Shown here: positions 1 through 64,000 of the stretch, in pieces | How the letters are laid out: each line of letters opens with the position of its first letter | Position numbering within the stretch: the first letter of the stretch is position 1 | Source: Syntrophaceae bacterium | GTDB lineage: Bacteria; Desulfobacterota; Syntrophia; Syntrophales; Smithellaceae | Assembly (NCBI GenBank): GCA_003142535.1 | Contig: PLMQ01000068.1 | Span: forward strand, 1-64,000 | Direction: 5' to 3' | DNA length: 64,000 nt | Position numbers and translations under genes: made by a program | The notes under the pieces: generated by a model | Seen by the model: only the letters and a program-made list of their open reading frames with translations | The model's database searches: none | Told to the model about the DNA's origin: nothing

Positions 1-184
1 GCCATTACACCCATTTCGAAGCGAAGCGAGAAATCTTTATAATTAAGGATGCAAGATATCTCCCGTTGGTCGATATGGCAAGGTTTTACTGATATATACC
101 ACTAGCAAACTACAATTCTCTTTTCCCCTTGGCCGTAATTTCTTAACAAAGATACAGGGATTGCTTTAATGGTTATCCACGATA
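1..184. other. Intergenic, no gene seen
   Basis: No convincing reading frame. A small dyad at about 14-35 (ATTTC, then a GAAGC repeat, then GAAAT) looks like a REP-type palindrome. Nothing else is recognisable. Confidence 0.4.
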
Positions 185-859
185 TTATTGTTTGGAGAAT
201 TGAAGTATTCCGAAATTACCCGGCAGATGAAAATTTAATTCATTAACGGGCGACCACGCTCCCCAGTGCGGATGGGAAGTCTCATTACCGCATTTATAAA
301 AATTACCCCGCCAGGTTTGTCCGCTCACATTGCCTAACTTTCCTGCATATTTTTCCAGCACAACAAAAGGGATGGAGAATTCCAGAAGCCAGACAATCTT
401 TTGCGTGATCTCCGGATCGACAATCTGTGGTAAACTATGATAGTGCTGAATCTGCGCATCATCATCCGGTATCAGAGGAACGAATGACTTAACCCCTCCG
501 GCAATACGTGTGGGATCTGTAATATATGAGGCGAGTATCGCCCCGCCGCAATTGAACTCAAAATTGAAATAACCGCTGCCCGTCGGCGGCTGTACAAAAA
601 ATTCTACGCAACTGTCTTTATATACTTCCGATTGAAACACTGTATGTATGCACCGGACATATTGATCCTCAACTTTAAATATTCCGTAAATTCTTTCCCG
701 ATCATAAAGCATCTTGCAGAGAGTCTTGGGCTGATGCGCCGTTCCTTCCGGCCGGAAGCAGGAAATATCAATGGCAGCAATATCTTGCCACACATCCCCC
801 TCCCACATGCCCTGCATTTCCGCAGGCTTTTGGGTAAATGAAATTGAATATTCGTTCAT
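185..859 (-). CDS. CBM9-like carbohydrate-binding domain protein
   Basis: A 224-residue protein with no signal peptide. The whole chain resembles the family 9 carbohydrate-binding (DOMON/CBM9-like) beta-sandwich. Visible features are a YGIFKVEDQYVR strand pair, the DSCVEFFVQP segment typical of the fold, NFEFNCGGA, and a C-terminal W-rich stretch ending in HLPGNFGILQF. Family members bind sugars, or occur as stand-alone proteins with no proven ligand. The gene is divergent from the aromatic operon and separated from it by a dispersed repeat and a promoter. The family call is from pattern memory; the function is not known. Confidence 0.6.
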   Translation of the reverse strand: MNEYSISFTQKPAEMQGMWEGDVWQDIAAIDISCFRPEGTAHQPKTLCKMLYDRERIYGIFKVEDQYVRCIHTVFQSEVYKDSCVEFFVQPPTGSGYFNFEFNCGGAILASYITDPTRIAGGVKSFVPLIPDDDAQIQHYHSLPQIVDPEITQKIVWLLEFSIPFVVLEKYAGKLGNVSGQTWRGNFYKCGNETSHPHWGAWSPVNELNFHLPGNFGILQFSKQ

Positions 860-924
860 CAGTAATTTTTATCCCAGATCACAATAGCTTTCAACATATA
901 AATTATCATCAACGCTTAATCAAA

Positions 925-1019
925 GAGCTATCTTTGTTGACAGTGTAGTCGGTTTCCTCAACGTATGTATAATACGCCTCGTCGCCTCGATATCACCTTT
1001 GATTTAGAATTGGTATTAG
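925..1019 (+). repeat. Dispersed repeat family A, copy 1
   Basis: Diverged copy of a roughly 100-150 bp intergenic element also found at 9992-10138 and 12743-12868, all in the same orientation. Shared blocks are CTTTGTTG, GTCGG.TTCCTCAACGTAT, AATACGCCT and the right end TGGTATTAG. The central part can fold as a hairpin. The left terminal repeat seen in the other copies is not recognisable here. Confidence 0.65.
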
Positions 1020-1109
1020 CGGAGTATCCTGTATAAATGCGGACATAATAATTCTAAATTTGTTTTAGGATTCATACATGTGATTTATAATAATTTATTA
1101 ATTTTTTCC

Positions 1110-1138
1110 TTGACAACAATTTTAAGATTGTTTATACA
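1110..1138 (+). promoter_or_regulatory. Sigma70-type promoter of the aromatic operon
   Basis: TTGACA at 1110-1115 and TATACA at 1133-1138 are separated by 17 bp, almost the sigma70 consensus. Transcription would start near 1145, about 20 bp before the leader peptide. The spacer holds an inverted repeat, ACAAT (1116-1120) and ATTGT (1127-1131), which might be an operator. That last point is only a suggestion. Confidence 0.75.
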
Positions 1139-1165
1139 ACTCAAAACACCGAAAAAAGGTTTTTT

Positions 1166-1264
1166 ATGATGGACAGAAAATTGAATGCAAATGTTAGCTT
1201 TTATGGTTATTGGTTTTATAACTATTATGTATCGGTCTGCCCGTCGTTGAGGAGGACTTGTTAA
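1166..1264 (+). CDS. Aromatic-rich leader peptide (attenuation)
   Basis: A 32-codon frame starts ATG-ATG at 1166/1169 and ends TAA at 1262, with AAAAAAGG six bases before the first ATG. Its middle reads SFYGYWFYNYY: two Phe, five Tyr and one Trp codon in eleven (1196-1228). The density of these codons, the position between a strong promoter and aroF, and the hairpins just after it match leader peptides such as those of pheA and trp operons. There, a ribosome stalled for lack of charged tRNA lets transcription continue. The role is inferred from this layout; the composition is seen directly. Nothing suggests a function for the peptide itself. Confidence 0.85.
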   Translation: MMDRKLNANVSFYGYWFYNYYVSVCPSLRRTC

Positions 1265-1285
1265 GGTAGAATAAGCCAAAACAGT

Positions 1286-1360
1286 CATGGGTAGATCGAA
1301 AGAGCTCCCATGGCTTTTCTTTTTTTAAGGCCATGGCGGCAAAAACGCCATGGCCTTTTT
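1286..1360 (+). terminator. Tandem attenuator hairpins before aroF
   Basis: Hairpin 1: CATGGG (1286-1291) pairs with CCCATG (1307-1312), extended inward to a GAAA loop, and is followed by a 12-base T-rich tract (1315-1326). Hairpin 2: a perfect 10-bp stem, GGCCATGGCG (1329-1338) with CGCCATGGCC (1346-1355), then T5. The segments CCATGGC (1308-1314) and GCCATGG (1330-1336) are complementary, so an alternative pairing would disrupt both hairpins. They lie between the leader peptide and the aroF ribosome-binding site, as expected for an attenuator. I could not identify an unambiguous antiterminator by eye. Confidence 0.75.
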
Positions 1361-1379
1361 ACATTTGAGGGAGGAAAAA

Positions 1380-2390
1380 ATGATTATTGTAATGAAGAGT
1401 CACGCAACAGAAAAACAAATAGATGATGTGATACGCTGGATTGAATCCGTCGGTTACAAAGCGCATCCGTCACGCGGTGTGGAGAGAACCATTATCGGTG
1501 CTGTCGGTGACAACCGCGATAAATCAATTCTGAAATACGCGGAATCTTTACCGGGAGTAGAAAAAACTATGCCAATTTTAAAACCATACAAATTGGCAAG
1601 TCGAGAATCTCATGAAGGCAACACCATTGTTTCCGTGGGCACAGTTCAGATCGGCGGGCCGGAATTTGTGGTAATGGCGGGACCTTGTTCAATTGAAAGC
1701 GAAGAGCAATTAATGGAAAGCGCGTATGTTGTCAAAAAAGGCGGTGCCCAGATTTTAAGAGGCGGCGCTTACAAACCGCGCACATCACCATACAGCTTTC
1801 AGGGTATGGAGGAAGAAGGGCTGAAACTTCTGGAGCAGGTTCGCCTGCGGACAAGTATGCCCGTAGTTACGGAAGTCGTCAATCCGGCCGATGTTGATCT
1901 TGTCGAATCATATGCGGACATGCTGCAAATCGGCGCGCGCAATGTTCAGAATTTTGCATTACTGAAGAAAGTTGGTCAGTCGCATAAACCGGTACTTTTA
2001 AAAAGAGGCATGATGACCACAATTGAAGAATTGCTGATGTCGGCCGAATATATTTTATCGTCGGGCAATCCCAACGTAATTCTCTGTGAACGCGGTATCC
2101 GCACATTTGAAACGGCGACCAGAAACACACTGGATTTAAGCGCCATTCCCGTGTTGAAGGGATTGACGCATTTGCCGGTTGTTGTTGACCCGAGCCATGC
2201 CGCCGGTCACTGGAGACTGGTAATCCCCTTGAGCCGTGCCGCTGTTGCCGTGGGCGCGGACGGTCTTATCGTGGAAGTACATCCGCAGCCGGAAATGGCG
2301 GTATCCGATGGAGCGCAGTCTTTAAAGCCGGAGAAGTTCTACCAATTGATGGATGAATTGAGGGCAATATCATCAGCAATGAGACATTAA
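1380..2390 (+). CDS. aroF: 3-deoxy-7-phosphoheptulonate (DAHP) synthase
   Basis: Catalyses the first step of the shikimate pathway: PEP plus erythrose-4-phosphate to DAHP. The 336-residue product is the type I-beta form. It has an N-terminal ferredoxin-like regulatory domain (about 1-75) that in relatives mediates feedback by Phe/Tyr, then the KDO8P-synthase-like TIM barrel with [37 protein letters not shown] and [10 protein letters not shown]. The start at 1380 is chosen over 1350 because GGGAGG lies seven bases upstream and the family N-terminus begins MIIVM. The longer frame would also run through attenuator hairpin 2. It is the first gene of an eight-gene operon controlled by the leader region. 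Confidence 0.95.
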
Positions 2391-2452
2391 AAAAGGCAGA
2401 AGATAGAAGGATAAAAGAAATCTTCTGATTAAGAAAATAACGGAGAATTTAT

Positions 2453-3547
2453 ATGCGTTCAATGAAAGTAAATCTGGATAAAAAGTTGTTGTCTTCTTAT
2501 GAAATCCATATCGGCAATGGTATTATGGAGCGGATAGCGCTGCTTATTGCTAAAAATCATAAGGCCAGCCGTCATATAATAATTACAGACAGCAATGTCA
2601 ATCGGTTGTATGGCCCAAAGCTGCTTGCCGGTTTAAAAAATGTCGGTTTGAATGTTGATCTGATCGAATTTCCGGCGGGTGAATCATCAAAAAACATTAA
2701 TACAGTGATGGATATTACAGGGAAGCTGCTGGAGATGGGAGCGGACAGGACATCCGCGCTCATAGCTTTCGGCGGCGGTGTTGTCGGCGATATGGTTGGT
2801 TTCGTCGCCTCTGTGTATATGCGATCGATTCCCTATATCCAAATTCCTACTTCCCTGATTGCGCAGGTGGACAGCAGCATCGGCGGAAAAACTGCCATTG
2901 ATCTGACCTGCGGAAAAAATCTGCTGGGGACTTTTTATCAGCCCAAAGCTGTTTTTACCGATTTGAATTTTCTGGAAACTTTGCCGGAAAAGGAATTTAA
3001 TAATGGCCTGGCGGAAATTATTAAATACGGCATTATTGACGATGAAAAAATGTTCCGTCTATTGGAAGAAAATATGGATACCATTAAAGGCAAGGACGAG
3101 GCGCTGCTGAAAAAAATAGTCGAAAGTTGCTGCCGTATTAAAAAATCAATTGTGGAAATTGATGAAAGAGAACAGGGTTTGCGGCGTATCCTCAATTACG
3201 GCCACACGCTGGGGCATGCCCTCGAAGCACAATCGGATTTTGCAATTTCGCATGGTGAAGGCGTGGCGCTCGGTATGATTGCGGCCGCGCATATTTCGGA
3301 GCGGGCAGGCTATCTGGCTACCCAAGGGCGGGAACGCATCGAAGGCCTTATCCATCAGGCAGGATTGCCCAATGGAATACCGAATAAACTGGCAGTTGAC
3401 AAAATAATTTCGCGCTTGCAAATGGATAAGAAGAAAAAGGGTGAAGTCATTCATTTTGTCTTACTCAAAAAAATAGGTATGCCGTTTGTCAATGGAGGCA
3501 TTGACGATAGAATTATTGCCGAAGTAATCGAAGGGATGAAGCAATGA
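2453..3547 (+). CDS. aroB: 3-dehydroquinate synthase
   Basis: Converts DAHP to 3-dehydroquinate, using NAD and a divalent metal. The 364 residues have normal family length. Motifs in order are EFPAGESSKN, the nucleotide loop GGGVVGDMVGFVAS, IPTSLIAQVDSSIGGKTA, and the metal ligands in LAEIIKYG, LNYGHTLGHALE and ISHGEGVALG. GGAG seven bases before ATG 2453 supports this start. The stop overlaps the pheA start (ATGA), so the two are probably translationally coupled. Confidence 0.95.
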   Translation: MRSMKVNLDKKLLSSYEIHIGNGIMERIALLIAKNHKASRHIIITDSNVNRLYGPKLLAGLKNVGLNVDLIEFPAGESSKNINTVMDITGKLLEMGADRTSALIAFGGGVVGDMVGFVASVYMRSIPYIQIPTSLIAQVDSSIGGKTAIDLTCGKNLLGTFYQPKAVFTDLNFLETLPEKEFNNGLAEIIKYGIIDDEKMFRLLEENMDTIKGKDEALLKKIVESCCRIKKSIVEIDEREQGLRRILNYGHTLGHALEAQSDFAISHGEGVALGMIAAAHISERAGYLATQGRERIEGLIHQAGLPNGIPNKLAVDKIISRLQMDKKKKGEVIHFVLLKKIGMPFVNGGIDDRIIAEVIEGMKQ

Positions 3548-4623
3548 AATCCGAGTTGGAAAAATTAAGAGATAATATGAAAGAAAAAGACCGGGAAATT
3601 ATCCGGCTGCTTAATGAACGGGCGCAGGTATCTGTCCAGATAGGTGCTGTTAAAGGTCAGGAAGGATTGACTGTGTATGATCCTTCGCAGGAAGCAAGAG
3701 TTTATGGCTATCTTCAGGAGCTTAATTGCGGGCCGCTGCCGCCGACGGCAATAACGGCAATCTTTCGTGAAATTATTTCAGCCTCGCGTGCTTTGCAGAA
3801 GCCGACAGCCATTGCCTTTCTGGGGCCGGAAGCTTCGTTTTCCCATCTGGCGGCGCGCTTGCATTTTGGTGATTCCAGTAGATACTATCCGCAGAGCGGT
3901 ATTGCCGGTGTTTTTGATGAGGTAGAAAAAGGTTTCGTGGATTGGGGCGTAGTTCCCGTGGAAAACTCTCTGGAAGGTTCTGTTAATATTACACTGGACA
4001 GGCTTATTGTTACTTCCCTGAAAATCAGGGCGGAAATATACCTGCGCATCAGCCAGTGCTTGATATCATCGGCAGCAGGGCTTGACGATATTAAAAATAT
4101 ATGTTCGCATCCGCAGGCGCTCGCGCAATGCCGGTCGTGGCTTAAAGCAAATATGCCTGATTGTGTATTGCACGAAGCGGAAAGTACAGCGGCGGCGGCA
4201 CAGATGGTTAAAGGGAAAAAGACTCAGGCGGCTATCGGCAGTTCTCTTGCTGCTTCCACAAATGGACTTAATATTCTGGCGGAAGGTATTGAAGATAATA
4301 TTTCCAATACAACACGTTTTTTGGTGATCGGTAATGGTGACAGTGGAAAAACAGCGAAGGATAAAACCTCTTTGATTTTCGCTACGCCTCATTCCCCCGG
4401 TTCGCTGCATCTTGCTTTGGCACCCTTTGCCGAACGTGGGATTAATTTAATTAAGATTGAATCGCATCCGGTCAAGGAAAGACTGTGGGAATATCTCTTT
4501 TTTGTCGATGTTGTCGGTCATGTTGCGGAAAAGGAGCTAAAAAGTTGTTTGGATGAATTGCAGGCGAAAACAACATATTTGAAAATACTGGGTTCCTATC
4601 CACGAGCGGAAGGTGGGTTATGA
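3544..4623 (+). CDS. pheA: Bifunctional chorismate mutase / prephenate dehydratase
   Basis: Makes phenylpyruvate from chorismate through prephenate. The 359-residue P-protein has an AroQ helical mutase domain (about 1-85, with REIIRLLNERAQVSVQIGAVK-like helix signature), a dehydratase domain starting at IAFLGPEASFSHLA with VVPVENSLEGSVN and NTTRFLVIG, and a C-terminal ACT domain with the ESHP variant of the Phe-binding ESRP motif. The ACT domain predicts feedback inhibition by Phe, a second control layer above the leader attenuation. It overlaps both neighbours by ATGA. Confidence 0.93.
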   Translation: MKSELEKLRDNMKEKDREIIRLLNERAQVSVQIGAVKGQEGLTVYDPSQEARVYGYLQELNCGPLPPTAITAIFREIISASRALQKPTAIAFLGPEASFSHLAARLHFGDSSRYYPQSGIAGVFDEVEKGFVDWGVVPVENSLEGSVNITLDRLIVTSLKIRAEIYLRISQCLISSAAGLDDIKNICSHPQALAQCRSWLKANMPDCVLHEAESTAAAAQMVKGKKTQAAIGSSLAASTNGLNILAEGIEDNISNTTRFLVIGNGDSGKTAKDKTSLIFATPHSPGSLHLALAPFAERGINLIKIESHPVKERLWEYLFFVDVVGHVAEKELKSCLDELQAKTTYLKILGSYPRAEGGL

Positions 4624-6194
4624 TATGCATACCTATTACAGCCCGTTCCCATAAAGAGGCGTTACGCGATATTGAGCGGAGTTGTGCCATTGCCGATTTT
4701 ATTGAGCTGAGAATGGATTTGATTGCTGACGGCGTTTTGCCGGAGTTGATTTCTGCTGCCCGCAACAGTTCGGATTCCATCAAGATAATAGTCACTAACA
4801 GGAAGAAAGATGAAGCGGCTCCGGCCGGGGAATTTCTGGGGATGGAAGCAGGGAGCACTGAACCAGCAGACAGGAAAATAGCGCTGCTTAAACAGGCAAT
4901 TGATTTGAATGCTGATTATGTTGATATTGAGCTATCAGAAGGGAAGGCGGCTATCAAAGAGTTGAAGTCTCATTGTGCAAAGAAAGGAGACTTCACAAAA
5001 ATAATTATTTCTTACCACAATCTAGAAACGACTCCGGCACTGACCAGGCTCAAGGAAATATTTCATCAGTGTTTAGAACTGAAACCGGCCGTCGTAAAAA
5101 TAGTAACAATGGCCTGGACACCGGAAGATAATTTAAAAGTACTTAGTCTGATTCCTTATGCTCAGAAACAGCGGCAGGAGATCATTGCTCTATGTATGGG
5201 TGATAAAGGACGCATCAGCCGGGTTGTCGCGCCATTTTTAGGCAATTTTTTAAGTTTCGCGACACTGGAACAGGGAACACAATCGGCACCGGGGCAACTG
5301 ACTGTCCAGGAAATAAAACAGATAAATAAACTTGTTAATGGCGAGCCGCCCCAGCGCAAATCGCTGGTATTTTCTCTACAAGATAGCCAGTTGAGAAATT
5401 TTATTTTATTAGGCAATCCGGTGAAACAGAGCCTTTCACCAATCATGCACAATGCTGCTTTAGACGATATGGCACAAGAAGGTCGTTACAGCGCCTTTTG
5501 TGTTTATGATCTGGCGGCGGCAGTCCTGGGGATACGCGCAATGGACATTCGCGGTGCTTCCGTGACTATACCTTACAAAGTTGCAGTAATGAAATTGCTG
5601 GATGATATCCATGAAGATGCCCTGAAAATCGGTGCAGTAAATACAATTATTAATAATAACGGACGGCTTACCGGCTTTAATACGGACTGGTTGGGGCTGA
5701 TTCTGACGCTCAAAGAAGCCATGACCATTAAAGATAAAAAGTTTGTGATTATCGGCGCCGGGGGCACAACCCGGGCGGTAGTTTACGGGATAATAAAAGA
5801 AGAAGGAATACCCATTATTGTTAGTCGTAATGAGGAAAAAGGCAAGGCTCTATCCGTGAAGTTCGATTGCCAGTTTCATTCGCTGCAGGATATAGGAAAA
5901 ATAAAGGCTGATTGTCTGATTAATACAACGCCGGTCGGTATGTACCCTTATATTGACACGTCCCCTGTTGACTCTGCAGCCCTTGCCGGATATAAATATG
6001 TAATGGATGTAATTTATAATCCGCTGAAAACAAAACTATTGCAGGATGCAGAAAAGCAGGGCTGCCATATATTTTCGGGATTGGATATGTTTGTTCATCA
6101 GGGTGCCGAGCAAATCAAGCTCTGGACGGGTAAAAATCCCGACCGTTTATTGATGAAAAAAGTGGTTTTAGAGAGGTTAACTCAAATTGAATAA
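4620..6194 (+). CDS. aroDE: Fused 3-dehydroquinate dehydratase / shikimate dehydrogenase
   Basis: One 524-residue chain carries two consecutive shikimate enzymes. Residues about 1-225 are type I dehydroquinase, with the catalytic His in ISYHNLE and the Schiff-base Lys in VVKIVTMA. Residues about 260-524 are NADP-linked shikimate dehydrogenase, with GNPVKQSLSPIMHN, TIPYK, GAVNT, FNTDW, the GAGGTTRAV Rossmann loop and NTTPVGM. The junction (about 225-260) is a short linker with no stop or frameshift. The same domain order is known from plants and some bacteria. The fusion would couple dehydroquinate dehydration to shikimate formation. It overlaps pheA by ATGA and aroA by eight bases. Confidence 0.94.
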   Translation: MICIPITARSHKEALRDIERSCAIADFIELRMDLIADGVLPELISAARNSSDSIKIIVTNRKKDEAAPAGEFLGMEAGSTEPADRKIALLKQAIDLNADYVDIELSEGKAAIKELKSHCAKKGDFTKIIISYHNLETTPALTRLKEIFHQCLELKPAVVKIVTMAWTPEDNLKVLSLIPYAQKQRQEIIALCMGDKGRISRVVAPFLGNFLSFATLEQGTQSAPGQLTVQEIKQINKLVNGEPPQRKSLVFSLQDSQLRNFILLGNPVKQSLSPIMHNAALDDMAQEGRYSAFCVYDLAAAVLGIRAMDIRGASVTIPYKVAVMKLLDDIHEDALKIGAVNTIINNNGRLTGFNTDWLGLILTLKEAMTIKDKKFVIIGAGGTTRAVVYGIIKEEGIPIIVSRNEEKGKALSVKFDCQFHSLQDIGKIKADCLINTTPVGMYPYIDTSPVDSAALAGYKYVMDVIYNPLKTKLLQDAEKQGCHIFSGLDMFVHQGAEQIKLWTGKNPDRLLMKKVVLERLTQIE

Positions 6195-7440
6195 TAATGA
6201 ACATTTCAGGGCAGCACCCGGAATTGTCCGTGTTCCCGGATCCAAAAGCCTGACTCAACGGGCGCTTGTGGTAGCGGCACTGGCGCAGGATAATTCTTTT
6301 ATAAGCAATGCTCTCATTTCTGAAGATACGCTTTATATGATGGATGCATTGCGGGCATTAGGCGCGCAGATTGTTGCTGTTGACGGCGGATATTATGTTT
6401 CCGGAACTGCGGGAAAAATTATCAATCATGGGCAAGAATTATTTTTGGGAAATAACGGAACCGCGCTTAGGTTTCTCATGGCGCTTATAACATTGGGTCA
6501 GGGCAAATATGTATTAACCGGCGAGAAACGGCTTTGTGAACGGCCTGTCGGCGCTCTGGTGGATGCCCTGCGAAATATGGGGGTAGATATTTCCTGCAAT
6601 AATAATTGTCCTCCCGTAACAATTAATGCTGGTGGGCTGGAAGGCGGGCAGGTAATTTTAAGAGATATCGAAAGCTCGCAGTATGTCTCCGCGCTGCTGC
6701 TTTGCGCACCATACACGAAAAAAGGAATTGATCTGGATTTGCAGGGCAAAATAGTATCTGCGCCTTATATTGATTTGACAATTTCCGTAATGAGAGATTT
6801 TGGTGCAAAAATCAGCGAAACGGACGGACGCCATTATCATGTGGCCGCCGGGAAAATTTATCAAGGATGTGAATATTTTGTGGAAGGTGATGCCTCCAGC
6901 GCTTCTTACTTCTTTCTGGCGGCGGCACTGCTGAAAAAGTCAATTCGGGTTGAAGGAGTGAGTTGGAAAAGCAGACAGGGTGATATGCTCATCTTAAATA
7001 TTTTGGAAGAACTGGGTTGCCGGATAAATTATGGAGATAAATGGATTGAAGTGTCCTGTGAAAAATTAGAGGATGGTGATTTTACTTTTGATTTGAATGA
7101 TATTCCGGATATGGTGCCGACACTGGCGGTACTGGCCGCTTTCCGCAGTGGGAAGACTATCATCAATAATGTAGCTCATTTGCGTTTGAAGGAAAGCAAC
7201 CGTCTGGGAGTATTGGCTAATGAATTAACAAGGATTGGTATTGCAATACGGGAAACTGCCACTGGGCTGGTTATTGAAGGAGGCAGACCGAAACCGGCGC
7301 AAATCGAGACTTACAACGATCATCGTATCGCCATGAGCTTTGCCATTGCCGGACTGGCTGTCCGGGGGATCGAAATTGCCGATAAAAAATGTGTGGATAA
7401 ATCTTTTCCCGGTTTTTGGAAGGAATTGGAAAAAATATGA
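6187..7440 (+). CDS. aroA: 5-enolpyruvylshikimate-3-phosphate synthase
   Basis: Transfers enolpyruvyl from PEP to shikimate-3-phosphate. The 417 residues show PGSKSLTQRAL near the N-terminus, GNNGTALRFL, LCERPVGALVDAL, GDASSASYF, DIPDMVP, RLKESNRL and YNDHRIAMSFAIAG, covering both inverse alpha-beta domains. The start is a TTG at 6187 with GAGAGG nine bases upstream, overlapping the aroDE stop. No other start fits, because the conserved N-terminus follows within a dozen residues. Confidence 0.94.
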   Translation: MNNNEHFRAAPGIVRVPGSKSLTQRALVVAALAQDNSFISNALISEDTLYMMDALRALGAQIVAVDGGYYVSGTAGKIINHGQELFLGNNGTALRFLMALITLGQGKYVLTGEKRLCERPVGALVDALRNMGVDISCNNNCPPVTINAGGLEGGQVILRDIESSQYVSALLLCAPYTKKGIDLDLQGKIVSAPYIDLTISVMRDFGAKISETDGRHYHVAAGKIYQGCEYFVEGDASSASYFFLAAALLKKSIRVEGVSWKSRQGDMLILNILEELGCRINYGDKWIEVSCEKLEDGDFTFDLNDIPDMVPTLAVLAAFRSGKTIINNVAHLRLKESNRLGVLANELTRIGIAIRETATGLVIEGGRPKPAQIETYNDHRIAMSFAIAGLAVRGIEIADKKCVDKSFPGFWKELEKI

Positions 7441-7961
7441 AAGTTATTCTTATCGGCTATCGGGCAACAGGTAAAACAACAGTGGGAAAGTTGCTCGCCA
7501 TGCTATTAAATGTTCATTTTTATGATGCCGATTCTGTCGTAGAAGAGATTGTCAAGGAGCCTGTTAAAAATATTGTTGCTCATCATGGCTGGGAATTTTT
7601 TCGGAAAAAGGAAACTGAGGCAATTCAATTGTTATCGGGGAAAGGCGATTGTGTTATTGCTACCGGTGGCGGAGTTGTTCTGAAAAAAGAAAATTTGGAT
7701 TTATTAAAGGGGATGGGTAAAATCATCTGGCTGAATGCGCCCCTGCAGGATATCATTGAAAGGCTGGACGACGATGCCCGAAAGGAAAATACGCGTCCGC
7801 AGTTTACAAAAGGCAATCTACTACAAGAAACAATTGATATGCTGAAAGAAAGGATTCCACTATATAAAAAGGTTGCCGATTTTATGATCGACACAGCAGG
7901 TAAAAGCGTAGCCCAGGTAGCAGAGGAAATTGCTAAGCATTTAAAGAGCACAAAACAATAA
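7437..7961 (+). CDS. aroK: Shikimate kinase
   Basis: Phosphorylates shikimate at the 3-OH using ATP. The 174 residues match the family size. A P-loop GYRATGKTTVGK lies at residues about 7-18, the substrate Asp in FYDADSVVEE, the ATGGGVV glycine loop, and an Arg-rich lid around ARKENTRPQF. The ATG at 7437 is preferred to one 21 bases upstream because the chain then begins right at the first beta strand and the ATGA overlap with aroA is kept. Confidence 0.93.
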   Translation: MKVILIGYRATGKTTVGKLLAMLLNVHFYDADSVVEEIVKEPVKNIVAHHGWEFFRKKETEAIQLLSGKGDCVIATGGGVVLKKENLDLLKGMGKIIWLNAPLQDIIERLDDDARKENTRPQFTKGNLLQETIDMLKERIPLYKKVADFMIDTAGKSVAQVAEEIAKHLKSTKQ

Positions 7962-7980
7962 TAGATTGGACTCTTTTGTC

Positions 7981-8003
7981 ATTGCCCTACTCGATTGGGC
8001 AAT
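7981..8003 (+). other. Intercistronic hairpin aroK-aroC
   Basis: ATTGCCC (7981-7987) pairs with GGGCAAT (7997-8003) around a nine-base loop. There is no T tract, so it is more likely an mRNA-stability or processing element than a terminator. It sits in the only sizeable gap in the second half of the operon (7962-8062). Confidence 0.45.
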
Positions 8004-8062
8004 CCAGTGAAAAAGCCTGAATGACGGCAGAGAAGTTTTTATAATATTAAAGGAAAAAGACT

Positions 8063-9145
8063 ATGGCAGGAAATACTATAGGCAGTTTATTTCGTGTAAC
8101 GACCTGGGGTGAATCGCACGGCGCGGCTTTGGGCGCGGTGGTTGACGGTTGCCCTGCAGGGTTGAAAATCGAAAAGAAAGATATTCAGCAAGCGCTGGAC
8201 AGAAGAAAGCCGGGTAAGAATGTTGCTTCGACAACAAGAGGCGAGGGCGATAAAGTAGAAATACTTTCCGGCATTCTTGAAGGAAAAACAACCGGTACGC
8301 CGATTTCACTTTTAATCAGAAATGCGGATGCAAAGTCTTCCGCCTATGATGAGTTAAAAGATGTTTTCCGCCCCGGCCACGGTGATTTCACTTATTTGCA
8401 GAAATACGGCATCCGCGACTGGCGCGGCGGCGGGCGTGCTTCCGGTCGCGAAACAGCAGCCCGTGTTGCGGCAGGCGCTATCGCGGGAAAGCTGATTGCT
8501 CAAGCCGGTATGGAAGTTATCGCCTACACGCAGGCAATCGGCAATATCGTGATTGATCAGGCAAAATTAGCCAAAATTAAAGATTTCAGCCGAAAAGTGC
8601 GCGACAATATTCTTTTTTGTCCTGATGCCAAAGCGGCCATAGCTATGGAAAAAAAACTGGCTGCAGTTCGTCACGAAGGTGATACATTAGGCGGTGTTGT
8701 GGGAATAATTGTGCGTGGCTGTCCTGCTGGTTTGGGTGAGCCGGTATTTGATAAAATGGACGCAGATCTGGCCAAAGCCTTGATGAGTATTGGTTCGGTT
8801 AAAGCTGTCGAGGTCGGTGCCGGTGCCGGTGTTAATATAGCCTCTCTGAGAGGTTCACAGGTTAATGATCAAATGAGCAAGAATGGATTTAGCAGTAATA
8901 ATGCGGGCGGTATCTTAGCCGGGATTACTAACGGTGAAGATATTGTTCTGCGGGCTTATTGCAAACCGGTGCCATCCATCGGCAAGGAACAGTGGACGAT
9001 AAATATTCAGGGCAAAGAACAGAAGATTAAAATTCAAGGTAGGCATGATGTGTGTGTGCTGCCGCGGATTGTGCCTGTCTGTGAAGCGATGGTAGCAATT
9101 GTGCTGGCTGATCACTGGCTGCGGCAGAGGGCGGCAAAAATATGA
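8063..9145 (+). CDS. aroC: Chorismate synthase
   Basis: Converts EPSP to chorismate; needs reduced FMN. The 360 residues carry TTWGESHGAALGAVVDG at the N-terminus, RRKPGK, DWRGGGRASGRETAARVAAG and KAVEVGAG, all family signatures. AAAGGAAA precedes the ATG at good spacing. It overlaps tyrA by ATGA. This is the last common step before the Phe/Tyr and Trp branches. No trp genes are in the window. Confidence 0.95.
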   Translation: MAGNTIGSLFRVTTWGESHGAALGAVVDGCPAGLKIEKKDIQQALDRRKPGKNVASTTRGEGDKVEILSGILEGKTTGTPISLLIRNADAKSSAYDELKDVFRPGHGDFTYLQKYGIRDWRGGGRASGRETAARVAAGAIAGKLIAQAGMEVIAYTQAIGNIVIDQAKLAKIKDFSRKVRDNILFCPDAKAAIAMEKKLAAVRHEGDTLGGVVGIIVRGCPAGLGEPVFDKMDADLAKALMSIGSVKAVEVGAGAGVNIASLRGSQVNDQMSKNGFSSNNAGGILAGITNGEDIVLRAYCKPVPSIGKEQWTINIQGKEQKIKIQGRHDVCVLPRIVPVCEAMVAIVLADHWLRQRAAKI

Positions 9146-9915
9146 AAAATCCCATTATTGGCATAATCGGCGGCACTGGCGGTATGGGGCGCTGGTTTGC
9201 TGATTTGCTGCAAAAGGAAGGCTATAACGTTCATATCTGGGGCAGAAAATCAGCAATGAGCATTGCTGACCTAGTAGCATTAAGCAATGTCATCGTTATA
9301 GCGGTGCCTATTTCCGTAACAGCCTCAATGATTAAAAAAGTCGGGCCATTGGTGCCGGAAGGTTCTCTTCTAATGGATTTAACATCGCTCAAAAAAGAGC
9401 CAGTGGAACTAATGCTAGCCAACTCCCGAGCCGATGTTATCGGTTGCCATCCCCTTTTTGGGCCGCCGCTCAAGGATGTCCAAGGACTAAACGTTGTTCT
9501 GTGTCCGGCCAGAAGCGGCAAATGGCTGGTCTGGCTGAAAAATATTCTGGATAAAAATGGCTTAATCGTTATGGAAAAAACTCCGGAAGAACATGATAAA
9601 ATGATGGCGATTGTTCAGGTACTCAATCATCTCAATACTATTTCATTGGGTATAGTGCTGGCCGATACAGGTATTCCTTTGGCTGAAATCAATAAATTCT
9701 CCACGCCTATTTTTCAGACAAAGGTAGAAATAATTAAAAAAGTATTTACCGAAAACCCGGGGCTCTATACCGATATTATTGCCGGAAATACCGATGTGGA
9801 AAAAATGCTGGAATTATACGAAAAAGCTCTGGCTGATATCCGCCAAGTGATTGAAATCGGCGATGGAAGAAAACTGCAGGAAGTATTAGAAACGTCAGCA
9901 AAGAAACTATTCTGA
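9142..9915 (+). CDS. tyrA: Prephenate dehydrogenase
   Basis: Oxidative decarboxylation of prephenate to 4-hydroxyphenylpyruvate. The 257 residues are of the short (TyrA catalytic core only) type, resembling archaeal forms. The Rossmann loop GGTGGMGRWFADLL is at the N-terminus. HPLFGPP marks the substrate region, and EHDKMMAIVQVLNH is the start of the helical dimerisation domain. There is no ACT domain, so feedback by Tyr would have to come from elsewhere. It is the last gene of the operon. No clear terminator follows; a repeat element begins 76 bases later. Confidence 0.88.
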   Translation: MKNPIIGIIGGTGGMGRWFADLLQKEGYNVHIWGRKSAMSIADLVALSNVIVIAVPISVTASMIKKVGPLVPEGSLLMDLTSLKKEPVELMLANSRADVIGCHPLFGPPLKDVQGLNVVLCPARSGKWLVWLKNILDKNGLIVMEKTPEEHDKMMAIVQVLNHLNTISLGIVLADTGIPLAEINKFSTPIFQTKVEIIKKVFTENPGLYTDIIAGNTDVEKMLELYEKALADIRQVIEIGDGRKLQEVLETSAKKLF

Positions 9916-9991
9916 AAAAATGTTTTTATTTAATCTGTTTTTCCTTTTGATTTAAAATGACATGGTGTATCTTAGCAATTAACGAAATCAA

Positions 9992-10138
9992 CTAATACCA
10001 CGTCGCTTTCTTTGGCTAACTTTGTTGGCAGCGTCGTCGGCTTCCTGAACGTATGGACAACGCGTGACCTTTAGGTTATACGCCTGCGGAGCCTTCTCCT
10101 TGCAGCCACGTTATCCTTTGAAATTGAAATGGTATAAT
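9992..10138 (+). repeat. Dispersed repeat family A, copy 2
   Basis: Element of about 147 bp bounded by imperfect terminal inverted repeats: CTAATACCAC (9992-10001) on the left and TGGTATAAT at the right end. The centre contains GTCGTCGGCTTCCT.AACGTAT and CGCCTGCGGAGCCT, shared with copy 3. The right end covers the first bases of the sirtuin frame, so it contributes either the start codon or upstream signals of that gene. Confidence 0.7.
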
Positions 10139-10916
10139 GATTAGAAGAGAGATTTCCTTGGAAGAAAAAATTAATAAAGTAGCTCAAATTATCGAAAGAG
10201 CCGGAAGAATTGTTGTCTTTACCGGGGCGGGAGTCAGTACGGAGTCAGGTATCCCAGATTTTCGCAGTCCCGGCGGGCTTTGGACAAAATTTGATCCGAA
10301 TGATTTTACCATTGACAAATTCCTGAGTTCAGAAGATACGCGAAAAAAAATGTGGAAGATTCTTCTGGAGGGCGGCCTGATGGCTAATGCCGAGCCCAAC
10401 GCTGCGCACCTGGCCATAGCCGAACTGGAAAAAATGGGGAAACTGAGCTGTGTAATCACTCAGAATGTTGATAACCTGCACGAGAAAGCCGGTAACAACA
10501 AGGCAAATGTGCATGAATTGCACGGTAATATGCAGTGGCTGGTTTGTCTGGATTGCGGGCAGAAATATCCGGTGGAACTTTTTACGGAAAATATAACGTC
10601 TGATGATTATGTGCCGGATTGCAAAAAATGCGGCGGCATATTGAAACCGGATGTTATTTTTTTCGGTGAGCCTCTGCCGCAGAGAGTATTAATGCAGGCC
10701 ACATATGAATCGCAGTCCTGCGATTTGTTTATTGCCATCGGGTCTTCTCTAGTTGTTTACCCCGCTGCTTACATGCCTCTTTACGCGAAACGTGCCGGTG
10801 CCAGTGTAGTTATTATTAATTTGGGTCCGACGGAACAGGATGATATCGCCGATGTGATAATTGACCATTCCGCTGGTGAGACAATGACAAAAATAATGGA
10901 AAGACTGAAGGCGTGA
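10137..10916 (+). CDS. Sir2-family NAD-dependent protein deacylase
   Basis: Removes acyl groups from protein lysines, consuming NAD. Signatures are VFTGAGVSTESGIPDFRS, TQNVDNLHEKAG, the catalytic His in ELHGN, two CxxC zinc pairs (CLDCGQKY and CKKCGG), FFGEPLP, AIGSSLVVYPAA and NLGPTEQD. The ATG at 10137 lies in the end of a repeat element and has no good ribosome-binding site. A TTG at 10158, preceded by AGAAGAGAG, is a reasonable alternative and would remove seven residues. Known bacterial sirtuins regulate acetyl-CoA synthetase and similar enzymes; the target here is unknown. Confidence 0.9.
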   Translation: MIRREISLEEKINKVAQIIERAGRIVVFTGAGVSTESGIPDFRSPGGLWTKFDPNDFTIDKFLSSEDTRKKMWKILLEGGLMANAEPNAAHLAIAELEKMGKLSCVITQNVDNLHEKAGNNKANVHELHGNMQWLVCLDCGQKYPVELFTENITSDDYVPDCKKCGGILKPDVIFFGEPLPQRVLMQATYESQSCDLFIAIGSSLVVYPAAYMPLYAKRAGASVVIINLGPTEQDDIADVIIDHSAGETMTKIMERLKA

Positions 10917-11033
10917 AACGTGAAGCGCAAACATAAGTGACGAGTGACGGGTAACGAGCGGTAGAGAATGGATTCAAACCGTCCCTTACAAAACGAATAA
11001 TAAGATACGAGATACGAACGACGAGGTCCTTTT

Positions 11034-11930
11034 ATGTGCTTGATTCTATTTGCCTATAAAATTCATCCATCCTACAATTTAATTGTTGCCGCCAATCGGG
11101 ACGAGTTTTATGAACGTCCGTCATCTCCCGCTGAATTCTGGGAAGATGCCCCACAGGTTCTTGCCGGGCGAGACTTAAAAGAAGGCGGCGCCTGGCTGGG
11201 AATTACCAGAGAAGGGAAGTTCGCGGCCATCACTAATTACCGCGATCCTGCTGCTATCAAAGCAGATGCGCCTTCGCGGGGCAAACTCGTCAGTAATTTT
11301 CTTATAGGTCCGGAAAATGCTATTTCTTATTTAAAGAAGATTTCAGGACAAGCGCATAGATATAACGGCTTTAATTTAATTTTTGGTGATGATAGAGATA
11401 TTTTCGCTTATTCCAACCGCGGAGAAAAGCAAAAGCTCGAGGCCGGAATTTACGGGTTAAGTAATCGGCTTCTGGATAATGCCTGGCCGAAAGTTGTGCG
11501 AGGCAAGAAGGCATTATCTGCGGTAATGGCTAAAAAAGGCGATGATTTAGAGGCTGCGCTTTTTACAATTTTATCCGACAAGAAAATCGCCCCAGATAAC
11601 AAACTTCCGGCAACCGGTATCGGATTGGAATGGGAAAGGCTGCTATCAGCAATTTTTATTTGTGAAACTCCAATTCCGAAAGCGAAGCGCAACGGAATTG
11701 GTAAGTTGAACAATCCCGCAAAGCGGAGGGTACAATGCTCCAAAGCTTGCTTTCCGAAGCAAGCTTTGGAGTTACCCGTGGGTGAAAGCCCTAATTATGG
11801 TACCCGCTCTTCTACAGTACTGTTAATTGGAAAAAATAAACGTGTAAGATTTGTGGAAAAGGTTTTTGACGGAAAACGGGAGCCGTGGGTAGAAAGCAGA
11901 TTTTCCTTCGTAATTGATAAAGGAAATTAA
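11034..11930 (+). CDS. NRDE/TANGO2-family protein with in-frame repeat insertion
   Basis: The N-terminus MCLILFAYKIHPSYNLIVAA followed by NRDEFYERP is diagnostic of the NRDE (TANGO2) family. LAGRDLKEGGAWLGI, FAAITNYRDP and GLSNRLLDNAWPKV confirm it. The family has an Ntn-hydrolase-like fold and an uncertain role. The protein is 298 residues long, but 40 residues (from about 212, ending just before SPNYGTRSSTVLLIG) are encoded by a repeat element. Without them the chain would be 258 residues and would read AIFICESPNYGTRSST, which fits the family directly. GTCCTT just upstream of the ATG is a poor ribosome-binding site. Confidence 0.88.
   Translation: MCLILFAYKIHPSYNLIVAANRDEFYERPSSPAEFWEDAPQVLAGRDLKEGGAWLGITREGKFAAITNYRDPAAIKADAPSRGKLVSNFLIGPENAISYLKKISGQAHRYNGFNLIFGDDRDIFAYSNRGEKQKLEAGIYGLSNRLLDNAWPKVVRGKKALSAVMAKKGDDLEAALFTILSDKKIAPDNKLPATGIGLEWERLLSAIFICETPIPKAKRNGIGKLNNPAKRRVQCSKACFPKQALELPVGESPNYGTRSSTVLLIGKNKRVRFVEKVFDGKREPWVESRFSFVIDKGN
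11667..11786 (+). repeat. Dispersed palindromic repeat family B, copy 1, inside a gene
   Basis: A 120-bp insertion (40 codons, no stop) flanked by TGAAA duplications at 11663-11667 and 11783-11787. It contains two hairpins. The first pairs CCAATTCCG (11671-11679) with CGGAATTGG around an AAGCGAAGCG-type loop; the second pairs CTCCAAAGCTTGC with GCAAGCTTTGGAG. The first 37 bases and the GCGGAGGGTA block match, in reverse complement, the element at 15498-15678. Confidence 0.8.
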
Positions 11931-11997
11931 GGTATGCAGAAGGAACAAGATAATATTAAACTAAAGCCAATCCTTTGGGTAGAGAAAGGAAGTTTTT

Positions 11998-12744
11998 ATG
12001 AAAGTTGTTTATTCCGAAGATTTTAAACAAGTCTATACAAGCGATCCTGCCGCTGCCCCCGGAAGAATCGAAGCTATTGAGATGGCTCTCAGAGGCAAAG
12101 TTACTTATATTAATCCTGATGAGGCGTCAAAGGAAGACATCCTTCGAGTTCACACATCGTCTCATGTAAGTTCGGTGGAGCGCGAAGGTGTTTACGATAT
12201 TGCTGCATTGGCAGCCGGAGGTGCCATCAAAGCGGCGGAAATTGGTCTTTCCGAACCTTGCTTTGCTGTGATTCGTCCGCCCGGCCATCACGCTTCGGCA
12301 GGCAGCGCCTGGGGATTTTGTTATTTTAATAATATGTCCATTGCGCTGGAGAAATTGAAAAATGAAGGAAAAATCAAAAAAGCATTTGTTCTTGATTTTG
12401 ATTTGCACTATGGCGATGGCAATGTCAATATTCTGGGAGGTAAAGGATACGTAACTATTCTCAATCCGACAACAGAAAATCGTAATAAATATTTGAAAAG
12501 TGTTGAGCACAATCTGGCGCAAACCGATGCTGATATAATTGCCGTATCGGCAGGTTTTGATAATCACGAACAGGACTGGGGCGGTTTGCTCAAAACTGAA
12601 GATTATCGTTATATGGGCAAGCTTGTCCGCGAAACAGCAAAGCGCAATCAGGGCGGCTGCTTTGGTATTTTGGAAGGTGGCTACAACCACAGTGTTTTGG
12701 GGAAAAATGTCCTGGCGTTTATCGAAGGATTGGAAGAAAAATAA
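11998..12744 (+). CDS. Histone-deacetylase-superfamily amidohydrolase
   Basis: Zinc-dependent deacetylase fold. Seen are VIRPPGHHA (active-site His pair), WGFCYFNNM, VLDFDLHYGDGN (zinc Asp/His), VSAGFDNHEQD and ILEGGYN. At 248 residues it is shorter than the usual 300-340, lacking much of the N-terminal region that precedes the RPPGHHA block. Substrates in bacteria include acetylpolyamines and acetylated enzymes; none can be assigned here. GAAAGGAAG lies before the ATG. Its stop codon falls at the left end of a family A repeat. Confidence 0.88.
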   Translation: MKVVYSEDFKQVYTSDPAAAPGRIEAIEMALRGKVTYINPDEASKEDILRVHTSSHVSSVEREGVYDIAALAAGGAIKAAEIGLSEPCFAVIRPPGHHASAGSAWGFCYFNNMSIALEKLKNEGKIKKAFVLDFDLHYGDGNVNILGGKGYVTILNPTTENRNKYLKSVEHNLAQTDADIIAVSAGFDNHEQDWGGLLKTEDYRYMGKLVRETAKRNQGGCFGILEGGYNHSVLGKNVLAFIEGLEEK

Positions 12745-12868
12745 TACTCTTTTGCTTTCTTCGGCTAACTTTGTTGGCTACGTCGTCGGCTTCCTCAACG
12801 TATTACCAATACGCCTGCGGAGCCTCCTCTTTGCCGAATCTGATCCTTTGAAAGCGCAGTGGTATTAG
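12743..12868 (+). repeat. Dispersed repeat family A, copy 3
   Basis: About 126 bp between two convergent genes, with left end TAATACTC and right end GTGGTATTAG. The centre folds: CGTATT and AATACG pair around ACC, and GGCT pairs with AGCC outside. The element supplies the stop codon context of both neighbours: the TAA of the deacetylase at its left edge and the TAA of the minus-strand gene (12865-12867) at its right edge. Confidence 0.75.
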
Positions 12869-14004
12869 TTGCTATCTTTCTGATAATCCAATGTCAGTGA
12901 ATAAGGCGAAAAATTGACAACTTTAAAATTACCTTTTTGTTTGATGCTGTTGGCCAGATAAAGAGTGTTTTCCGGATAACTGACGATAAAATCACCCATC
13001 TGCTTTTCTTCAACTGCGGAAACCCAGACGATGCTTTGCAACAGCCCTTTTACTTCCGTCACCGTTTCGATATCGGTTATGCCATTTACTTTAACAGTGA
13101 CTTTTTTTGTATTGCCTTTGATATACTGGCTTACTTTATCCAGAATTGCGGGTGTCAGATTTTGTGCCAGCTCTTTCATTGCTGCTGCTGCCGCGTCTTC
13201 CACACTATTGGCCAGCGCTTTGGCTTCTTCCGTTCCGGTAGCCAGAATTTCCATGTTACCGGTTTTGTTGTTCTTGGCGATGATACGATAGCTGAGCCTT
13301 ACCGTTACATTATTGAACGGCATGGAAAGACCGTAGCCGATGTTTTCCCCTTTTTTAGTGGAAATGTTATAGTCAACTTTGCCGATGATCAGCAGGTTGG
13401 ACAGGAATTTATACATCATGCTGCGGACGGTCAATGTGCTGCCGGTGCATACGGCATTTTCAATAGCTGCCGCATCGATGGCGTGAGTCGGAGCAACATC
13501 AACCAGGGTATAGTTTTGTTCGATAAGCTTGCTGATCAGAGTTTCGGATAAAATATTTGTTTCCTCGAATTTGTTACCGCTGCGCCCCGGTTTATGTGCC
13601 GGGATAAAAACGGCTATTGAATTATTCAGTGCCAATTGGGATACCGCTTCTTTGGCTCCGGATGGTTCGACGCAGGCGTTGATTTTAACTTTAACACTGT
13701 CGGGACTATTTATCTGGTCTTTAACAGTATAACTTTTAACAACTCCGCCGGCTTTGGTTTTAATGACATCTTCGACTAAAATAAAGTTTTGCACAAAACT
13801 TTGTGCTTTGATTTCCGTACCGACAACTTGTTCGACTGCCGCCCATTTGGCGCGGGCAATTGCTTCCAGTTTGGCCGAGGGAATATCGTTATTGACTATG
13901 GCGGCTTCCGCTTCCGTATTAATGCATTTTTCCTGGCCTGCCGCTGTAGTTACTTCCCAACAGAGCAAAAGGGAAAGACAAAGAAAAAAAGATACCTTTT
14001 TCAT
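12865..14004 (-). CDS. Exported FlgT-N-domain-like protein
   Basis: A 379-residue protein with a clear signal peptide (MKKVSFFLCLSLLLCWEVTTAAG). Residues about 45-110 (ARAKWAAVEQVVGTEI, then GGVVKSYTVKDQ) resemble the FlgT N-terminal domain found in flagellar and other outer-envelope proteins. The middle (about 120-290) resembles the adjacent CsgG-like alpha/beta domain, with repeated Ala-rich helices (AKALANSVEDAAAAAM). The C-terminal part (YIKGNTKKVTVKVNGI) is a small alpha/beta domain. Probably periplasmic. No other flagellar genes are in the window, so a flagellar role is not implied. Confidence 0.6.
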   Translation of the reverse strand: MKKVSFFLCLSLLLCWEVTTAAGQEKCINTEAEAAIVNNDIPSAKLEAIARAKWAAVEQVVGTEIKAQSFVQNFILVEDVIKTKAGGVVKSYTVKDQINSPDSVKVKINACVEPSGAKEAVSQLALNNSIAVFIPAHKPGRSGNKFEETNILSETLISKLIEQNYTLVDVAPTHAIDAAAIENAVCTGSTLTVRSMMYKFLSNLLIIGKVDYNISTKKGENIGYGLSMPFNNVTVRLSYRIIAKNNKTGNMEILATGTEEAKALANSVEDAAAAAMKELAQNLTPAILDKVSQYIKGNTKKVTVKVNGITDIETVTEVKGLLQSIVWVSAVEEKQMGDFIVSYPENTLYLANSIKQKGNFKVVNFSPYSLTLDYQKDSN

Positions 14005-14098
14005 AATACTACCTCATTGATAATTTTTGGTGCCCGGAACAAACAACCCTTTCCGGCAAATACGCGTTATGCTAACATATCTTGCCTCTAGATTCAAA

Positions 14099-15475
14099 CT
14101 ACTTGCCAATGCAAAAGCTGGAAAAAATCTTATCCAGAATTTCATCATTAATCTTCTTGCCGGTTATTTCATCAAGACTGTTCAGAACTTCGCGTAAATC
14201 CATAACGGTGCATTCCGGTGGCATGCCGCTAATGATGCTTTCTTTAGCTCTTTGTATATTATCGGCTGCTTTCTCCAGAGCCGATTTATGGCGTATATTG
14301 GTAATCAGCACTGAACCTTTATATTCTTCATTCTTGCCAAAGCAGGAATCAAGGATGGCATTTTTCAGCTCATCAATGCCCGTTTGGAATTTAGCTGAAA
14401 TATTGAGTATTTTCCCGTCCGGCAAGAACTTTTTGATTTCAGCTTTATCCCACGCGGGAGGTAAATCCCTTTTATTGATGGCCACAAGGTAATTATTTTT
14501 TGATATTTTGGCTATGATATCAGTATCTTCTTTGGTCAGTGGTTTGCTGCCGTCTAAAAGAATTATTGCTATGTCGGCATTGGCCAGATTCTCCCAGACC
14601 AGATCGATTCCTTGTTCTTCAATATCATTCTGCGGCTTTCTGATTCCTGCTGTATCAACGATATTGACCGGAATACCCCGGATGTTGATTGTGTCCGTAA
14701 GGAAATCACGGGTCGTGCCGGGTATTTCCGTAACAATAGCTCTTTTCCTGCCGGTCATTGTATTGAGAAGACTGGATTTACCTACATTAGGTTTGCCGGT
14801 GATAACTACGTTGATGCCTTCCGAATAAATTTTTGCGGTCTGATAAGAATTTAAAAGTAATTGTAGGCGTTCGGCTACGATATCAATTTGCGGCGGCATT
14901 GGGGGTGTTTCTACTGCGGAAACATCTTCGGAGAAATCAATGGCCGCCTCCAGAAGGGCCAGCGCTTCAATTAAAAGGAGCCGCAGATTTTCCATTTCCC
15001 CGCTCAGCGCACCTTTTAATTGAGCAAGGGCAATTGCGGAAGATTTCTCTGATCGGGCGGCAACAATGCCGGCCAGTGCCTCTGCCTGTGCCAGATCAAG
15101 CCGGTTGTTGAAAAAGGCGCGCTGCGTAAATTCTCCCGGTGCGGCAAGCCTGCATCCCATTTCCACCAGTTGTGCCAGAATTGTCTGCATAATCAGCGGG
15201 CTGCCGTGGCAGTTGATTTCCAGAACATCTTCGCCGGTAAAGGAATGCGGCTTATGCATCAGGGAAATCAAAACTTCATCGAGAATGGTTTTACCGTCTG
15301 CGGCTAGAAGATCACCGTGATACAGGTGATGACTTTCCCAGGAACAATTTTTCTGTGCGGGCTGAAAGATGCGCCGCGCAATATCCCGGGCATGGGGACC
15401 GCTAACGCGAATTATACCCACACCTCCGGTGCCCAACGGAGTGGCAATTGCAGCTATGGTATCTGGGTTATACAC
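14099..15475 (-). CDS. mnmE: tRNA modification GTPase MnmE
   Basis: With MnmG it installs the 5-aminomethyl/carboxymethylaminomethyl group at U34 of tRNAs. The start is taken as GTG at 15475 (reading YNPDTIAAIATPLG), giving 458 residues, the family norm. A 39-residue longer frame exists but is encoded by a repeat element. Visible are GRxG-like GTGGVGIIRVSG at the N-terminus, the G domain with P-loop GKPNVGKSSLLN, TTRDF, DTAG and NKRD, and the C-terminal CIGK with the catalytic Cys. It ends the rpmH-rnpA-yidD-yidC-jag-mnmE block. Confidence 0.95.
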   Translation of the reverse strand: MYNPDTIAAIATPLGTGGVGIIRVSGPHARDIARRIFQPAQKNCSWESHHLYHGDLLAADGKTILDEVLISLMHKPHSFTGEDVLEINCHGSPLIMQTILAQLVEMGCRLAAPGEFTQRAFFNNRLDLAQAEALAGIVAARSEKSSAIALAQLKGALSGEMENLRLLLIEALALLEAAIDFSEDVSAVETPPMPPQIDIVAERLQLLLNSYQTAKIYSEGINVVITGKPNVGKSSLLNTMTGRKRAIVTEIPGTTRDFLTDTINIRGIPVNIVDTAGIRKPQNDIEEQGIDLVWENLANADIAIILLDGSKPLTKEDTDIIAKISKNNYLVAINKRDLPPAWDKAEIKKFLPDGKILNISAKFQTGIDELKNAILDSCFGKNEEYKGSVLITNIRHKSALEKAADNIQRAKESIISGMPPECTVMDLREVLNSLDEITGKKINDEILDKIFSSFCIGK

Positions 15476-15497
15476 AATGAGAAACTTCCGATTAATC

Positions 15498-15678
15498 ACG
15501 GGTATGAATCCCAAAACAAGCTTTGGAAACATTTCGTGAGCTTGCCACGGGGTATTATACCCTCCGCGTACGCGGGATAATTTGTCCTGCACGCTTCAGT
15601 ACACTTTGTTTCTGAAGCTTGGGACTCATTACAACTCACCAATTCCGATGTGCTGCGCTTTCGGAATTGGAGTTTCAC
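15498..15678 (-). repeat. Dispersed palindromic repeat family B, copy 2
   Basis: Longer copy (about 180 bp) of the element inserted in the NRDE gene, in opposite orientation. It holds three hairpins: AATTCCGA with TCGGAATT around AAGCGCAGCACA-type loop, GCTTCAG with CTGAAGC, and ATCCCGCG with CGCGG-containing sequence. CGTGA occurs at both edges and may be a target duplication. It lies between jag and mnmE and could affect the mRNA of this block, since it separates their ribosome-binding regions. Confidence 0.7.
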
Positions 15679-15758
15679 GAATAAAATAGGGTGAAGGTAT
15701 TGTGACTAAAGCTCACTTAAATCATTCAACCTTCAGTCTATGCCTGATCTTTAGTTTT

Positions 15759-16517
15759 TTATTCAGGTTTGTTTCCTATGCGCGCCGGCAGAATAACAAT
15801 CTTGCGATATTCCCCCTCACCGCGGCTTTTTGTAGTAAGCGCTTCATCTTCCTGCAACGCCAGATGAATAATGCGCCGGTCATGGGCATTCATGTGGCTG
15901 AGCGATACAGGTTTTTTTGTTTTCTTTACCTTATCCCGTATTTTTTCCGCCAAACTCAAAAGAGATTCTTCTCTCCTTTTCCGGTAAGCTTCCGAATCCA
16001 CCATGATCATTTTGCGTTCGTTATCCGCTCTGTTAATGGCTTTATTCAGAATATATTGGATGGCATCGAGATTCTGTCCGCGTTTGCCAATAAGCAAGCC
16101 GCTGCCGTCGCCCTCAATATTAAGGATTATTTTTTCCAGCGTTTCCCGGGCAGTAACCTGACAATCAAAAGACATTCTCTGTAAAATACCCGATAAAAGC
16201 TCTGCGGCTTTAGGAACAAGCGGAGAATTGAAAATTGCCGGAGCTGATTCTTTTATTTCCGATTTGGCTTTTGTTGCGATTTTTAGTTTAGCTTCACTTC
16301 TTACGGGAATATCATCACCGAGGTCGAACGATACATCAATAGAAAGCAGGGAAGCTCTTATTTTAGCTTTTTTGGAAAGCACCCCCAGAAAGCCGCCGGT
16401 ACTTTCGGATATTATTTCGATATTTAATTTTTCCCGGGGTACGCCAAATTGACGACAGGCCGCTTCAATGGCTTCGTCAATTGATTTCTCCTCTATTTCT
16501 ATTGTTTTTGTACTCAT
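15759..16517 (-). CDS. jag: Jag/SpoIIIJ-associated RNA-binding protein
   Basis: A 252-residue cytoplasmic RNA-binding protein. It has an N-terminal Jag_N domain (about 1-52, STKTIEIEEKSIDEAIE), a linker rich in Lys/Ala, a KH domain (LLIGKRGQNLDAIQYILN) and an R3H domain (HDRRIIHLALQEDEALTT). Its place next to yidC is conserved in many bacteria. It binds RNA with little known specificity and is linked to cell envelope regulation in Firmicutes. It follows yidC by 14 bases and is surely cotranscribed. Confidence 0.93.
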   Translation of the reverse strand: MSTKTIEIEEKSIDEAIEAACRQFGVPREKLNIEIISESTGGFLGVLSKKAKIRASLLSIDVSFDLGDDIPVRSEAKLKIATKAKSEIKESAPAIFNSPLVPKAAELLSGILQRMSFDCQVTARETLEKIILNIEGDGSGLLIGKRGQNLDAIQYILNKAINRADNERKMIMVDSEAYRKRREESLLSLAEKIRDKVKKTKKPVSLSHMNAHDRRIIHLALQEDEALTTKSRGEGEYRKIVILPARIGNKPE

Positions 16518-16531
16518 TTAAAACCCTCGAA

Positions 16532-18211
16532 TCATTTGGCTAGTTTTTTATTGATATAAAGCTGCTGTCCAATCCCCAGAATATTGTTAAACAGCCAGTA
16601 AATGACAAGCCCGGAAGGGAAATTTAAGAAAAAGAAAGTCATGACTACGGGCATCAGCAGCATAATTTTCGCCTGCGTTGGATCACCCATTGTCGGTTGC
16701 ATCTTCTGTTGGATAAATTGCGTAACTCCCATGATGATCGGGGTGATGTAATAGGGGTCCTTTGCCGATAAATCCTGAATCCACCAGAAAAACGGCGAAT
16801 GACGTAATTCAATACAGTAAAGAAGTGTCTTGTAAAGTCCGAAAAATACGGGAATCTGAATCAGGATAGGCAGACAGCCGCCGAACGGATTTACCTTGTG
16901 GACCTTATACAGAGCCATAGTTTCCTGGCTTAGTTTCGCCTTGTCATTCTGGTATTTATCTTTCAGCGCTGAAATCTGTGGCTGTAATTTTTGCATTTCC
17001 TTCATGGACTTATAACTCATGTTGCCCAGAGGCCAGAAAATAATCTTAATGAGTAAGGTCAATAAGATAATGGCAATTCCATAGTTATGAACAAACTGAT
17101 TGAGGAAGTTGACAACGTAAAGAAGAGGAATCGCCAGCCATTTTAACCAGCTACCGAAATCAATAGAATCTTCCAGCCCCACATTTAAGGCCTTCAATGA
17201 TTTATAGTCTTTAGGGCCCAGATAAAGAACATAATTAATATTGTTGATTTGATTGCCGGGAATAGTTTCTTTTTGTCCTTTGATATTGACAGAAACCATA
17301 TCATTCAGGTCACGCGCTACGGTAACATTTGTCAATGAGGGATTGGGTGGTATTACGGAGGAGATAAAGTATTTGCTTTCATAGGCTCCCCACAGCACAT
17401 TTGGTCCCAGTGTTTTTTCTTTAGTTATCTTTTTTAAATCCTCCCGCTCAATGCTCCGGGCAACCGATATAACCGGTCCATCATGCCCATAGCTATCTTG
17501 TTCCTGCTTGGGATCGACATATTGCAGCCAACTAAGCTGAGGGATTTGCGTTATTGGTTCTTTGGTAAGATTGGTTACTTTAATATCCAGCCCGATGGTG
17601 TAATTATCAGGATCAAAAGTAAAAATCTTTTCCACTTTAATCTTGTTATCGTAAGTCTGGGTAAAGGCCAGGCTCTTTTTTTCTTTTGTGTTCAATAAAT
17701 CCAGTTTGGAAACATCGGCCTGGAAAACAGTGTCCGGAGGAATATCTGTGCTGGATTGAGGAAAGGAGATTGTCAGAGGGTAAGGCATGTCCTCTTTGAC
17801 CTGGACGAGCTCCACCAAATCCGTGCTTTTTGGTTTAGGCATTTCGCTGGTGTTTATGAAGAGTTTCTTAATGATCGGATAAATATCATTGGCGCATTCG
17901 GCACAATCTTTTTGATAGCCTTTAAGCCGGAATGACTTCAGTGCTCCCCCTTTAGTCGAAAATACAGCAACATAGTGAGGCGTCTCCACGTTAATATCTT
18001 TAGGAACAGCTTGGTTTTTGGTGCTGATCTTTCTGGTTGTTGATAGTTTTTGCGGGGCAGCTGATTGATTTACCGATTCTTTTTGAGCTTGCCCTGTTTG
18101 TTGAGCAGCCGGTGCGGGCTGCTTTTGTGGCTGCTGTTTAACAAGAAATATTTGATAAAGAGCAAGTACGGCAATGGCAAGGACGATAGCCAGAAAAGTC
18201 CTTTTATCCAT
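16532..18211 (-). CDS. yidC: Membrane protein insertase YidC
   Basis: Inserts proteins into the inner membrane alone or with SecYEG. The 559 residues have a first transmembrane helix (about 5-22), a Gln/Ala-rich linker, a large periplasmic beta-supersandwich domain (about 75-340), and the Oxa1 core with about five helices (about 355-550: YGIAIILLTLLIKIIFWPL, then PVFFGLYKTLLY and MTFFFLNFPSGLVIYWLFNN). The Gram-negative-type large periplasmic domain agrees with the envelope inferred from the lipoproteins. Confidence 0.95.
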   Translation of the reverse strand: MDKRTFLAIVLAIAVLALYQIFLVKQQPQKQPAPAAQQTGQAQKESVNQSAAPQKLSTTRKISTKNQAVPKDINVETPHYVAVFSTKGGALKSFRLKGYQKDCAECANDIYPIIKKLFINTSEMPKPKSTDLVELVQVKEDMPYPLTISFPQSSTDIPPDTVFQADVSKLDLLNTKEKKSLAFTQTYDNKIKVEKIFTFDPDNYTIGLDIKVTNLTKEPITQIPQLSWLQYVDPKQEQDSYGHDGPVISVARSIEREDLKKITKEKTLGPNVLWGAYESKYFISSVIPPNPSLTNVTVARDLNDMVSVNIKGQKETIPGNQINNINYVLYLGPKDYKSLKALNVGLEDSIDFGSWLKWLAIPLLYVVNFLNQFVHNYGIAIILLTLLIKIIFWPLGNMSYKSMKEMQKLQPQISALKDKYQNDKAKLSQETMALYKVHKVNPFGGCLPILIQIPVFFGLYKTLLYCIELRHSPFFWWIQDLSAKDPYYITPIIMGVTQFIQQKMQPTMGDPTQAKIMLLMPVVMTFFFLNFPSGLVIYWLFNNILGIGQQLYINKKLAK

Positions 18212-18238
18212 ATGGAAAAACCTCCCTAAATATTTTGT

Positions 18239-18466
18239 TTAATTTATTGGATCGTAACCGCCGGGGTGCAATGGGTTGCAACGCAAGATTCTTTTTATAC
18301 CCAGGAATGAACCCTTAAACGGGCCATAAAAACGGATGGCCCCTATAGCATATTCAGAGCACGACGGGTAAAAGCGGCAACATGGGGCAAAAAGAAAAGG
18401 TGACACGCAGATTTGGTATAAACGAATTATCGAAATAAATAATTTTACCAAAATATTCCTGAACAT
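18239..18466 (-). CDS. yidD: Membrane protein insertion efficiency factor YidD
   Basis: A 75-residue protein with the family signature [20 protein letters not shown] followed by SCSEYAI and the C-terminal [10 protein letters not shown]. It associates with the inner membrane through an amphipathic N-terminal helix and aids YidC. It lies between rnpA and yidC, spaced by three bases from rnpA, in the usual order. Confidence 0.94.
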
Positions 18467-18469
18467 AAA

Positions 18470-18838
18470 TTATATGTTGGCTTTCCGCGTGAAGAGTTCC
18501 GTCAATTCCCTACATGCTTCCTGATAGTTAAGAGGCGGCATATTTCTTTTGGCCATGATGATAACGTCATTCCGGGCGGGAAACAAAGCCTTATTGAGGC
18601 GAAAAAATTCTCTGATCAGGCGTTTAATTCTATTTCTTTTTACGGAGTTGCCCGCTTTTTTGGTTACGGTAATCCCCAGCCTTTTAACCCCTTCGGTGTT
18701 GCTGCATATTATGGTTGTGAAGTGTTTTGAACTGCTCCAAACCCCTTGATCGTATATAGCCCTGAATCGGCTTTTGTTAGTAACCCTTTCCAACTTCCGG
18801 TAAGATAGTTCTTTCATGCATACCGACAATGAGACCAT
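18470..18838 (-). CDS. rnpA: Ribonuclease P protein component
   Basis: Binds the RNase P RNA and helps mature tRNA 5' ends. The RNR signature is visible (GNSVKRNRIKRLIREFFR), with KLERVTNKSRFRAIYDQG as the usual N-terminus. An inner ATG at 18817 (MKELSYRK) may be the true start, because the family N-terminus begins close to it. Neither ATG has a convincing ribosome-binding site, so the choice is open. With the inner start the protein has 115 residues. Confidence 0.92.
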   Translation of the reverse strand: MVSLSVCMKELSYRKLERVTNKSRFRAIYDQGVWSSSKHFTTIICSNTEGVKRLGITVTKKAGNSVKRNRIKRLIREFFRLNKALFPARNDVIIMAKRNMPPLNYQEACRELTELFTRKANI

Positions 18839-18863
18839 ACCTTAAAGGCATATATGCCCGGAA

Positions 18864-19001
18864 TTATACAGCTAAACGTTTTCTTCCTTTGGCTCTTCTG
18901 CGGCTTAAAACCTGACGGCCCGATTTTGAAGCCATTCTGACGAGGAAGCCGTGTGTCCTCTTTCTTTTCGTATTCGTTTTATTGGTCAAAGTCTTTTTCA
19001 T
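18864..19001 (-). CDS. rpmH: 50S ribosomal protein L34
   Basis: A 45-residue, highly basic protein: [19 protein letters not shown], then [20 protein letters not shown], then RKRLAV. GAGG sits seven bases before the ATG. This is the first gene of the conserved rpmH-rnpA-yidD-yidC-jag-mnmE block. It matches the L34 consensus except that the usual QPS at the N-terminus is TLTN. Confidence 0.95.
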
Positions 19002-19076
19002 AGTTAAACCTCTATAAGTAATAAGGCAATGCGTAAATCATAGTAGCCTGTCTTTGTCAAGATTAAAGATGATAAT

Positions 19077-19253
19077 TTATTGCGAAATTATTATTATTCC
19101 AAACACAAAAGCGTCAGGAAAAGTTATGGTTTGCTGGCGAAAAAAGCGAAAAGAATTGACATTGTAATTATTGAGATCGGTACTCAAGTTGCTGTTAGTT
19201 GTCTGACATCCGGTGAGATAAGCAATTAGGACCAAGACAATAAACAAAAGCAT
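19077..19253 (-). CDS. Possible small lipoprotein, start unclear
   Basis: A 58-codon frame beginning MLLFIVLVLIAYLTGC, an N-terminal hydrophobic segment with a lipobox (LTGC at residues 13-16), followed by a Ser/Asn-rich tail. A better start lies just upstream: ATG at 19273 with a GGGGG site, but it is out of frame by one base at an A6 run. Either the inner ATG is used or the gene has a frameshift. No homologue is recognised. Confidence 0.35.
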   Translation of the reverse strand: MLLFIVLVLIAYLTGCQTTNSNLSTDLNNYNVNSFRFFRQQTITFPDAFVFGIIIISQ

Positions 19254-19360
19254 GCCGGTAATTCTTTTTTCATTTTATCCCCCTTAAAAATGAATTTGAC
19301 CAATAATTGTTTGTATCTTAGCTGAACAAATAGGCGAATACAATAGTTCGCGAATTAATT

Positions 19361-19780
19361 TTATAAAAAAGGAAGCGGTTTGTCTTTGCGATAAACGAGG
19401 GCCTGACAGGCGGCAATAAGGCTGTTATTGTTATCAGTCACGCGAATATCATAAGTCGCAGTTTTGTTTGTTTTGTTCAATTCTTTGGCTTCTGCGGTCA
19501 GCAGAGAACCTCTGGCCGGAGAAGAAATATAATTGATGCTCATGTTCAATGCGACGGCCATCGTGCCGTGCGAATTAGCGGCAATTTCAAAGGCTTCATC
19601 AATCAGAGCGAACAGGGCTCCGCCGTGAGCCATGCCGAAGATATTTTCCATATCCTTCGTGAAAACCATTTCCACTCTGGAGTAACCATCATTTAACTCA
19701 ATTAATTTCAAACCGGACTTTTTCGCAAAAGGTTCAGCCGCTACCTGCCTGATAATTGCTCTTTTAATTTTTTCATCCAT
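19361..19780 (-). CDS. PaaI-type hotdog thioesterase
   Basis: A 139-residue single hotdog domain. Residues about 45-75 carry NIFGMAHGGALFALIDEAFE, the HGG...D/E active-site pattern of PaaI and related acyl-CoA thioesterases. VALNMSINYISSPARG is the usual following strand pair. It would hydrolyse acyl- or aryl-acyl-CoA, but the substrate cannot be told from sequence. It is the last intact backbone gene before the tRNA junction. Confidence 0.88.
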   Translation of the reverse strand: MDEKIKRAIIRQVAAEPFAKKSGLKLIELNDGYSRVEMVFTKDMENIFGMAHGGALFALIDEAFEIAANSHGTMAVALNMSINYISSPARGSLLTAEAKELNKTNKTATYDIRVTDNNNSLIAACQALVYRKDKPLPFL

Positions 19781-19908
19781 AACATATGCTAATTAATTAT
19801 TGTCACTATTTGACTTTAACTAAGAATAGGGAAAAGTCCAATATTTTTTTATTTAATCAGATAAAGAAAAGACTTCAAGAAAAAAATTTTTACAGGTCTA
19901 GTCAAAAA

Positions 19909-19934
19909 AGGGCTTCCGCGAGGAAGCCCTTTTT
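19909..19934. terminator. Bidirectional terminator beside the tRNA remnant
   Basis: GGGCTTCC (19910-19917) and GGAAGCCC (19922-19929) pair around a GCGA loop, with an A run before and a T run after, so it works on either strand. It is the natural terminator of the minus-strand tRNA-Lys gene whose 3' half follows. Confidence 0.85.
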
Positions 19935-19936
19935 AC

Positions 19937-19983
19937 TGGTGGGTCGTGCGGGGATTGAACCCGCGACCAACGGATTAAAAGTC
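19937..19983 (-). tRNA. 3' half of tRNA-Lys(TTT), probable attL
   Basis: Read on the minus strand, it gives the anticodon loop with TTT (GACTTTTAATCCG), the variable loop, the T arm GCGGGTTCAATCCCCGC, the acceptor strand CGACCC and the encoded CCA. Identity to a tRNA stops abruptly at the anticodon stem: the D arm and 5' acceptor strand are absent. Site-specific recombination into tRNA genes leaves exactly this. The intact gene would be rebuilt at the other end of the element. No second copy is visible up to 64000. Confidence 0.85.
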
Positions 19984-20118
19984 GGGAAAAGCCCAAAAAC
20001 ACAAGTATGAACAAGTAACAATAATGAAGCATATTATGAACAATAATAAACATTTACACTGAAAAGCTTTCTCCGATAGTTCACCTTTTTTCACTATGCT
20101 TACTCATAGTTTTTGATC

Positions 20119-20140
20119 ATTATGGCAAAATTATGGCAAA
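20119..20140 (+). repeat. Tandem 11-bp repeat near attL
   Basis: ATTATGGCAAA occurs twice head to tail (20119-20129, 20130-20140), about 140 bp inside the element from the tRNA remnant. Paired short repeats at this distance are typical of integrase or excisionase arm sites; the assignment is inference. Confidence 0.45.
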
Positions 20141-20272
20141 TCTCTTTTCAGTGGAGATCCGCCGCTCACATTTTAAATCATCAGGTAACAAAGCACGTTT
20201 TTTGCTGCCCGCCCCGCGACAAAATAAAATTAATATTTTTACCTCTTTCATAAACGCAAAATGAGTAAAAGT

Positions 20273-20386
20273 GGTGAAAGTGGTGAAACTTCCCATAAAA
20301 ATTAATAATATTAACTAATTATAACTTTCACCGTTCTGGCAAATGAGCAGTGAAACTCTACCATCGAGATAATACAGGGTGAAACT
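20273..20386 (+). repeat. Iteron-like GGTGAAA repeats
   Basis: Four direct copies of a (G/A)GTGAAA(C/G) motif start at 20273, 20282, 20350 and 20378, and one inverted copy (CTTTCACC) is at about 20324. They lie in a 640-bp gene-free stretch before the RepA-like ATPase. The rest of that stretch (19984-20623) is AT-rich with no gene. Spacing is irregular, so an operator cluster is possible as well as a replication origin. Confidence 0.5.
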
Positions 20387-20623
20387 GCCCCTGAAATATT
20401 ACTTCCGCCGTGCCCATCTATATTCATTGTCTATAATAATATGCTTCCATATGTAGTAGGCTCATGTCCTTTTTTTACCGGGCATAGAATAAACTATTGA
20501 GTGAGGGAAATCATGTGTTTTGGAATTTTAAGGGAAGGAGATTAAATAATAAACGTTTACCATGCCAAAACAATGATTTTTAACTTGCTTTAAAAATATA
20601 TTTCATGAAGGAGAAAATGATTT

Positions 20624-21667
20624 ATGAGTAATGCCATTATTGGCAATAACTCCGCAGCATCCACGCTAACCGATTTGGATATTCTATCAACGGAATATCC
20701 AGCACCAGCCTTTATTATTCCCGGTTTAATTCCATTGGGATTAACAATTTTTGCCGGAAAGCCTAAGACCAAAAAATCAATGATGGCCATGGATATGTGT
20801 TTTGCAGTTGCTAGTGGAGGAAGATTTTTGGATGCAGACGTTGAACAGCACGAGGTGTTGTATCTTGCCCTCGAGGATTCGGAACCCCGCATCCAGTCGA
20901 GGTTACGTGCTATGATTGGAGATTCAATCGGGACCGGCAAACTTTATTTTGAGACGAAATGGAATCGTTTGGATGCCGGCTGCATGGAGGATCTGGAAAA
21001 ATGGATACAGCAGCACCCTCATGTGAAACTCATTATTATTGATACGTTAAACAGAATAAGAGGGTTTACACGTCAAGGTTTGTCAATAGCAGAAAAAGAT
21101 TACGGAGAGATTGGAAAGCTCAAGAACTTTTGCGACAGACATTCGATTGCCGTAATCTTGATCCATCATTTGCGAAAATCAGAATCACAGGATGTTTTGG
21201 ACATGATATCAGGATCTACCGGACTGACAGGTGCTGCCGACACATTAATTGTATTAAAAAAAGACAGAGGTGAGGAATCGGCACAGCTTTTTGTCACAGG
21301 CCGAGATATAGAGGATAGGAACATACATCTGACATTTAATAAAGAGTGCCTGTCTTGGGAAGTAGCAAATATCAGGACAAATATGAGTCCTGAGCGTGCC
21401 GAAATCCTGGAAATTATTACAAGAGCAGCAAAACCGTTAAAATTGGCGGAAATTGCCGCTACTGCCGGTAAGAAACTCACAACTGTTTATAAGCTTGTGT
21501 CGCATCTGGTCGAATCGAATTATATTGAGAAGACCGGTTACGGCCATTATCAAATTGTTCAAGATGAAGAACAAGCGGTAAATCAAGACACAGAACCCAG
21601 CAGTAACATCGATGCTATATTAACCGCAGACCCTACCGAAAATTTTCAAGAAATGATCGTCAGTTAG
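20624..21667 (+). CDS. RepA/AAA_25-type ATPase with winged-helix tail
   Basis: A 347-residue RecA-fold protein like the RepA helicases and related ATPases of plasmids and phages. The Walker A region is FAGKPKTKKSMMAMD, with Lys in place of the usual Gly before the last KS. Walker B is KLIIIDTLNRIRG, then IAVILIHHLRKS. DMISGSTGLTGAADTLIVL is the usual following block. The last third (from about 265) has a winged-helix pattern (LKLAEIAATAGKKLTTVYKL). It probably unwinds or remodels DNA for replication of the element. AAGGAG-like GAAGGAG precedes the ATG. Confidence 0.8.
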   Translation: MSNAIIGNNSAASTLTDLDILSTEYPAPAFIIPGLIPLGLTIFAGKPKTKKSMMAMDMCFAVASGGRFLDADVEQHEVLYLALEDSEPRIQSRLRAMIGDSIGTGKLYFETKWNRLDAGCMEDLEKWIQQHPHVKLIIIDTLNRIRGFTRQGLSIAEKDYGEIGKLKNFCDRHSIAVILIHHLRKSESQDVLDMISGSTGLTGAADTLIVLKKDRGEESAQLFVTGRDIEDRNIHLTFNKECLSWEVANIRTNMSPERAEILEIITRAAKPLKLAEIAATAGKKLTTVYKLVSHLVESNYIEKTGYGHYQIVQDEEQAVNQDTEPSSNIDAILTADPTENFQEMIVS

Positions 21668-21758
21668 CGGTTATAATATTGGTATAATGAATCCGCGTTG
21701 TGCGGGTATTTTGTTTATTCATTCTTTATATCTGTAAAATAAATTATCAGCATTAAGA

Positions 21759-21794
21759 AGGCTATTTCTCGAGAGGGGAATAGCCTATTTTTTT
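21759..21794 (+). terminator. Rho-independent terminator after the ATPase gene
   Basis: AGGCTATT (21759-21766) pairs with AATAGCCT (21779-21786), followed by a T-rich run to 21794. The loop is CTCGAG-containing. It separates the ATPase from the small acidic gene. Confidence 0.75.
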
Positions 21795-21838
21795 AAAGCA
21801 GTGTTCCAGAAAAACAAATAATAGAAAGGAGACTCTCA

Positions 21839-21988
21839 ATGCAAAAAGCAAAACATGCGTTTAGAAGAAACGCCTGCGAGGATGATGATTATCCAGATCA
21901 TTATCGGTTCGAAGAGGATAAGTCGGAAAATGAAGATCATCCCGAAGATCATCCTGAAAATTTCAATGATAAAATTACGTCTTTTTAA
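21839..21988 (+). CDS. Small acidic protein, unknown
   Basis: A 49-residue frame with a strong ribosome-binding site (AAAGGAGA) and ATG at 21839. The N-terminus is basic (MQKAKHAFRRN). The rest is very acidic and contains a repeated DHPE unit (EDHPEDHPEN). Low complexity and charge suggest a disordered or DNA-mimic-like protein, but no family is recognised. The AT-rich codon use matches its neighbours. Confidence 0.5.
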   Translation: MQKAKHAFRRNACEDDDYPDHYRFEEDKSENEDHPEDHPENFNDKITSF

Positions 21989-22058
21989 TCTGTAGAAATT
22001 TAATTTAATAATTTTGATTACAGGGGGGATTGAAAAAGATCCCCCTCCCCCCCCGCCC

Positions 22059-22130
22059 ATTTAGGCAGCCACTAATGCAATCGTCTAAGAATAGTGGATA
22101 GGCCTTTAATCTAGGCATGGCTGCCTAAAT
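22059..22130 (+). promoter_or_regulatory. Structured RNA leader, three-way-junction-like
   Basis: A perfect 12-bp closing stem (ATTTAGGCAGCC 22059-22070 with GGCTGCCTAAAT 22119-22130) encloses two hairpins: CACTA with TAGTG, and GCCT-TTAATCT-AGGC. A GGGGGAT/ATCCCCC hairpin lies just upstream at about 22023-22047. It is in the leader of the following gene, 34 bases before its start. There is no T tract, so it is not a standard terminator. Confidence 0.55.
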
Positions 22131-22164
22131 ATCTTCAAAGAATTTATATCAGGAGGACTAAAAA

Positions 22165-23157
22165 ATGGAAGCAAAAGCACTGACAGAAAAACAACAAAAT
22201 GATCCCGAAATAAATGAAGTACAGCAGACGGAAGCGATCGACTATACAAGATTCTCAGATTCCACGAGCGTAGTCGATATTGTGAAATTCGTGAACAAGC
22301 ATACCTTGATCGACAATGGCGGTATTTTTGGCAATATTAATGATTTTATTAATACGCCCGTTCCAGAACGAGAGACGGATAAAATTGTTTTAGCCAAAGC
22401 CGGCCTCGCCCTTTTAAATGAGTTTAGCGGCATGTTTAATATTGCCGAGCACGGCGTGGAAGCGGTTTTCACTAAATACAGCATAGCCCGAGGTTTAATT
22501 CTCATCCAATTAAAGAAGATTATTAAGAAAGCGGGGCAATCTTGGGATGCATGGGCAACAATTAATATTCCTCTTTTATCCCAGCGTACCAGAATTGACA
22601 ATATGAGGCTCGCTTACAGATCAGACTGTCATCAATATTATGTTTTAGGCAGCGATCGCTTATTATTGCTTATCCGTGCAACTGAAGAACACAAGGGTGA
22701 TGATAAGATCGGACAGTTTATGACAAGACGTGGAATAAAATTTAATCCGGAATCAAGAGATGAAATAAAGAAGTTCAAGGCTGAAGTAGATACGGCTCTC
22801 AATACAGAGAAGCTGGAAAAAGTCGGCGTCAAAGCTAAGCCGCAAAATGTAAAGGCATTGTCGCAGTATAGATCGTCAATGGACAACAATTTTATTATGA
22901 CAGCTAAGGCAGTAGTTGACTCCGGCGGCGACGTCGACAAACACTTTGAAAAAATAATTTTGAATAAAGGAAAAGAACGGAGCCCTTTCGAGGTTTCTCA
23001 TGCGGTGAAAGACTTTAATTTTTCCGGGGCAAAACTTATCCAGATCATAGATTACATGTTCAAAAACGAAGACACAATTGAGACTCTGGACGCGGAAATA
23101 GTCATAGAGCTTCAGGAAAAGCTCACAGAGCTCAAGAAATTTGCCAATATTCAGTAA
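22165..23157 (+). CDS. Unknown element protein, 330 residues
   Basis: No family recognised. It has no signal peptide or membrane helix and is mostly predicted helical and charged. A conserved-looking central region runs RTRIDNMRLAYRSDCHQYYV, then LGSDRLLLLIRATEEHKGDD. The C-terminal part ends in Leu/Glu/Lys-rich helices (ELQEKLTELKKFA). GGAGG precedes the ATG. It lies 17 bases before the DpdA-like gene, so the two may act together. Confidence 0.6.
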   Translation: MEAKALTEKQQNDPEINEVQQTEAIDYTRFSDSTSVVDIVKFVNKHTLIDNGGIFGNINDFINTPVPERETDKIVLAKAGLALLNEFSGMFNIAEHGVEAVFTKYSIARGLILIQLKKIIKKAGQSWDAWATINIPLLSQRTRIDNMRLAYRSDCHQYYVLGSDRLLLLIRATEEHKGDDKIGQFMTRRGIKFNPESRDEIKKFKAEVDTALNTEKLEKVGVKAKPQNVKALSQYRSSMDNNFIMTAKAVVDSGGDVDKHFEKIILNKGKERSPFEVSHAVKDFNFSGAKLIQIIDYMFKNEDTIETLDAEIVIELQEKLTELKKFANIQ

Positions 23158-23174
23158 AAAAGGAGAAACCAAAA

Positions 23175-24050
23175 ATGATTTTATATTTATCAAGCCTGGA
23201 TTCACAAAGGCTGTATCAATATTATGAGATAACCGGAGAGAAAGCCAGTGCCCTTTTATCATATGCCCTGCTCGGAAGCGATACAACAGAGATGGCAAGA
23301 GAACGCGGGCAAAAATTAAATAGCCTGATTCTGGACTCCGGCGCATGGACTGATCAGAGAAGCCCTTCGCCAACAGATATAGACGACTATATTAACTATC
23401 TCAGTGTTGCCGGGAAGTATTATGATTTTTACTTTAATCTCGATCAGGATTTTGACGAGAATGTTTTTTCCGGCACTAATCTGAAAAATTTATTAAAAAT
23501 GGAAAAAGCGGGATTGAAGCCGGTTCCGGTTATTCACAGTTTATATACCGGAGAAATCGAATATTACATCGACAAAGGCTATCCAATTGTTGCTCTTGGC
23601 TCCTCTTATGCGACTAGGCTCGATGCACTAAAATTTGTGTTTGAGAAATTTGAAAAACACCCCGATGTCAAGATACATGTTTTTGGCACAACAAATTATG
23701 AAAACCTGATTGAGGTGCCAGTTTTTTCCGTAGATTCATCCAGCTGGGGAACTATGGGCAAATTCGGTAATATCGCTTTTTGGAATCCGGAGAGCGAGGA
23801 AACAGACAAATCGGAATACATCTATCTGGACCGCTATTATCATACGGATAAGCCGGCAGAACATCATTTTGCCACTTACTATTGCAAGAGGCTGCTTGAA
23901 GAATATTTGGCAAAGACGTTTAACTTCACCTATCACGACTTTCTTGGCGAAGGTGGGTATTACAATATGCAGGTTGTTAACTTGCATCATTATATCGAGT
24001 TGGAAAAAAGAATAACGGCGGAACACAGAAAAAGAGGCTTTATTTCTTAA
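23175..24050 (+). CDS. TGT/DpdA-like base-exchange protein
   Basis: A 291-residue protein resembling the tRNA-guanine-transglycosylase-like DpdA family of phages and islands, which swaps guanine in DNA for a 7-deazaguanine. The supporting pattern is a TIM-barrel-like alternation with LDSGAWTDQRSP (equivalent to the DSGG of TGT), FYFNLDQDFD, GLKPVPVIHS, IVALGSS, KIHVFGTTNYENL and a second Asp in FSVDSSSWGTMGK, where the nucleophile would lie. No preQ0 synthesis genes (queC, queD, queE, folE) or DpdB are in the window. The family match is by eye and a different TGT-like role is possible. Confidence 0.6.
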   Translation: MILYLSSLDSQRLYQYYEITGEKASALLSYALLGSDTTEMARERGQKLNSLILDSGAWTDQRSPSPTDIDDYINYLSVAGKYYDFYFNLDQDFDENVFSGTNLKNLLKMEKAGLKPVPVIHSLYTGEIEYYIDKGYPIVALGSSYATRLDALKFVFEKFEKHPDVKIHVFGTTNYENLIEVPVFSVDSSSWGTMGKFGNIAFWNPESEETDKSEYIYLDRYYHTDKPAEHHFATYYCKRLLEEYLAKTFNFTYHDFLGEGGYYNMQVVNLHHYIELEKRITAEHRKRGFIS

Positions 24051-24161
24051 ACTAAAAACGCAGGAATCCGCGAATTTATACAAGGAGGTGATTAAAAAAT
24101 ATGAGATGAAAATGTAACGAATAAAATTAGACGAAAATCAAAACTATAATGTCGGCAGGGG

Positions 24162-24190
24162 GGCCAGGTTTTCTTAACTGGCCTTTTTTT
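24162..24190 (+). terminator. Rho-independent terminator
   Basis: GGCCAG (24162-24167) pairs with CTGGCC (24178-24183), followed by T7. It ends the transcript from the DpdA-like gene. Confidence 0.8.
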
Positions 24191-24226
24191 ATTTTCAAAA
24201 CTAAAAAATCCAAGGAGGATTTAAAA

Positions 24227-24727
24227 ATGAAAAGATTATTAGGAAAAGAACAGCAGATTTTTGATGATATGAAAAAGTGTTTCACGTCGTACGGTCTGAA
24301 AATATTTGATGAATTAAAGAAAAATGATCAACTTATGATTTTCTCAAAATTTGAATACCGGAATTATAATTTCGGTATTGCGGCTATATATCACGCTGAC
24401 GGAGATCTTGTTGAAATCAGCACTGTATATACAAATATATCTAAGAACAAGATTAAGCCTGTAGCTGAACTCATGAATCATATTAATTCCTACATCATGA
24501 GCGGTCACTTCTATGTAGTTTATTCAACAGGCGCAATGTCCTTCAGGACAGCGATTCATGTAACCGATACCCTCAACAAGGATGACTTTGAGTGGGCTTT
24601 AGATCAGGTTATGTCTGCCAGCTACAAATTTTTTCCCATGATCATTGATCAAATATTCACTGAGATGGAACCGCTGGAAATTATAAAAAAGCATCTTGAA
24701 GAAGAACCAATGGAGGTGCAACCATGA
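24227..24727 (+). CDS. YbjN-like domain protein
   Basis: A 166-residue protein. The start at 24227 is chosen because AAGGAGG lies at good spacing; an upstream frame would run through the terminator. The fold pattern (LVEISTVYTNISKNKIKPVAEL, then MNHINSYIMSGHFYVV, then LNKDDFEWALDQVM) resembles the YbjN / type III secretion chaperone-like fold. No catalytic residues are expected. The role is unknown; YbjN-like proteins often act as small adaptors. It overlaps the next gene by ATGA. Confidence 0.5.
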   Translation: MKRLLGKEQQIFDDMKKCFTSYGLKIFDELKKNDQLMIFSKFEYRNYNFGIAAIYHADGDLVEISTVYTNISKNKIKPVAELMNHINSYIMSGHFYVVYSTGAMSFRTAIHVTDTLNKDDFEWALDQVMSASYKFFPMIIDQIFTEMEPLEIIKKHLEEEPMEVQP

Positions 24728-25212
24728 AAAAGAAAAATAAGCAGCGTGAAGTTAAGCGATTATTGATTTTCAGTACTGATTTCGGTTTTGTTATTCATGC
24801 ATCTAATGCTAGGCCTTTCTTTCCGACACACACTCATGGTCTTGCGGAGATGGGTATGCCGGAATTCATCTTTGATCCCCTTGCTTTTGGGGCGAAAGGT
24901 AATGCAAATAGAATAATTAAAGTTTATAAGTATTTATCAAAGCCGGAAAACGCAAGTCAACTGGATGATATTAAACACGGTATGACAGTCAGGCTTACTC
25001 CAAAGGAGCTTATCCCTGATTATACCGGTACTGATAAAGATAATGCTGACAATATTTTCTATGTGCGGAAAGTATCTCCGGATTTTGAAGGCGTAAAGCT
25101 TGCTTATTTTCCGGAAGATATAACCCCCGGCATGTGGTTTATTCAGATCTCTGTCGAAGGTGATGATTATGTATTGACGGATGAGTATTACCGCGGCGGT
25201 ATTAAGTGGTAA
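24724..25212 (+). CDS. DUF4262-like protein
   Basis: A 162-residue protein. THTHGLAEMGMPEFIFDPLA resembles the start of DUF4262, a small family common in phages and plasmids, with IIKVYKYLSKPENA after it. The C-terminal part (VDGDDYVLTDEYYRGG-like) fits the same family. The biochemical role is not known. It overlaps the YbjN-like gene, so both are likely to be made together. Confidence 0.4.
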   Translation: MKKKNKQREVKRLLIFSTDFGFVIHASNARPFFPTHTHGLAEMGMPEFIFDPLAFGAKGNANRIIKVYKYLSKPENASQLDDIKHGMTVRLTPKELIPDYTGTDKDNADNIFYVRKVSPDFEGVKLAYFPEDITPGMWFIQISVEGDDYVLTDEYYRGGIKW

Positions 25213-25235
25213 TGTAATAACAAAACCAATGCAAC

Positions 25236-25273
25236 AAAGGGACTTGTTCACTATATGGAACAAGTCCCTTTTT
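25236..25273 (+). terminator. Rho-independent terminator
   Basis: AAAGGGACTTGTTC (25236-25249) pairs with GAACAAGTCCCTT (25258-25270), followed by T5. A long, strong stem. Confidence 0.88.
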
Positions 25274-25302
25274 ATTTTAAAAAAATGAGGAGAAAAAATA
25301 TC

Positions 25303-26064
25303 ATGAAAAATAAGGATAAAGAAAATCAAATCAATAGAAGCAATACAAATAGTAAAAAGAAATACACTTGCCCAATAACAGAGGCAGAATTTGTTCTCAT
25401 CCCTGCCGGAACGTTCATGATGGGCTCACCTGAAGATGAGTCTGAACGTTGGGATGATGAGACACTGCACAAAGTGATCATCAGCAGATCTTTTTACCTT
25501 CAGACGACGCCAGTCACGCAGGGTCAGTGGATAAAGGTAATGGGGACTAATCCGTCCGAACACAAGCATGAAGATCTGCCCGTTGAGACAGTATCCTGGA
25601 ATGATGCACAACAATATATCCAAAAATTAAATGAACTGTCAGAGGGTTCACACTTTAGACTGCCTACTGAGGCGGAGTGGGAATATGCCTGTCGGGCAGG
25701 AAAAAACGGGAAGTATTGCTTTGGGAATGATGAAAGCATGCTAGAGAAATATGCTTGGTACCGGGCCAATGCAAACGAAACTCATCCCGTTGGTCTAAAA
25801 AGACCAAATGATTGGGGCTTATACGACATGCATGGGAATATCAATGAGTGGGTACAGGACTGGTTTGGGGATTATCCAATTCACAGTGTTACGGACCCTG
25901 AAGGGCTGCCATCTTCAGACTTGCAACGTGTACTGCGGGGTAACTGCTGGCTCTTAAGTGAACGATTTTCCCGTGCGGCGAGTCGTAATTGCGCCTTTCC
26001 GAACAATAGGGTCAACTGCAACGGGTTTCGTGTTGCTATTTCGCTCCCTGATGATAATTTCTGA
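25303..26064 (+). CDS. FGE/SUMF1-family protein with VR-like C-terminus
   Basis: A 253-residue formylglycine-generating-enzyme (C-type-lectin-like) fold protein: FVLIPAGTFMMGSPEDE, TTPVTQGQWIKVMG, PVETVSWNDA, FRLPTEAEWEYACRAG, PVGLKRPNDWGLYDMHGNIN and EWVQDWFGDY. The C-terminus (RVLRGNCWLLSERFSRAAS, then RNCAFPNN, then GFRVAIS) is where DGR-diversified proteins of this fold carry their variable region. The catalytic Cys pair of true FGE is not evident. The start at 25303 follows GAGGAG. It may be a ligand-binding or display protein rather than an enzyme. Confidence 0.75.
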   Translation: MKNKDKENQINRSNTNSKKKYTCPITEAEFVLIPAGTFMMGSPEDESERWDDETLHKVIISRSFYLQTTPVTQGQWIKVMGTNPSEHKHEDLPVETVSWNDAQQYIQKLNELSEGSHFRLPTEAEWEYACRAGKNGKYCFGNDESMLEKYAWYRANANETHPVGLKRPNDWGLYDMHGNINEWVQDWFGDYPIHSVTDPEGLPSSDLQRVLRGNCWLLSERFSRAASRNCAFPNNRVNCNGFRVAISLPDDNF

Positions 26065-26124
26065 TTTCTAGTTTTCTGTTTGCTACCGGATTGGCGGTGC
26101 AGGGAACATCTTTGAAGATTATAA

Positions 26125-26158
26125 GGGCTCATCATTTTCTCGTGATGAGCCCTTTTTT
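26125..26158 (+). terminator. Rho-independent terminator
   Basis: GGGCTCATCA (26125-26134) pairs with TGATGAGCCC (26143-26152), followed by T6. It ends the FGE-family gene. Confidence 0.88.
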
Positions 26159-26246
26159 ATCTCTAATTCCTAGAAACAAACTAGTCACTAATCCGACTAT
26201 CTTTCCAGAACAAATATTAAAATAACATACAAGGAGGTAATGATCA

Positions 26247-26447
26247 ATGAACATCGAGAAGAAAATACAAATTAATCTGGCAATCCCCGAGAGCTATCGG
26301 AATTTACTCCGCAGAATGGCTGCCATGAGAATGATGGAGAACCCATGGATAACTACCACAGGAACAGCCATAGCCACAGAGCTGTTATTAAAGGCACTGG
26401 AAGAGATTGGAAAATTTAATAATGACGTAGGAGAAACTGAGAAATGA
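26247..26447 (+). CDS. Small protein before the primase, possible RHH
   Basis: A 66-residue protein, ATG preceded by AAGGAGG. The N-terminal strand (KKIQINLAIPESYRNLLRRM) followed by two helices resembles a ribbon-helix-helix DNA-binding protein, though the second helix is less typical. It overlaps the primase start by ATGA and so probably controls or assists replication. The family assignment is tentative. Confidence 0.5.
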   Translation: MNIEKKIQINLAIPESYRNLLRRMAAMRMMENPWITTTGTAIATELLLKALEEIGKFNNDVGETEK

Positions 26448-28771
26448 CAAATGAAATTGACTTATCAACGGAAGAATCCATAAAAGCGGCAACCAACTTT
26501 TTAAATGCTATATTCAACTTCTCTCTAAATCAAAATATGGGTGAAATCGAAATTCGAACATTTAGACCCAGAGCAGAATCTTATTTCTTTAGCTCTGCAC
26601 CGGCCGCAGCTGAATTAGCTATTGATCTTTGCAATCAGGGTATTGACGTTTATGTCGGCGTGAATCCCAGAACAGGTCGACAGGGGAAAAAAGAGAATGT
26701 CCATTATCTAGCAGCTTTTCATGCGGAGATTGATTACGGGAAATTTGGCCACAAAAAAGAAAATGAATTTGCAAACTACGATGAAGCCCTTGATGCAATC
26801 AATAATTTTGATCTTGCACCTTCAGTCGTAATTCATTCCGGTGGCGGATTTCACTGCTACTGGGTTTTAAATGTTCCGCTGCGTGTTGAGGATTATGAAA
26901 TTGCTACACTCGAGAATGTTAATAAAGCTTTGAGTCAATCGCTTAATGGTGATTCAGGAACTCATGATATTTCTCGTGTGTTGCGTATTCCGGGAACTTT
27001 CAATTTCAAAAATTCGGATAATCCCAGACCAGTTGAAATAATATCTATGAATGGGTTGAAGTATGAGCTCTATGATTTCAGCGAAGTGCTGGCGAACTTA
27101 AAAGATGAGCCCATTAAAGCTAAGATCACACCAGAGAAGAAACTTATTCCGCAAGCTGATATTATAGCACCTGTTCAAGCTCAAGCAGTAAATGATATTG
27201 AAATAGAAAATCTATCTGTATCTGAAAAGATTAAATCCCTTATCCTGCATGGAAATGATGGTTCCTATTCATCCCGCAGTGAAGCGGATATGGCTGTAAT
27301 ATTATCACTTGTTACTAAAGGGCTGAGTGAAAACGAAATCAAAAATATTTTTGAGACATATTCTGTAGGATCTAAGTATCGGGAACATTCAGCGCCGGAG
27401 AATTATCTAAAGCATAATATCCAAAAGGCGAAAGAGCTGTCTAACCTGACTGACGAAGAGATGCAGAATCCTTTGTTCATATCAGGTTCGATATCCAAGA
27501 CAGAAAAAGGGCTAAACTTAAAGATATTGAATTTTGAAGAATACATGGTGAAAAAATATAAAATAAAGATTCTTGATCAGGAAAGCGCTTTCTTTAAATA
27601 CAATGGTAAGTGCTATGAGCAATGCACCGAAAAAACCCTGAATAATTTATGTCAAAACGAACTGGCGACTCACAGAAATTTATTTAGCAAGTCAAACCTG
27701 AATGAATTGATCCACTACGCTATTGGTGATGCTCTAATTAACAGTGATAATGCGAGAATCAACCAGGTTAAATATCTGACTTTGCAGAATGGACTTTATG
27801 ATCTCGATGAGGGAGAATTGATTGACCATTCCCGTAACATCTTCACAACCAATCTTTTACCATATGATTATGATCCAGCAGTAGCATGTCCCCGGTTTAT
27901 TCAGTTCCTTCAGGAAATATTTGAGAATGATCAGGAGAAGATTGACTTTGTGCAGGAGGCTGTAGGATATGCTTTTCACAAATCATTGCCCACGCCGGCA
28001 GTATTCTTTCTGGTCGGTAGCGGGAGCAATGGAAAATCTGTCTTTATCAATACCATTGCCAATCTCGTAGGTAAGGAAAATACCAGCAACATAAGCTTCA
28101 ACGCATTATCTGATGAAAGATATGTTCTGGAACTCTTCCAGAAAATGATCAATATCTGCGGGGAGACCCCTTTGGGAAGACATATTGAAACGGGCATAAT
28201 AAAGTCGGTTACTGCCGGAGACTGGATAACAGGTAGAGAAATATACAAGTCACCAATGAAGTTTCGACCATTTGCCAAGCACTTTCTGGCTATGAATAAA
28301 CCGCCAATCATTTCCGACCCATCCCATGGAATGTGGAGAAGAATATGGATACTGGAATTCAACAGAAGATTTACGGAAAAAGATATGGACAGGCAGCTGG
28401 AAGAAAAGCTTATCAATGAACTCTCAGGCATCTTCAACTGGGCACTGGAAGGTTACAACAAATTAAAGGAAAAGAAATTTGCTTTAAGCGAATCTACGTC
28501 CATGAAGATATCGAAGAAAGAATATCGTGATGATATAGACAGCATCAGGGCTTTTGTAAAAGATAGGTTTATCAAGTCAAATGATGCAAGAGATTTGATT
28601 ATTTTCAGCGAAACTTATGAATTATATAAAAGTTATTGTCAGCTTGAAGGAAAGAAAGATATACAGGTGAAAACCGACTTCAAGAAAACATTAATCGATA
28701 TTGGCTATGAAATAAAAAGTTCCAGCAGATGCAATAATAAAGTCTGTATATTTAATGTGAAGATGAATTGA
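26444..28771 (+). CDS. P4-type primase-helicase
   Basis: A 775-residue replication protein. Residues about 1-230 form an archaeo-eukaryotic-primase-like domain with the metal-binding cluster (FHAEIDYGKFG) and HSGGGFHCYWVL. A small helical domain follows (about 260-345, SRSEADMAVILSLVTKG). The D5-N/poxvirus-type superfamily 3 helicase comes last (about 470-720), with Walker A FFLVGSGSNGKSVFINTI, then INICGETP and GREIYKSPMKFRPFAKH. The winged-helix tail follows. Such proteins start replication at their own origin in P4-like satellites and plasmids. It is the main reason to call this region an autonomous element. Confidence 0.88.
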   Translation: MTNEIDLSTEESIKAATNFLNAIFNFSLNQNMGEIEIRTFRPRAESYFFSSAPAAAELAIDLCNQGIDVYVGVNPRTGRQGKKENVHYLAAFHAEIDYGKFGHKKENEFANYDEALDAINNFDLAPSVVIHSGGGFHCYWVLNVPLRVEDYEIATLENVNKALSQSLNGDSGTHDISRVLRIPGTFNFKNSDNPRPVEIISMNGLKYELYDFSEVLANLKDEPIKAKITPEKKLIPQADIIAPVQAQAVNDIEIENLSVSEKIKSLILHGNDGSYSSRSEADMAVILSLVTKGLSENEIKNIFETYSVGSKYREHSAPENYLKHNIQKAKELSNLTDEEMQNPLFISGSISKTEKGLNLKILNFEEYMVKKYKIKILDQESAFFKYNGKCYEQCTEKTLNNLCQNELATHRNLFSKSNLNELIHYAIGDALINSDNARINQVKYLTLQNGLYDLDEGELIDHSRNIFTTNLLPYDYDPAVACPRFIQFLQEIFENDQEKIDFVQEAVGYAFHKSLPTPAVFFLVGSGSNGKSVFINTIANLVGKENTSNISFNALSDERYVLELFQKMINICGETPLGRHIETGIIKSVTAGDWITGREIYKSPMKFRPFAKHFLAMNKPPIISDPSHGMWRRIWILEFNRRFTEKDMDRQLEEKLINELSGIFNWALEGYNKLKEKKFALSESTSMKISKKEYRDDIDSIRAFVKDRFIKSNDARDLIIFSETYELYKSYCQLEGKKDIQVKTDFKKTLIDIGYEIKSSSRCNNKVCIFNVKMN

Positions 28772-28804
28772 GAAGTATGAATTGCTATCGGGGTGGGAGA
28801 GAGT

Positions 28805-29164
28805 TTGATCTTCCTCCTTCCCCAAAGTGAATGAAAAGAGGACAAGAGATAACCCTGAGATTAAGAAAGTATTAACTAATTCATGCTAAGTTAATAACGA
28901 AATCCGAAATAGAATAAATGCTTAGAGTAAAAATTAACCAGATTAACTCAATTAAAACATATTCCCAAAAATAATAAATAATAATAATTTATAAAATTAT
29001 ATACTCTATAAAGGTTGAAGTTTTAGTTAATCTTGTTAATCTTTTAAGGAAGTATTTCATTTTATTCCGGAATATCAATTGCTCAACATAAATAAGTTAA
29101 TTAAAAGTTATTCTTCAGTTAAGCATTTCTTCTTTTCTTTACTTTGGGGAAGGGAAAAGATCAA
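28805..29164. repeat. AT-rich block between inverted repeats, candidate origin
   Basis: An imperfect 27-bp inverted repeat, 28805-28831 and 29138-29164, with 23 of 27 matching (core CTTCCCCAAAGT), encloses about 306 bp of very AT-rich sequence. Inside are many GTTAA/TTAAC words (near 28871, 28890, 28932, 28941, 29024, 29034, 29095, 29117). It lies just after the primase-helicase, as the origin or cis-required region does in P4-like elements. The identification is inference. Confidence 0.5.
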
Positions 29165-29801
29165 TCTAATGTATTTTAAAGAAGACATATAGTCACCTGC
29201 TGCTTCTTCTGGTCATATCTGAACATCAGCATCTAATAACTTCCTGAGTCGTCTGGAGCAAGAGATCTTTGCTGATTAATATATGGGGGAGGATGAAGAA
29301 AGAAATGACTCTCAGGAGTTTGCTGCTTGGTCTGAATTAATGAATACGGGATGAAATGTGCATTTTTCAATGGCTATTTTTTGAAGATTGAGGCTACTTG
29401 TAACTTCCTATAATCAATCGTCTGGTAAGCATGACTGGCATTGAACCTTTCAAAGCCTAATCGTTATTAGACTGAACTCAATGAATGGTTATATAGTTTC
29501 AATGCTATTATTAAAATTGTCATTACTGTACTTTTGGACAGTTGCTAATTGCGTCATAATAAATCATGTTCATATCCGAGCTGTAACGCAGGAATTAATA
29601 TCAATATCATATTTTGCTGGTCTTACAATAATATAATAAAAAAAGATGGCGAATATCCATTTTATATGTATTTGATTTTACAAATGCTGATAGCGCAACA
29701 TAAACTATTTATGGACGTCTTAGTGAAATGGGAAAAAGCATATTATAAGTTTAAAAAATATTTTTCATAAATAATCAATTCAAAAAAGGAGAATCGGCTT
29801 T
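29165..29801. other. Gene-free AT-rich stretch
   Basis: No gene supported. A 73-codon frame (29549-29770) is hydrophobic and irregular and has no ribosome-binding site. A very short frame near 29292 (ATGAAGAAAGAA after GGGGGAGG) encodes only 15 residues. Only AT-rich intergenic DNA is seen before the lipoprotein operon. Confidence 0.35.
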
Positions 29802-30767
29802 ATGAACAAAAAAAAAGTTGTTGGAATGTGCCTTATCTTACTATTTGCTTCCGGATGCGCAACGCCCACACAATATAAAGCAGAGCAGTTAGAAGCGCCG
29901 GCAACAAAAATGCAACAGGTTAAAGCTCAACAGACCTCAGCATCACCATCAACAAAAAGATATAAACGTAAAGTTGCAATTATACGCTTCACGAACGAGA
30001 CCAATTACGGCAAAGCGTTGATGACAGACGCTGATTTCGATCGTCTGGGAAAACAGGCATCGGACATGTTGGCAAGCCGTCTGGTCAAGTCAGGCAATTT
30101 CATGGTCTTTGAGCGTTCCGATATCAATAAAATTCGGCAAGAACAAACCATATCCGGCGGAAGTCTCATTGGTGTAGATACAGTTATTGTAGGTTCCGTA
30201 ACCGAGTTTGGTCGTTCAATAGCTGGCAAAACAGGGTTCATGAGCTCTACAAAGATGCAGACAGCTAGAGCAAAGGTTGAAATCAGGCTTGTTGATATCA
30301 GGACGGGCCAAGCGTTTTTCTCATCATCAGGAGCAGGAGAAGCAAATACGGAATCCGGCGAGATCGCAGGATATGGTAGTAGGGCAGAATACGATGCGAC
30401 ATTGAACGACAGGGCCATTGGCGCCGCGATTACCGATGTTATTGATAAACTTGTTTCCACCCTTGAAGAAAAAGCATGGCGCACGGACATTCTCGAAGTT
30501 TCTAACGGCCAGGTCTTTATCAGTGGTGGATCACGCCAGGGCATCAAGGTGGGTGACACTCTCAAAGTCGTGGCGCTCGGACAAAAAGTTAAGAGCAAAC
30601 AGACTGGAATGGAGATCAGTCTGCCTGGCAAACAGGTCGCAATAATCAAAGTGACCTCCTTCTTCGGCGAGAACGAAAACAACGAAGGATCGGTCTGTGA
30701 AATTATTTCCGGATTAATTGATCCGTCTTCAGCAGCAAAACTTTATGTAGAAGAGGTGAAATTATGA
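29802..30767 (+). CDS. CsgG-family lipoprotein
   Basis: A 321-residue exported lipoprotein: basic start, hydrophobic core, lipobox FASGC at residues 16-20. The CsgG domain (about 55-235) has KVAIIRFTNETNYG, LGKQASDMLASRLVKSG, FERSDINKI and GVDTVIVGSVTEFG. In the E. coli curli system CsgG forms an outer-membrane pore; related CsgG proteins occur with DUF4810 and DUF799 partners, as here. The C-terminal domain (about 245-321) is an extra beta-rich domain. GGAG-like AAAAGGAG precedes the ATG. It overlaps the next gene by ATGA. Confidence 0.85.
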   Translation: MNKKKVVGMCLILLFASGCATPTQYKAEQLEAPATKMQQVKAQQTSASPSTKRYKRKVAIIRFTNETNYGKALMTDADFDRLGKQASDMLASRLVKSGNFMVFERSDINKIRQEQTISGGSLIGVDTVIVGSVTEFGRSIAGKTGFMSSTKMQTARAKVEIRLVDIRTGQAFFSSSGAGEANTESGEIAGYGSRAEYDATLNDRAIGAAITDVIDKLVSTLEEKAWRTDILEVSNGQVFISGGSRQGIKVGDTLKVVALGQKVKSKQTGMEISLPGKQVAIIKVTSFFGENENNEGSVCEIISGLIDPSSAAKLYVEEVKL

Positions 30768-31069
30768 AAAAGATCATATTTTTTTCTTTACTGACGCTTA
30801 TTTTATTTCTATGCAGTTGTTCTATGCCCACAACCACAGTTCGAACAGTGGACGACAGGCCAACTCTGGCTTTCAAAGGGGCGCCTGAAGGTGCTCTCCT
30901 CTATATCGATAGTCTTAGCATGGGGCCTGCCGGTCAGTATAACGGCGAGCCTACTGTTTTGACAATTGAACCGGGAACCCACACAGTCCGTGTTACTCTC
31001 AACAATGAAACAATTTATGAACAGCGGATCTTTGTGGAGAGTTCATTGAAAATTATTACTCTCAGATAG
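30764..31069 (+). CDS. PEGA-like small lipoprotein
   Basis: A 101-residue lipoprotein with a signal of about 18 residues ending in LCSCS. The remainder (ALLYIDSLSMGPAGQYN, then LTIEPGTHTVRVTLNNE) looks like a PEGA-type beta-sandwich. Probably anchored in the outer membrane and translated with the CsgG-like protein. The partner role is inferred from the conserved operon only. Confidence 0.65.
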   Translation: MKKIIFFSLLTLILFLCSCSMPTTTVRTVDDRPTLAFKGAPEGALLYIDSLSMGPAGQYNGEPTVLTIEPGTHTVRVTLNNETIYEQRIFVESSLKIITLR

Positions 31070-31077
31070 GAGGCGGC

Positions 31078-31518
31078 ATGACATCGGCAACTAAATACTT
31101 ATGGGTGCTCTTATTGATTTTCTCTTTAATTGGATGCAGGGGGGCTCAAACTCGCTATAATTGGAGTAATTACGATAACCAAATGTATCATCATTATAAA
31201 AACCCGGCTGAAAGAGATGCATTTGTTCAGGCATTAAAAGAAATTATGGACAATGCTGAGCAGGATGGCAAGATGCCACCCGGTATTTATGCAGAATATG
31301 GCTTTGCTCTGTATGAACAGGGAAACAATCAGCAGGCTGTTGTCTATTTTCAAAAGGAAGCCAATAAATGGCCTGAGTCTCGATCCTTTATGACCAAATT
31401 GATTGCCAATGCCAATAATCGGGAAAAGAATCTAAAGGCGAATGTAAAACTCCCGGTTGCCCAGGAAGTTGATGCCGATAACACTGTTCAGAAAACGTTG
31501 CCGGAGGTGTCCAAATGA
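31078..31518 (+). CDS. DUF4810-family lipoprotein
   Basis: A 146-residue lipoprotein with a signal peptide ending in LIGC. YNWSNYDNQMYHHYKNPAE and the TPR-like GFALYEQGNNQQAVVYFQKE are the DUF4810 hallmarks. In other bacteria DUF4810 is found between a CsgG-like and a DUF799 protein, the same order as here. It overlaps the next gene by ATGA. Confidence 0.82.
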   Translation: MTSATKYLWVLLLIFSLIGCRGAQTRYNWSNYDNQMYHHYKNPAERDAFVQALKEIMDNAEQDGKMPPGIYAEYGFALYEQGNNQQAVVYFQKEANKWPESRSFMTKLIANANNREKNLKANVKLPVAQEVDADNTVQKTLPEVSK

Positions 31519-32183
31519 GACAAATGCGTTTGTTTTTACTATTGCTAACCTTAATAACCTTTTCCGCATGTGCCCATCATGAACAATACTTAAGCAAGCA
31601 GGAGAAATTTCTGGCGGCTTCACCCCGTTCTATCCTGATCGTACCAGTGGTCAATAATAGCGTAGATATTACGGCGGCGGATTACATGCTTTCCACATTA
31701 ACATTCCCTCTTGCAGAACGCGGCTACTATGTTTTCCCGATAAACGCAGTAAAGAGAGTGCTTGAAGATGAAGGCCTAGCCGACAGTTCGTTTGTGCATT
31801 CCGCTCCAACATCGAAACTCGCTAACCTTTTCGGTGCGGATGTAGTTCTTTACGTTGTCATAGAACAATGGGATGCCCAGTATGCACTATTAACAACTAC
31901 GACTACAGTCTCTATTTATTACCAGATAAGGGACGGCAGAACCGACGAACTCCTATGGGAAAACAGGGTAAAGAGGGTTTATAAGCCTGACACAGGAAGT
32001 AATGCTGGTGGTGGTATTGGAGGACTTGTGGCACAACTCGTTGTGAAGGCTGTTGTCGCTGCGATGGAAAAGGCGGCCCCCAACTATATGCCATTGGCCC
32101 GCCAGGCAAACGCCGCAGCCTTGTATAGTTATCCGGGGCCGGGAATTCCACTTGGGCCTTACGCAGAGGAACAGAAGAAATAA
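31515..32183 (+). CDS. DUF799-family lipoprotein
   Basis: A 222-residue lipoprotein with a signal ending in FSAC. The segments RSILIVPVVNNSVDITAADY, FPLAERGYYVFP, LFGADVVLYVVIEQWDAQY and YQIRDGRTDELLWENRV are typical of the DUF799 (GNA1162-like) family. With the two upstream genes it forms a conserved outer-membrane lipoprotein triplet. Its function is unknown, but the CsgG-like partner suggests export across the outer membrane or attachment to it. Confidence 0.82.
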   Translation: MRQMRLFLLLLTLITFSACAHHEQYLSKQEKFLAASPRSILIVPVVNNSVDITAADYMLSTLTFPLAERGYYVFPINAVKRVLEDEGLADSSFVHSAPTSKLANLFGADVVLYVVIEQWDAQYALLTTTTTVSIYYQIRDGRTDELLWENRVKRVYKPDTGSNAGGGIGGLVAQLVVKAVVAAMEKAAPNYMPLARQANAAALYSYPGPGIPLGPYAEEQKK

Positions 32184-32281
32184 ACAGGGAAAAGCCCTTA
32201 GCAAATTAAAGCTATTATCTGGCAGGAAGCTTACGTAATGAGATATAATTTTTTCTAAAAATGGTTTGTGGAGGTATACAA

Positions 32282-33367
32282 ATGCCTAATCTTAAATCAT
32301 GCTTGTTCAATATAGTATTTTGCTTTGGGCTACTGGCAGTCATGGTTGGCTGTGGCCATACTACCTATACTTACAAAGGTGTAAAATACGCTTCACAAGA
32401 AGAGGCTCTGATTGTTCAAAAAGCTGATTTAGATCGTACAACCTCACAAATAACTGCTACCGAGAAAAAGCGCGGCGGTTCTGCAGCTATAGTCATTCCG
32501 ACATTTGAGATCTTCTGTGACCTAGGCATAAAAAAAACAGGTAATGTTAGACAGGACTCAGTTGACTTTATAGGAAAAACTCTCATGGCTTCTTTCAGAA
32601 GTATGTCCGAGAGGATAGATAAACGAAAAATTTTTGATAAGGTGACTCTCATTGAGGATAAATCTCCTACTATAGTTGCAAACAAGATAATATCAGAATA
32701 TGATGTTGTAATATATTTTAATTTAGTTTCATCTACCCAATCTCAGTGGTTTGTGCGAATAGCTCCGCAATATAAAAATAGAACCATAAGCTTTGATAAC
32801 TCAAAGGCAGATGGGTATCCCAGATTATTATCGTGGTTAGAAAGCATCGAAACGAATTTGGATGAATCGGGTTATATGCTGCAAGTAAAAACTGTTTCAG
32901 CATCTAAATTGACGAGCAACAAGAAAGTGGTTGCAACGGAAAATAGACCCTCTACCATGGCAGTCATTGAGACCGGCAGGGACGGTCGTTTCATTGCTTA
33001 TAATAATGGGACTGTAATGGACACGAAGACAAACCTGATGTGGGCGGCGCAAGATAATGGGAGCAGTGTAAATTGGATAGATGCCAAGGCCTATTGTTCG
33101 AATTACTCTGGGGGCGGCTATACGGACTGGAGGATGCCGACGCAGGATGAACTGACAGGGCTATATGACGAGGCTAAAGATTATAAATCTAGTTGTGGTT
33201 GGGTTCTTCATTTAACGAATTTGATTCGTCTTACTTGTGGTTTTATTTGGGCATCAGAAACAAGCGGTTCTGGCGCCGCCAGCTTCGATTTCTTCAGTGG
33301 TTCCCGGGCAGGGGATCACAAGCCGGGCGGATACGACCGCGCCCTTCCAGTGCGTTCTGGCAAATAG
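32282..33367 (+). CDS. Lipoprotein with C-terminal DUF1566 domain
   Basis: A 361-residue protein. ATG 32282 is chosen because GGAGG lies seven bases upstream. A lipobox-like MVGC follows a hydrophobic N-terminus. The N-terminal part (about 60-210, VIPTFEIFCDLGIKKTGNVR) resembles nothing recognised. Residues about 240-361 are a DUF1566 (Lcl C-terminal-like) domain: VMDTKTNLMWAAQDNG, NWIDAKAYCSNYSGGGYTDW, RMPTQDELTGLY and RALPVRSGK. It follows the CsgG operon in the same direction, separated by about 100 bases. Confidence 0.65.
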   Translation: MPNLKSCLFNIVFCFGLLAVMVGCGHTTYTYKGVKYASQEEALIVQKADLDRTTSQITATEKKRGGSAAIVIPTFEIFCDLGIKKTGNVRQDSVDFIGKTLMASFRSMSERIDKRKIFDKVTLIEDKSPTIVANKIISEYDVVIYFNLVSSTQSQWFVRIAPQYKNRTISFDNSKADGYPRLLSWLESIETNLDESGYMLQVKTVSASKLTSNKKVVATENRPSTMAVIETGRDGRFIAYNNGTVMDTKTNLMWAAQDNGSSVNWIDAKAYCSNYSGGGYTDWRMPTQDELTGLYDEAKDYKSSCGWVLHLTNLIRLTCGFIWASETSGSGAASFDFFSGSRAGDHKPGGYDRALPVRSGK

Positions 33368-33570
33368 GTTCTTTTTGTATTCTGCTCTCTTTCGATTAGT
33401 AATCCTTAAATCTGACAACTACCAACGACTGAATAGTAGTAGGTGACAGCAATACCCGACTCAATTCAGCTTGCCTTGAACTCGCTTGAACATAACGGGT
33501 AGAAAGCTGCTATACAGACGTGCAGACCGCAAATATTCGTCCTCTATTCCAATCTTATCCTTCACATAAA

Positions 33571-33605
33571 AAAAGACAAGAGCCACTTATGCCGTCTTGT
33601 CTTTT
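33571..33605. terminator. Bidirectional terminator in a gene-free stretch
   Basis: AAAAGACAAGA (33571-33581) pairs with TCTTGTCTTTT (33595-33605). It lies between convergent genes, within the 33368-33976 gap. The rest of that gap shows nothing recognisable. Confidence 0.7.
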
Positions 33606-33976
33606 GCTGGAGTCCGTCATTTAAAGTCCGGTCTATTAAGGGTGGCAATCACCACGAAGACCATATGATTCTTTTATTATTAACATCCAGTAGAATAGAC
33701 TCATTACGCACATTGCAGGATCTCGTCTGTTACTAACATAGTGATGCTCATAATCAATGTCAATGGGTATAAACAAATATACTCACCACTTTTTAAAAAG
33801 CGCAGAATCCTGCTTATTTTATTCTAATTACAAAGTTTCTCGGACCATCTGTTTTTAGTTTTTATCCTAATTATAATCATTCCGGTATTGATGCCGATTT
33901 TAACGGTTCTGGGTATTTACCATGAATGGTAAGATGGATTGGGAAGGCTATGGAATTAGTGGGTTAGATTGTGTTG

Positions 33977-34393
33977 TCATTTGAAAAAATCCCATCTATT
34001 CCTATAATTCTCAGCATCTTTTAGATAAAACGAATACCACTCAGACCCGGTGGTCGCTTTTTCACATTTAACCTTTTTTGAAATTACTTTGCTCGGCACA
34101 ACAAAGTATTCAATAGACTCTCCATTCTTTTTTGCGCGAATATTAACAAGAACATATATATGCGTATCAGAAACATACTCCGATGCTTTTTTACCAACTA
34201 TCCAAAAATTAAATGTCTTTGCATTAGTCTTCACTTGAACTGAGTATGTATTTTTACATTCTTGGTCTGTTACGAGAATATCAGCTCCAACTGCACTTCT
34301 TGATGTTGGAGATGCAATTAGTTCATGTCTTGTGAGTTCTGCAGCTACAAGATATACTCCCCTCATTCCTGTCATTTGTCCTTTAGATGCCAC
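33977..34393 (-). CDS. Possible PD-(D/E)xK-fold nuclease-like protein
   Basis: A 138-residue protein. GMRGVYLVAAELTRHELIAS followed by GADILVTDQECKNTYSVQVKTN resembles small PD-(D/E)xK proteins in which Asp and a QxK (VQVKT) form the active site. The later parts (FVVPSKVISKKVK, EWYSFYLKDAENYRNRWDFF) fit a short alpha/beta fold. This is a fold-level guess. No specific restriction or repair role can be assigned. Confidence 0.45.
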   Translation of the reverse strand: MASKGQMTGMRGVYLVAAELTRHELIASPTSRSAVGADILVTDQECKNTYSVQVKTNAKTFNFWIVGKKASEYVSDTHIYVLVNIRAKKNGESIEYFVVPSKVISKKVKCEKATTGSEWYSFYLKDAENYRNRWDFFK

Positions 34394-34473
34394 TATTTTC
34401 TCCTCTCCATTTAACAGAATTTCACTTTTTCGATAATTTCACTATTCTCATCATAACACACGTCATTTTTATT

Positions 34474-34617
34474 TCAAAAGTGGAAATTATACAACCTCAT
34501 CGATAACGGATTGAAGTTCTGCATCTTCTTTGATGTTGTCGATATGCCTCTTTTAGAAAGAAATGTTTGATTGCAATACTGGCACTGCCTTTTTTCCAGA
34601 GCAATAAAATAATTCAT
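34474..34617 (-). pseudogene. Frameshifted small zinc-finger gene
   Basis: The ATG overlaps the stop of the upstream gene (ATGA). The first 22 codons read EKRQCQYCNQTFLSK, a CxxC zinc-finger half. After an AAAAGAGG run the natural continuation is in another frame (HIDNIKEDAELQSVIDEVV, stop at 34487), which looks like a real protein tail. The uninterrupted frame gives a less convincing 47-residue product. A frameshift or small deletion is therefore likely. Confidence 0.4.
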
Positions 34618-34880
34618 TCTTTATATCCTTCCAATAATTCCCGGATAACCGGTTTTATATAGATGTCACCAAGGTCAAACTGCTGTAATGCTTTAATCAT
34701 AACTTGAATTTTTTCATTGACCGTAGCCTTGGAATGAAGAATTAAAACATATTTCCCTTCAATGCGGCAGAGTCCTCCTGTGCTCGACGATTCCTCAATG
34801 TCTATATTTTCATCACGAACTAATATTTCCAGCCTCTCGGCCAGTTCTTCAAGCTGATACAAGAGGATTTCTTCATCCAT
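34614..34880 (-). CDS. Conserved hypothetical small protein
   Basis: An 88-residue protein. The segments ELAERLEILVRDENI, GGLCRIEGKYVLILHSKATV and FDLGDIYIKPVIRELLEG have the look of a conserved small protein common in delta-type proteobacteria, though I cannot name the family. It overlaps the zinc-finger remnant by ATGA, so they formed a pair. No function is assigned. Confidence 0.6.
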   Translation of the reverse strand: MDEEILLYQLEELAERLEILVRDENIDIEESSSTGGLCRIEGKYVLILHSKATVNEKIQVMIKALQQFDLGDIYIKPVIRELLEGYKE

Positions 34881-35140
34881 AGCTTATTCTCTAATAGCAA
34901 ATAAAATATCTCATCCCACTTTTCCGTTTTAATCTTAGCACCCATCCGACTAAATAACAAATCACTTATAATTTACCATTAACGCGCTGGAAGCATTCCA
35001 ACCTTACCTTAATTTCAATATGAGCACTCCAGTTCGCTTTTCTCAGAAACAAACTGACAACTGTTACCGATCCAATCTCAGAACAAATAAATATAAGAAT
35101 AATAAATTAGTAAAATAATTTTCGGAAAGGAGAAAATAAT

Positions 35141-35317
35141 ATGAAGAAAAAATTTTATGTCCGGCCAGTTTCTGTAGTGCTGTCAATTGAGATGTTTGAT
35201 GAGCTCAAAGATATTACAGATGCGAGCAACATTGCCATTTCTGATTTTATTAGGAATGCGATTAAACGGAAGCTGGATGAATGTCACAACAATCACAAGA
35301 AAAATAAAGTTGATTAA
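35141..35317 (+). CDS. CopG-like ribbon-helix-helix protein
   Basis: A 58-residue protein with a good ribosome-binding site (AAAGGAGA). The N-terminal strand (FYVRPVSVVLSIEMFDELKD) and the following helix (SDFIRNAIKRKLDE) are the RHH pattern. Probably a DNA-binding repressor. It is 11 bases before a second RHH gene. Confidence 0.65.
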   Translation: MKKKFYVRPVSVVLSIEMFDELKDITDASNIAISDFIRNAIKRKLDECHNNHKKNKVD

Positions 35318-35328
35318 GGAGAACAACC

Positions 35329-35553
35329 ATGAGAAAAAGAATTTATCACACGTCATTAAATTTGCTGATAGAGCCGGCCATCTATCAAAGATTAAGAATA
35401 GCAGCAAGAGAAAGAAAGACAAGTATGGCTGAGATAATCAGGGAAGGCATCAATCTCCGGCTGGACCAGATTGATAAAGTAAATGCAGCTGATGTTAAGC
35501 AGGAAAAGCAAAAACATAATTCGAAAGAACTGGAAATTGAATTAATTTTATAA
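35329..35553 (+). CDS. Second ribbon-helix-helix protein
   Basis: A 74-residue protein: an N-terminal basic strand, then IEPAIYQRLRIAARERKTSM and AEIIREGINLRLD, the usual RHH helix pair. AAGGAGA lies at good spacing. The two RHH genes, with no toxin gene attached, more likely regulate or partition the element than form an antitoxin pair. Confidence 0.65.
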   Translation: MRKRIYHTSLNLLIEPAIYQRLRIAARERKTSMAEIIREGINLRLDQIDKVNAADVKQEKQKHNSKELEIELIL

Positions 35554-35565
35554 AGGAGAAAGACT

Positions 35566-36480
35566 ATGCGTATTAAAAATAAAGGCATCAAAACGAAGAA
35601 AAAATCAACCAAAAACAGGCAATGGGCGGAGAAAACCATGAACTTAATTTCCGGCTGCGCCCATTGCTGCAAGTATTGTTATGCGAAAGCAATGCTTGTG
35701 CAATTGAAAAATAATACGATTGATAACTGGAAGAACGAAGTAATTAGAAACCCATATCTTCTGAAAAAGAAATTCAGAAAAAGAGATTATTTAATCATGT
35801 TTCCGTCAACGCATGATATCACACCCGAGCATTTGCAGGAGAATTTGACTTTTCTTGGTCACCTTCTGGCAGCAGGAAATAAAGTCCTTATCGTCTCCAA
35901 ACCTCATTTGGAATGTGTTAAATCAATGTGTGATGCATTCATTCCATTCAAGGAAAATATCCTTTTTCGTTTCACCATCGGGTCTGCTGATTCCAATATT
36001 CTCAAGTTTTGGGAGCCCAATGCTCCTGATTTCAATGAAAGACTGGAATCGTTGAAATATGCTTTTAATTCTGGATATCAGACCAGCGTGTCCTGTGAAC
36101 CGATGCTTGATGACAAGATTGATCAGGTTATTCAGCAAGCGCTTCCTTACGTCACAGAAACTATTTGGATTGGAATACCAAATCTCCTGATTGAAAGACT
36201 TTCAAAAAACGGTTTTGAGGATGACCATATAACAATGGATCAGGCGTGTGCATTGATGAAATTATTTTCTGATGAATATATTTTAAGTCTCTACGCGAAA
36301 TATCAGAATAATCCCAAAATTATGTGGAAGAGCAGCATTATAGAGGTGTTGAAAAAATACAAAATAGAAATTGAGAATGATAATCTGCGGACGCAAGTAT
36401 TATCGGATAATGAGAGTGTTGCAGGTAAGGACAGTTTTATTTTAGCAGATGATTTTAAATCTATTAAACGCAATTTGTAA
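35566..36480 (+). CDS. DUF5131-family radical SAM protein
   Basis: A 304-residue protein resembling phage Gp37/Gp68 (DUF5131), related to spore photoproduct lyase. The radical SAM Cys triad lies in SGCAHCCKYCYAKAM (CxxxCxxC). Further blocks are YLIMFPSTHDITPEHLQE, NKVLIVSKPHLECVK, RFTIGSADSNILKFWEPNAP and VSCEPMLD. Such proteins occur widely in phages and islands; the reaction is unknown. It follows the two RHH genes closely, so it may be controlled by them. Confidence 0.7.
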   Translation: MRIKNKGIKTKKKSTKNRQWAEKTMNLISGCAHCCKYCYAKAMLVQLKNNTIDNWKNEVIRNPYLLKKKFRKRDYLIMFPSTHDITPEHLQENLTFLGHLLAAGNKVLIVSKPHLECVKSMCDAFIPFKENILFRFTIGSADSNILKFWEPNAPDFNERLESLKYAFNSGYQTSVSCEPMLDDKIDQVIQQALPYVTETIWIGIPNLLIERLSKNGFEDDHITMDQACALMKLFSDEYILSLYAKYQNNPKIMWKSSIIEVLKKYKIEIENDNLRTQVLSDNESVAGKDSFILADDFKSIKRNL

Positions 36481-36576
36481 GAAGTGATAAGCATGTGTTT
36501 ATATCTGACCTTAACACCTGTAATGATAACGAACCGGATAATTCCATTCCGGAATCCGATGAAGAAGATGAGGGTG

Positions 36577-36783
36577 TTAAGGTCTTAAGCGAGAATCAGG
36601 GTGATAGAGAAAATAATTTTGAAGAAGAGAAATCATGGCCGCTAGTGGATGGTCTTCCTGTTTCGGAAAAGTGCTTAAAGTTTCCTTAAGATTATCTTTG
36701 GTTAAACTGTTGTATGGTAAAGTCGTTGCGCAGGAAACTAAAAAACAAAGTGAAGCAAGAAAAATATATTTTAATTTTTCCAT
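36577..36783 (-). CDS. Small lipoprotein
   Basis: A 68-residue protein: signal peptide MEKLKYIFLASLCFLVSC with lipobox LVSC, then 50 residues with no recognised domain. The ATG at 36783 has GAGAGG eight bases upstream. It may be a truncated copy of a larger lipoprotein. An overlapping plus-strand frame exists (36495-36689), but it has only a GTG start and no ribosome-binding site. Confidence 0.5.
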   Translation of the reverse strand: MEKLKYIFLASLCFLVSCATTLPYNSLTKDNLKETLSTFPKQEDHPLAAMISLLQNYFLYHPDSRLRP

Positions 36784-37032
36784 TTTTGATTCCTCTCTAA
36801 CCAAAACTAAATAATAATCTAAACGGTTTTAATTTTTAAAGCAGCAAAAATATTATCTCTTCATTTTGTGTATTCAAGAATACAGATACCATTACTATCA
36901 GCTCCAAATCAAGGGTAAGTACTTTTATTCTGCTGTTTGATGAACTTTTCATGGTCCATAAATCCAAATAATCAAAAAAAGAATTAGTAAGATTATCAGT
37001 GATACCATGCCTGCTTCTTTATATACTTACCT

Positions 37033-37584
37033 TTAATTATTTTTGTTAGCCACATTACCACTAATGCCATCGTAATAGCTGCATATCCATCGATAAAGAT
37101 ACTCCTTAGGTGGTGCGAAACCTTTAGCTATATTCAGATATCGTCTTGCTCCATTTGCCGTTTCGTAACCCTCCCATAATATCTGCGCCTTAAGGAAAAG
37201 AGCTTCTGCAAATTTTGGTTCCTTCTTCAGTATCTCATTTACTTTCTTCAAAGCCTGTGGAAATTGTTTCTGCCTTTTTAAAAACATAACCTGCCGTATA
37301 TCACCCTGTAATTGCTCTTGCTTGGTCCATCTTGGTTTCCTTCCTCCATAAAACAGTTTACCCCACCCATGACTAATTTTATCAGTAACACTTTCAACCA
37401 ACAGGGCTAATGGAACACTGATAACTGCGGCAATCAAATACCCTGTTAAACCAATCATGAAGTAAAATATTGTTCCAAAAGCCGAAAAGCAGGTATAATA
37501 TATTTTCAGTAAAAAGCTGATCCTTACCCTGTCAATATCTTTCAACCTGCTCCGCAGTGTTTCTTTTTGGTTATCTTCGTTCAC
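37033..37584 (-). CDS. Membrane protein with TPR-like tail
   Basis: A 183-residue protein with two adjacent transmembrane helices (about 25-65, YYTCFSAFGTIFYFMIGLTG and LIAAVISVPLALLVESV). Behind them is a cytoplasmic TPR-like part (QFPQALKKVNEILKKEPKFA, EALFLKAQILWEG). It lies 28 bases after pilT on the same strand, so it is probably cotranscribed and may work with the ATPase at the membrane. The link is inferred from position only. Confidence 0.55.
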   Translation of the reverse strand: MNEDNQKETLRSRLKDIDRVRISFLLKIYYTCFSAFGTIFYFMIGLTGYLIAAVISVPLALLVESVTDKISHGWGKLFYGGRKPRWTKQEQLQGDIRQVMFLKRQKQFPQALKKVNEILKKEPKFAEALFLKAQILWEGYETANGARRYLNIAKGFAPPKEYLYRWICSYYDGISGNVANKNN

Positions 37585-37612
37585 TTGGGGATGCTCCTTT
37601 GCAAATAATATT

Positions 37613-38695
37613 TTAAGCTTCCGTAAAATCTGTCGGTTTGTATTTCAACAGTTTACGGAAATTTGTTTTATCATTTGCCTTCAGATAAGCATCATCACTG
37701 CTGATCCAGCCACGATTATAAAGATCCATGATACCATCATCCATGAGCTGCATCCCGTATTGTCTGCCTGTTTGTATAGGGGTCGCGATGAGATGGGTTT
37801 TACTTTCGCGAATCATATTGCGCACTGCTGAATTGGCAATTAAAATTTCCAAAGCAACACAGCGGGCTTTGATATCAATTCTTTTAAATAAAATTTGCGA
37901 GACAACTGCTCGTAAGCCATCAGCTAATGTGGATCGGATTTGCAATTGTTCGTTGGCAGGAAAAACTTCGATTATTCTGTCTACTGTTTTGGCTGCACTG
38001 GTAGTATGCACTGTAGCAAAAACGAGGTGGCCAGTGTTGGCGGCTTCCACAGCCAGTGAAATTGTTTCCAGATCGCGCATTTCACCAACCAGGATAATAT
38101 CGGGATCTTCGCGCAGCGCTCCGCGCAATGCCGTGGCGAAGCTTTTTGTGTGGATTCCCACTTCCCGCTGGTCAATTATACAACCTTGACTTTGATGAAC
38201 AAATTCAATCGGATCTTCAATCGTAATAATATGGTCTTTACGTAAACGGTTAGCTTCATCAATAATCGCGGCCAGAGTTGTGGATTTACCGCTACCTGTG
38301 GGACCGGTAACCAGAACAAGGCCGCGCGGAAGCATAGATAATTTTGCCACCACTTCAGGAAGACCAAGTTCTGTACAAGTAGCTATCTTGTTGGGTATTT
38401 CCCGAAAAACGGCGCCCATACCATATTTTTGTTGATAGTAATTGGCTCTATATCGGGCAAGACTTGGCACTTCATAGGCAAAATCAACGTCACCAGTTTC
38501 TTCAAACTGCCTAATTTTATATTCCGGTGTGATTTCGTACAGAAGTACTTTTAAAAATTCATTATTCAGAACATCATGTTTGATTCGTTCTATTTCACCG
38601 CGGATTCTTATCGTGGGCTGCCGGCCGGCAACAAGATGGAGGTCAGACGCGCCCTGGTCATGCATCAGTTGGAAAAAAGCATCAATTTTTGCCAT
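37613..38695 (-). CDS. pilT: PilT/PilU-type twitching motility ATPase
   Basis: A 360-residue cytoplasmic hexameric ATPase of the type IV pilus retraction family. An N-terminal PAS-like domain (ASDLHLVAGRQPTIRIRGE) is followed by Walker A TGPTGSGKSTTLAAIIDEAN, the Asp box (ITIEDPIEFVH), Walker B (DPDIILVGEMRDLETISLAV) and the His box (GHLVFATVHTTSAAKTVDRI). The AIRNLIRE-type retraction motif reads AVRNMIRES. No other pilus genes lie nearby, so partners must be elsewhere. AAAGGAG precedes the ATG. Confidence 0.92.
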   Translation of the reverse strand: MAKIDAFFQLMHDQGASDLHLVAGRQPTIRIRGEIERIKHDVLNNEFLKVLLYEITPEYKIRQFEETGDVDFAYEVPSLARYRANYYQQKYGMGAVFREIPNKIATCTELGLPEVVAKLSMLPRGLVLVTGPTGSGKSTTLAAIIDEANRLRKDHIITIEDPIEFVHQSQGCIIDQREVGIHTKSFATALRGALREDPDIILVGEMRDLETISLAVEAANTGHLVFATVHTTSAAKTVDRIIEVFPANEQLQIRSTLADGLRAVVSQILFKRIDIKARCVALEILIANSAVRNMIRESKTHLIATPIQTGRQYGMQLMDDGIMDLYNRGWISSDDAYLKANDKTNFRKLLKYKPTDFTEA

Positions 38696-38815
38696 GGTTA
38701 TTTCTCCTTTCTATCCTTTTGCATTGACTTTAGGCTTTTGTATCTGATAGTTCAATGGCAGGGCGACAAAGGTGCGTCGCATTATTTTAAAACGGTTCTG
38801 AGGGAGGGATAAGCT

Positions 38816-39754
38816 ATGACCCGTGAGAAGAATGTGCAGACAAAACTGATCCGCTTAGGGCAGATTCTCCGGATTTTCATGGAGAAGGAAAAAGTGTCCA
38901 GCAGTTGGCTCAGCAAAGAATTTCAGACCACACCGCGGACGATCCAACGGGACCTGCTGCTCTTGAAAGAATCAGGTTTTCCTCTCCATGAGATTCAAAA
39001 AGGCAGCTATCAATTGAGTAAGGATCTGGTGAAGAATCTGGAAGTCTTTGATGATACGGAACTAGCCCTGGTAGTCGCCCTGAAAAATGTTGTGGGACAA
39101 CTCGGCCAGCCGTTCCAGAAGGCGGTAGAAGGCGTTCTGGAACGGCTCTATGAAAGCGTAACAAACATGCCCGTATTTGTGAAGATTGATGACGCCATTC
39201 CTCTCGACAGCACCTTTCTCAATCGGATGGTGAAGGCTATCAAGGAGAAAAGACAGGTCGGCTTCCAGTATGCCGGCAAAAAGGCATCTCATGCCGTCCA
39301 ATTGGAGCCCTATCGGGTAGTCTATTTCGAAGGATTCTGGTATCTGATCGGGAATGAGCCCTCCACTGGTATACTTAAGCGCTACGCCTTGGACAAGATA
39401 AAAGATGTCCGTCTATTTAAGACCGGCTTTAAATCGATTCCGGAGAATCTGGATGCAGTCCTGCAGGGAAGTGCCAATATTTGGTTTGCCGGCGAGATGA
39501 ATCTGGAAGTAACAGTACTGATCGATAACCAGGTCAGTCATTATTTCAAGCGCAGAAAGATGTTCCCGACACAGGAAATCAAAGAGGAAAGACAGGACGG
39601 ATCGCTGGTTGTCTCTTTCAGGGTGGGACACTACGAGGCCATCCGCAATATTCTCAAATCCTGGATTCCCAATATAGTTATCCTGTCACCCGCTGATTTT
39701 GCAGATGGCTTGGTGAAAGATATCAAAGAGTGGGTAAAAAAGCAGGAAAAATAA
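38816..39754 (+). CDS. WYL-domain transcriptional regulator
   Basis: A 312-residue regulator with an N-terminal HTH (SSSWLSKEFQTTPRTIQRDL) of the DeoR/HTH_11 type and a central WYL domain (about 140-215, VGFQYAGKKASHAVQLEPYR, then VVYFEGFWYLIGN). A C-terminal WCX-like part follows. WYL proteins sense nucleic acids or nucleotides and often control phage defence or DNA damage genes. It is divergent from pilT, so its promoter lies in the 38696-38815 gap. Confidence 0.88.
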   Translation: MTREKNVQTKLIRLGQILRIFMEKEKVSSSWLSKEFQTTPRTIQRDLLLLKESGFPLHEIQKGSYQLSKDLVKNLEVFDDTELALVVALKNVVGQLGQPFQKAVEGVLERLYESVTNMPVFVKIDDAIPLDSTFLNRMVKAIKEKRQVGFQYAGKKASHAVQLEPYRVVYFEGFWYLIGNEPSTGILKRYALDKIKDVRLFKTGFKSIPENLDAVLQGSANIWFAGEMNLEVTVLIDNQVSHYFKRRKMFPTQEIKEERQDGSLVVSFRVGHYEAIRNILKSWIPNIVILSPADFADGLVKDIKEWVKKQEK

Positions 39755-39924
39755 TTATCGCTCGTTTTGAATCAAGAAAAATATATTTCAATATTTCGAT
39801 GGTTCTTTAATCAAAACTAAATAGTTTTTATCTCCAGAGCAGAAAAAATTCTATCTTTCAATATGGTCAAGTCCAAAGGCTTTGCCAAAAAGTTAAAAGC
39901 CCCCATATTAATTGATGGTTAATT

Positions 39925-41397
39925 CTAATATTTAGTTAAGGCATGTAACTTGTCTATTATATCCACCATCCCCATAGTATCTAAACCACAATATTCTTCC
40001 AGCAAATTTCTAACTTTGTCCTTATCTTTATTATCCTCTGTGAATATAACCCTGAAATATTCTCTGCTAGCCGTTCCGCCATCACCTATTTCCATATCAT
40101 TATATGATTTACCTGTTAGTACCGGTAAAACTTTCTTGAGCGAACAGCTGCCGTCCTGCTTGGGATGATAATAAGCAAAATCCCTAAAAGGCTGAAGTAA
40201 ATCTACAATCCTTTCTTCTATAGATGTTACACACTTTTTATATTCTGGAAATGCTTCAGCGCATCGTTTAATAATACCTGTTTCAAATCCTGCATTAAAA
40301 GCGATAACTGAACCCTTTAAGCCTATAACTTCTTTTAGTTTTGCCATAAACTCGGGACGTGGATCATCAGTTCTATCTTTTAGATATGAATGATGTTCCG
40401 GTTTTGCTCCTTTTTCTTTAACAACATGTACTGAGAACTGGAATGGAATCTGCTGATAAGGACTGGAACCATCAAACATTGGAATAGCTGAAGTCCAAGT
40501 CTCAAAATCCATATAATAAGCCGGATATTGAATTGTATCTAAGAACTCTTTTATCTTATCTTGATCAATATGAGGTTTTCCAGTTATTTCACAAGCAACC
40601 TGTATCTGATTCTTTTCGTTGAGCTCAATTTTTTCAGGTATTTTACCTAATTCAAGAATGCCGTCTTTAATTAAAGTCATGGGAAGTTTCTTGTTTTTGT
40701 AAAGCAAAAATACATTCCTCTCCGGCAGGAACGACCAGCATTTATCTATTAAAGGACATTCGTAAGGATCATTACAATGATTACCAATACCGATTTCTCT
40801 AGCATTTCTATCATTAATAGCCTTAACCATTTCGGCAACGTTTTTTTCTATCATTTTACTGTACGATGTTTTGGTATCATCAGTAACATCAATTTTCTTA
40901 AATAATTTATGGGAATCTATACCGCCCTTGCGGACATAGGTATTATCAATGCACATCAAATAACATTTATCTATTTTGAGGCCGGCACCTGTATAAACAT
41001 AGTATTGAAAACCAATATCGGAATAATTAACATCTTTAATATCCGTTGAACTTTTTACTTCAATTAGGTTCCATTTATCTTTACCGACCGGTTCTAAAAT
41101 ATCAGCACGGGCATAGCAATTCTTATAGGTCAAAGCTGCTTCAAATATGGGAGACCTTTTGATTACTAGTTCTTGAGTTGATTTAAGGCCTTCTTCAAAC
41201 GATTTCGTGTGGTCAACTTCTACACCATTTGGGAATAATTGTTTGGCATACTGTCCTACCAGGTGCCCTTGATCAAACACTGCTTGAGTGGATTCATCAG
41301 GTTTTGGAATTTTCTCCGGTTCATTATAAATATACCAGAGCAGTTTTTTGCACTGTAAGCCGTTGAGGTATTTTGTCTTGGATAGCCTTATGTTCAT
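39925..41397 (-). CDS. DUF2779 nuclease-like protein
   Basis: A 490-residue protein of the DUF2779 family. The N-terminal half resembles Cas4/RecB nucleases (SKTKYLNGLQCKKLLWY, then ARADILEPVGKDKWNLIEVK, the D..ExK pattern). A Cys-rich middle follows (NHCNDPYECPLIDKCW). The C-terminal half is RNase H-like/DEDD (PAYYMDFETW, then AFNAGFETGIIKR, CSLKKVLP and EYCGLDTMGMVDII). Such two-nuclease proteins occur in mobile and defence contexts; the substrate is not known. A TPR or regulator partner is not evident. Confidence 0.78.
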   Translation of the reverse strand: MNIRLSKTKYLNGLQCKKLLWYIYNEPEKIPKPDESTQAVFDQGHLVGQYAKQLFPNGVEVDHTKSFEEGLKSTQELVIKRSPIFEAALTYKNCYARADILEPVGKDKWNLIEVKSSTDIKDVNYSDIGFQYYVYTGAGLKIDKCYLMCIDNTYVRKGGIDSHKLFKKIDVTDDTKTSYSKMIEKNVAEMVKAINDRNAREIGIGNHCNDPYECPLIDKCWSFLPERNVFLLYKNKKLPMTLIKDGILELGKIPEKIELNEKNQIQVACEITGKPHIDQDKIKEFLDTIQYPAYYMDFETWTSAIPMFDGSSPYQQIPFQFSVHVVKEKGAKPEHHSYLKDRTDDPRPEFMAKLKEVIGLKGSVIAFNAGFETGIIKRCAEAFPEYKKCVTSIEERIVDLLQPFRDFAYYHPKQDGSCSLKKVLPVLTGKSYNDMEIGDGGTASREYFRVIFTEDNKDKDKVRNLLEEYCGLDTMGMVDIIDKLHALTKY

Positions 41398-41534
41398 TTT
41401 TTTTTACGTTCTCGATTCTAATTGCTGTACCCTTCTTATCATTGAATTCCCATACTTCAACTAATATTTTGATCCAGAATATTTACGCAAAAGATAATTC
41501 CTGCACCGTTTGTCGATAGTTACTTTTTACAGTA

Positions 41535-41848
41535 CTATTTTCCACGTTTATCAGTCACACGCGCAAGTAGAAGTAATAATTTATCTAGTTCCACCGGCTT
41601 AGTTATATAATCGAATGCTCCCGCTTTAATTGCTTCCACAGCACCTTCAATAGTACCATAAGCTGTAATGACAATTACATCAATTTTGGGATTGATGCGT
41701 TTTATTTCTTTGAGCATTTGCAAACCGTCCATACCCGACATTTTGTAATCCAACAGAATCAAATCAAAATGTTCCTGCAGAATATTTTTAATCGCGACTT
41801 CGCCGTTTTCCGCCTCCGCCTTTTTTAAGAGTTTTCTTAAATCCAGAT
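41535..41848 (-). pseudogene. Response-regulator receiver remnant
   Basis: In one frame the sequence reads LRKLLKKAEAENGEVAIKN, then FDLILLDYKMSGMDGLQML (with the phospho-acceptor Asp), VIVITAYGTIEGAVEAIKAG and AFDYITKPVELDKLLLLLAR. This is an NtrC-type receiver domain. The N-terminal DDE segment and start codon are missing, and it stops soon after the receiver, with no sigma54 or DNA-binding domain. It appears to be the leftover of a deleted two-component gene. Confidence 0.65.
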
Positions 41849-41860
41849 ATACCAGAGTAA

Positions 41861-42496
41861 TTATTTACTTTGTCTCAATATTTGCGGTTTTATACCCTTG
41901 TGAGGAGGAGTTAAACCTTTAATCAGCATTTCCATGCTCATATCCATATAATCACTGAATGCCCCCCTGAATTCCTTGACAAAATTAAAGTCAAATGTGC
42001 TGTATTCTCCCAGTCGCTGCTTTAGATCATTGGAAATAAAATAAAGCACATCTTTATTGATGTAGAATGGCGGTGGCTCGTCACCGCGATCTTGCCTCCA
42101 TTCATCTTCAAAACTTTGATTCCACTTCTGAAGGAGGATTTTTATCAAATTCAGATCGCTGGTACTTACTGTGACTCCTACTGAGAATTCTTTTTCGTTT
42201 AACAAAATTATTAGTGATTTTACGTCATGCTGATAGTCATGTGTTGAGTCTCTTTGACTCACAATGCCGTCTTCATAACGAAACATAAAATTCCAAGCAT
42301 ATATGGTGCAGATATTTTTATGGAATATATTCCTCAATCGCTTCTTCTCAGCTTTGTTGAATGATTCTATGGCAATCAGGTCTTCAAGCTGAATGTCTTT
42401 CCCTTGCAATGTGGATATTATGTCGGCAACTTTTACGATTAGTTGATAATCCTGCCCTTTTTCTCCAAGCAGATATAGATTTTTCTTCCTGTTCAA
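41861..42496 (-). CDS. Unknown protein, 211 residues
   Basis: No family recognised. The N-terminal region (LYLLGEKGQDYQLIVKVADI) has a compact alpha/beta pattern. The middle is charged, and the end (MSMEMLIKGLTPPHKGIKP) is basic. No signal or transmembrane segment. It lies 44 bases after the next minus-strand gene upstream (42541-42987), so the two form a small operon. Confidence 0.5.
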   Translation of the reverse strand: MNRKKNLYLLGEKGQDYQLIVKVADIISTLQGKDIQLEDLIAIESFNKAEKKRLRNIFHKNICTIYAWNFMFRYEDGIVSQRDSTHDYQHDVKSLIILLNEKEFSVGVTVSTSDLNLIKILLQKWNQSFEDEWRQDRGDEPPPFYINKDVLYFISNDLKQRLGEYSTFDFNFVKEFRGAFSDYMDMSMEMLIKGLTPPHKGIKPQILRQSK

Positions 42497-42540
42497 TAAA
42501 TATCCTTTCCGTGTATTTTTATGTTATACACTAATAAATG

Positions 42541-42987
42541 TTACTGTTTGTGCCTTCTTATGGGCTGAGCATATATCTTTGGGGGTTGTTTCTTTTTCTC
42601 TTTGCTCGGTAAAAATGCCTTCTCTATCCATCTGTTTTCTTTTTTACCATCTATGGGTGATAAGGCTACTATCTGATTTATCCTTAAGAATATTGATCCA
42701 AGAAAGTTCCGGTAAATATAATCGTAGCCGAATCTTATGGGATAGATATTAATTTTTTTCCCTCTTCGTTCAACATTTTCAATCCAATAAACACGTTCTA
42801 ATTTCACAAAACCAGGGTCTGATGGATTGTCAAGAATTCGATTAAAGTCTGATAAAGAAATCATTCCTCGATATGAACACGAAAGCTTTACCTCGTCATG
42901 GTAATGGTCTTCGCCTTTATTTGTTTCCAGTTCAACCCAAACTGCCTCCTTAAAGTTTAAATTATTTGTCAGGTTTTCATTCGGCAT
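42541..42987 (-). CDS. Unknown protein, 148 residues
   Basis: No family recognised. It is rich in aromatic and charged residues (KLERVYWIENVERRGKKINI, FGYDYIYRNFLGSIFLRINQ) and has a Lys/Pro-rich C-terminus (KKKQPPKIYAQPIRRHKQ). AGGAGG precedes the ATG. It is the upstream partner of the 211-residue gene, and the pair stands divergent from the WYL regulator at 43175. Confidence 0.5.
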   Translation of the reverse strand: MPNENLTNNLNFKEAVWVELETNKGEDHYHDEVKLSCSYRGMISLSDFNRILDNPSDPGFVKLERVYWIENVERRGKKINIYPIRFGYDYIYRNFLGSIFLRINQIVALSPIDGKKENRWIEKAFLPSKEKKKQPPKIYAQPIRRHKQ

Positions 42988-43174
42988 TTATAAACCTCCT
43001 TTTGACACATTTATTAACATTGCAAATCAGGGGCCTACATTTGTTTGTAGGCAAAGTATCTTTTCATATCATCGTTCCATATCACGGCATGATTTAAATT
43101 ATTTTTATTTACATCGCAGGCACTATAGGCTAATATTTATTTCACCTTACTCATCCATATTAAAGGAATCGCCT

Positions 43175-44179
43175 ATGCCCGAGAAACGTGATCTTTATAA
43201 AAGTTACGGAGAAAAGCTGATCGGGTTGTTTGTGCGCTTGCTCTTTTCCGGTGAAAGTTATTCGCTGACTGAGCTTGCCAAGATGTTTGATTGCTCCAAG
43301 CAGACTGTTTTGAGATTAATTGACAATATCCGCAAGTCCTATGGCATTAATATTGAAGAAACCAGGCAGGGAAACAGAAACTTTTACCGGATCAGGAAGC
43401 CGGCAGCCTCACTGCAAAATATACCGCTGACGGAAGCCGAATTGCAGTCGCTTCAGCTATGCAAGGCATTTACACAGCATCTTGTCGGCAAAAAACTCTA
43501 TGAAGAAGCAACACAGGCAATTTTCAAAAGCAAGGCAGCACTGGCTGGCGGAAAGCAAATAAATGAATGTAATATTACCGCGTTTTGTCCTGGAACTATT
43601 GATTACACTCCACAGCATCAAATCATCCATACATTAATTGAAGCAATGGATAAACGCAAGGTTTGCAAGCTTGCCTATCAAGCTATTAATACACAAAGAC
43701 CTAAAACATTTCATATCAAACCCATCAAACTTTTTTCTTATCATGACGCTATTTATCTCCACGCGCAAAAAGCCAAAGAACCTGGTAAACCATATATTGC
43801 TCCTCAGTATGATCCACTGCTTGCTGTGCATCGCATGAAAGCTGTGGAAATGACAAAAATTGATTTTCAGCAAGAGAAATTTGATTTTGAGAAAGCGTTC
43901 AACCAGCAGTTCGGTGTTATTAAAGAAGATGCATTTCAAGTGGAAGTGGAATTTGCCGGCTGGTCGTCAGGTTATGTATCAGAGAGGAAATGGAGCCCGA
44001 ATCAAGAAATTATCAAAAAGGATAAAAACAAAATTATCCTTAAATTTACAGCATCTTCCAAGTCCGAGTTAATCGGCTGGCTGCTTTCTTTTGGAGAAGA
44101 AGCAAAGCTGATAAAACCGGGTTGGCTGGTTAAAGAATTAAAAGCTGAAATTGCTAAATTAGGGGACTGTTATAAGTAA
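43175..44179 (+). CDS. WYL-domain regulator of the AAA ATPase
   Basis: A 334-residue protein with an N-terminal winged HTH (YSLTELAKMFDCSKQTVLRL) and a WYL domain (about 160-235, CKLAYQAINTQRPKTFHIKP, then LFSYHDAIYLHAQK), followed by a WCX-type C-terminus (EVEFAGWSSGYVSERKW). It stands 160 bases before a large tandem AAA ATPase on the same strand and probably controls it. Such WYL/ATPase pairs recur in defence islands. Confidence 0.85.
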   Translation: MPEKRDLYKSYGEKLIGLFVRLLFSGESYSLTELAKMFDCSKQTVLRLIDNIRKSYGINIEETRQGNRNFYRIRKPAASLQNIPLTEAELQSLQLCKAFTQHLVGKKLYEEATQAIFKSKAALAGGKQINECNITAFCPGTIDYTPQHQIIHTLIEAMDKRKVCKLAYQAINTQRPKTFHIKPIKLFSYHDAIYLHAQKAKEPGKPYIAPQYDPLLAVHRMKAVEMTKIDFQQEKFDFEKAFNQQFGVIKEDAFQVEVEFAGWSSGYVSERKWSPNQEIIKKDKNKIILKFTASSKSELIGWLLSFGEEAKLIKPGWLVKELKAEIAKLGDCYK

Positions 44180-44341
44180 AGTATTACGGCAAAGGGCAAC
44201 ACCTGCCTTACAAGTTACGGTAATAAATCGATTATTGGCACAATCTTTATTTCAATAAAAAATATTATAATCATTCCTTATTATGGAACGATCATATGGT
44301 AGCTTGTTCCAGAAATCAGATACAAGGAAGGAACAAGCTTT

Positions 44342-46558
44342 ATGGTAAAGAAAAAGGATTTATTTCCATGGGGAACAGGCAAACAAAACAACGACAGTGC
44401 TTCAATCGGTGATAAGAACGAACGCTTTGTCCTCCGTAATTCAATAGTTTATCTCGCATATTTGTTAGATTATAATACAATATCAGACAAAAAAATCTTT
44501 GAAGTACTTTCCTGGGTATTAGGGAATAAGTTCAAAAAACTGGAAAAACATCTCTTTGACATAATATCCCCGAAGGAAAGAGAAGAATTCAAACACGACC
44601 TCAAGGATTCCACTGACACAGAGAAATCTGTCAATTTAATTCATAAAATACTTTATAAATCATGCAAAAAACATATTATTGGATTTCTTCATTTTACCAA
44701 AGAAGTATTATCTCTTCGCCATAAATCTCTTGCTTACAGCGGCAACAGCGATACCGAAAATAAAATATCAAAACTGGCAAAGATGTTCAATCTTTCCGAA
44801 CAGGAGATAAAATTCTGCACATTTCTTTTTATTACTACAGCATGGAAGAATGCAGGGGATTATTTCGGATCTCATTTAAAATGCAATACTATTTCAGGCC
44901 GGCGATATTTGAAGACCGCATTACAGATGACGGATAAGGAAATAAATAAAGTTCTATCCGGAACTTTAATAATGAGCGGTTTTTGCGAAATAAAAAAATC
45001 AGGTTTTTCCACAACAGATGATTTTGAAGAATATTTTTTAAAACCATCAAATGAAGACTCCGCAATCAAATATTTCAGCCGGATTCCCCGTAAAACTATC
45101 CCGCTGGAAAAACAGTTAATTGATCAAAAAAAGACGGAGCATATTTTAAAATTGCTGAGCATTAAGAAAAAATCATCCACTCATATTCTTTTACATGGAG
45201 CATCCAGCAGCGGAAAAACCAGTTATGGCTATAGCCTGGTAAAAAAATCGGGAGTTCCTGCCTATGAGATAACCCCCAATGAAAATGCCGCTAAGCATCG
45301 GGCTGCAATCATGGCCTGTTTAAACACAATAAAAAATAATGAAAGGTCGGTCATAATTGTTAATGAAGCAGATAACATTTTGAAAACAAAAGAGTCATGG
45401 TATACGCGGCATGAAATACAGGATAAAAACAGGCTCAATCAATTGCTGGAAGAACAGGGCAATACAATGATCTGGATTACAAACAATATTGAAGAAATTG
45501 ATAGTTCGGTCATTCAGCGTTTTTCATTCAGCCTGCATTTTAAGCAATTAAATAAGAAACAGCGAACAAACGTATGGGAATCAGTTCTTTGTCGTCATCG
45601 TGTTAAAAAGTGCTTTAGTGACAATGAACTAAAAGAATTAGCCAACTCTTATCCGGTAGACGCTGCTGTTATTGATTCCTCTATTAAAAAGGCTCTGGAA
45701 ATTTCATCACCCGTAAAGGACAGTTTTAAAGAAACTGTAATTATGAATCTCGATGCCTATATGGAACTAACAAAGGATAAGGACAAATTAAAAAATAAAA
45801 ACAAAATTGAAAATAACTATTCTATTGATGGGCTTAATGTTGATGGTGATCTGGCTGTCATGATGGATCAACTGGAAACTTACGACCGGTTTCTTCGTGA
45901 AGCGGATAAAAGTGAACTGCGCAACTTCAACCTTCTTTTCTTCGGGCCACCGGGAACAGGCAAAAGTGAATTTGCCCGCTTTATTGCCAATCATCTGACC
46001 AGGGAAATAATGTGCAAAAGAACAAGTGATATTGTTACTCCGTGGGTTGGCGAAACGGAACAAAATATCAGCAGCGTCTTTGCCAAAGCGGAAGCGGAAG
46101 AAGCAATTCTGATTATTGATGAAGCTGACTCATTTCTCTTCAACCGCAGCCGGGCAGTTCGCTCCTTTGAAATAAACCGTACCAATGAATTCCTGACACA
46201 GATGGAAAGATTTCGGGGTATTCTGATTTGTACGACTAACATGTTAGCAGGACTGGATAGTGCATCCATCCGCCGTTTTAATCATAAAATAAAATTTGAT
46301 TATCTAAGACCGGAAGGCAATATTGTATTTTATCAACGGCTTTTAGCCCCATTAAGCAACAGTTCATTGGATGAAGTTGTGAAAAAGGAACTGCATGAAA
46401 TAAGACAATTGACGCCCGGTGATTTCCGTATTGTCCGCGATAGATTTTCTTTTTATAAGAAGTCAGAAGTAAATCATCAAATGCTTCTAGAAGCATTGAA
46501 CAAAGAATCAAATATCAAGCAGTTTCAAAAAAATGGTGGCAAGAGGATTGGATTTTAA
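44342..46558 (+). CDS. Tandem AAA+ ATPase
   Basis: A 738-residue protein with a helical N-terminal region (about 1-260) and two AAA+ modules. Module 1 (about 275-415) has ILLHGASSSGKTSYGYSL, VIIVNEADNIL and the sensor MIWITNN, but is degenerate. Module 2 (about 530-680) has LLFFGPPGTGKSEFARFI, ILIIDEADSFLFNR and LICTTNM with a clear Arg finger region (SIRRFNH). It resembles the FtsH/spastin-like ATPases found alone on islands. No protease domain is present. The WYL regulator upstream suggests that it responds to phage or DNA stress. Confidence 0.75.
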   Translation: MVKKKDLFPWGTGKQNNDSASIGDKNERFVLRNSIVYLAYLLDYNTISDKKIFEVLSWVLGNKFKKLEKHLFDIISPKEREEFKHDLKDSTDTEKSVNLIHKILYKSCKKHIIGFLHFTKEVLSLRHKSLAYSGNSDTENKISKLAKMFNLSEQEIKFCTFLFITTAWKNAGDYFGSHLKCNTISGRRYLKTALQMTDKEINKVLSGTLIMSGFCEIKKSGFSTTDDFEEYFLKPSNEDSAIKYFSRIPRKTIPLEKQLIDQKKTEHILKLLSIKKKSSTHILLHGASSSGKTSYGYSLVKKSGVPAYEITPNENAAKHRAAIMACLNTIKNNERSVIIVNEADNILKTKESWYTRHEIQDKNRLNQLLEEQGNTMIWITNNIEEIDSSVIQRFSFSLHFKQLNKKQRTNVWESVLCRHRVKKCFSDNELKELANSYPVDAAVIDSSIKKALEISSPVKDSFKETVIMNLDAYMELTKDKDKLKNKNKIENNYSIDGLNVDGDLAVMMDQLETYDRFLREADKSELRNFNLLFFGPPGTGKSEFARFIANHLTREIMCKRTSDIVTPWVGETEQNISSVFAKAEAEEAILIIDEADSFLFNRSRAVRSFEINRTNEFLTQMERFRGILICTTNMLAGLDSASIRRFNHKIKFDYLRPEGNIVFYQRLLAPLSNSSLDEVVKKELHEIRQLTPGDFRIVRDRFSFYKKSEVNHQMLLEALNKESNIKQFQKNGGKRIGF

Positions 46559-46748
46559 TAGCTTAAAAATGAAGAGATTCTAACGCTTACATGAAGACGT
46601 TCATGCTCAAAACTCCTTTAAAAATGCAAACTACATATAATAAAAAATATTTTTATAAAATTTTTTGATTTAAGGAAAAATGATTTGTACCATTTTGTAT
46701 CCAAATTGAAAAATTGGGCTACTTAGAGCACCCACTGCCTTATCTGTA

Positions 46749-47333
46749 CTACCAACTACTATAATCACTAATGTCAATTTGCTCTTTTGTAAAAGTATCT
46801 ATAACAGTGCATGCTGATCCAATCGAACATGATGAAAATTTGTAAATGTATCGAGATGTGAATTCGTCTTTTGCATTCCAATGTTTCCATTTTTGCATAG
46901 TTCTATATTCATTCTGTGCCACTATGAATCCTTTTTTTTGATTATCTCCAATAGTCGATGAATCTGTCTGTATAATCTCCACAGTATCCTCAAATGATAC
47001 CCTCTCGTTTACCATTTCATGCTCAACGCCAATAATACATGTCGGTGTTGTGACTTGTAATGTATAGGCGCAAGCATTTGTACTAGTGGCTCCATAATAT
47101 GGCTGGATGATACCTTTTGCTATTAATCCTTGCATTTTTAGGCGTCGCTTATCATCAATCGGACAGAGACCATGAAAGCTGCCTGTCTTCACCTGTTCAT
47201 CAAAAACTATCTTGTTCATAGTTACTTGCCAGTCATGAATATATCCATCAATAATTTCTGAAAAAGAAATGCTTAAGACGTATTTTGACCAAGATGATTC
47301 ATTATTGTTTTTATAAATAGTTGTCATAATCAA
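46749..47333 (-). CDS. Unknown protein, 194 residues
   Basis: No family recognised. The sequence is rich in Thr/Ser, Tyr and Cys, with segments YVLSISFSEIIDGYIHDWQV and YTLQVTTPTCIIGVEHEMVN that look like beta strands. No signal peptide is evident. The ATG is weakly placed. It could be a soluble binding protein. Its place between the AAA ATPase and the AIPR gene is the only hint of a role. Confidence 0.4.
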   Translation of the reverse strand: MIMTTIYKNNNESSWSKYVLSISFSEIIDGYIHDWQVTMNKIVFDEQVKTGSFHGLCPIDDKRRLKMQGLIAKGIIQPYYGATSTNACAYTLQVTTPTCIIGVEHEMVNERVSFEDTVEIIQTDSSTIGDNQKKGFIVAQNEYRTMQKWKHWNAKDEFTSRYIYKFSSCSIGSACTVIDTFTKEQIDISDYSSW

Positions 47334-47546
47334 AACACCTTAATCTTTTATTAATATACAAATAGAGTATGTATTGAATATCACGATTTGATCTGAAATC
47401 TACTGTGCTACTATAAGCAGCTTCCGATAAATATTCAGCAACCTTTTACACCAGTCCTTGACCAAAGAAAACAGTGTGGGTTGTCCGACAGGAACAGATT
47501 TTGGATTATTTACTTTTAACAAAGCAAATACATGTGTTTCTTTTAT

Positions 47547-49304
47547 TTAATATCCATTACGTTTTTTAAACAACTCGTAAGCTTTATTAAGTTCCCGTTT
47601 GAATTGAATATAATTACCAGAGTTCTTTTCAAATTTCTTTCTACCCTCAGTTGATTTATAAAAATTTCTTGGGTCTGCTTCTCTTTTGGGCAACATGCTA
47701 ACATATATAGAGCATCTAGGTTTTGAATATTTAACTATACTGTTTTCATATTCAGGACTATCAATAAACTCTACCCATTCTCTCCAACTGCCAGTAAATA
47801 TTTTTTCCTTCCAATTTTGCAATTGAGTATAACAATCAATTACAGCATACCATTTTATAAATTGATAATATTCTCGATTTCTATTATTTAATTCGTGCTT
47901 AACAATTCGATCAAATAAATAATTTAAACGCCAACAATCAATATATCTAAAAACAATATGATCTATATTTTTACCTAATGATTTCTTGATTTTATTTTCT
48001 GGAAAAGTTTCATTGTATCGTTTATCTTCGCCAAAATAACTTTCAATTTGACCCGAAATACCTTCATCCGGTTTTATATATTCACAAGAATAAAAGAAAA
48101 GTGCTAGTTTGGTCATAAATATCTTATAAGGGCTTGCAACTTCACGGCTATCTGTACGTTTCCTATGATATGTGTAGCGCAAACCTAGTTCATTTATTCG
48201 GTTCTCTATCATAACCTGTCTTGGATCAGTAGAATGGAGGTCAGAAGATTTAATCTTATTTTGTGAGTTTAATGCAGCAATTATATCAATACTTCTCTTA
48301 TAAGTTTCAGAATCTTCATAAGGCAATCTGTAAATCCTGACCATTAATTTTGCAGGATTGTTTTCATTCCTGTTCTCATCATATGCTTTGTATAATTGAG
48401 TTACAGTTTGTGCACCATTAACCACTTGCGGATTACGTAGCGTTACTACTCTATCTTGCTCATTAACTTCTAACCAATCAGCGAATATTATGATGCCATT
48501 ATGCTTATACCAAAAAAGAGAGGGTTCATCTTTAAAGCTTGTTCTTATTTTTTTGTTTATAGTATTTTCACCAACAGATTCTCGGACATTTTTTTGTAAA
48601 TATTTTGAAATATCTTGTAAGTTTTTAAACCATTTTAACAAATCAGTAGCTTTTACATTACATACAATTGACTCAATTTTATCCCTCCCTTTGTCAATGG
48701 CCATGTATTCATGTGGCTCATACGGTAATCTCTTTTTGCCAGTGTGAGGGACATAACCATGTTTGATATCATAGATAACACCTTCTAATGCGTATCTATC
48801 AATAAAGTTAATATCTGCATTTAACTCCCATTTGCGATTTAGTAAAATCTTATTGAGATATTCTTTGGCTTCTATTTTTGAATTTGACGTAACTTCGTTT
48901 GTGCTTAACCATATTATTTCCAAATAAACATTATTATTTAACAATTCTCGTCTTAAAGCATTAATAAAATCTGCTGCATAATTATTAGTGTTTTCACCAA
49001 CCAATGTTTTTTCAATTTTTTGTAATTCATGTGTTATACATCTTGTGCTTTCTCTTTGTGAGCGTTCATGATATTTGGATTGAACAAGATAAAAAGTATT
49101 ACCTTCTTGAAAAAAACAATCAATCCCGCCATCGTTTGAACCATCTACGCTATAAATATTTTTAAAATCCTTTTCTGGAACCCTAAACCTTGCATTTACA
49201 TAAAACCAAGTAAGATTTAAAGTGCGTTCAACACTATTTCTGCTCTTTTCAATTTCCGATTGAAAAGAATTAAAATCATCTGGTTCTATTTTATTTAGAT
49301 TCAT
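47547..49304 (-). CDS. AIPR-family abortive infection protein
   Basis: A 585-residue protein with the AIPR pattern: FWYKHNGIIIFADWLEVN, then NPQVVNGAQTVTQLYKAYDE and VRIYRLPYEDSETYKRSIDI. The N-terminal region (DGSNDGGIDCFFQEGN, FYLVQSKYHERSQ) has the D...QxK pattern of a PD-(D/E)xK nuclease. AIPR proteins occur in phage defence, often next to restriction systems. This copy stands alone with its own inverted repeat upstream. Activity would follow from infection; the trigger is unknown. Confidence 0.78.
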   Translation of the reverse strand: MNLNKIEPDDFNSFQSEIEKSRNSVERTLNLTWFYVNARFRVPEKDFKNIYSVDGSNDGGIDCFFQEGNTFYLVQSKYHERSQRESTRCITHELQKIEKTLVGENTNNYAADFINALRRELLNNNVYLEIIWLSTNEVTSNSKIEAKEYLNKILLNRKWELNADINFIDRYALEGVIYDIKHGYVPHTGKKRLPYEPHEYMAIDKGRDKIESIVCNVKATDLLKWFKNLQDISKYLQKNVRESVGENTINKKIRTSFKDEPSLFWYKHNGIIIFADWLEVNEQDRVVTLRNPQVVNGAQTVTQLYKAYDENRNENNPAKLMVRIYRLPYEDSETYKRSIDIIAALNSQNKIKSSDLHSTDPRQVMIENRINELGLRYTYHRKRTDSREVASPYKIFMTKLALFFYSCEYIKPDEGISGQIESYFGEDKRYNETFPENKIKKSLGKNIDHIVFRYIDCWRLNYLFDRIVKHELNNRNREYYQFIKWYAVIDCYTQLQNWKEKIFTGSWREWVEFIDSPEYENSIVKYSKPRCSIYVSMLPKREADPRNFYKSTEGRKKFEKNSGNYIQFKRELNKAYELFKKRNGY

Positions 49305-49351
49305 AATGTTTGTTTTAATTAATCCTTTCTAATTTTTAATAGAATCTTCTG

Positions 49352-49412
49352 CTGAATATGAGGTTATTTTAGATTGCTTTTGAGTTTAAGATTTTTATAA
49401 CCTCATATTCAG
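49352..49412. promoter_or_regulatory. 16-bp inverted repeat upstream of AIPR gene
   Basis: CTGAATATGAGGTTAT (49352-49367) and ATAACCTCATATTCAG (49397-49412) are perfectly complementary across a 29-base spacer. The stem begins 48 bases before the AIPR start. A large operator or an RNA hairpin is possible. The rest of the 49305-49707 gap is AT-rich and shows no gene. Confidence 0.55.
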
Positions 49413-49707
49413 AAATCCAACAATTATAATATCCGTACTTCTTCGGTACTTCTTTTTTCCCAGATAAGTTGAATACGTTATAGCACTATTTATTTTTTTT
49501 AAAAGAAGAAAATCCACAGCCTTATTGATTACGGATATAATGACCAATTTTACTCCAAGACGGCATCTTATGTATTTCATCTTACTATAAGGAAGAAATA
49601 CGCTCATGGAAAAATTATGTTTACAGTGATATAGAATATTATATGAAATCAGTCAAACTGTCGATGTATGGAGAACCTTTCCAACTCAATAATTGGTATC
49701 TAATATC

Positions 49708-51177
49708 ATGCCCATAAATTGCAATTATCATCCTTCTCAACAGGCAGCTCATCTGTGTCCCAAATGCAAAACTTATTTCTGCTCAAACTGTATCATCAAA
49801 CGACAAATAGATTTGTATGGCTATATAAAAGATATATTTATCTGCCCAAAATGCAATATCTACACTAAAGCACTAACAGTTAGTCATAACATCGAACCAT
49901 TTTGGACAAGATTACCAAAAATATTTAAGTATCCGCTACAACGACAGCCGATAATCTTATTGCTGGTTTTTGCTTTACTCAGCATCCTTTTATCGATCAT
50001 ATTCAAATTTGAAATTATTATACTATATGCATTTGGCATTATTATACCAATTGCATGTTTCGGAGTTGCAATAACCTATTCCTATGCTGTGTTAACAACC
50101 ACCGTACACGGGAATTTTAAAGCACCGGAAATAAACATGGAGTTAATTAATAATAATTCTGGGGTCATCTTTAAGCAATTGGTTATCTTTTTACTTGTTG
50201 GTGGAATTTTCCATGAGCTATCTAAAATAAGTTCGCTTCTTGCCGGATTGTTTTCACTGTTATCATGGCTCCTTTTACCGGCGATTATTATCATCCTTGC
50301 TGAAACAAAAAGTATTCTGGCCGCAATCAACCCGCAAGTAATTGTTCGGTTAGCTTGGAGAATAGGCTCTCCTTATTTACTTATGTTTTTGTTTCTGTTT
50401 ACTTTAGCTTCTGCTCCTGGTTTCATAGCCGGTTTAATAGGAAAATTTATCCCTCAATACATTAGCATACTTCTAGTTGCTATTTTAACTTTCTATTATA
50501 TGTTAGTTGCCTATCATCTGATGGGCTATGTTCTTTTCCAATATCATGAAAAGGTGGGATATGAAATTGATTATGCCGGTGAACCTGTAAATATTCCCAA
50601 GACGCTGATTGATAACGCCTCAATCACAAATAAACGTCTTAATGATGAACTTCTCATCAGACTTAATATTTTAGCAAAAGAAGGTAATGTTGATAAAGCA
50701 ATAGCTTTAATCCGGGAAGAAACTCAAGGTAACATCACTGATCCAATTATTGCCGAACGCTACTTTAACCTATTGCAAATCAAACAGATGAATCCGGAGT
50801 TATTGGAACACGGCAGAAATTACATTCAACTATTAATTAAGACTAATCAAAAAGAGAAACTCTGTGAGGTCTATTTGACATGTAAATTCATTGGTGAAAA
50901 TTTTATTACTGACGCCGGCAGTCTTTACATAATTGCCAAAGCTTTAAACGAAAAGAATAATCATGCTGAAGCAAAGCAGGCTTTCGAACGATTTATTGCT
51001 ATGGATGACAAGCATCCTCTGGTTCCCAATGCCTCTTTTTTTATTGCCAAGATATTAAATGAAAAGTTCCATGAACCTCAAAAAGCGTCAGAAATAATTA
51101 AATCTATAATCAATAAATACCCCTTTCACGAAAATACAGCTTACGTCCAGACTTACCTGAAACAGATTAAATTGTAA
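49708..51177 (+). CDS. Membrane protein with zinc-ribbon head and TPR tail
   Basis: A 489-residue protein. Residues about 1-60 hold two CxxC-type zinc ligand sets (CPKCKTYFCSNC, then ICPKCN), like a B-box zinc finger. Five to six transmembrane helices follow (about 80-285). The last 190 residues are TPR-like (ELLIRLNILAKEGNVDKAIA and similar). The start is uncertain: ATG 49708 has no clear ribosome-binding site, and a TTG 15 bases upstream is possible. It is related in layout to the rhomboid gene on the opposite strand, which also ends in TPR repeats. Confidence 0.55.
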   Translation: MPINCNYHPSQQAAHLCPKCKTYFCSNCIIKRQIDLYGYIKDIFICPKCNIYTKALTVSHNIEPFWTRLPKIFKYPLQRQPIILLLVFALLSILLSIIFKFEIIILYAFGIIIPIACFGVAITYSYAVLTTTVHGNFKAPEINMELINNNSGVIFKQLVIFLLVGGIFHELSKISSLLAGLFSLLSWLLLPAIIIILAETKSILAAINPQVIVRLAWRIGSPYLLMFLFLFTLASAPGFIAGLIGKFIPQYISILLVAILTFYYMLVAYHLMGYVLFQYHEKVGYEIDYAGEPVNIPKTLIDNASITNKRLNDELLIRLNILAKEGNVDKAIALIREETQGNITDPIIAERYFNLLQIKQMNPELLEHGRNYIQLLIKTNQKEKLCEVYLTCKFIGENFITDAGSLYIIAKALNEKNNHAEAKQAFERFIAMDDKHPLVPNASFFIAKILNEKFHEPQKASEIIKSIINKYPFHENTAYVQTYLKQIKL

Positions 51178-51272
51178 TTAGCAATAAATCATCCCATCAT
51201 GTTGCCGGCAATTGCCGCTTCCGGTGAGTTTGAAAAACGATCCCGCAATATTTGCAAAAGACGAACACTTTT

Positions 51273-52664
51273 TTATTTTTCACCTCTTTTTGCACTGAGC
51301 TGAGCCAATTCCAGTATTGAGGGCGCGAGACGCGGATGATTGGGAGCAATTAATAAGACTTCATCCAGTATTTTTTCCGCTTCGTCAAGCTTTCTGGAAT
51401 TGGCAAAAACATGACATAAATGCAGAAGCATAGCGGGATCAATTTTAGGTTTATCTACTAACTTGCAATATTCCAGATATGTATCAAGCAATGCTCTTTC
51501 CGAATCTGCTTCTCTGCTCAATACGAGCATTCTTCTTCTTGCTGTTTTGTGGAATTCATCCGATGCCGGCTGCAGCTTGTCAATATTGTATAGTTGTTTT
51601 AATGCGATACTGTGATTTTCATCAATTGCTAGAATCTCGAGCAATAAAGGTCTTGCTCCCTTCATATCCAAAGTCTCGATTTTCTGCAACGCCTTCTCCA
51701 GCAGAGGCGTTATTGCTTCTTTCGGATCGGGCGCATCTTCAAATACTTTATGATTATCTGTCCTAAATATCTTAATAATCAGGAATCCGAGAAATGCACC
51801 ACCCGCTAACCCGCCAATATGGGCCATATAAGCCACATTACTATTCTTAAAGTATATTAAGCTAAATGCTTCAATAGCTAGCCAAAGTGGTAAGAGCAGT
51901 ATGGCGTAAACCCGAATGTAGCCAAAATAGAATCCCAGTGAATAAAAAATATTTATTTTTGTTCTTCCGTAAGCAACTGCATATGCTCCCATTAGTCCAG
52001 AAATGGCACCGGAAGCGCCGATCAAAGGGATTGTGCTCTCTATATTAAAAAAGGAAAATAGCTCTACGGCAGACACGCCGCCTAAAAGATAGACGATTAT
52101 ATATGTTATTCTGCCAAATCCCAATTCCAATATGCATCCGACAAGCCATAAAAAAATCATATTACCCAATAAATGCATAAAATCAGCATGTAAAAACATA
52201 TGGCTAAAAACGGTAAAAAGATTATGATTTGCCGGAATAAAACCATATTTCATGGAAAATACTTGCTTCAAAATATTATCATATTGCGTCCGCAGATCTC
52301 GCCATGTTTTATATTGTGGGTCAGCAGTGGTAATGATCTGGTCACTAAGTAACAGGCTTTTGAACTTTCTGTCCCGAAACATTTCCAAATAATATTGTTT
52401 CATTATTTCGCTGTCCGGATTTGTTTGCTCCGGCTGTTTTATATCTTGTTGGACATCGTTCTGCCCTTTCTTGTATTTTATATATTCGTTGACTTCTATT
52501 TCACGGAGACCTGATTTAACGTAATATGTGTTAGCTTCCTGTTCGAACTTATCATCTCCAGATTGAAGAAAGAAAAAGACGAAACAATTAATCAAAATAA
52601 TAATGATAGTAATCCAGGGAAGGTTCTTCTTATTTAGTTTTCCGGTCAGTGGAATTATCAACAT
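51273..52664 (-). CDS. Rhomboid-family intramembrane serine protease
   Basis: A 463-residue protein. Residues about 130-300 form the rhomboid core, with SHMFLHADFMHLLGNMIFLW, the catalytic Ser in LIGASGAISGLMGAYAVA and the catalytic His in YMAHIGGLAGGAFLG. The C-terminal third is TPR-like (ALQKIETLDMKGARPLLLEI). A first helix and a roughly 80-residue soluble part precede the core. It would cleave transmembrane substrates within the bilayer. Substrate unknown. Confidence 0.88.
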   Translation of the reverse strand: MLIIPLTGKLNKKNLPWITIIIILINCFVFFFLQSGDDKFEQEANTYYVKSGLREIEVNEYIKYKKGQNDVQQDIKQPEQTNPDSEIMKQYYLEMFRDRKFKSLLLSDQIITTADPQYKTWRDLRTQYDNILKQVFSMKYGFIPANHNLFTVFSHMFLHADFMHLLGNMIFLWLVGCILELGFGRITYIIVYLLGGVSAVELFSFFNIESTIPLIGASGAISGLMGAYAVAYGRTKINIFYSLGFYFGYIRVYAILLLPLWLAIEAFSLIYFKNSNVAYMAHIGGLAGGAFLGFLIIKIFRTDNHKVFEDAPDPKEAITPLLEKALQKIETLDMKGARPLLLEILAIDENHSIALKQLYNIDKLQPASDEFHKTARRRMLVLSREADSERALLDTYLEYCKLVDKPKIDPAMLLHLCHVFANSRKLDEAEKILDEVLLIAPNHPRLAPSILELAQLSAKRGEK

Positions 52665-52747
52665 TTAATGAGAGTTTCCTTTTTACTTATAAATCGAATA
52701 AAAAATACTCAGGTCGTCTTAATCAACATGAATAGTCATTATTGTTT

Positions 52748-53761
52748 TTAGTTTTTATTGTGACGATAATAATTAATTGCCCGATTATGCATTTCAAGAG
52801 AAGAAGAAAAATAGTTTGAACCATCTCCTTTGGAGACAAAATAAAGATAATCAACTTTAGCAGGATAGAGCACGGCGTTTAAAGAATCAATTCCAGGATT
52901 GGCAATAGGACTAGGAGGCAAGCCGCTGATCATATATGTATTGTATGGCGAATTTCTTTTCAAATGATTCTTTGTAATCTTTCCATTAATATTTTCTAGT
53001 TCATAAACAGCAGTGGCATCGCTCTGCAGCCGCATTCCCTTTTTAAGTCTGTTGTGAAATACAGCTGAAATCAGTGGTTTCTCCGCTCGGTTGTCCGTTG
53101 CTTTGCCCACAATAGAAGCAAAAGTAACAAATTGATTGATATCAAATCCGAGTTCTTCCGCCCCTTTCATCATTTCCGGCGTAACTCTTTTCCAGAAATG
53201 ATGAACCATTATTTTCATAATCAGACGTGTGTCCATCGAACTGTCGAAAATATAATTCTCCGGAAAAAGATATCCTTCAATAGATTTTGCTTTAATTCCC
53301 AGTGTGTTTAGAAAATCGTGGTCAATCGCCAGTGTTAAGAAAGTTTCCTTATCAAAGAATTTAAACACAACTAGCCGTTCGGCAATTTCTTTTGTAGTCA
53401 AATTTTCGGGAATGGCAATATGATAAAGTTTAATCTCTCTGCTTAACAATTTATCAATGATTTCTACCGGTGTCATGGAATCACTGAGTTGATATTCACC
53501 AGCACGGAAGGCATTAGTAGCTCCCTTGGTAAAAGCTAGGCAATAGAATAAAAAACGGCTTTTTATCAATCCCGCTTTATTAAGAATTTCTGTTGTTTTG
53601 ACAAAGCTGGACCCGGTCGGTATATCAACAATCACTGCAGCTTTGTTACCATTGGGGTTAATAGGAGTCGCCGCATAATTAAGGATCACTATAAAAAATC
53701 CAATAATGATGACCACGCACGCAACAATTATATATATCGCTATTTTTGTAGATTTCTTCAT
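52748..53761 (-). CDS. mltG: MltG homologue with altered catalytic motif
   Basis: A 337-residue protein with one N-terminal membrane helix (IYIIVACVVIIIGFFIVIL) and a periplasmic YceG/MltG domain. The family block normally reads ASIVEKE, whose first Glu is taken as catalytic. Here it is FASIVGKATDNRAEKPLIS, so both Glu positions are changed (GGC and GCA codons). The rest is well kept: FHNRLKKGMRLQSDATAVYE, YNTYMISGLPPSPIANPG and VDYLYFVSK. The fold should be intact, but glycan-cleaving activity is doubtful. It sits on the minus strand with the rhomboid gene. Confidence 0.85.
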   Translation of the reverse strand: MKKSTKIAIYIIVACVVIIIGFFIVILNYAATPINPNGNKAAVIVDIPTGSSFVKTTEILNKAGLIKSRFLFYCLAFTKGATNAFRAGEYQLSDSMTPVEIIDKLLSREIKLYHIAIPENLTTKEIAERLVVFKFFDKETFLTLAIDHDFLNTLGIKAKSIEGYLFPENYIFDSSMDTRLIMKIMVHHFWKRVTPEMMKGAEELGFDINQFVTFASIVGKATDNRAEKPLISAVFHNRLKKGMRLQSDATAVYELENINGKITKNHLKRNSPYNTYMISGLPPSPIANPGIDSLNAVLYPAKVDYLYFVSKGDGSNYFSSSLEMHNRAINYYRHNKN

Positions 53762-53867
53762 TATAATTACGGGATCTTTCTATTCCAAGTTGCTTTTGCG
53801 ACTTATTTACTACTGATGAAGCAAGCTGTTAAATTGAATGTATTTATATTATGGTTAATGATGTTTA

Positions 53868-54590
53868 TTAACATAGTCCCCTTTTCACGGCACTCTCTAG
53901 CCAACTGCTATCACCTAATTCGCTTGCTTTCTTAAAATCTCTATACATATTTTGGTTATCACCAATTATTTCATACAAATTGCCTCTATATATGTATAAT
54001 TGAACATAAATTGGATTAATAAGAATTGCTTTACTAAAATCTTCAATTGCATTTTTATACCTTTTTAATGCCCCATAATGCCATCCTCTGCATAAGTAAT
54101 ATTCGCAATTCTGCGAATCAATTTCTATTAATCGGGTATCATCTTCTAGAGCTTCCTTATGTTTGCCCATATCCCAATATATTACTGCCCGAGCAAGGTA
54201 GCCACTTGGATCTCTTGGTTTGAGTTGAATAGCTTGATTAAAATCATTTAAAGCTTTTTGATATTTTTTAATAGCGGCATATGCTCTACCACGATTTATG
54301 TAATGGAAATTATCAGATGAATTTATATTTATTGCCGCACTGTGATCATCTATTGCTAGGTCAAATTTGTTTAGTTGGCTATATGCTAGTCCCCTAGAAT
54401 GATAAGCCTCTTCTTTTTTAGGGTTTAATAAAATGGATTTGCTCAATAATTTAATTGCTTGTGAAGGATTACTAAAGCCTCCTATCTGATAATCCCAGAA
54501 TTCCATAGCATTTAAATAATATTCAGAGTCTGACTTGTCATCGTCTAACTGCTTTTTCTGGTTTTTTCCGGGTAAATTAAAAATTCCCAT
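53868..54590 (-). CDS. TPR repeat protein
   Basis: A 240-residue protein consisting of about five to six TPR units (AYHSRGLAYSQLNKFDLAID, NRGRAYAAIKKYQKALNDFN, ARAVIYWDMGKHKEALED and RGWHYGALKRYKNAIEDFSK). The start at 54590 has AGGAG eight bases upstream; an ATG 18 bases further up has none. There is no signal or catalytic domain, so a scaffold role is likely. Upstream lie only tiny frames. Confidence 0.75.
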   Translation of the reverse strand: MGIFNLPGKNQKKQLDDDKSDSEYYLNAMEFWDYQIGGFSNPSQAIKLLSKSILLNPKKEEAYHSRGLAYSQLNKFDLAIDDHSAAININSSDNFHYINRGRAYAAIKKYQKALNDFNQAIQLKPRDPSGYLARAVIYWDMGKHKEALEDDTRLIEIDSQNCEYYLCRGWHYGALKRYKNAIEDFSKAILINPIYVQLYIYRGNLYEIIGDNQNMYRDFKKASELGDSSWLESAVKRGLC

Positions 54591-54710
54591 ATCATATGCT
54601 CCTATCATAGGATATTCATTAATTTATTGTGAAGTTTAGCTTTCATTACATATCAAACACCAACAGCTTGCTCAACCTTAGCAAGTATATCTTTTAAATT
54701 ATAAGACATT

Positions 54711-54782
54711 TTAATCAATTCCGGCAACAATTACGAAAGCCATAATCAAAAGGATTAAAAAAAGCATCTTAAATATTTTCAT
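54711..54782 (-). CDS. Putative membrane microprotein
   Basis: A 23-residue frame, MKIFKMLFLILLIMAFVIVA plus GID, with AAGGG eight bases before the ATG. It is almost entirely one hydrophobic helix. A second tiny frame (18 codons, MSYNLKDILAKVEQAVGV) starts two bases after its stop. Their size makes them doubtful, but the ribosome-binding site is good. They could be a small toxin or regulatory peptide. Confidence 0.35.
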   Translation of the reverse strand: MKIFKMLFLILLIMAFVIVAGID

Positions 54783-54878
54783 TTGTTATTCCCTTTATTT
54801 CTGTTCCAATAATTGATCTACCTTTGATACTCATACTACAATCATTACTACATTATTTCATAACAACTGCACCACTTT

Positions 54879-55157
54879 CTATTTTCCATCCGCCATCTTC
54901 TTTAATTCTCTTCCCACCTTGAAAAACGGCAATCTCTTTGCTTTCACCTCCACATATTCCCCAAGTTTGGGATTCCTGCCTTTATAAGCCTTATACTGCC
55001 GAACAGTGAAACTCCCAAATCCCCTGATCTCTATTCTGCCGCCATCCTTAAGAGTTTTCGTAAACCTGTCAAAAACAAGATTTATAATATCCGTTGCCTG
55101 TTTTTCAGTCAGGTTATTTTTTACCATCAGTGCCGTAATCAAATCAGATTTGTTCAT
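54879..55157 (-). CDS. HU/IHF-family DNA-binding protein
   Basis: A 92-residue histone-like protein. The start at 55157 (MNKSDLITALMVK) is preferred to one 24 bases upstream because AGAGG lies nine bases before it and the family N-terminus begins MNKSDL. Visible are the DNA-intercalating arm (GRNPKLGEYVEVKAKRLPFF) and the dimer helices (TEKQATDIINLVFDRFTKTL). It compacts or bends DNA, likely to assist recombination of the element. Confidence 0.93.
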   Translation of the reverse strand: MNKSDLITALMVKNNLTEKQATDIINLVFDRFTKTLKDGGRIEIRGFGSFTVRQYKAYKGRNPKLGEYVEVKAKRLPFFKVGRELKKMADGK

Positions 55158-55317
55158 ATTCTTTGCCTCTTCCTTATCCATTATAGATGCTCTAAGTATA
55201 TATATTAATTAATATAGTGCAACCAATTTATTATGAAAGGAGGCTAAATATTCAAGCACAGTCAGCATCAGTTCAACAAACACTAATCAAATACAATTCA
55301 GAAAGGAGAAAACAAAC

Positions 55318-55680
55318 ATGCTTAATCAGACAATCATTGTAGGACATCTGGGAGAAGATCCCAAGGAATTCTTTTCAGCGGAGGGAGTCGCAGTAACATC
55401 ATTCGATCTGGCTTTTCAGGCAGCAAAGAAGAAAACCTGTTGGATCAAAATTGTCTGCTTCAAGTCCTTAGCCGAATTATGTCAAAAATATTTACACAAA
55501 GGAGCTAAGATCGCCATTTCCGGCCAGCTTGATGCGAATAAATGGACTGACAAGGATGGTCAGAATCACACCAGCTTCCAGATCATCGGTAATTCGCTGG
55601 AGTTCATCAAAACAGATGGGCGCGGCTTTAAAGATGGCGAAGCCACAGTGGAGACCATCAACGAAGAAGCACCATTTTAA
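55318..55680 (+). CDS. ssb: Single-stranded DNA-binding protein
   Basis: A 120-residue OB-fold protein (MLNQTIIVGHLGEDPKEFFS, then ISGQLDANKWTDKDGQNH). It has a short acidic C-terminus ending EEAPF, similar to the DDDIPF tail that binds partner enzymes. Coats single-stranded DNA during replication or recombination. Start preceded by AAAGGAGA. It is the first of a run of DNA-metabolism genes on the plus strand. Confidence 0.88.
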   Translation: MLNQTIIVGHLGEDPKEFFSAEGVAVTSFDLAFQAAKKKTCWIKIVCFKSLAELCQKYLHKGAKIAISGQLDANKWTDKDGQNHTSFQIIGNSLEFIKTDGRGFKDGEATVETINEEAPF

Positions 55681-55694
55681 ATAAGGAGGTGTCG

Positions 55695-55796
55695 ATGAAG
55701 GCGAAGACAATACAGATAATCATTACAATTATCGCAGCAATCGCCGATATCTTGATTTCCTCAAGAGGCAATAAAAATAAAGGAGGTAAGAAATAA
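55695..55796 (+). CDS. Small membrane peptide, coupled to next gene
   Basis: A 33-residue frame with AAGGAGG before the ATG. The first half is a single hydrophobic helix (IQIIITIIAAIADILI), followed by a basic tail (SSRGNKNKGGKK). It overlaps the next gene as TAATG, and the downstream ribosome-binding site lies inside its last codons, so it is translated as a coupled unit. Not similar to anything I recognise. Confidence 0.5.
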   Translation: MKAKTIQIIITIIAAIADILISSRGNKNKGGKK

Positions 55797-56800
55797 TGAC
55801 AAGTGCTGAAGCTCTCAAACGGAGTGAAAAATCACAGAATTTAAAAGTATTTCATCTGGAAGATTCACCCTGGTATTATGTGGAAAGCGAGGAAGGAAAA
55901 ATCTGTTACAAGGTTTGCTATGAAAGCGACACGGAATATCATTGCAACTGCGCCGATTTTGCCAAGGGTTTCAAAAACGACCAGAACTTTAAATGCAAGC
56001 ATATCATGGCAGTCATGAATTCCATCACGGAAGGCGATTCCGAGAATGTTCATTATCTGGAAAGATGGAGACCCAAGCTGGACGAAAGCTTCATCAAAAA
56101 GATCGATGACAAGGATTTCGTTCTCTACTCTGGATTATTGGATGTCGCCCATCAGAAGAATCTAATCAGTGTGGATGTTGAGCTTATTCAGTTTCCCTCT
56201 GATGATAATAAGCAGACAGCTATCTGCAAGGCAACAGTGAAAACATTTGACGGCAAGATATTTGCCGATATCGGTGATGCCAATCCGCAAAACTGCAATT
56301 CCAAGGTGGCCAAACACTTGATCCGCATGGCTAGCACCAGAGCAAAAGCACGCGCATTTCGGGATATGGACAATATCGGCATGACCGCTCTCGAAGAACT
56401 GGGAGATCTGAATGAAGTCACCGGCAATAAACCTCATGCTCATACTCAAAGTGACAATGTAAAACCTTTTATCAAACCAGTCAAGAAAGCGGAGCCGGTC
56501 ATTCCGGCAAATGCCAAGGCTGAAACGAAAGAAGAAGTCAATGTTTCTAATGAGACCAAACCGAAGAAAACCAAGGTGGCAAAACCAGGCAACGGAAATG
56601 GTAACGGCACTGCTAAAACAGAGAAAGTTCCTTTAATGAGCGAGGCGCAGAAATCAGCTTTATTCAATCTCAGTCGCAGACGCGGATTTTCTGTCGAGGA
56701 TATTGAAAAAAGAGCCACGGAAAAATACGGAGTGCCGGTTGAACAATTAACTTCTGTCAATGCCGGAGAATTTATCCGTTATCTGCAGCAAGCATCATAA
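55796..56800 (+). CDS. SWIM zinc-finger protein
   Basis: A 334-residue protein. Residues about 48-75 form a SWIM finger (CNCADFAKGF then FKCKHIMAVM; CxC...CxH). A central region (about 105-205) has the alternating pattern of a small nucleotide-related fold, and RMASTRAKARAFRDMDNIGM recalls the C-terminal end of phage DNA-binding proteins. A Pro/Lys-rich linker (about 220-285) precedes a small helical C-terminal domain. It probably binds nucleic acids with the SSB and nuclease encoded beside it. Confidence 0.65.
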   Translation: MTSAEALKRSEKSQNLKVFHLEDSPWYYVESEEGKICYKVCYESDTEYHCNCADFAKGFKNDQNFKCKHIMAVMNSITEGDSENVHYLERWRPKLDESFIKKIDDKDFVLYSGLLDVAHQKNLISVDVELIQFPSDDNKQTAICKATVKTFDGKIFADIGDANPQNCNSKVAKHLIRMASTRAKARAFRDMDNIGMTALEELGDLNEVTGNKPHAHTQSDNVKPFIKPVKKAEPVIPANAKAETKEEVNVSNETKPKKTKVAKPGNGNGNGTAKTEKVPLMSEAQKSALFNLSRRRGFSVEDIEKRATEKYGVPVEQLTSVNAGEFIRYLQQAS

Positions 56801-56839
56801 CCAATCACAATTAAACCAATAGCGCCATCTCCGTAACCG

Positions 56840-56898
56840 GGGACAGGGATATCTTTATTTATTAATCAGCCTTTTACTGGCTTAGGCATTCCTGTCCC
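56840..56898 (+). promoter_or_regulatory. Structured leader hairpin
   Basis: GGGACAGG (56840-56847) pairs with CCTGTCCC (56891-56898), enclosing an AGCC-TTTTACT-GGCT hairpin and the sequence TAGGCATT. The same order (closing stem, inner hairpin, AGGCAT before the closing strand) is seen at 22059-22130. It lies 50 bases before the nuclease start. Confidence 0.45.
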
Positions 56899-56947
56899 TA
56901 TTTCTTCACTACGCAGGGGTCTGCGCTTCCTAGAATTGAGGTGTACC

Positions 56948-57763
56948 ATGAATTTAAAAGAATTAAGAAAGGCGGATCATTTATCAGCCAGCGCCATCAA
57001 TGACTACATCGACTGTGGACTCTTGTTTAAGTTTGGCAGGATAGATAAAATCCAGCAAGAGTTGAAGGCAGACGCCATGGAACTGGGTTCAGCAATTCAT
57101 TTAGCGCTCGCTGATTTCCATACAGAAAAAATGAAAGGTAATTTGCTGTCCATTAAAGACCTGCAGGAATGCTTTGCAGCTCATTGGAAAAAGATTACCG
57201 ATGGACGGAATGACATTTTATATGCGGAAGGAAATAATCCGGAAATCATGCTCCTGCAAGGCAAAGAGTTGCTCACCGCTTATTATAATAAATCTTCCTG
57301 GAAAGATTTTGAGGTCATCGGCATTGAAGAAGCTTTCAGCTTTAACATAGAAGGCTGCCCTGTTCCCATTATCGGAGCGATTGACCTCATTGAGCAGGAT
57401 GCTGCCGGCACTGTTATCATCACTGATTTTAAAACTTCTGCCAGAGCCTATTCCAATGATGAGGTGAATAAAAATTTTCAATTAACTCTGTATCAGATGG
57501 CAGCAAAAGCAAAAGGCTATGGTGATGCGGATATTCTGTTGCGCTTCGATTGTCTTATAAAAACAAAATTACCAAAATTTGAATCTTTTTATACGACACG
57601 GGACACTACTGATGAAATCCGGGCACGCAGAAAAATCATTGAAGTCGCCAGAGGTATCGCTCAAGGAATATTCATTCCTAATGACAGTGCCAGCAATTAC
57701 AAATGTAAAAACTGCTCTTTCAAGAAAAATTGTGATGCCTGGTTTATGGAGGAAGCAGCATGA
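56948..57763 (+). CDS. RecB/Cas4-like PD-(D/E)xK nuclease
   Basis: A 271-residue protein. Start 56948 is chosen because GAGGTGT lies before it. Visible are the N-terminal SASAINDYIDCGLLFKFGR, HLALADFH, the active-site pattern IIGAIDLIEQ...VIITDFKTS (D...DxK type), QLTLYQMAAKAKGYG, and a C-terminal Cys cluster (CKNCSFKKNCDAWF) as in Cas4-type iron-sulfur nucleases. It would process DNA ends with the helicase that follows. It overlaps the next gene by ATGA. Confidence 0.8.
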   Translation: MNLKELRKADHLSASAINDYIDCGLLFKFGRIDKIQQELKADAMELGSAIHLALADFHTEKMKGNLLSIKDLQECFAAHWKKITDGRNDILYAEGNNPEIMLLQGKELLTAYYNKSSWKDFEVIGIEEAFSFNIEGCPVPIIGAIDLIEQDAAGTVIITDFKTSARAYSNDEVNKNFQLTLYQMAAKAKGYGDADILLRFDCLIKTKLPKFESFYTTRDTTDEIRARRKIIEVARGIAQGIFIPNDSASNYKCKNCSFKKNCDAWFMEEAA

Positions 57764-58179
57764 CCAATGAAACTTTAGCGGAAGCTCAGGATTATCTTAC
57801 AGTAGAAAAAGATGACGGATATAAACGCATCGTGGACATTCATCATTTATTACAGAGCCACAACATAAATGAAGTAATCGAGTTTTTGAAAGATTATCTT
57901 CGGGGAAAGGAACGAGCATTAAAAAGCATGATCCTGATTGATAAAACACATCATAAAGTAGATCAGTATGTCGCGGCAATGTTTCGGATGACCATGGCGA
58001 TTAAAACACTGGAAGGAGAGGAGGTGGCAATAATTGAAAGATCTAAACAAGGAGCAAATGAAAGCGGCAAGCTTCACAACCGGCATAGCAGCAGTGATAG
58101 CAGTTCCGGGGAGCGGAAAAACTTTCTCAATGGTAGCGCGCATAGGATTTTTGGTAATGCAAAACAGCGTGCCGCCTGA
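57760..58179 (+). CDS. Small protein overlapping the helicase gene
   Basis: A 139-residue frame that begins with plausible, unrecognised sequence (LTVEKDDGYKRIVDIHHLLQ, HNINEVIEFLKDYLRGKE). After about residue 92 it becomes Ser/Arg/Asn-rich low-complexity sequence, exactly where the helicase gene starts in another frame. Only the first 90 or so residues look genuine. A lost stop codon or a frameshift near 58030 would explain this. Confidence 0.45.
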   Translation: MTNETLAEAQDYLTVEKDDGYKRIVDIHHLLQSHNINEVIEFLKDYLRGKERALKSMILIDKTHHKVDQYVAAMFRMTMAIKTLEGEEVAIIERSKQGANESGKLHNRHSSSDSSSGERKNFLNGSAHRIFGNAKQRAA

Positions 58180-59899
58180 AAACATTTTAGGCTTAACCTT
58201 TACGCGGAATGCGGCAGAAGAAATGCGACAGCGACTTGTTCCCGTATTAAATGAACTAGCGTCACGAGTAACATTATCCACAATTCACAGCTGGTGCCAT
58301 TATCTTCTTCGGAATGAAGGAAAACTCTTTGAAATTCTTTCCGGCAAAGATCAATTATCCTTTATTAAAAATTTAATGAAACATAAAAAAATGAAAGATT
58401 TATCAGTCGGTTCTGTCCTAAGAGAAATCAGTCTGGCCAAAAATAATTTAATATCTTCGGCAGAATTTCGAGCTCTTTATGAGTCGGATAAAAATATGCT
58501 GAAGGTTGCGGACATCTATGAAGCGTATGACCGGGAAAAAGCAAAAAAGTATCTCCTGGACTTTGATGACCTGTTGCTGGAGACCTATCTACTGCTTACC
58601 ACTAATGACAATATCAGAAATAAATATGCAGACCGTTATCAGCATCTATTGGTGGATGAATTTCAGGACACAAATCCATGCCAATTAGAAATCATCAAAT
58701 GCCTGATTGATGAAAAAGATGACAGTGAAAAATCTTTCTGGTGCGCGGGAGATGATTGGCAAAGTATCTTTAGTTTTGCCGGAGCTTCAGTAGGAAACAT
58801 TCTCAATTTTCAGACCACTTTTAGCAAGTCTCAAATCTTTATCCTGAATGTCAATTACCGCAGCACCCCTCAAATACTCAAAGCCTGTCAAAATTTGATT
58901 CAGCATAATTTACGTAAGATTGAAAAAAAGTTGAAGACAAATAATGCGGATGGAGACGAAGTTATTGTTTTAGAGAGTTCATCCGAAGAAGGCGAAGCTT
59001 TGAGCATGGTCAATGAGATACAGAATCTGGTGGAACAGAGAGGCTATGAATATAAGGACATCTCTTGTTTGTATCGAGCGAATTTCCAAAGTCGTGTTGT
59101 AGAAGAGACCTTTGCCCAGATGAAGATACCTTATCACATTGAAAACGGGTTGAACTTTTACCAGAGATCGGAAGTTCGATATCTTTTGGATTATCTGAGA
59201 TTGATCAGCAGTCCCAACTCGGAAGAAGGCGATGAAGCACTGAAGTCAATATTAAATATACCTAACAGATATATCAGTAGAAAATTTATTCAGGAGCTGA
59301 CAGAGTTTTCCAGCAAGCTTAATGTCCATCTTTTTGAAGGGCTAAAGCAAATGCCCGTTGATCCTCCCTACATTCGACATAATGTTAGAGATTTCATCTC
59401 ATTTATAAATCCCTTAGTGGACTATGCTCCTAATCTCAATCCGGCGGAGGTTTTACAAATACTGAGAAATCAGTTCGACTATGACAGGTTCATCACAGAT
59501 GAGGATATTCCCACGCCTGATGATACGAAAATTCAAAACCTGAATCAGTTACAGTTGTCAGCGGCAAGGTATTCCAGCATTCAATCTTTTCTGGAATATA
59601 CGGACAGCTTTGATGAGCAGATGAGTAATGACAAGGAAGGAGTGGCTTTGATGACCATCCATAAGGCTAAGGGTCTGGAATTTCCCGTAGTGTTTGTCAT
59701 TGGCCTAGTTGAAGGGATAACTCCCACCAAGCGCGGGGATATTGAAGAGGAACGCAGAATAGTGTTTGTGGGAATATCCCGAGCTATGAAGATCCTCTAT
59801 ATCAGCCATTCGTTTACCTATATGGGACAGGCGTCTAAGAAATCAATCTTCATCGACGAAATCATGGGCACTCAGCAGGAATCAACAATAGCCGCTTAA
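58034..59899 (+). CDS. UvrD/PcrA-like superfamily 1 helicase
   Basis: A 621-residue DNA helicase. The TTG start at 58034 follows GGAGAGGAGGTGG. The conserved motifs are in order: GIAAVIAVPGSGKTFSMV (Walker A), LGLTFTRNAAEEMRQR, TLSTIHSWCHYLL, LLVDEFQDTNPCQ (Walker B), FWCAGDDWQSIFSFAGA, LNVNYRSTPQI, GVALMTIHKAKGLEFPVVF and RRIVFVGISRAMKILYISHS. It is shorter than UvrD (about 720 residues) at the C-terminus, as are phage and ICE versions. It acts with the RecB-like nuclease. Confidence 0.88.
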   Translation: MKDLNKEQMKAASFTTGIAAVIAVPGSGKTFSMVARIGFLVMQNSVPPENILGLTFTRNAAEEMRQRLVPVLNELASRVTLSTIHSWCHYLLRNEGKLFEILSGKDQLSFIKNLMKHKKMKDLSVGSVLREISLAKNNLISSAEFRALYESDKNMLKVADIYEAYDREKAKKYLLDFDDLLLETYLLLTTNDNIRNKYADRYQHLLVDEFQDTNPCQLEIIKCLIDEKDDSEKSFWCAGDDWQSIFSFAGASVGNILNFQTTFSKSQIFILNVNYRSTPQILKACQNLIQHNLRKIEKKLKTNNADGDEVIVLESSSEEGEALSMVNEIQNLVEQRGYEYKDISCLYRANFQSRVVEETFAQMKIPYHIENGLNFYQRSEVRYLLDYLRLISSPNSEEGDEALKSILNIPNRYISRKFIQELTEFSSKLNVHLFEGLKQMPVDPPYIRHNVRDFISFINPLVDYAPNLNPAEVLQILRNQFDYDRFITDEDIPTPDDTKIQNLNQLQLSAARYSSIQSFLEYTDSFDEQMSNDKEGVALMTIHKAKGLEFPVVFVIGLVEGITPTKRGDIEEERRIVFVGISRAMKILYISHSFTYMGQASKKSIFIDEIMGTQQESTIAA

Positions 59900-59951
59900 A
59901 CATTCTCTACGTTTCTCCACAGTGAAATCCGTAAATCATTAATTCATATTA

Positions 59952-59977
59952 AAGGGAAGGCATATAAACGTTCCCTT
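59952..59977 (+). other. Hairpin upstream of the 144-residue gene
   Basis: AAGGGAA (59952-59958) pairs with TTCCCTT (59971-59977) around a 12-base loop, just after the helicase gene. The T tract is weak. It may be a terminator or a leader structure. Confidence 0.4.
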
Positions 59978-60011
59978 GTCTATTTATGAAAGGTCAGGAG
60001 GTGAATAAGAA

Positions 60012-60446
60012 ATGAGCAAATCAAACCGAAAAGCTTACGTGAATATCTACTGCAAAATCTATGCGGAGAACTTCAGTAATGAAATGCTGGACAGGGAAGC
60101 AACAGGAAAGGAAATCTATAATTTCCTGATGAAGGAGGCTGGATTGTGCCTGCCCCTGCATGGAGATGCCAACATCTGGTATTTGGGGTCATGCGAGAAG
60201 TTCGGCAACATTGTTTACAAAGACAAAACCTGGAGCTGGAGTTTCGGGGAAGCATCCTTTGATATTGTCAAAGAGTTTGTCCGCACTGTTTATGATGACG
60301 GCCTCTTTACAGAAGAACAGTACCGCAATCTGTTAGCTAAAATCAAAGAAGGTCGTCAGATAAACGACATGTATTTTATCGGAGATTATCTTTACAAGAA
60401 AAACAAACCAACAACAAAAACAGAAATGGAGAATAGTTATGTTTGA
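60012..60446 (+). CDS. Unknown element protein, 144 residues
   Basis: No family recognised. It is rich in aromatic residues, with segments AYVNIYCKIYAENFSNEM, NIWYLGSCEKFGNIVYKDKT and FDIVKEFVRTVYDDGLFTEEQ. AGGAGGTGA precedes the ATG. It overlaps the next gene by eight bases and is probably cotranslated with it. Confidence 0.55.
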   Translation: MSKSNRKAYVNIYCKIYAENFSNEMLDREATGKEIYNFLMKEAGLCLPLHGDANIWYLGSCEKFGNIVYKDKTWSWSFGEASFDIVKEFVRTVYDDGLFTEEQYRNLLAKIKEGRQINDMYFIGDYLYKKNKPTTKTEMENSYV

Positions 60447-61092
60447 AATATTAAGTTTTCGTAACGGCGACAAGATTTTGAAAGAAAAGAAGATGGCAAA
60501 AGAAGTTAAACAATTGATGGAATACATCCATGATTGTCTGTTCGGCACACGCTATAAAGGTGAATTGTTGCGTCAGGCATTAACGGAAATGGACTGGCGG
60601 CAGAACGGAGACACAAAAATTCTGGAAGGAAGAAGGTATTTCTATAAGGGATTTAAAAACCGTGTAGCAATCGACGGCAGCTTTTCCAGTTATGAGGCAA
60701 TTCAGGATGCACTGCTTCGATTACAGATCGGTTATGAAAAGAAGAAGATTGATCTGGGCATAGTCATGATCACTTCTCAGCGCAGTGAAAAGAGCAAACT
60801 GGGGACTACCAAGGATTTGGTCACTCAGGAAATTGAAATGCTCTATCCCGTAATTAATCTTCCTGTTATCGTCGTGCTGTTTGATTTGGGAAGACCGGGC
60901 GAACTTTATGAAGAAAAGGAAGAACCTCTGCCGGACAAGATTGTCATCAATGATCCCCTCAAGGGATTCAGAAGTTTTCCAAAAAATGAAGATGACCATA
61001 AATTGCCTGTCAATGCCGAGGAGCAAGCATTCCATGATACGCAAAAGAATAAGAAGAAGTCCAGGAAAGCAGCCCCGAAAGAGGCAGCATAA
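60439..61092 (+). CDS. BglII/BstYI-type restriction-endonuclease-like protein
   Basis: A 217-residue protein. The central block (KNRVAIDGSFSSYEAIQDAL, then LRLQIGYEKKKIDLGIVMIT) followed by VIVVLFDLGRPGELY resembles the BglII/BstYI endonuclease family. The catalytic pattern is incomplete to my eye. No matching methyltransferase lies next to it; the only methyltransferase in the window is the partial C5 enzyme at the end. It may be a nuclease of another kind or an inactive remnant. Confidence 0.45.
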   Translation: MFEILSFRNGDKILKEKKMAKEVKQLMEYIHDCLFGTRYKGELLRQALTEMDWRQNGDTKILEGRRYFYKGFKNRVAIDGSFSSYEAIQDALLRLQIGYEKKKIDLGIVMITSQRSEKSKLGTTKDLVTQEIEMLYPVINLPVIVVLFDLGRPGELYEEKEEPLPDKIVINDPLKGFRSFPKNEDDHKLPVNAEEQAFHDTQKNKKKSRKAAPKEAA

Positions 61093-61096
61093 ATCT

Positions 61097-61321
61097 ATGG
61101 CTTATACACCGGAACTTTCTCTAAAAGCATCGCAGACTTTAAGAAGAATAGCGTGGGCATTGGAAAAACCGATGACGGAAACAATTGATATAGTCATGAA
61201 TAATATTACCATGTTCATTGATCCGCAAAAGGTCTGCGTCAAGTGCAAAGATGATTCTCTGTGTCCAACCTGCATCTTCGACGGGCAGAATCATAAAGTC
61301 TGCAACAAAATAATTCAGTAA
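61097..61321 (+). CDS. Small Cys-rich protein
   Basis: A 74-residue protein. The first 45 residues look like a small helical domain (LSLKASQTLRRIAWALEKPM, then ETIDIVMNNITMF). The last 30 hold CVKCKDDSLCPTCIFDGQNH followed by KVC, a likely zinc site. The ATG at 61097 lies four bases after the stop of the previous gene. Probably a DNA-binding accessory protein. Confidence 0.5.
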   Translation: MAYTPELSLKASQTLRRIAWALEKPMTETIDIVMNNITMFIDPQKVCVKCKDDSLCPTCIFDGQNHKVCNKIIQ

Positions 61322-61408
61322 ATCAATAGGGAGCCGCTCATCCTGTATCCTTGATGAGGATAGGAATATATAATGCACACGCGGTGAAAGCTGCATCTCC
61401 CGATTGAT
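61321..61408 (+). promoter_or_regulatory. Structured leader before the SemiSWEET gene
   Basis: The closing stem ATCAAT-A-GGGAG pairs with CTCCC-G-ATTGAT (61322-61333 and 61397-61408, one mismatch). Inside are CTCATC/GATGAG (61337-61342, 61353-61358) and TGCA/TGCA with CAC/GTG nested. The GCAT just before the closing strand recalls the leaders at 22059 and 56840. This is a second three-way-junction-like arrangement. Confidence 0.45.
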
Positions 61409-61423
61409 ATTTAAGGAGGTTTC

Positions 61424-61717
61424 ATGTCTATAAAAATTGTATTTGAATTTCTCGGAATAACCGGGTCCCTGATCATATGCGGCAGTGTGATTCCTCAGGT
61501 GATCAGGACATATAATACTAAAAGCGCCCATGATTTGAGCATCATATATCTCATGACTTTGATGACCGGCCTGATTTTGCTGACGGCTTACTCCGTCTAT
61601 GTACGGGATCTGGTGTTCATATTTGGTAATGTCCTGTCACTTCTATCCATAGGCATCCTGATAGGACTCTGGAAAAGGTATTATTACAATGACCTGCACA
61701 TAAAAATTAAGCGATAA
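61424..61717 (+). CDS. SemiSWEET/PQ-loop family transporter
   Basis: A 97-residue membrane protein with three transmembrane helices and the PQ pair (SLIICGSVIPQVIRTYNTKS). It forms a dimer in known members and passively carries sugars. It is out of place among DNA-metabolism genes. AAGGAGG precedes the ATG. Its codon use does not obviously differ from its neighbours. The carried solute cannot be told. Confidence 0.88.
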   Translation: MSIKIVFEFLGITGSLIICGSVIPQVIRTYNTKSAHDLSIIYLMTLMTGLILLTAYSVYVRDLVFIFGNVLSLLSIGILIGLWKRYYYNDLHIKIKR

Positions 61718-61747
61718 AGTACTATTATAAAGAAAGGAGAAAAAACC

Positions 61748-62686
61748 ATGTCACAGATGACAACACTAGCCAGCGTCATGGAAAGAGTCGAAGGCATGTC
61801 TAAAAATCATGCTGATAAATATATCAGGATAAAGAATATTTCCTTTGCAAGCTTAAGCACTGTTAAAATCGGCGGTGACGAGCATGTATTAAGACCGGTT
61901 GCCCAGCAGTCTCTTGCCAATAGATTGGGAATACCCATTCAATATTTGAGAAAATGCCCTGACGATATTCAGGCACTCAATATGAATCACTGGATCAAAA
62001 GCGAAAAGAACGAAGAATTATTCTTTCGATTTGACGGAGATGAAGTAAGAGCTTTGTTTACGCCAAGATATATTCCTACAGATAACTTCGAAATTCTGCA
62101 GAAGCTTGATGCTCTTAATTATTCAGCTGATACCAGAGTAAAGTGCAGTCTGGATAATGAATTTATGTCACTGAGTATTCCTGACGGCAGACAAACATTC
62201 AATGTTAATGGAGAAAGGATGACTCCAGGAATATCTGTGAGCAATTCGGAAGTAGGACTAGCTTCCTTGTCCATAGCTGCCTTCACATTGAGGCTGATTT
62301 GTACTAATGGAATGATTTCCAAAACTGAAGTTTCAGCATCATATCGGCATGTATCAGCTAAAATACTTGATGAGCTGCCTGCTGCATTGAATAACATTTC
62401 TCGGGAATTGGGACAGCAGAAAGAACAGATAAAATTATCACTGGAAAGCAAAGTGAGTAATCCGGAGAGCACAATTAATAACTTCAATAACCAGTTCCTG
62501 TTAAACAAGATGGAAAAAGAAGCTGTGGAATGGGCATTACCGCTGGAATACGGATTTACAATGTTTAATGTTATTAATACCTATACCAAAGCGGCACAGT
62601 ATAAGGAATTACCGGCAGAGAGTTCATTTAGATTGGAAAAAGTAGGCGGAACGATATTGGGCATGGTAAAACAGATAATAAATTGA
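61748..62686 (+). CDS. DUF932-like protein
   Basis: A 312-residue protein resembling DUF932, widespread in plasmids and phages. It shows SQQ-like LANRLGIPIQYLRKCP, EVRALFTPRYIPTDN and LRLICTNGMISKTEVSASYR. The function is not known; the family is often found near DNA-handling genes. It has a good ribosome-binding site (AAAGGAGA). Its neighbour upstream is a transporter, so no pathway is implied. Confidence 0.65.
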   Translation: MSQMTTLASVMERVEGMSKNHADKYIRIKNISFASLSTVKIGGDEHVLRPVAQQSLANRLGIPIQYLRKCPDDIQALNMNHWIKSEKNEELFFRFDGDEVRALFTPRYIPTDNFEILQKLDALNYSADTRVKCSLDNEFMSLSIPDGRQTFNVNGERMTPGISVSNSEVGLASLSIAAFTLRLICTNGMISKTEVSASYRHVSAKILDELPAALNNISRELGQQKEQIKLSLESKVSNPESTINNFNNQFLLNKMEKEAVEWALPLEYGFTMFNVINTYTKAAQYKELPAESSFRLEKVGGTILGMVKQIIN

Positions 62687-62695
62687 TAAGATATA

Positions 62696-62740
62696 AGATA
62701 GTCAGCATGGGGATCGGGAGATCCCTTTGCAGGCTATCAG
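62696..62740 (+). other. Hairpins in the leader of the 110-residue gene
   Basis: GGGATC-GGGA-GATCCC lies at about 62709-62724, enclosed by a weaker GATAG/CTATC pair. This resembles the other structured leaders in the module. No T run of terminator strength follows. Confidence 0.4.
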
Positions 62741-62764
62741 CCACAAATAATAGGGGGTAAGTCA

Positions 62765-63097
62765 ATGACTGATTATATAAAGAAAGCCTCTAAAGGCGAT
62801 TATGAAGACTATATTGAGTTCTTAATTAATTTGGTTGAGGATGAGATAGATAATAAAAAAATCCCATTGCGTGAAGCTGCCGAAGCAATCGTTTCCGAAG
62901 CTTTTTATCAACTGAGAGAACAAAAACAAATCCTGGATAAGTTGTTTTTTAAAGCAAATGAAGTCCTTGATCCTCCCTGTCAAGACGATACAGAGTTGGA
63001 AAACCATACATTTGATGCGGTTGTTGAGGGAATCAGCCGCAATGAAATATATATGTCACAAAAGACAGGGACATTACCGAGACCAGACAGAATTTGA
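62765..63097 (+). CDS. Unknown element protein, 110 residues
   Basis: No family recognised. An acidic N-terminal helix (DYEDYIEFLINLVEDEIDNK) precedes helices in the region KIPLREAAEAIVSEAFYQL. The C-terminus is basic. It has a good ribosome-binding site (GGGGGTAA is the nearest purine stretch). It precedes the Vsr/methyltransferase genes and may belong to their unit. Confidence 0.5.
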   Translation: MTDYIKKASKGDYEDYIEFLINLVEDEIDNKKIPLREAAEAIVSEAFYQLREQKQILDKLFFKANEVLDPPCQDDTELENHTFDAVVEGISRNEIYMSQKTGTLPRPDRI

Positions 63098-63110
63098 AAA
63101 GGAGGATTCA

Positions 63111-63179
63111 ATGAATATTCAAAAAATATACCAAGCGTTGGAAGAAGATACTGATAACTCAGCGCTTGGTATAATATAA
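63111..63179 (+). CDS. Leader-like 22-residue frame before vsr
   Basis: ATG at 63111 after AAAGGAGG, ending TAA at 63177-63179 that overlaps an ATG. An inverted repeat, ATACCAAGCG (63128-63137) and CGCTTGGTAT (63163-63172), lies inside the frame. Either the peptide or the hairpin may regulate the vsr-methyltransferase unit; the hairpin's stems are partly in codons. Confidence 0.4.
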   Translation: MNIQKIYQALEEDTDNSALGII

Positions 63180-63199
63180 TGATACTCCGGTCACCTCTT

Positions 63200-63616
63200 A
63201 TGACAGATGTTCATGATAAAGAAACCAGAAGTTATAACATGTCTAGAATAAGGAGTAAGAATACAAAACCAGAACTCCTTGTCAGGAGATTTTTATTTGG
63301 AAAGGGTTTTAGATATAAGTTGCATGATAAAAATTTACCAGGTAAACCAGATATAGTATTCCCGAAATTAAAAACTGTTTTATTTGTCCATGGTTGTTTT
63401 TGGCACGGGCATCATGGATGTAAGAATTTTGTACTGCCTCAGACACGAAAAAAATGGTGGACTGACAAGATTAACAGGAACAAACAACTTGATGTTGAAC
63501 ACTCTATTAAATTAAAACAAATCGGATGGAAAATTATCACTGTCTTTGAATGTATGTTGAAACCTAAAAAGCGTGATAAAACTCTCCATCAATTGGTAGT
63601 GAGACTTCTGAAATGA
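63200..63616 (+). CDS. vsr: Very short patch repair endonuclease (Vsr)
   Basis: A 138-residue nuclease that nicks T:G mismatches arising from 5-methylcytosine deamination. The family N-terminus is clear: VHDKETRSYNMSRIRSKNTK followed by PELLVRRFLFGKGFRYKLH. PGKPDIVFPKLKTVLFVHGC holds the catalytic Asp, and WHGHHGC the zinc ligands. The start at 63200 (MTDVHD) fits the family; a start at 63179, coupled to the upstream peptide, would add seven residues. It overlaps the methyltransferase start by ATGA. Confidence 0.92.
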   Translation: MTDVHDKETRSYNMSRIRSKNTKPELLVRRFLFGKGFRYKLHDKNLPGKPDIVFPKLKTVLFVHGCFWHGHHGCKNFVLPQTRKKWWTDKINRNKQLDVEHSIKLKQIGWKIITVFECMLKPKKRDKTLHQLVVRLLK

Positions 63617-64000
63617 GATATATCGATTTATTCGCAGGTGCAGGGGGCTTTTCGGAAGGATTCAAGAGGGCTGGTTTTGATCCGATTGCACATGTCGAAG
63701 TTGACACTGCAGCATGTTTTACTCTGAAGACAAGACTTGCCTACTACTACCTTACTGAGAACAACCAAACAGATAGATATGTTCAGTATTTAAAAGGTGA
63801 AATTAACAGGAAACAGCTCTATTCTTCTATACCTTCACACATTCTTAATTCCGTAATAAATTTATCCATAGGTGACGAAAATAATAGCAAGATTTTTGAT
63901 GCTATTAATACATTAAAGGGGGACAATAGTATTGATATTATTGTAGGTGGACCTCCATGCCAAGCATATTCCCTTATCGGAAGAGCACAAAATAAAAATG
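63613..64000 (+). CDS. C5-cytosine DNA methyltransferase, partial
   Basis: Runs off the window end. The N-terminal 129 residues show motif I (MRYIDLFAGAGGFSEGFKRA) and motif IV with the catalytic Cys (VGGPPCQAYSLIGRAQN). Between them lie about 85 residues instead of the usual 55-60. The pairing with Vsr indicates that 5-methylcytosine is made at a specific site and repaired after deamination. Its target, and any matching endonuclease, lie outside the window. Confidence 0.9.
   Translation, partial: MRYIDLFAGAGGFSEGFKRAGFDPIAHVEVDTAACFTLKTRLAYYYLTENNQTDRYVQYLKGEINRKQLYSSIPSHILNSVINLSIGDENNSKIFDAINTLKGDNSIDIIVGGPPCQAYSLIGRAQNKN

Follow-up and report, generated by a model that had tools for sequence, protein, structure and literature searches.

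The 64,000-nucleotide stretch of DNA analysed here (the window) carries a gene for a DpdA-like transglycosylase, dpdA, at positions 23175-24050 of the forward strand. The frame is unbroken, begins with ATG and encodes 291 amino acids. A ribosome-binding site, AAAAAGGAGAAACCAAAAATG, lies ahead of it, and a gap of 17 nt separates it from the gene directly upstream (22165-23157, forward strand), which encodes a protein of 330 amino acids that we call UpA. Two further genes follow on the same strand. The first (24227-24727) encodes a YbjN-family protein (PF10722, E 1e-7) with homologues at three of the loci compared (L010, L011 and L012); its longest frame starts at 24149, and the start at 24227 was preferred because the ribosome-binding site (sequence 24213-24229) and conservation both favour it. 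The second (24724-25212) encodes a protein of 162 amino acids, here called THTHGL, which has no Pfam or NCBIfam family and is 50-51% identical to the C-terminal half of the proteins of L011 and L012, in which it is fused to YbjN. A presumed likeness of the THTHGL protein to DUF4262 was rejected, since no such Pfam match was obtained up to E 10. A YbjN-like gene follows dpdA in the window, in a second copy on contig C29 of the same genome, and in L011 and L012; the THTHGL sequence occurs in the window, L003, L011 and L012.

The four genes are flanked by forward-strand hairpins resembling intrinsic terminators, one upstream of UpA (21759-21786) and a strong one of 14 pairs after the unit (25236-25271). 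Between dpdA and ybjN, the stretch 24051-24226 contains, in order, a short hairpin just 3' of the dpdA stop (CGCAGGAATCCGCG, CGCAGGA..CTGCG, 24059-24072, forward strand) that is kept in all five loci compared, a strong Shine-Dalgarno sequence with a two-codon open reading frame (ATG AGA TGA), and a terminator-like hairpin (24158-24190, forward strand). The stretch looks like an attenuator ahead of ybjN. As a whole it folds no better than shuffled sequences (z 0.38), and all Rfam matches in the region fall below gathering scores. The same non-coding stretch is largely near-identical in the genome's second element (at the L009/L010 junction), although the DpdAs of the two elements share only 39% identity.

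Genes typical of mobile elements lie nearby on the forward strand, as an earlier reading of the sequence alone had proposed for the surroundings of dpdA. They include an AAA_25 or RepA-like ATPase with a C-terminal winged helix (20624-21667; PF13481, E 5e-28) and a P4-family primase-helicase (26444-28771; TIGR01613, E 2e-68, with PF08706 and PF19263) that is 71% identical to that of L011. A 66-residue protein (26247-26447) shares 77% identity with a counterpart in the second element. At the probable left edge of the element, the reverse strand holds the 3' half of a tRNA-Lys(TTT) gene (19938-19985), which is probably what remains of an attachment site.

Family, fold and relatives of the DpdA protein

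The sequence-only reading had called the protein DpdA-like and had pointed to DSGA and VDSS positions as a catalytic pair of aspartates. Both motifs are present, as D54-S-G-A and V186-D187-S-S, and D54 and D187 are the predicted catalytic residues. In an alignment of 25 relatives that includes the DpdA of phage CAjan and reaches down to about 25% overall identity, D54, G56, D90, H121, G142, H168 and D187 are identical in every sequence. The product matches PHROG 887 (E 3e-25) and PHROG 7068 (E 5e-10), both of them phage families annotated as queuine tRNA-ribosyltransferase, and tblastn with it gave matches to 123 phage records. Its identity to CAjan DpdA is 27.5% over residues 51-235 (E 2e-8). 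Pfam and NCBIfam have no family for the protein, PF01702, the Pfam domain of tRNA-guanine transglycosylase (TGT), gave no match, and the CxCxxC zinc motif is absent from all 25 relatives; the window protein has a single cysteine in its 291 residues.

An AlphaFold2 model built from 45 sequences has a pLDDT of 86.1 and a pTM of 0.85. The top Foldseek match to the PDB is murine TGT (TM 0.60, E 6e-5); unrelated TIM barrels rank behind it, with scores that TGT exceeds only modestly. Among viral models, matches reach E values of about 1e-11 to 1e-12, and some of these proteins are annotated as queuine tRNA-ribosyltransferase; R9TGF0 of Vibrio phage nt-1 was also recovered (E 4e-6). Sequence searches of solved structures with the protein gave no convincing match. 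The predicted fold is thus a TGT-like TIM barrel, and the profile, the fold and the aspartate pair together bear out the DpdA-like identity. Because the PHROG matches, the fold and the conserved residues fit while the zinc motif is absent and PF01702 does not match, the product is, on sequence and structure model, a member of the DpdA family and not a TGT.

The same genome (G000) encodes a second DpdA, on contig C29, with 39% identity to the window copy, and further members of the clade were found in related genomes and in a Desulfobacula MAG. In maximum-likelihood trees, eight DpdAs linked to UpA are set apart by a branch whose support is 100/99, and the preQ0-linked phage proteins sampled, 13 in one tree and 17 in the other, all fall outside this clade. 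Searches of viral contigs with the window DpdA, its nearest relatives or UpA returned no relatives; phage-type queries did find matches. Judged from these trees, the window DpdA belongs to a clade that contains none of the preQ0-linked phage DpdAs sampled, and because of this separation its substrate could differ from theirs.

Among 80 viral relatives, defined as IMG/VR loci encoding phage-type DpdA relatives, 67 have at least one of folE, queC, queD and queE no more than 3 kb away, and preQ0 genes likewise sit beside dpdA in the phage records that were inspected. In Microbacterium phage Megan (L158, 670-2543), two tandem divergent DpdA-like genes adjoin a QueC-like gene. A relative on a 249-kb Paenibacillus plasmid (NZ_CP020864; L136, 5509-6636) is without neighbouring preQ0 genes. 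It is annotated as hypothetical and has a divergent DPGE in place of DSGA, and a DNA adenine methylase gene and radC lie close to it.

Integrative elements and the upstream gene UpA

The tRNA-Lys 3' half at the left edge is the only copy in the assembly, and in some relatives an intact tRNA-Lys lies near the same neighbouring thioesterase gene. As no intact tRNA-Lys matching the search pattern was found in this assembly, which is rated 100% complete, the intact gene may fall where the assembly has a gap, or its sequence may be different. A right-hand end of the window element was sought and not found, and no integrase was seen near this dpdA copy. Integrases are present in L009, L012, L013 and L029. 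On contig C29 (L009/L010) UpA, DpdA and YbjN lie beside tRNA-Sec and a tyrosine integrase, and L013, with its integrase, adjoins a tmRNA gene. Replication genes vary: the window and L011 have a P4-type primase, L012 a PrimPol-DnaB. The dpdA loci of this clade, where their surroundings are visible, look like small integrative elements, several of them at tRNA or tmRNA genes.

A UpA homologue lies directly 5' of dpdA in eight of ten loci (the window, L009, L011, L012, L027, L003, L013 and L029), those of L013 and L029 being weak but significant profile matches (E 2e-8 and 4e-6, in a small database); none was recognised upstream of dpdA in L028 and L030. A radical-SAM gene is also present in the L029 element. 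Among the 80 phage-type dpdA loci, no UpA was found at E 0.01. The protein has no Pfam or NCBIfam family and its PHROG matches are weak only. We rejected the idea that UpA is a relative of ParB, since it has no profile similarity to mycobacteriophage ParB-like proteins.

In genome G189 three homologues of UpA were found, and the stretches read there contained no DpdA; an obligate DpdA subunit was rejected as an identity for UpA on that ground. In this genome (L045, 5892-8503) a DUF1848 gene stands in the place of dpdA after a UpA homologue, near a P4-type primase. UpA may accompany enzymes other than DpdA. The earlier suggestion that the 330-residue gene is a partner of dpdA holds in so far as the gene recurs beside dpdA in most loci of the clade, and falls short in that the family also occurs apart from dpdA; for the latter reason we read UpA as probably a DNA-handling protein of the element rather than a dedicated subunit. 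The UpA-DpdA pair looks like a functional unit, because it stays together while integrase and replication genes change between loci.

Proposed function and alternatives

No preQ0 genes were found among the genes of the window element, in line with the sequence-only reading, which had assumed that the pool of the host would be used; matches to QueC and TGT are on other contigs of the genome. The genome search for queCDE that it proposed located queC-queE-queD as a cluster on contig C47; contig C28 encodes a genuine TGT. Since the genome has queC-queE-queD, preQ0 can be made by the host, and a host-supplied pool for the element's DpdA is plausible.

Phages and bacterial Dpd islands are known cases of 7-deazaguanine in DNA, and the phage DpdA family exchanges guanines in DNA for modified bases. 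We consider it rather probable that the window DpdA likewise uses TGT chemistry to replace guanine in the element's DNA with preQ0, or a derivative of it, made by the host, and so shields that DNA from restriction. The protein would act as an active transglycosylase with a TIM barrel and take guanine out of DNA, with D187 forming a covalent aspartate intermediate and D54 serving as the acid/base, and preQ0 or a close derivative would go in place of the guanine. Lacking preQ0 genes itself, the element would depend on the queuosine pathway of the host for the base. Most likely this would serve to hide the element's own DNA from restriction enzymes while it replicates or is transferred. UpA would probably be co-transcribed with dpdA, and probably brings DpdA to the element's DNA or otherwise handles that DNA. 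The presence of 7-deazaguanine in the element's DNA is inferred. Deletion of dpdA in phage CAjan abolishes dPreQ0 in the phage DNA; a point against the proposal is that some phages with DpdA alone show no modification or modification of only 0.02% of their Gs (PMC6884629).

An alternative that we regard as unlikely is that modification is directed to particular sites instead of serving as bulk disguise. UpA would supply sequence specificity and DpdA would mark certain guanines, for example at the origin or the attachment site, in order to control replication or to recognise self. The recurrence of the pair across elements with differing integrase and replication genes is consistent with this, as are the ParB-like genes that open the dpdA operon in two mycobacteriophages and the cooperation of bacterial DpdA with the ParB-like DpdB (PMC12839542). 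In UpA, however, no domain of a DNA-binding or ParB-like kind was detected; the UpA structure model, from two sequences, is unusable (pLDDT 45), and UpA is also found without DpdA. An equally doubtful version is a two-part targeted system in which UpA would recognise the element's DNA, at its origin or attachment site or in its replicating form, and DpdA would write host-made 7-deazaguanine there. If true, UpA-DpdA would be a non-methyl self-mark by which a small mobile element tells its own DNA from that of the host or a helper.

Less likely again is an RNA substrate, with the enzyme as the element's variant of TGT acting on tRNA or another transcript. TGT is the nearest solved fold, and host tRNA and preQ0 are available. 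Against this stand the lack of a PF01702 match, the absence of the zinc motif from all 25 relatives, the fact that the host already has its own TGT, and the action of characterised phage relatives on DNA (PMC6884629).

A role in defence, in which DpdA marks host or other DNA within a restriction-type system, appears slightly more improbable still. In bacterial Dpd islands DpdA is found together with restriction genes, and BREX-related systems include homologues of TGT (PMC12839542). In the present case PADLOC gave no match for DpdA or UpA, and the four-gene unit has no nuclease or helicase partner. Nor did TIGR03187, a model for DGQHR-type (DpdB-type) proteins that may not cover every DpdB, find such a gene in the genome. 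That dpdA is vestigial or inactive is very improbable: the truncated tRNA site and the lack of a visible integrase nearby suggest that the element may be decaying, but the gene has an intact frame, all catalytic residues, a good ribosome-binding site and a conserved gene order.

Comparison with known DpdA systems

The DpdA family itself is already known; what appears new, from sequence comparison, is a DpdA clade in integrative elements, usually accompanied by UpA. We found no description of DpdA in such elements, or of its pairing with UpA, in a literature search whose scope left many subscription papers, including core Dpd ones, outside. If the modification holds, phage-type DNA disguise extends to small non-phage elements that borrow a queuosine precursor of the host, and UpA-DpdA offers a compact gene pair for testing how DpdA is targeted.

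Bacterial TGT and the window DpdA share the fold and the order of catalytic residues; the window protein differs in having neither a PF01702 match nor the zinc motif, and the TGT of this host is encoded elsewhere. The bacterial Dpd islands, with DpdA, the ParB-like DpdB and further genes, resemble the window locus in having DpdA in a genomic island with a possible helper (PMC12839542). They differ from it in that no DGQHR-type gene was found in the window genome with TIGR03187 and UpA has no profile similarity to the ParB-like proteins tested. The dpdA operons of Mycobacterium phages Cracklewink and Quesadilla (L159, 202-2050, and L160, 1-1634) begin with a ParB-like gene. In Quesadilla this gene immediately precedes dpdA, and in Cracklewink a small open reading frame lies between the two; it recalls the ParB-like DpdB of bacterial Dpd islands but has no profile similarity to UpA.

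Phage DpdA2, represented by the Vibrio phage nt-1 protein R9TGF0 recovered in the structure search, has the same fold and is more distant from the window DpdA (TM 0.46, 14% identity). The DpdA of CAjan/9g phages (Queuovirinae, PHROG 887) has, like the window protein, a TGT-like barrel, no zinc motif and a length of about 300 amino acids, and the aspartate motifs DSG(A) and VDSS/CDSS are common to both. In these phages preQ0 genes lie beside dpdA and UpA is absent, unlike the window locus; the window DpdA, by contrast, belongs to a separate clade, resides in a non-phage integrative element and would depend on the preQ0 of its host.
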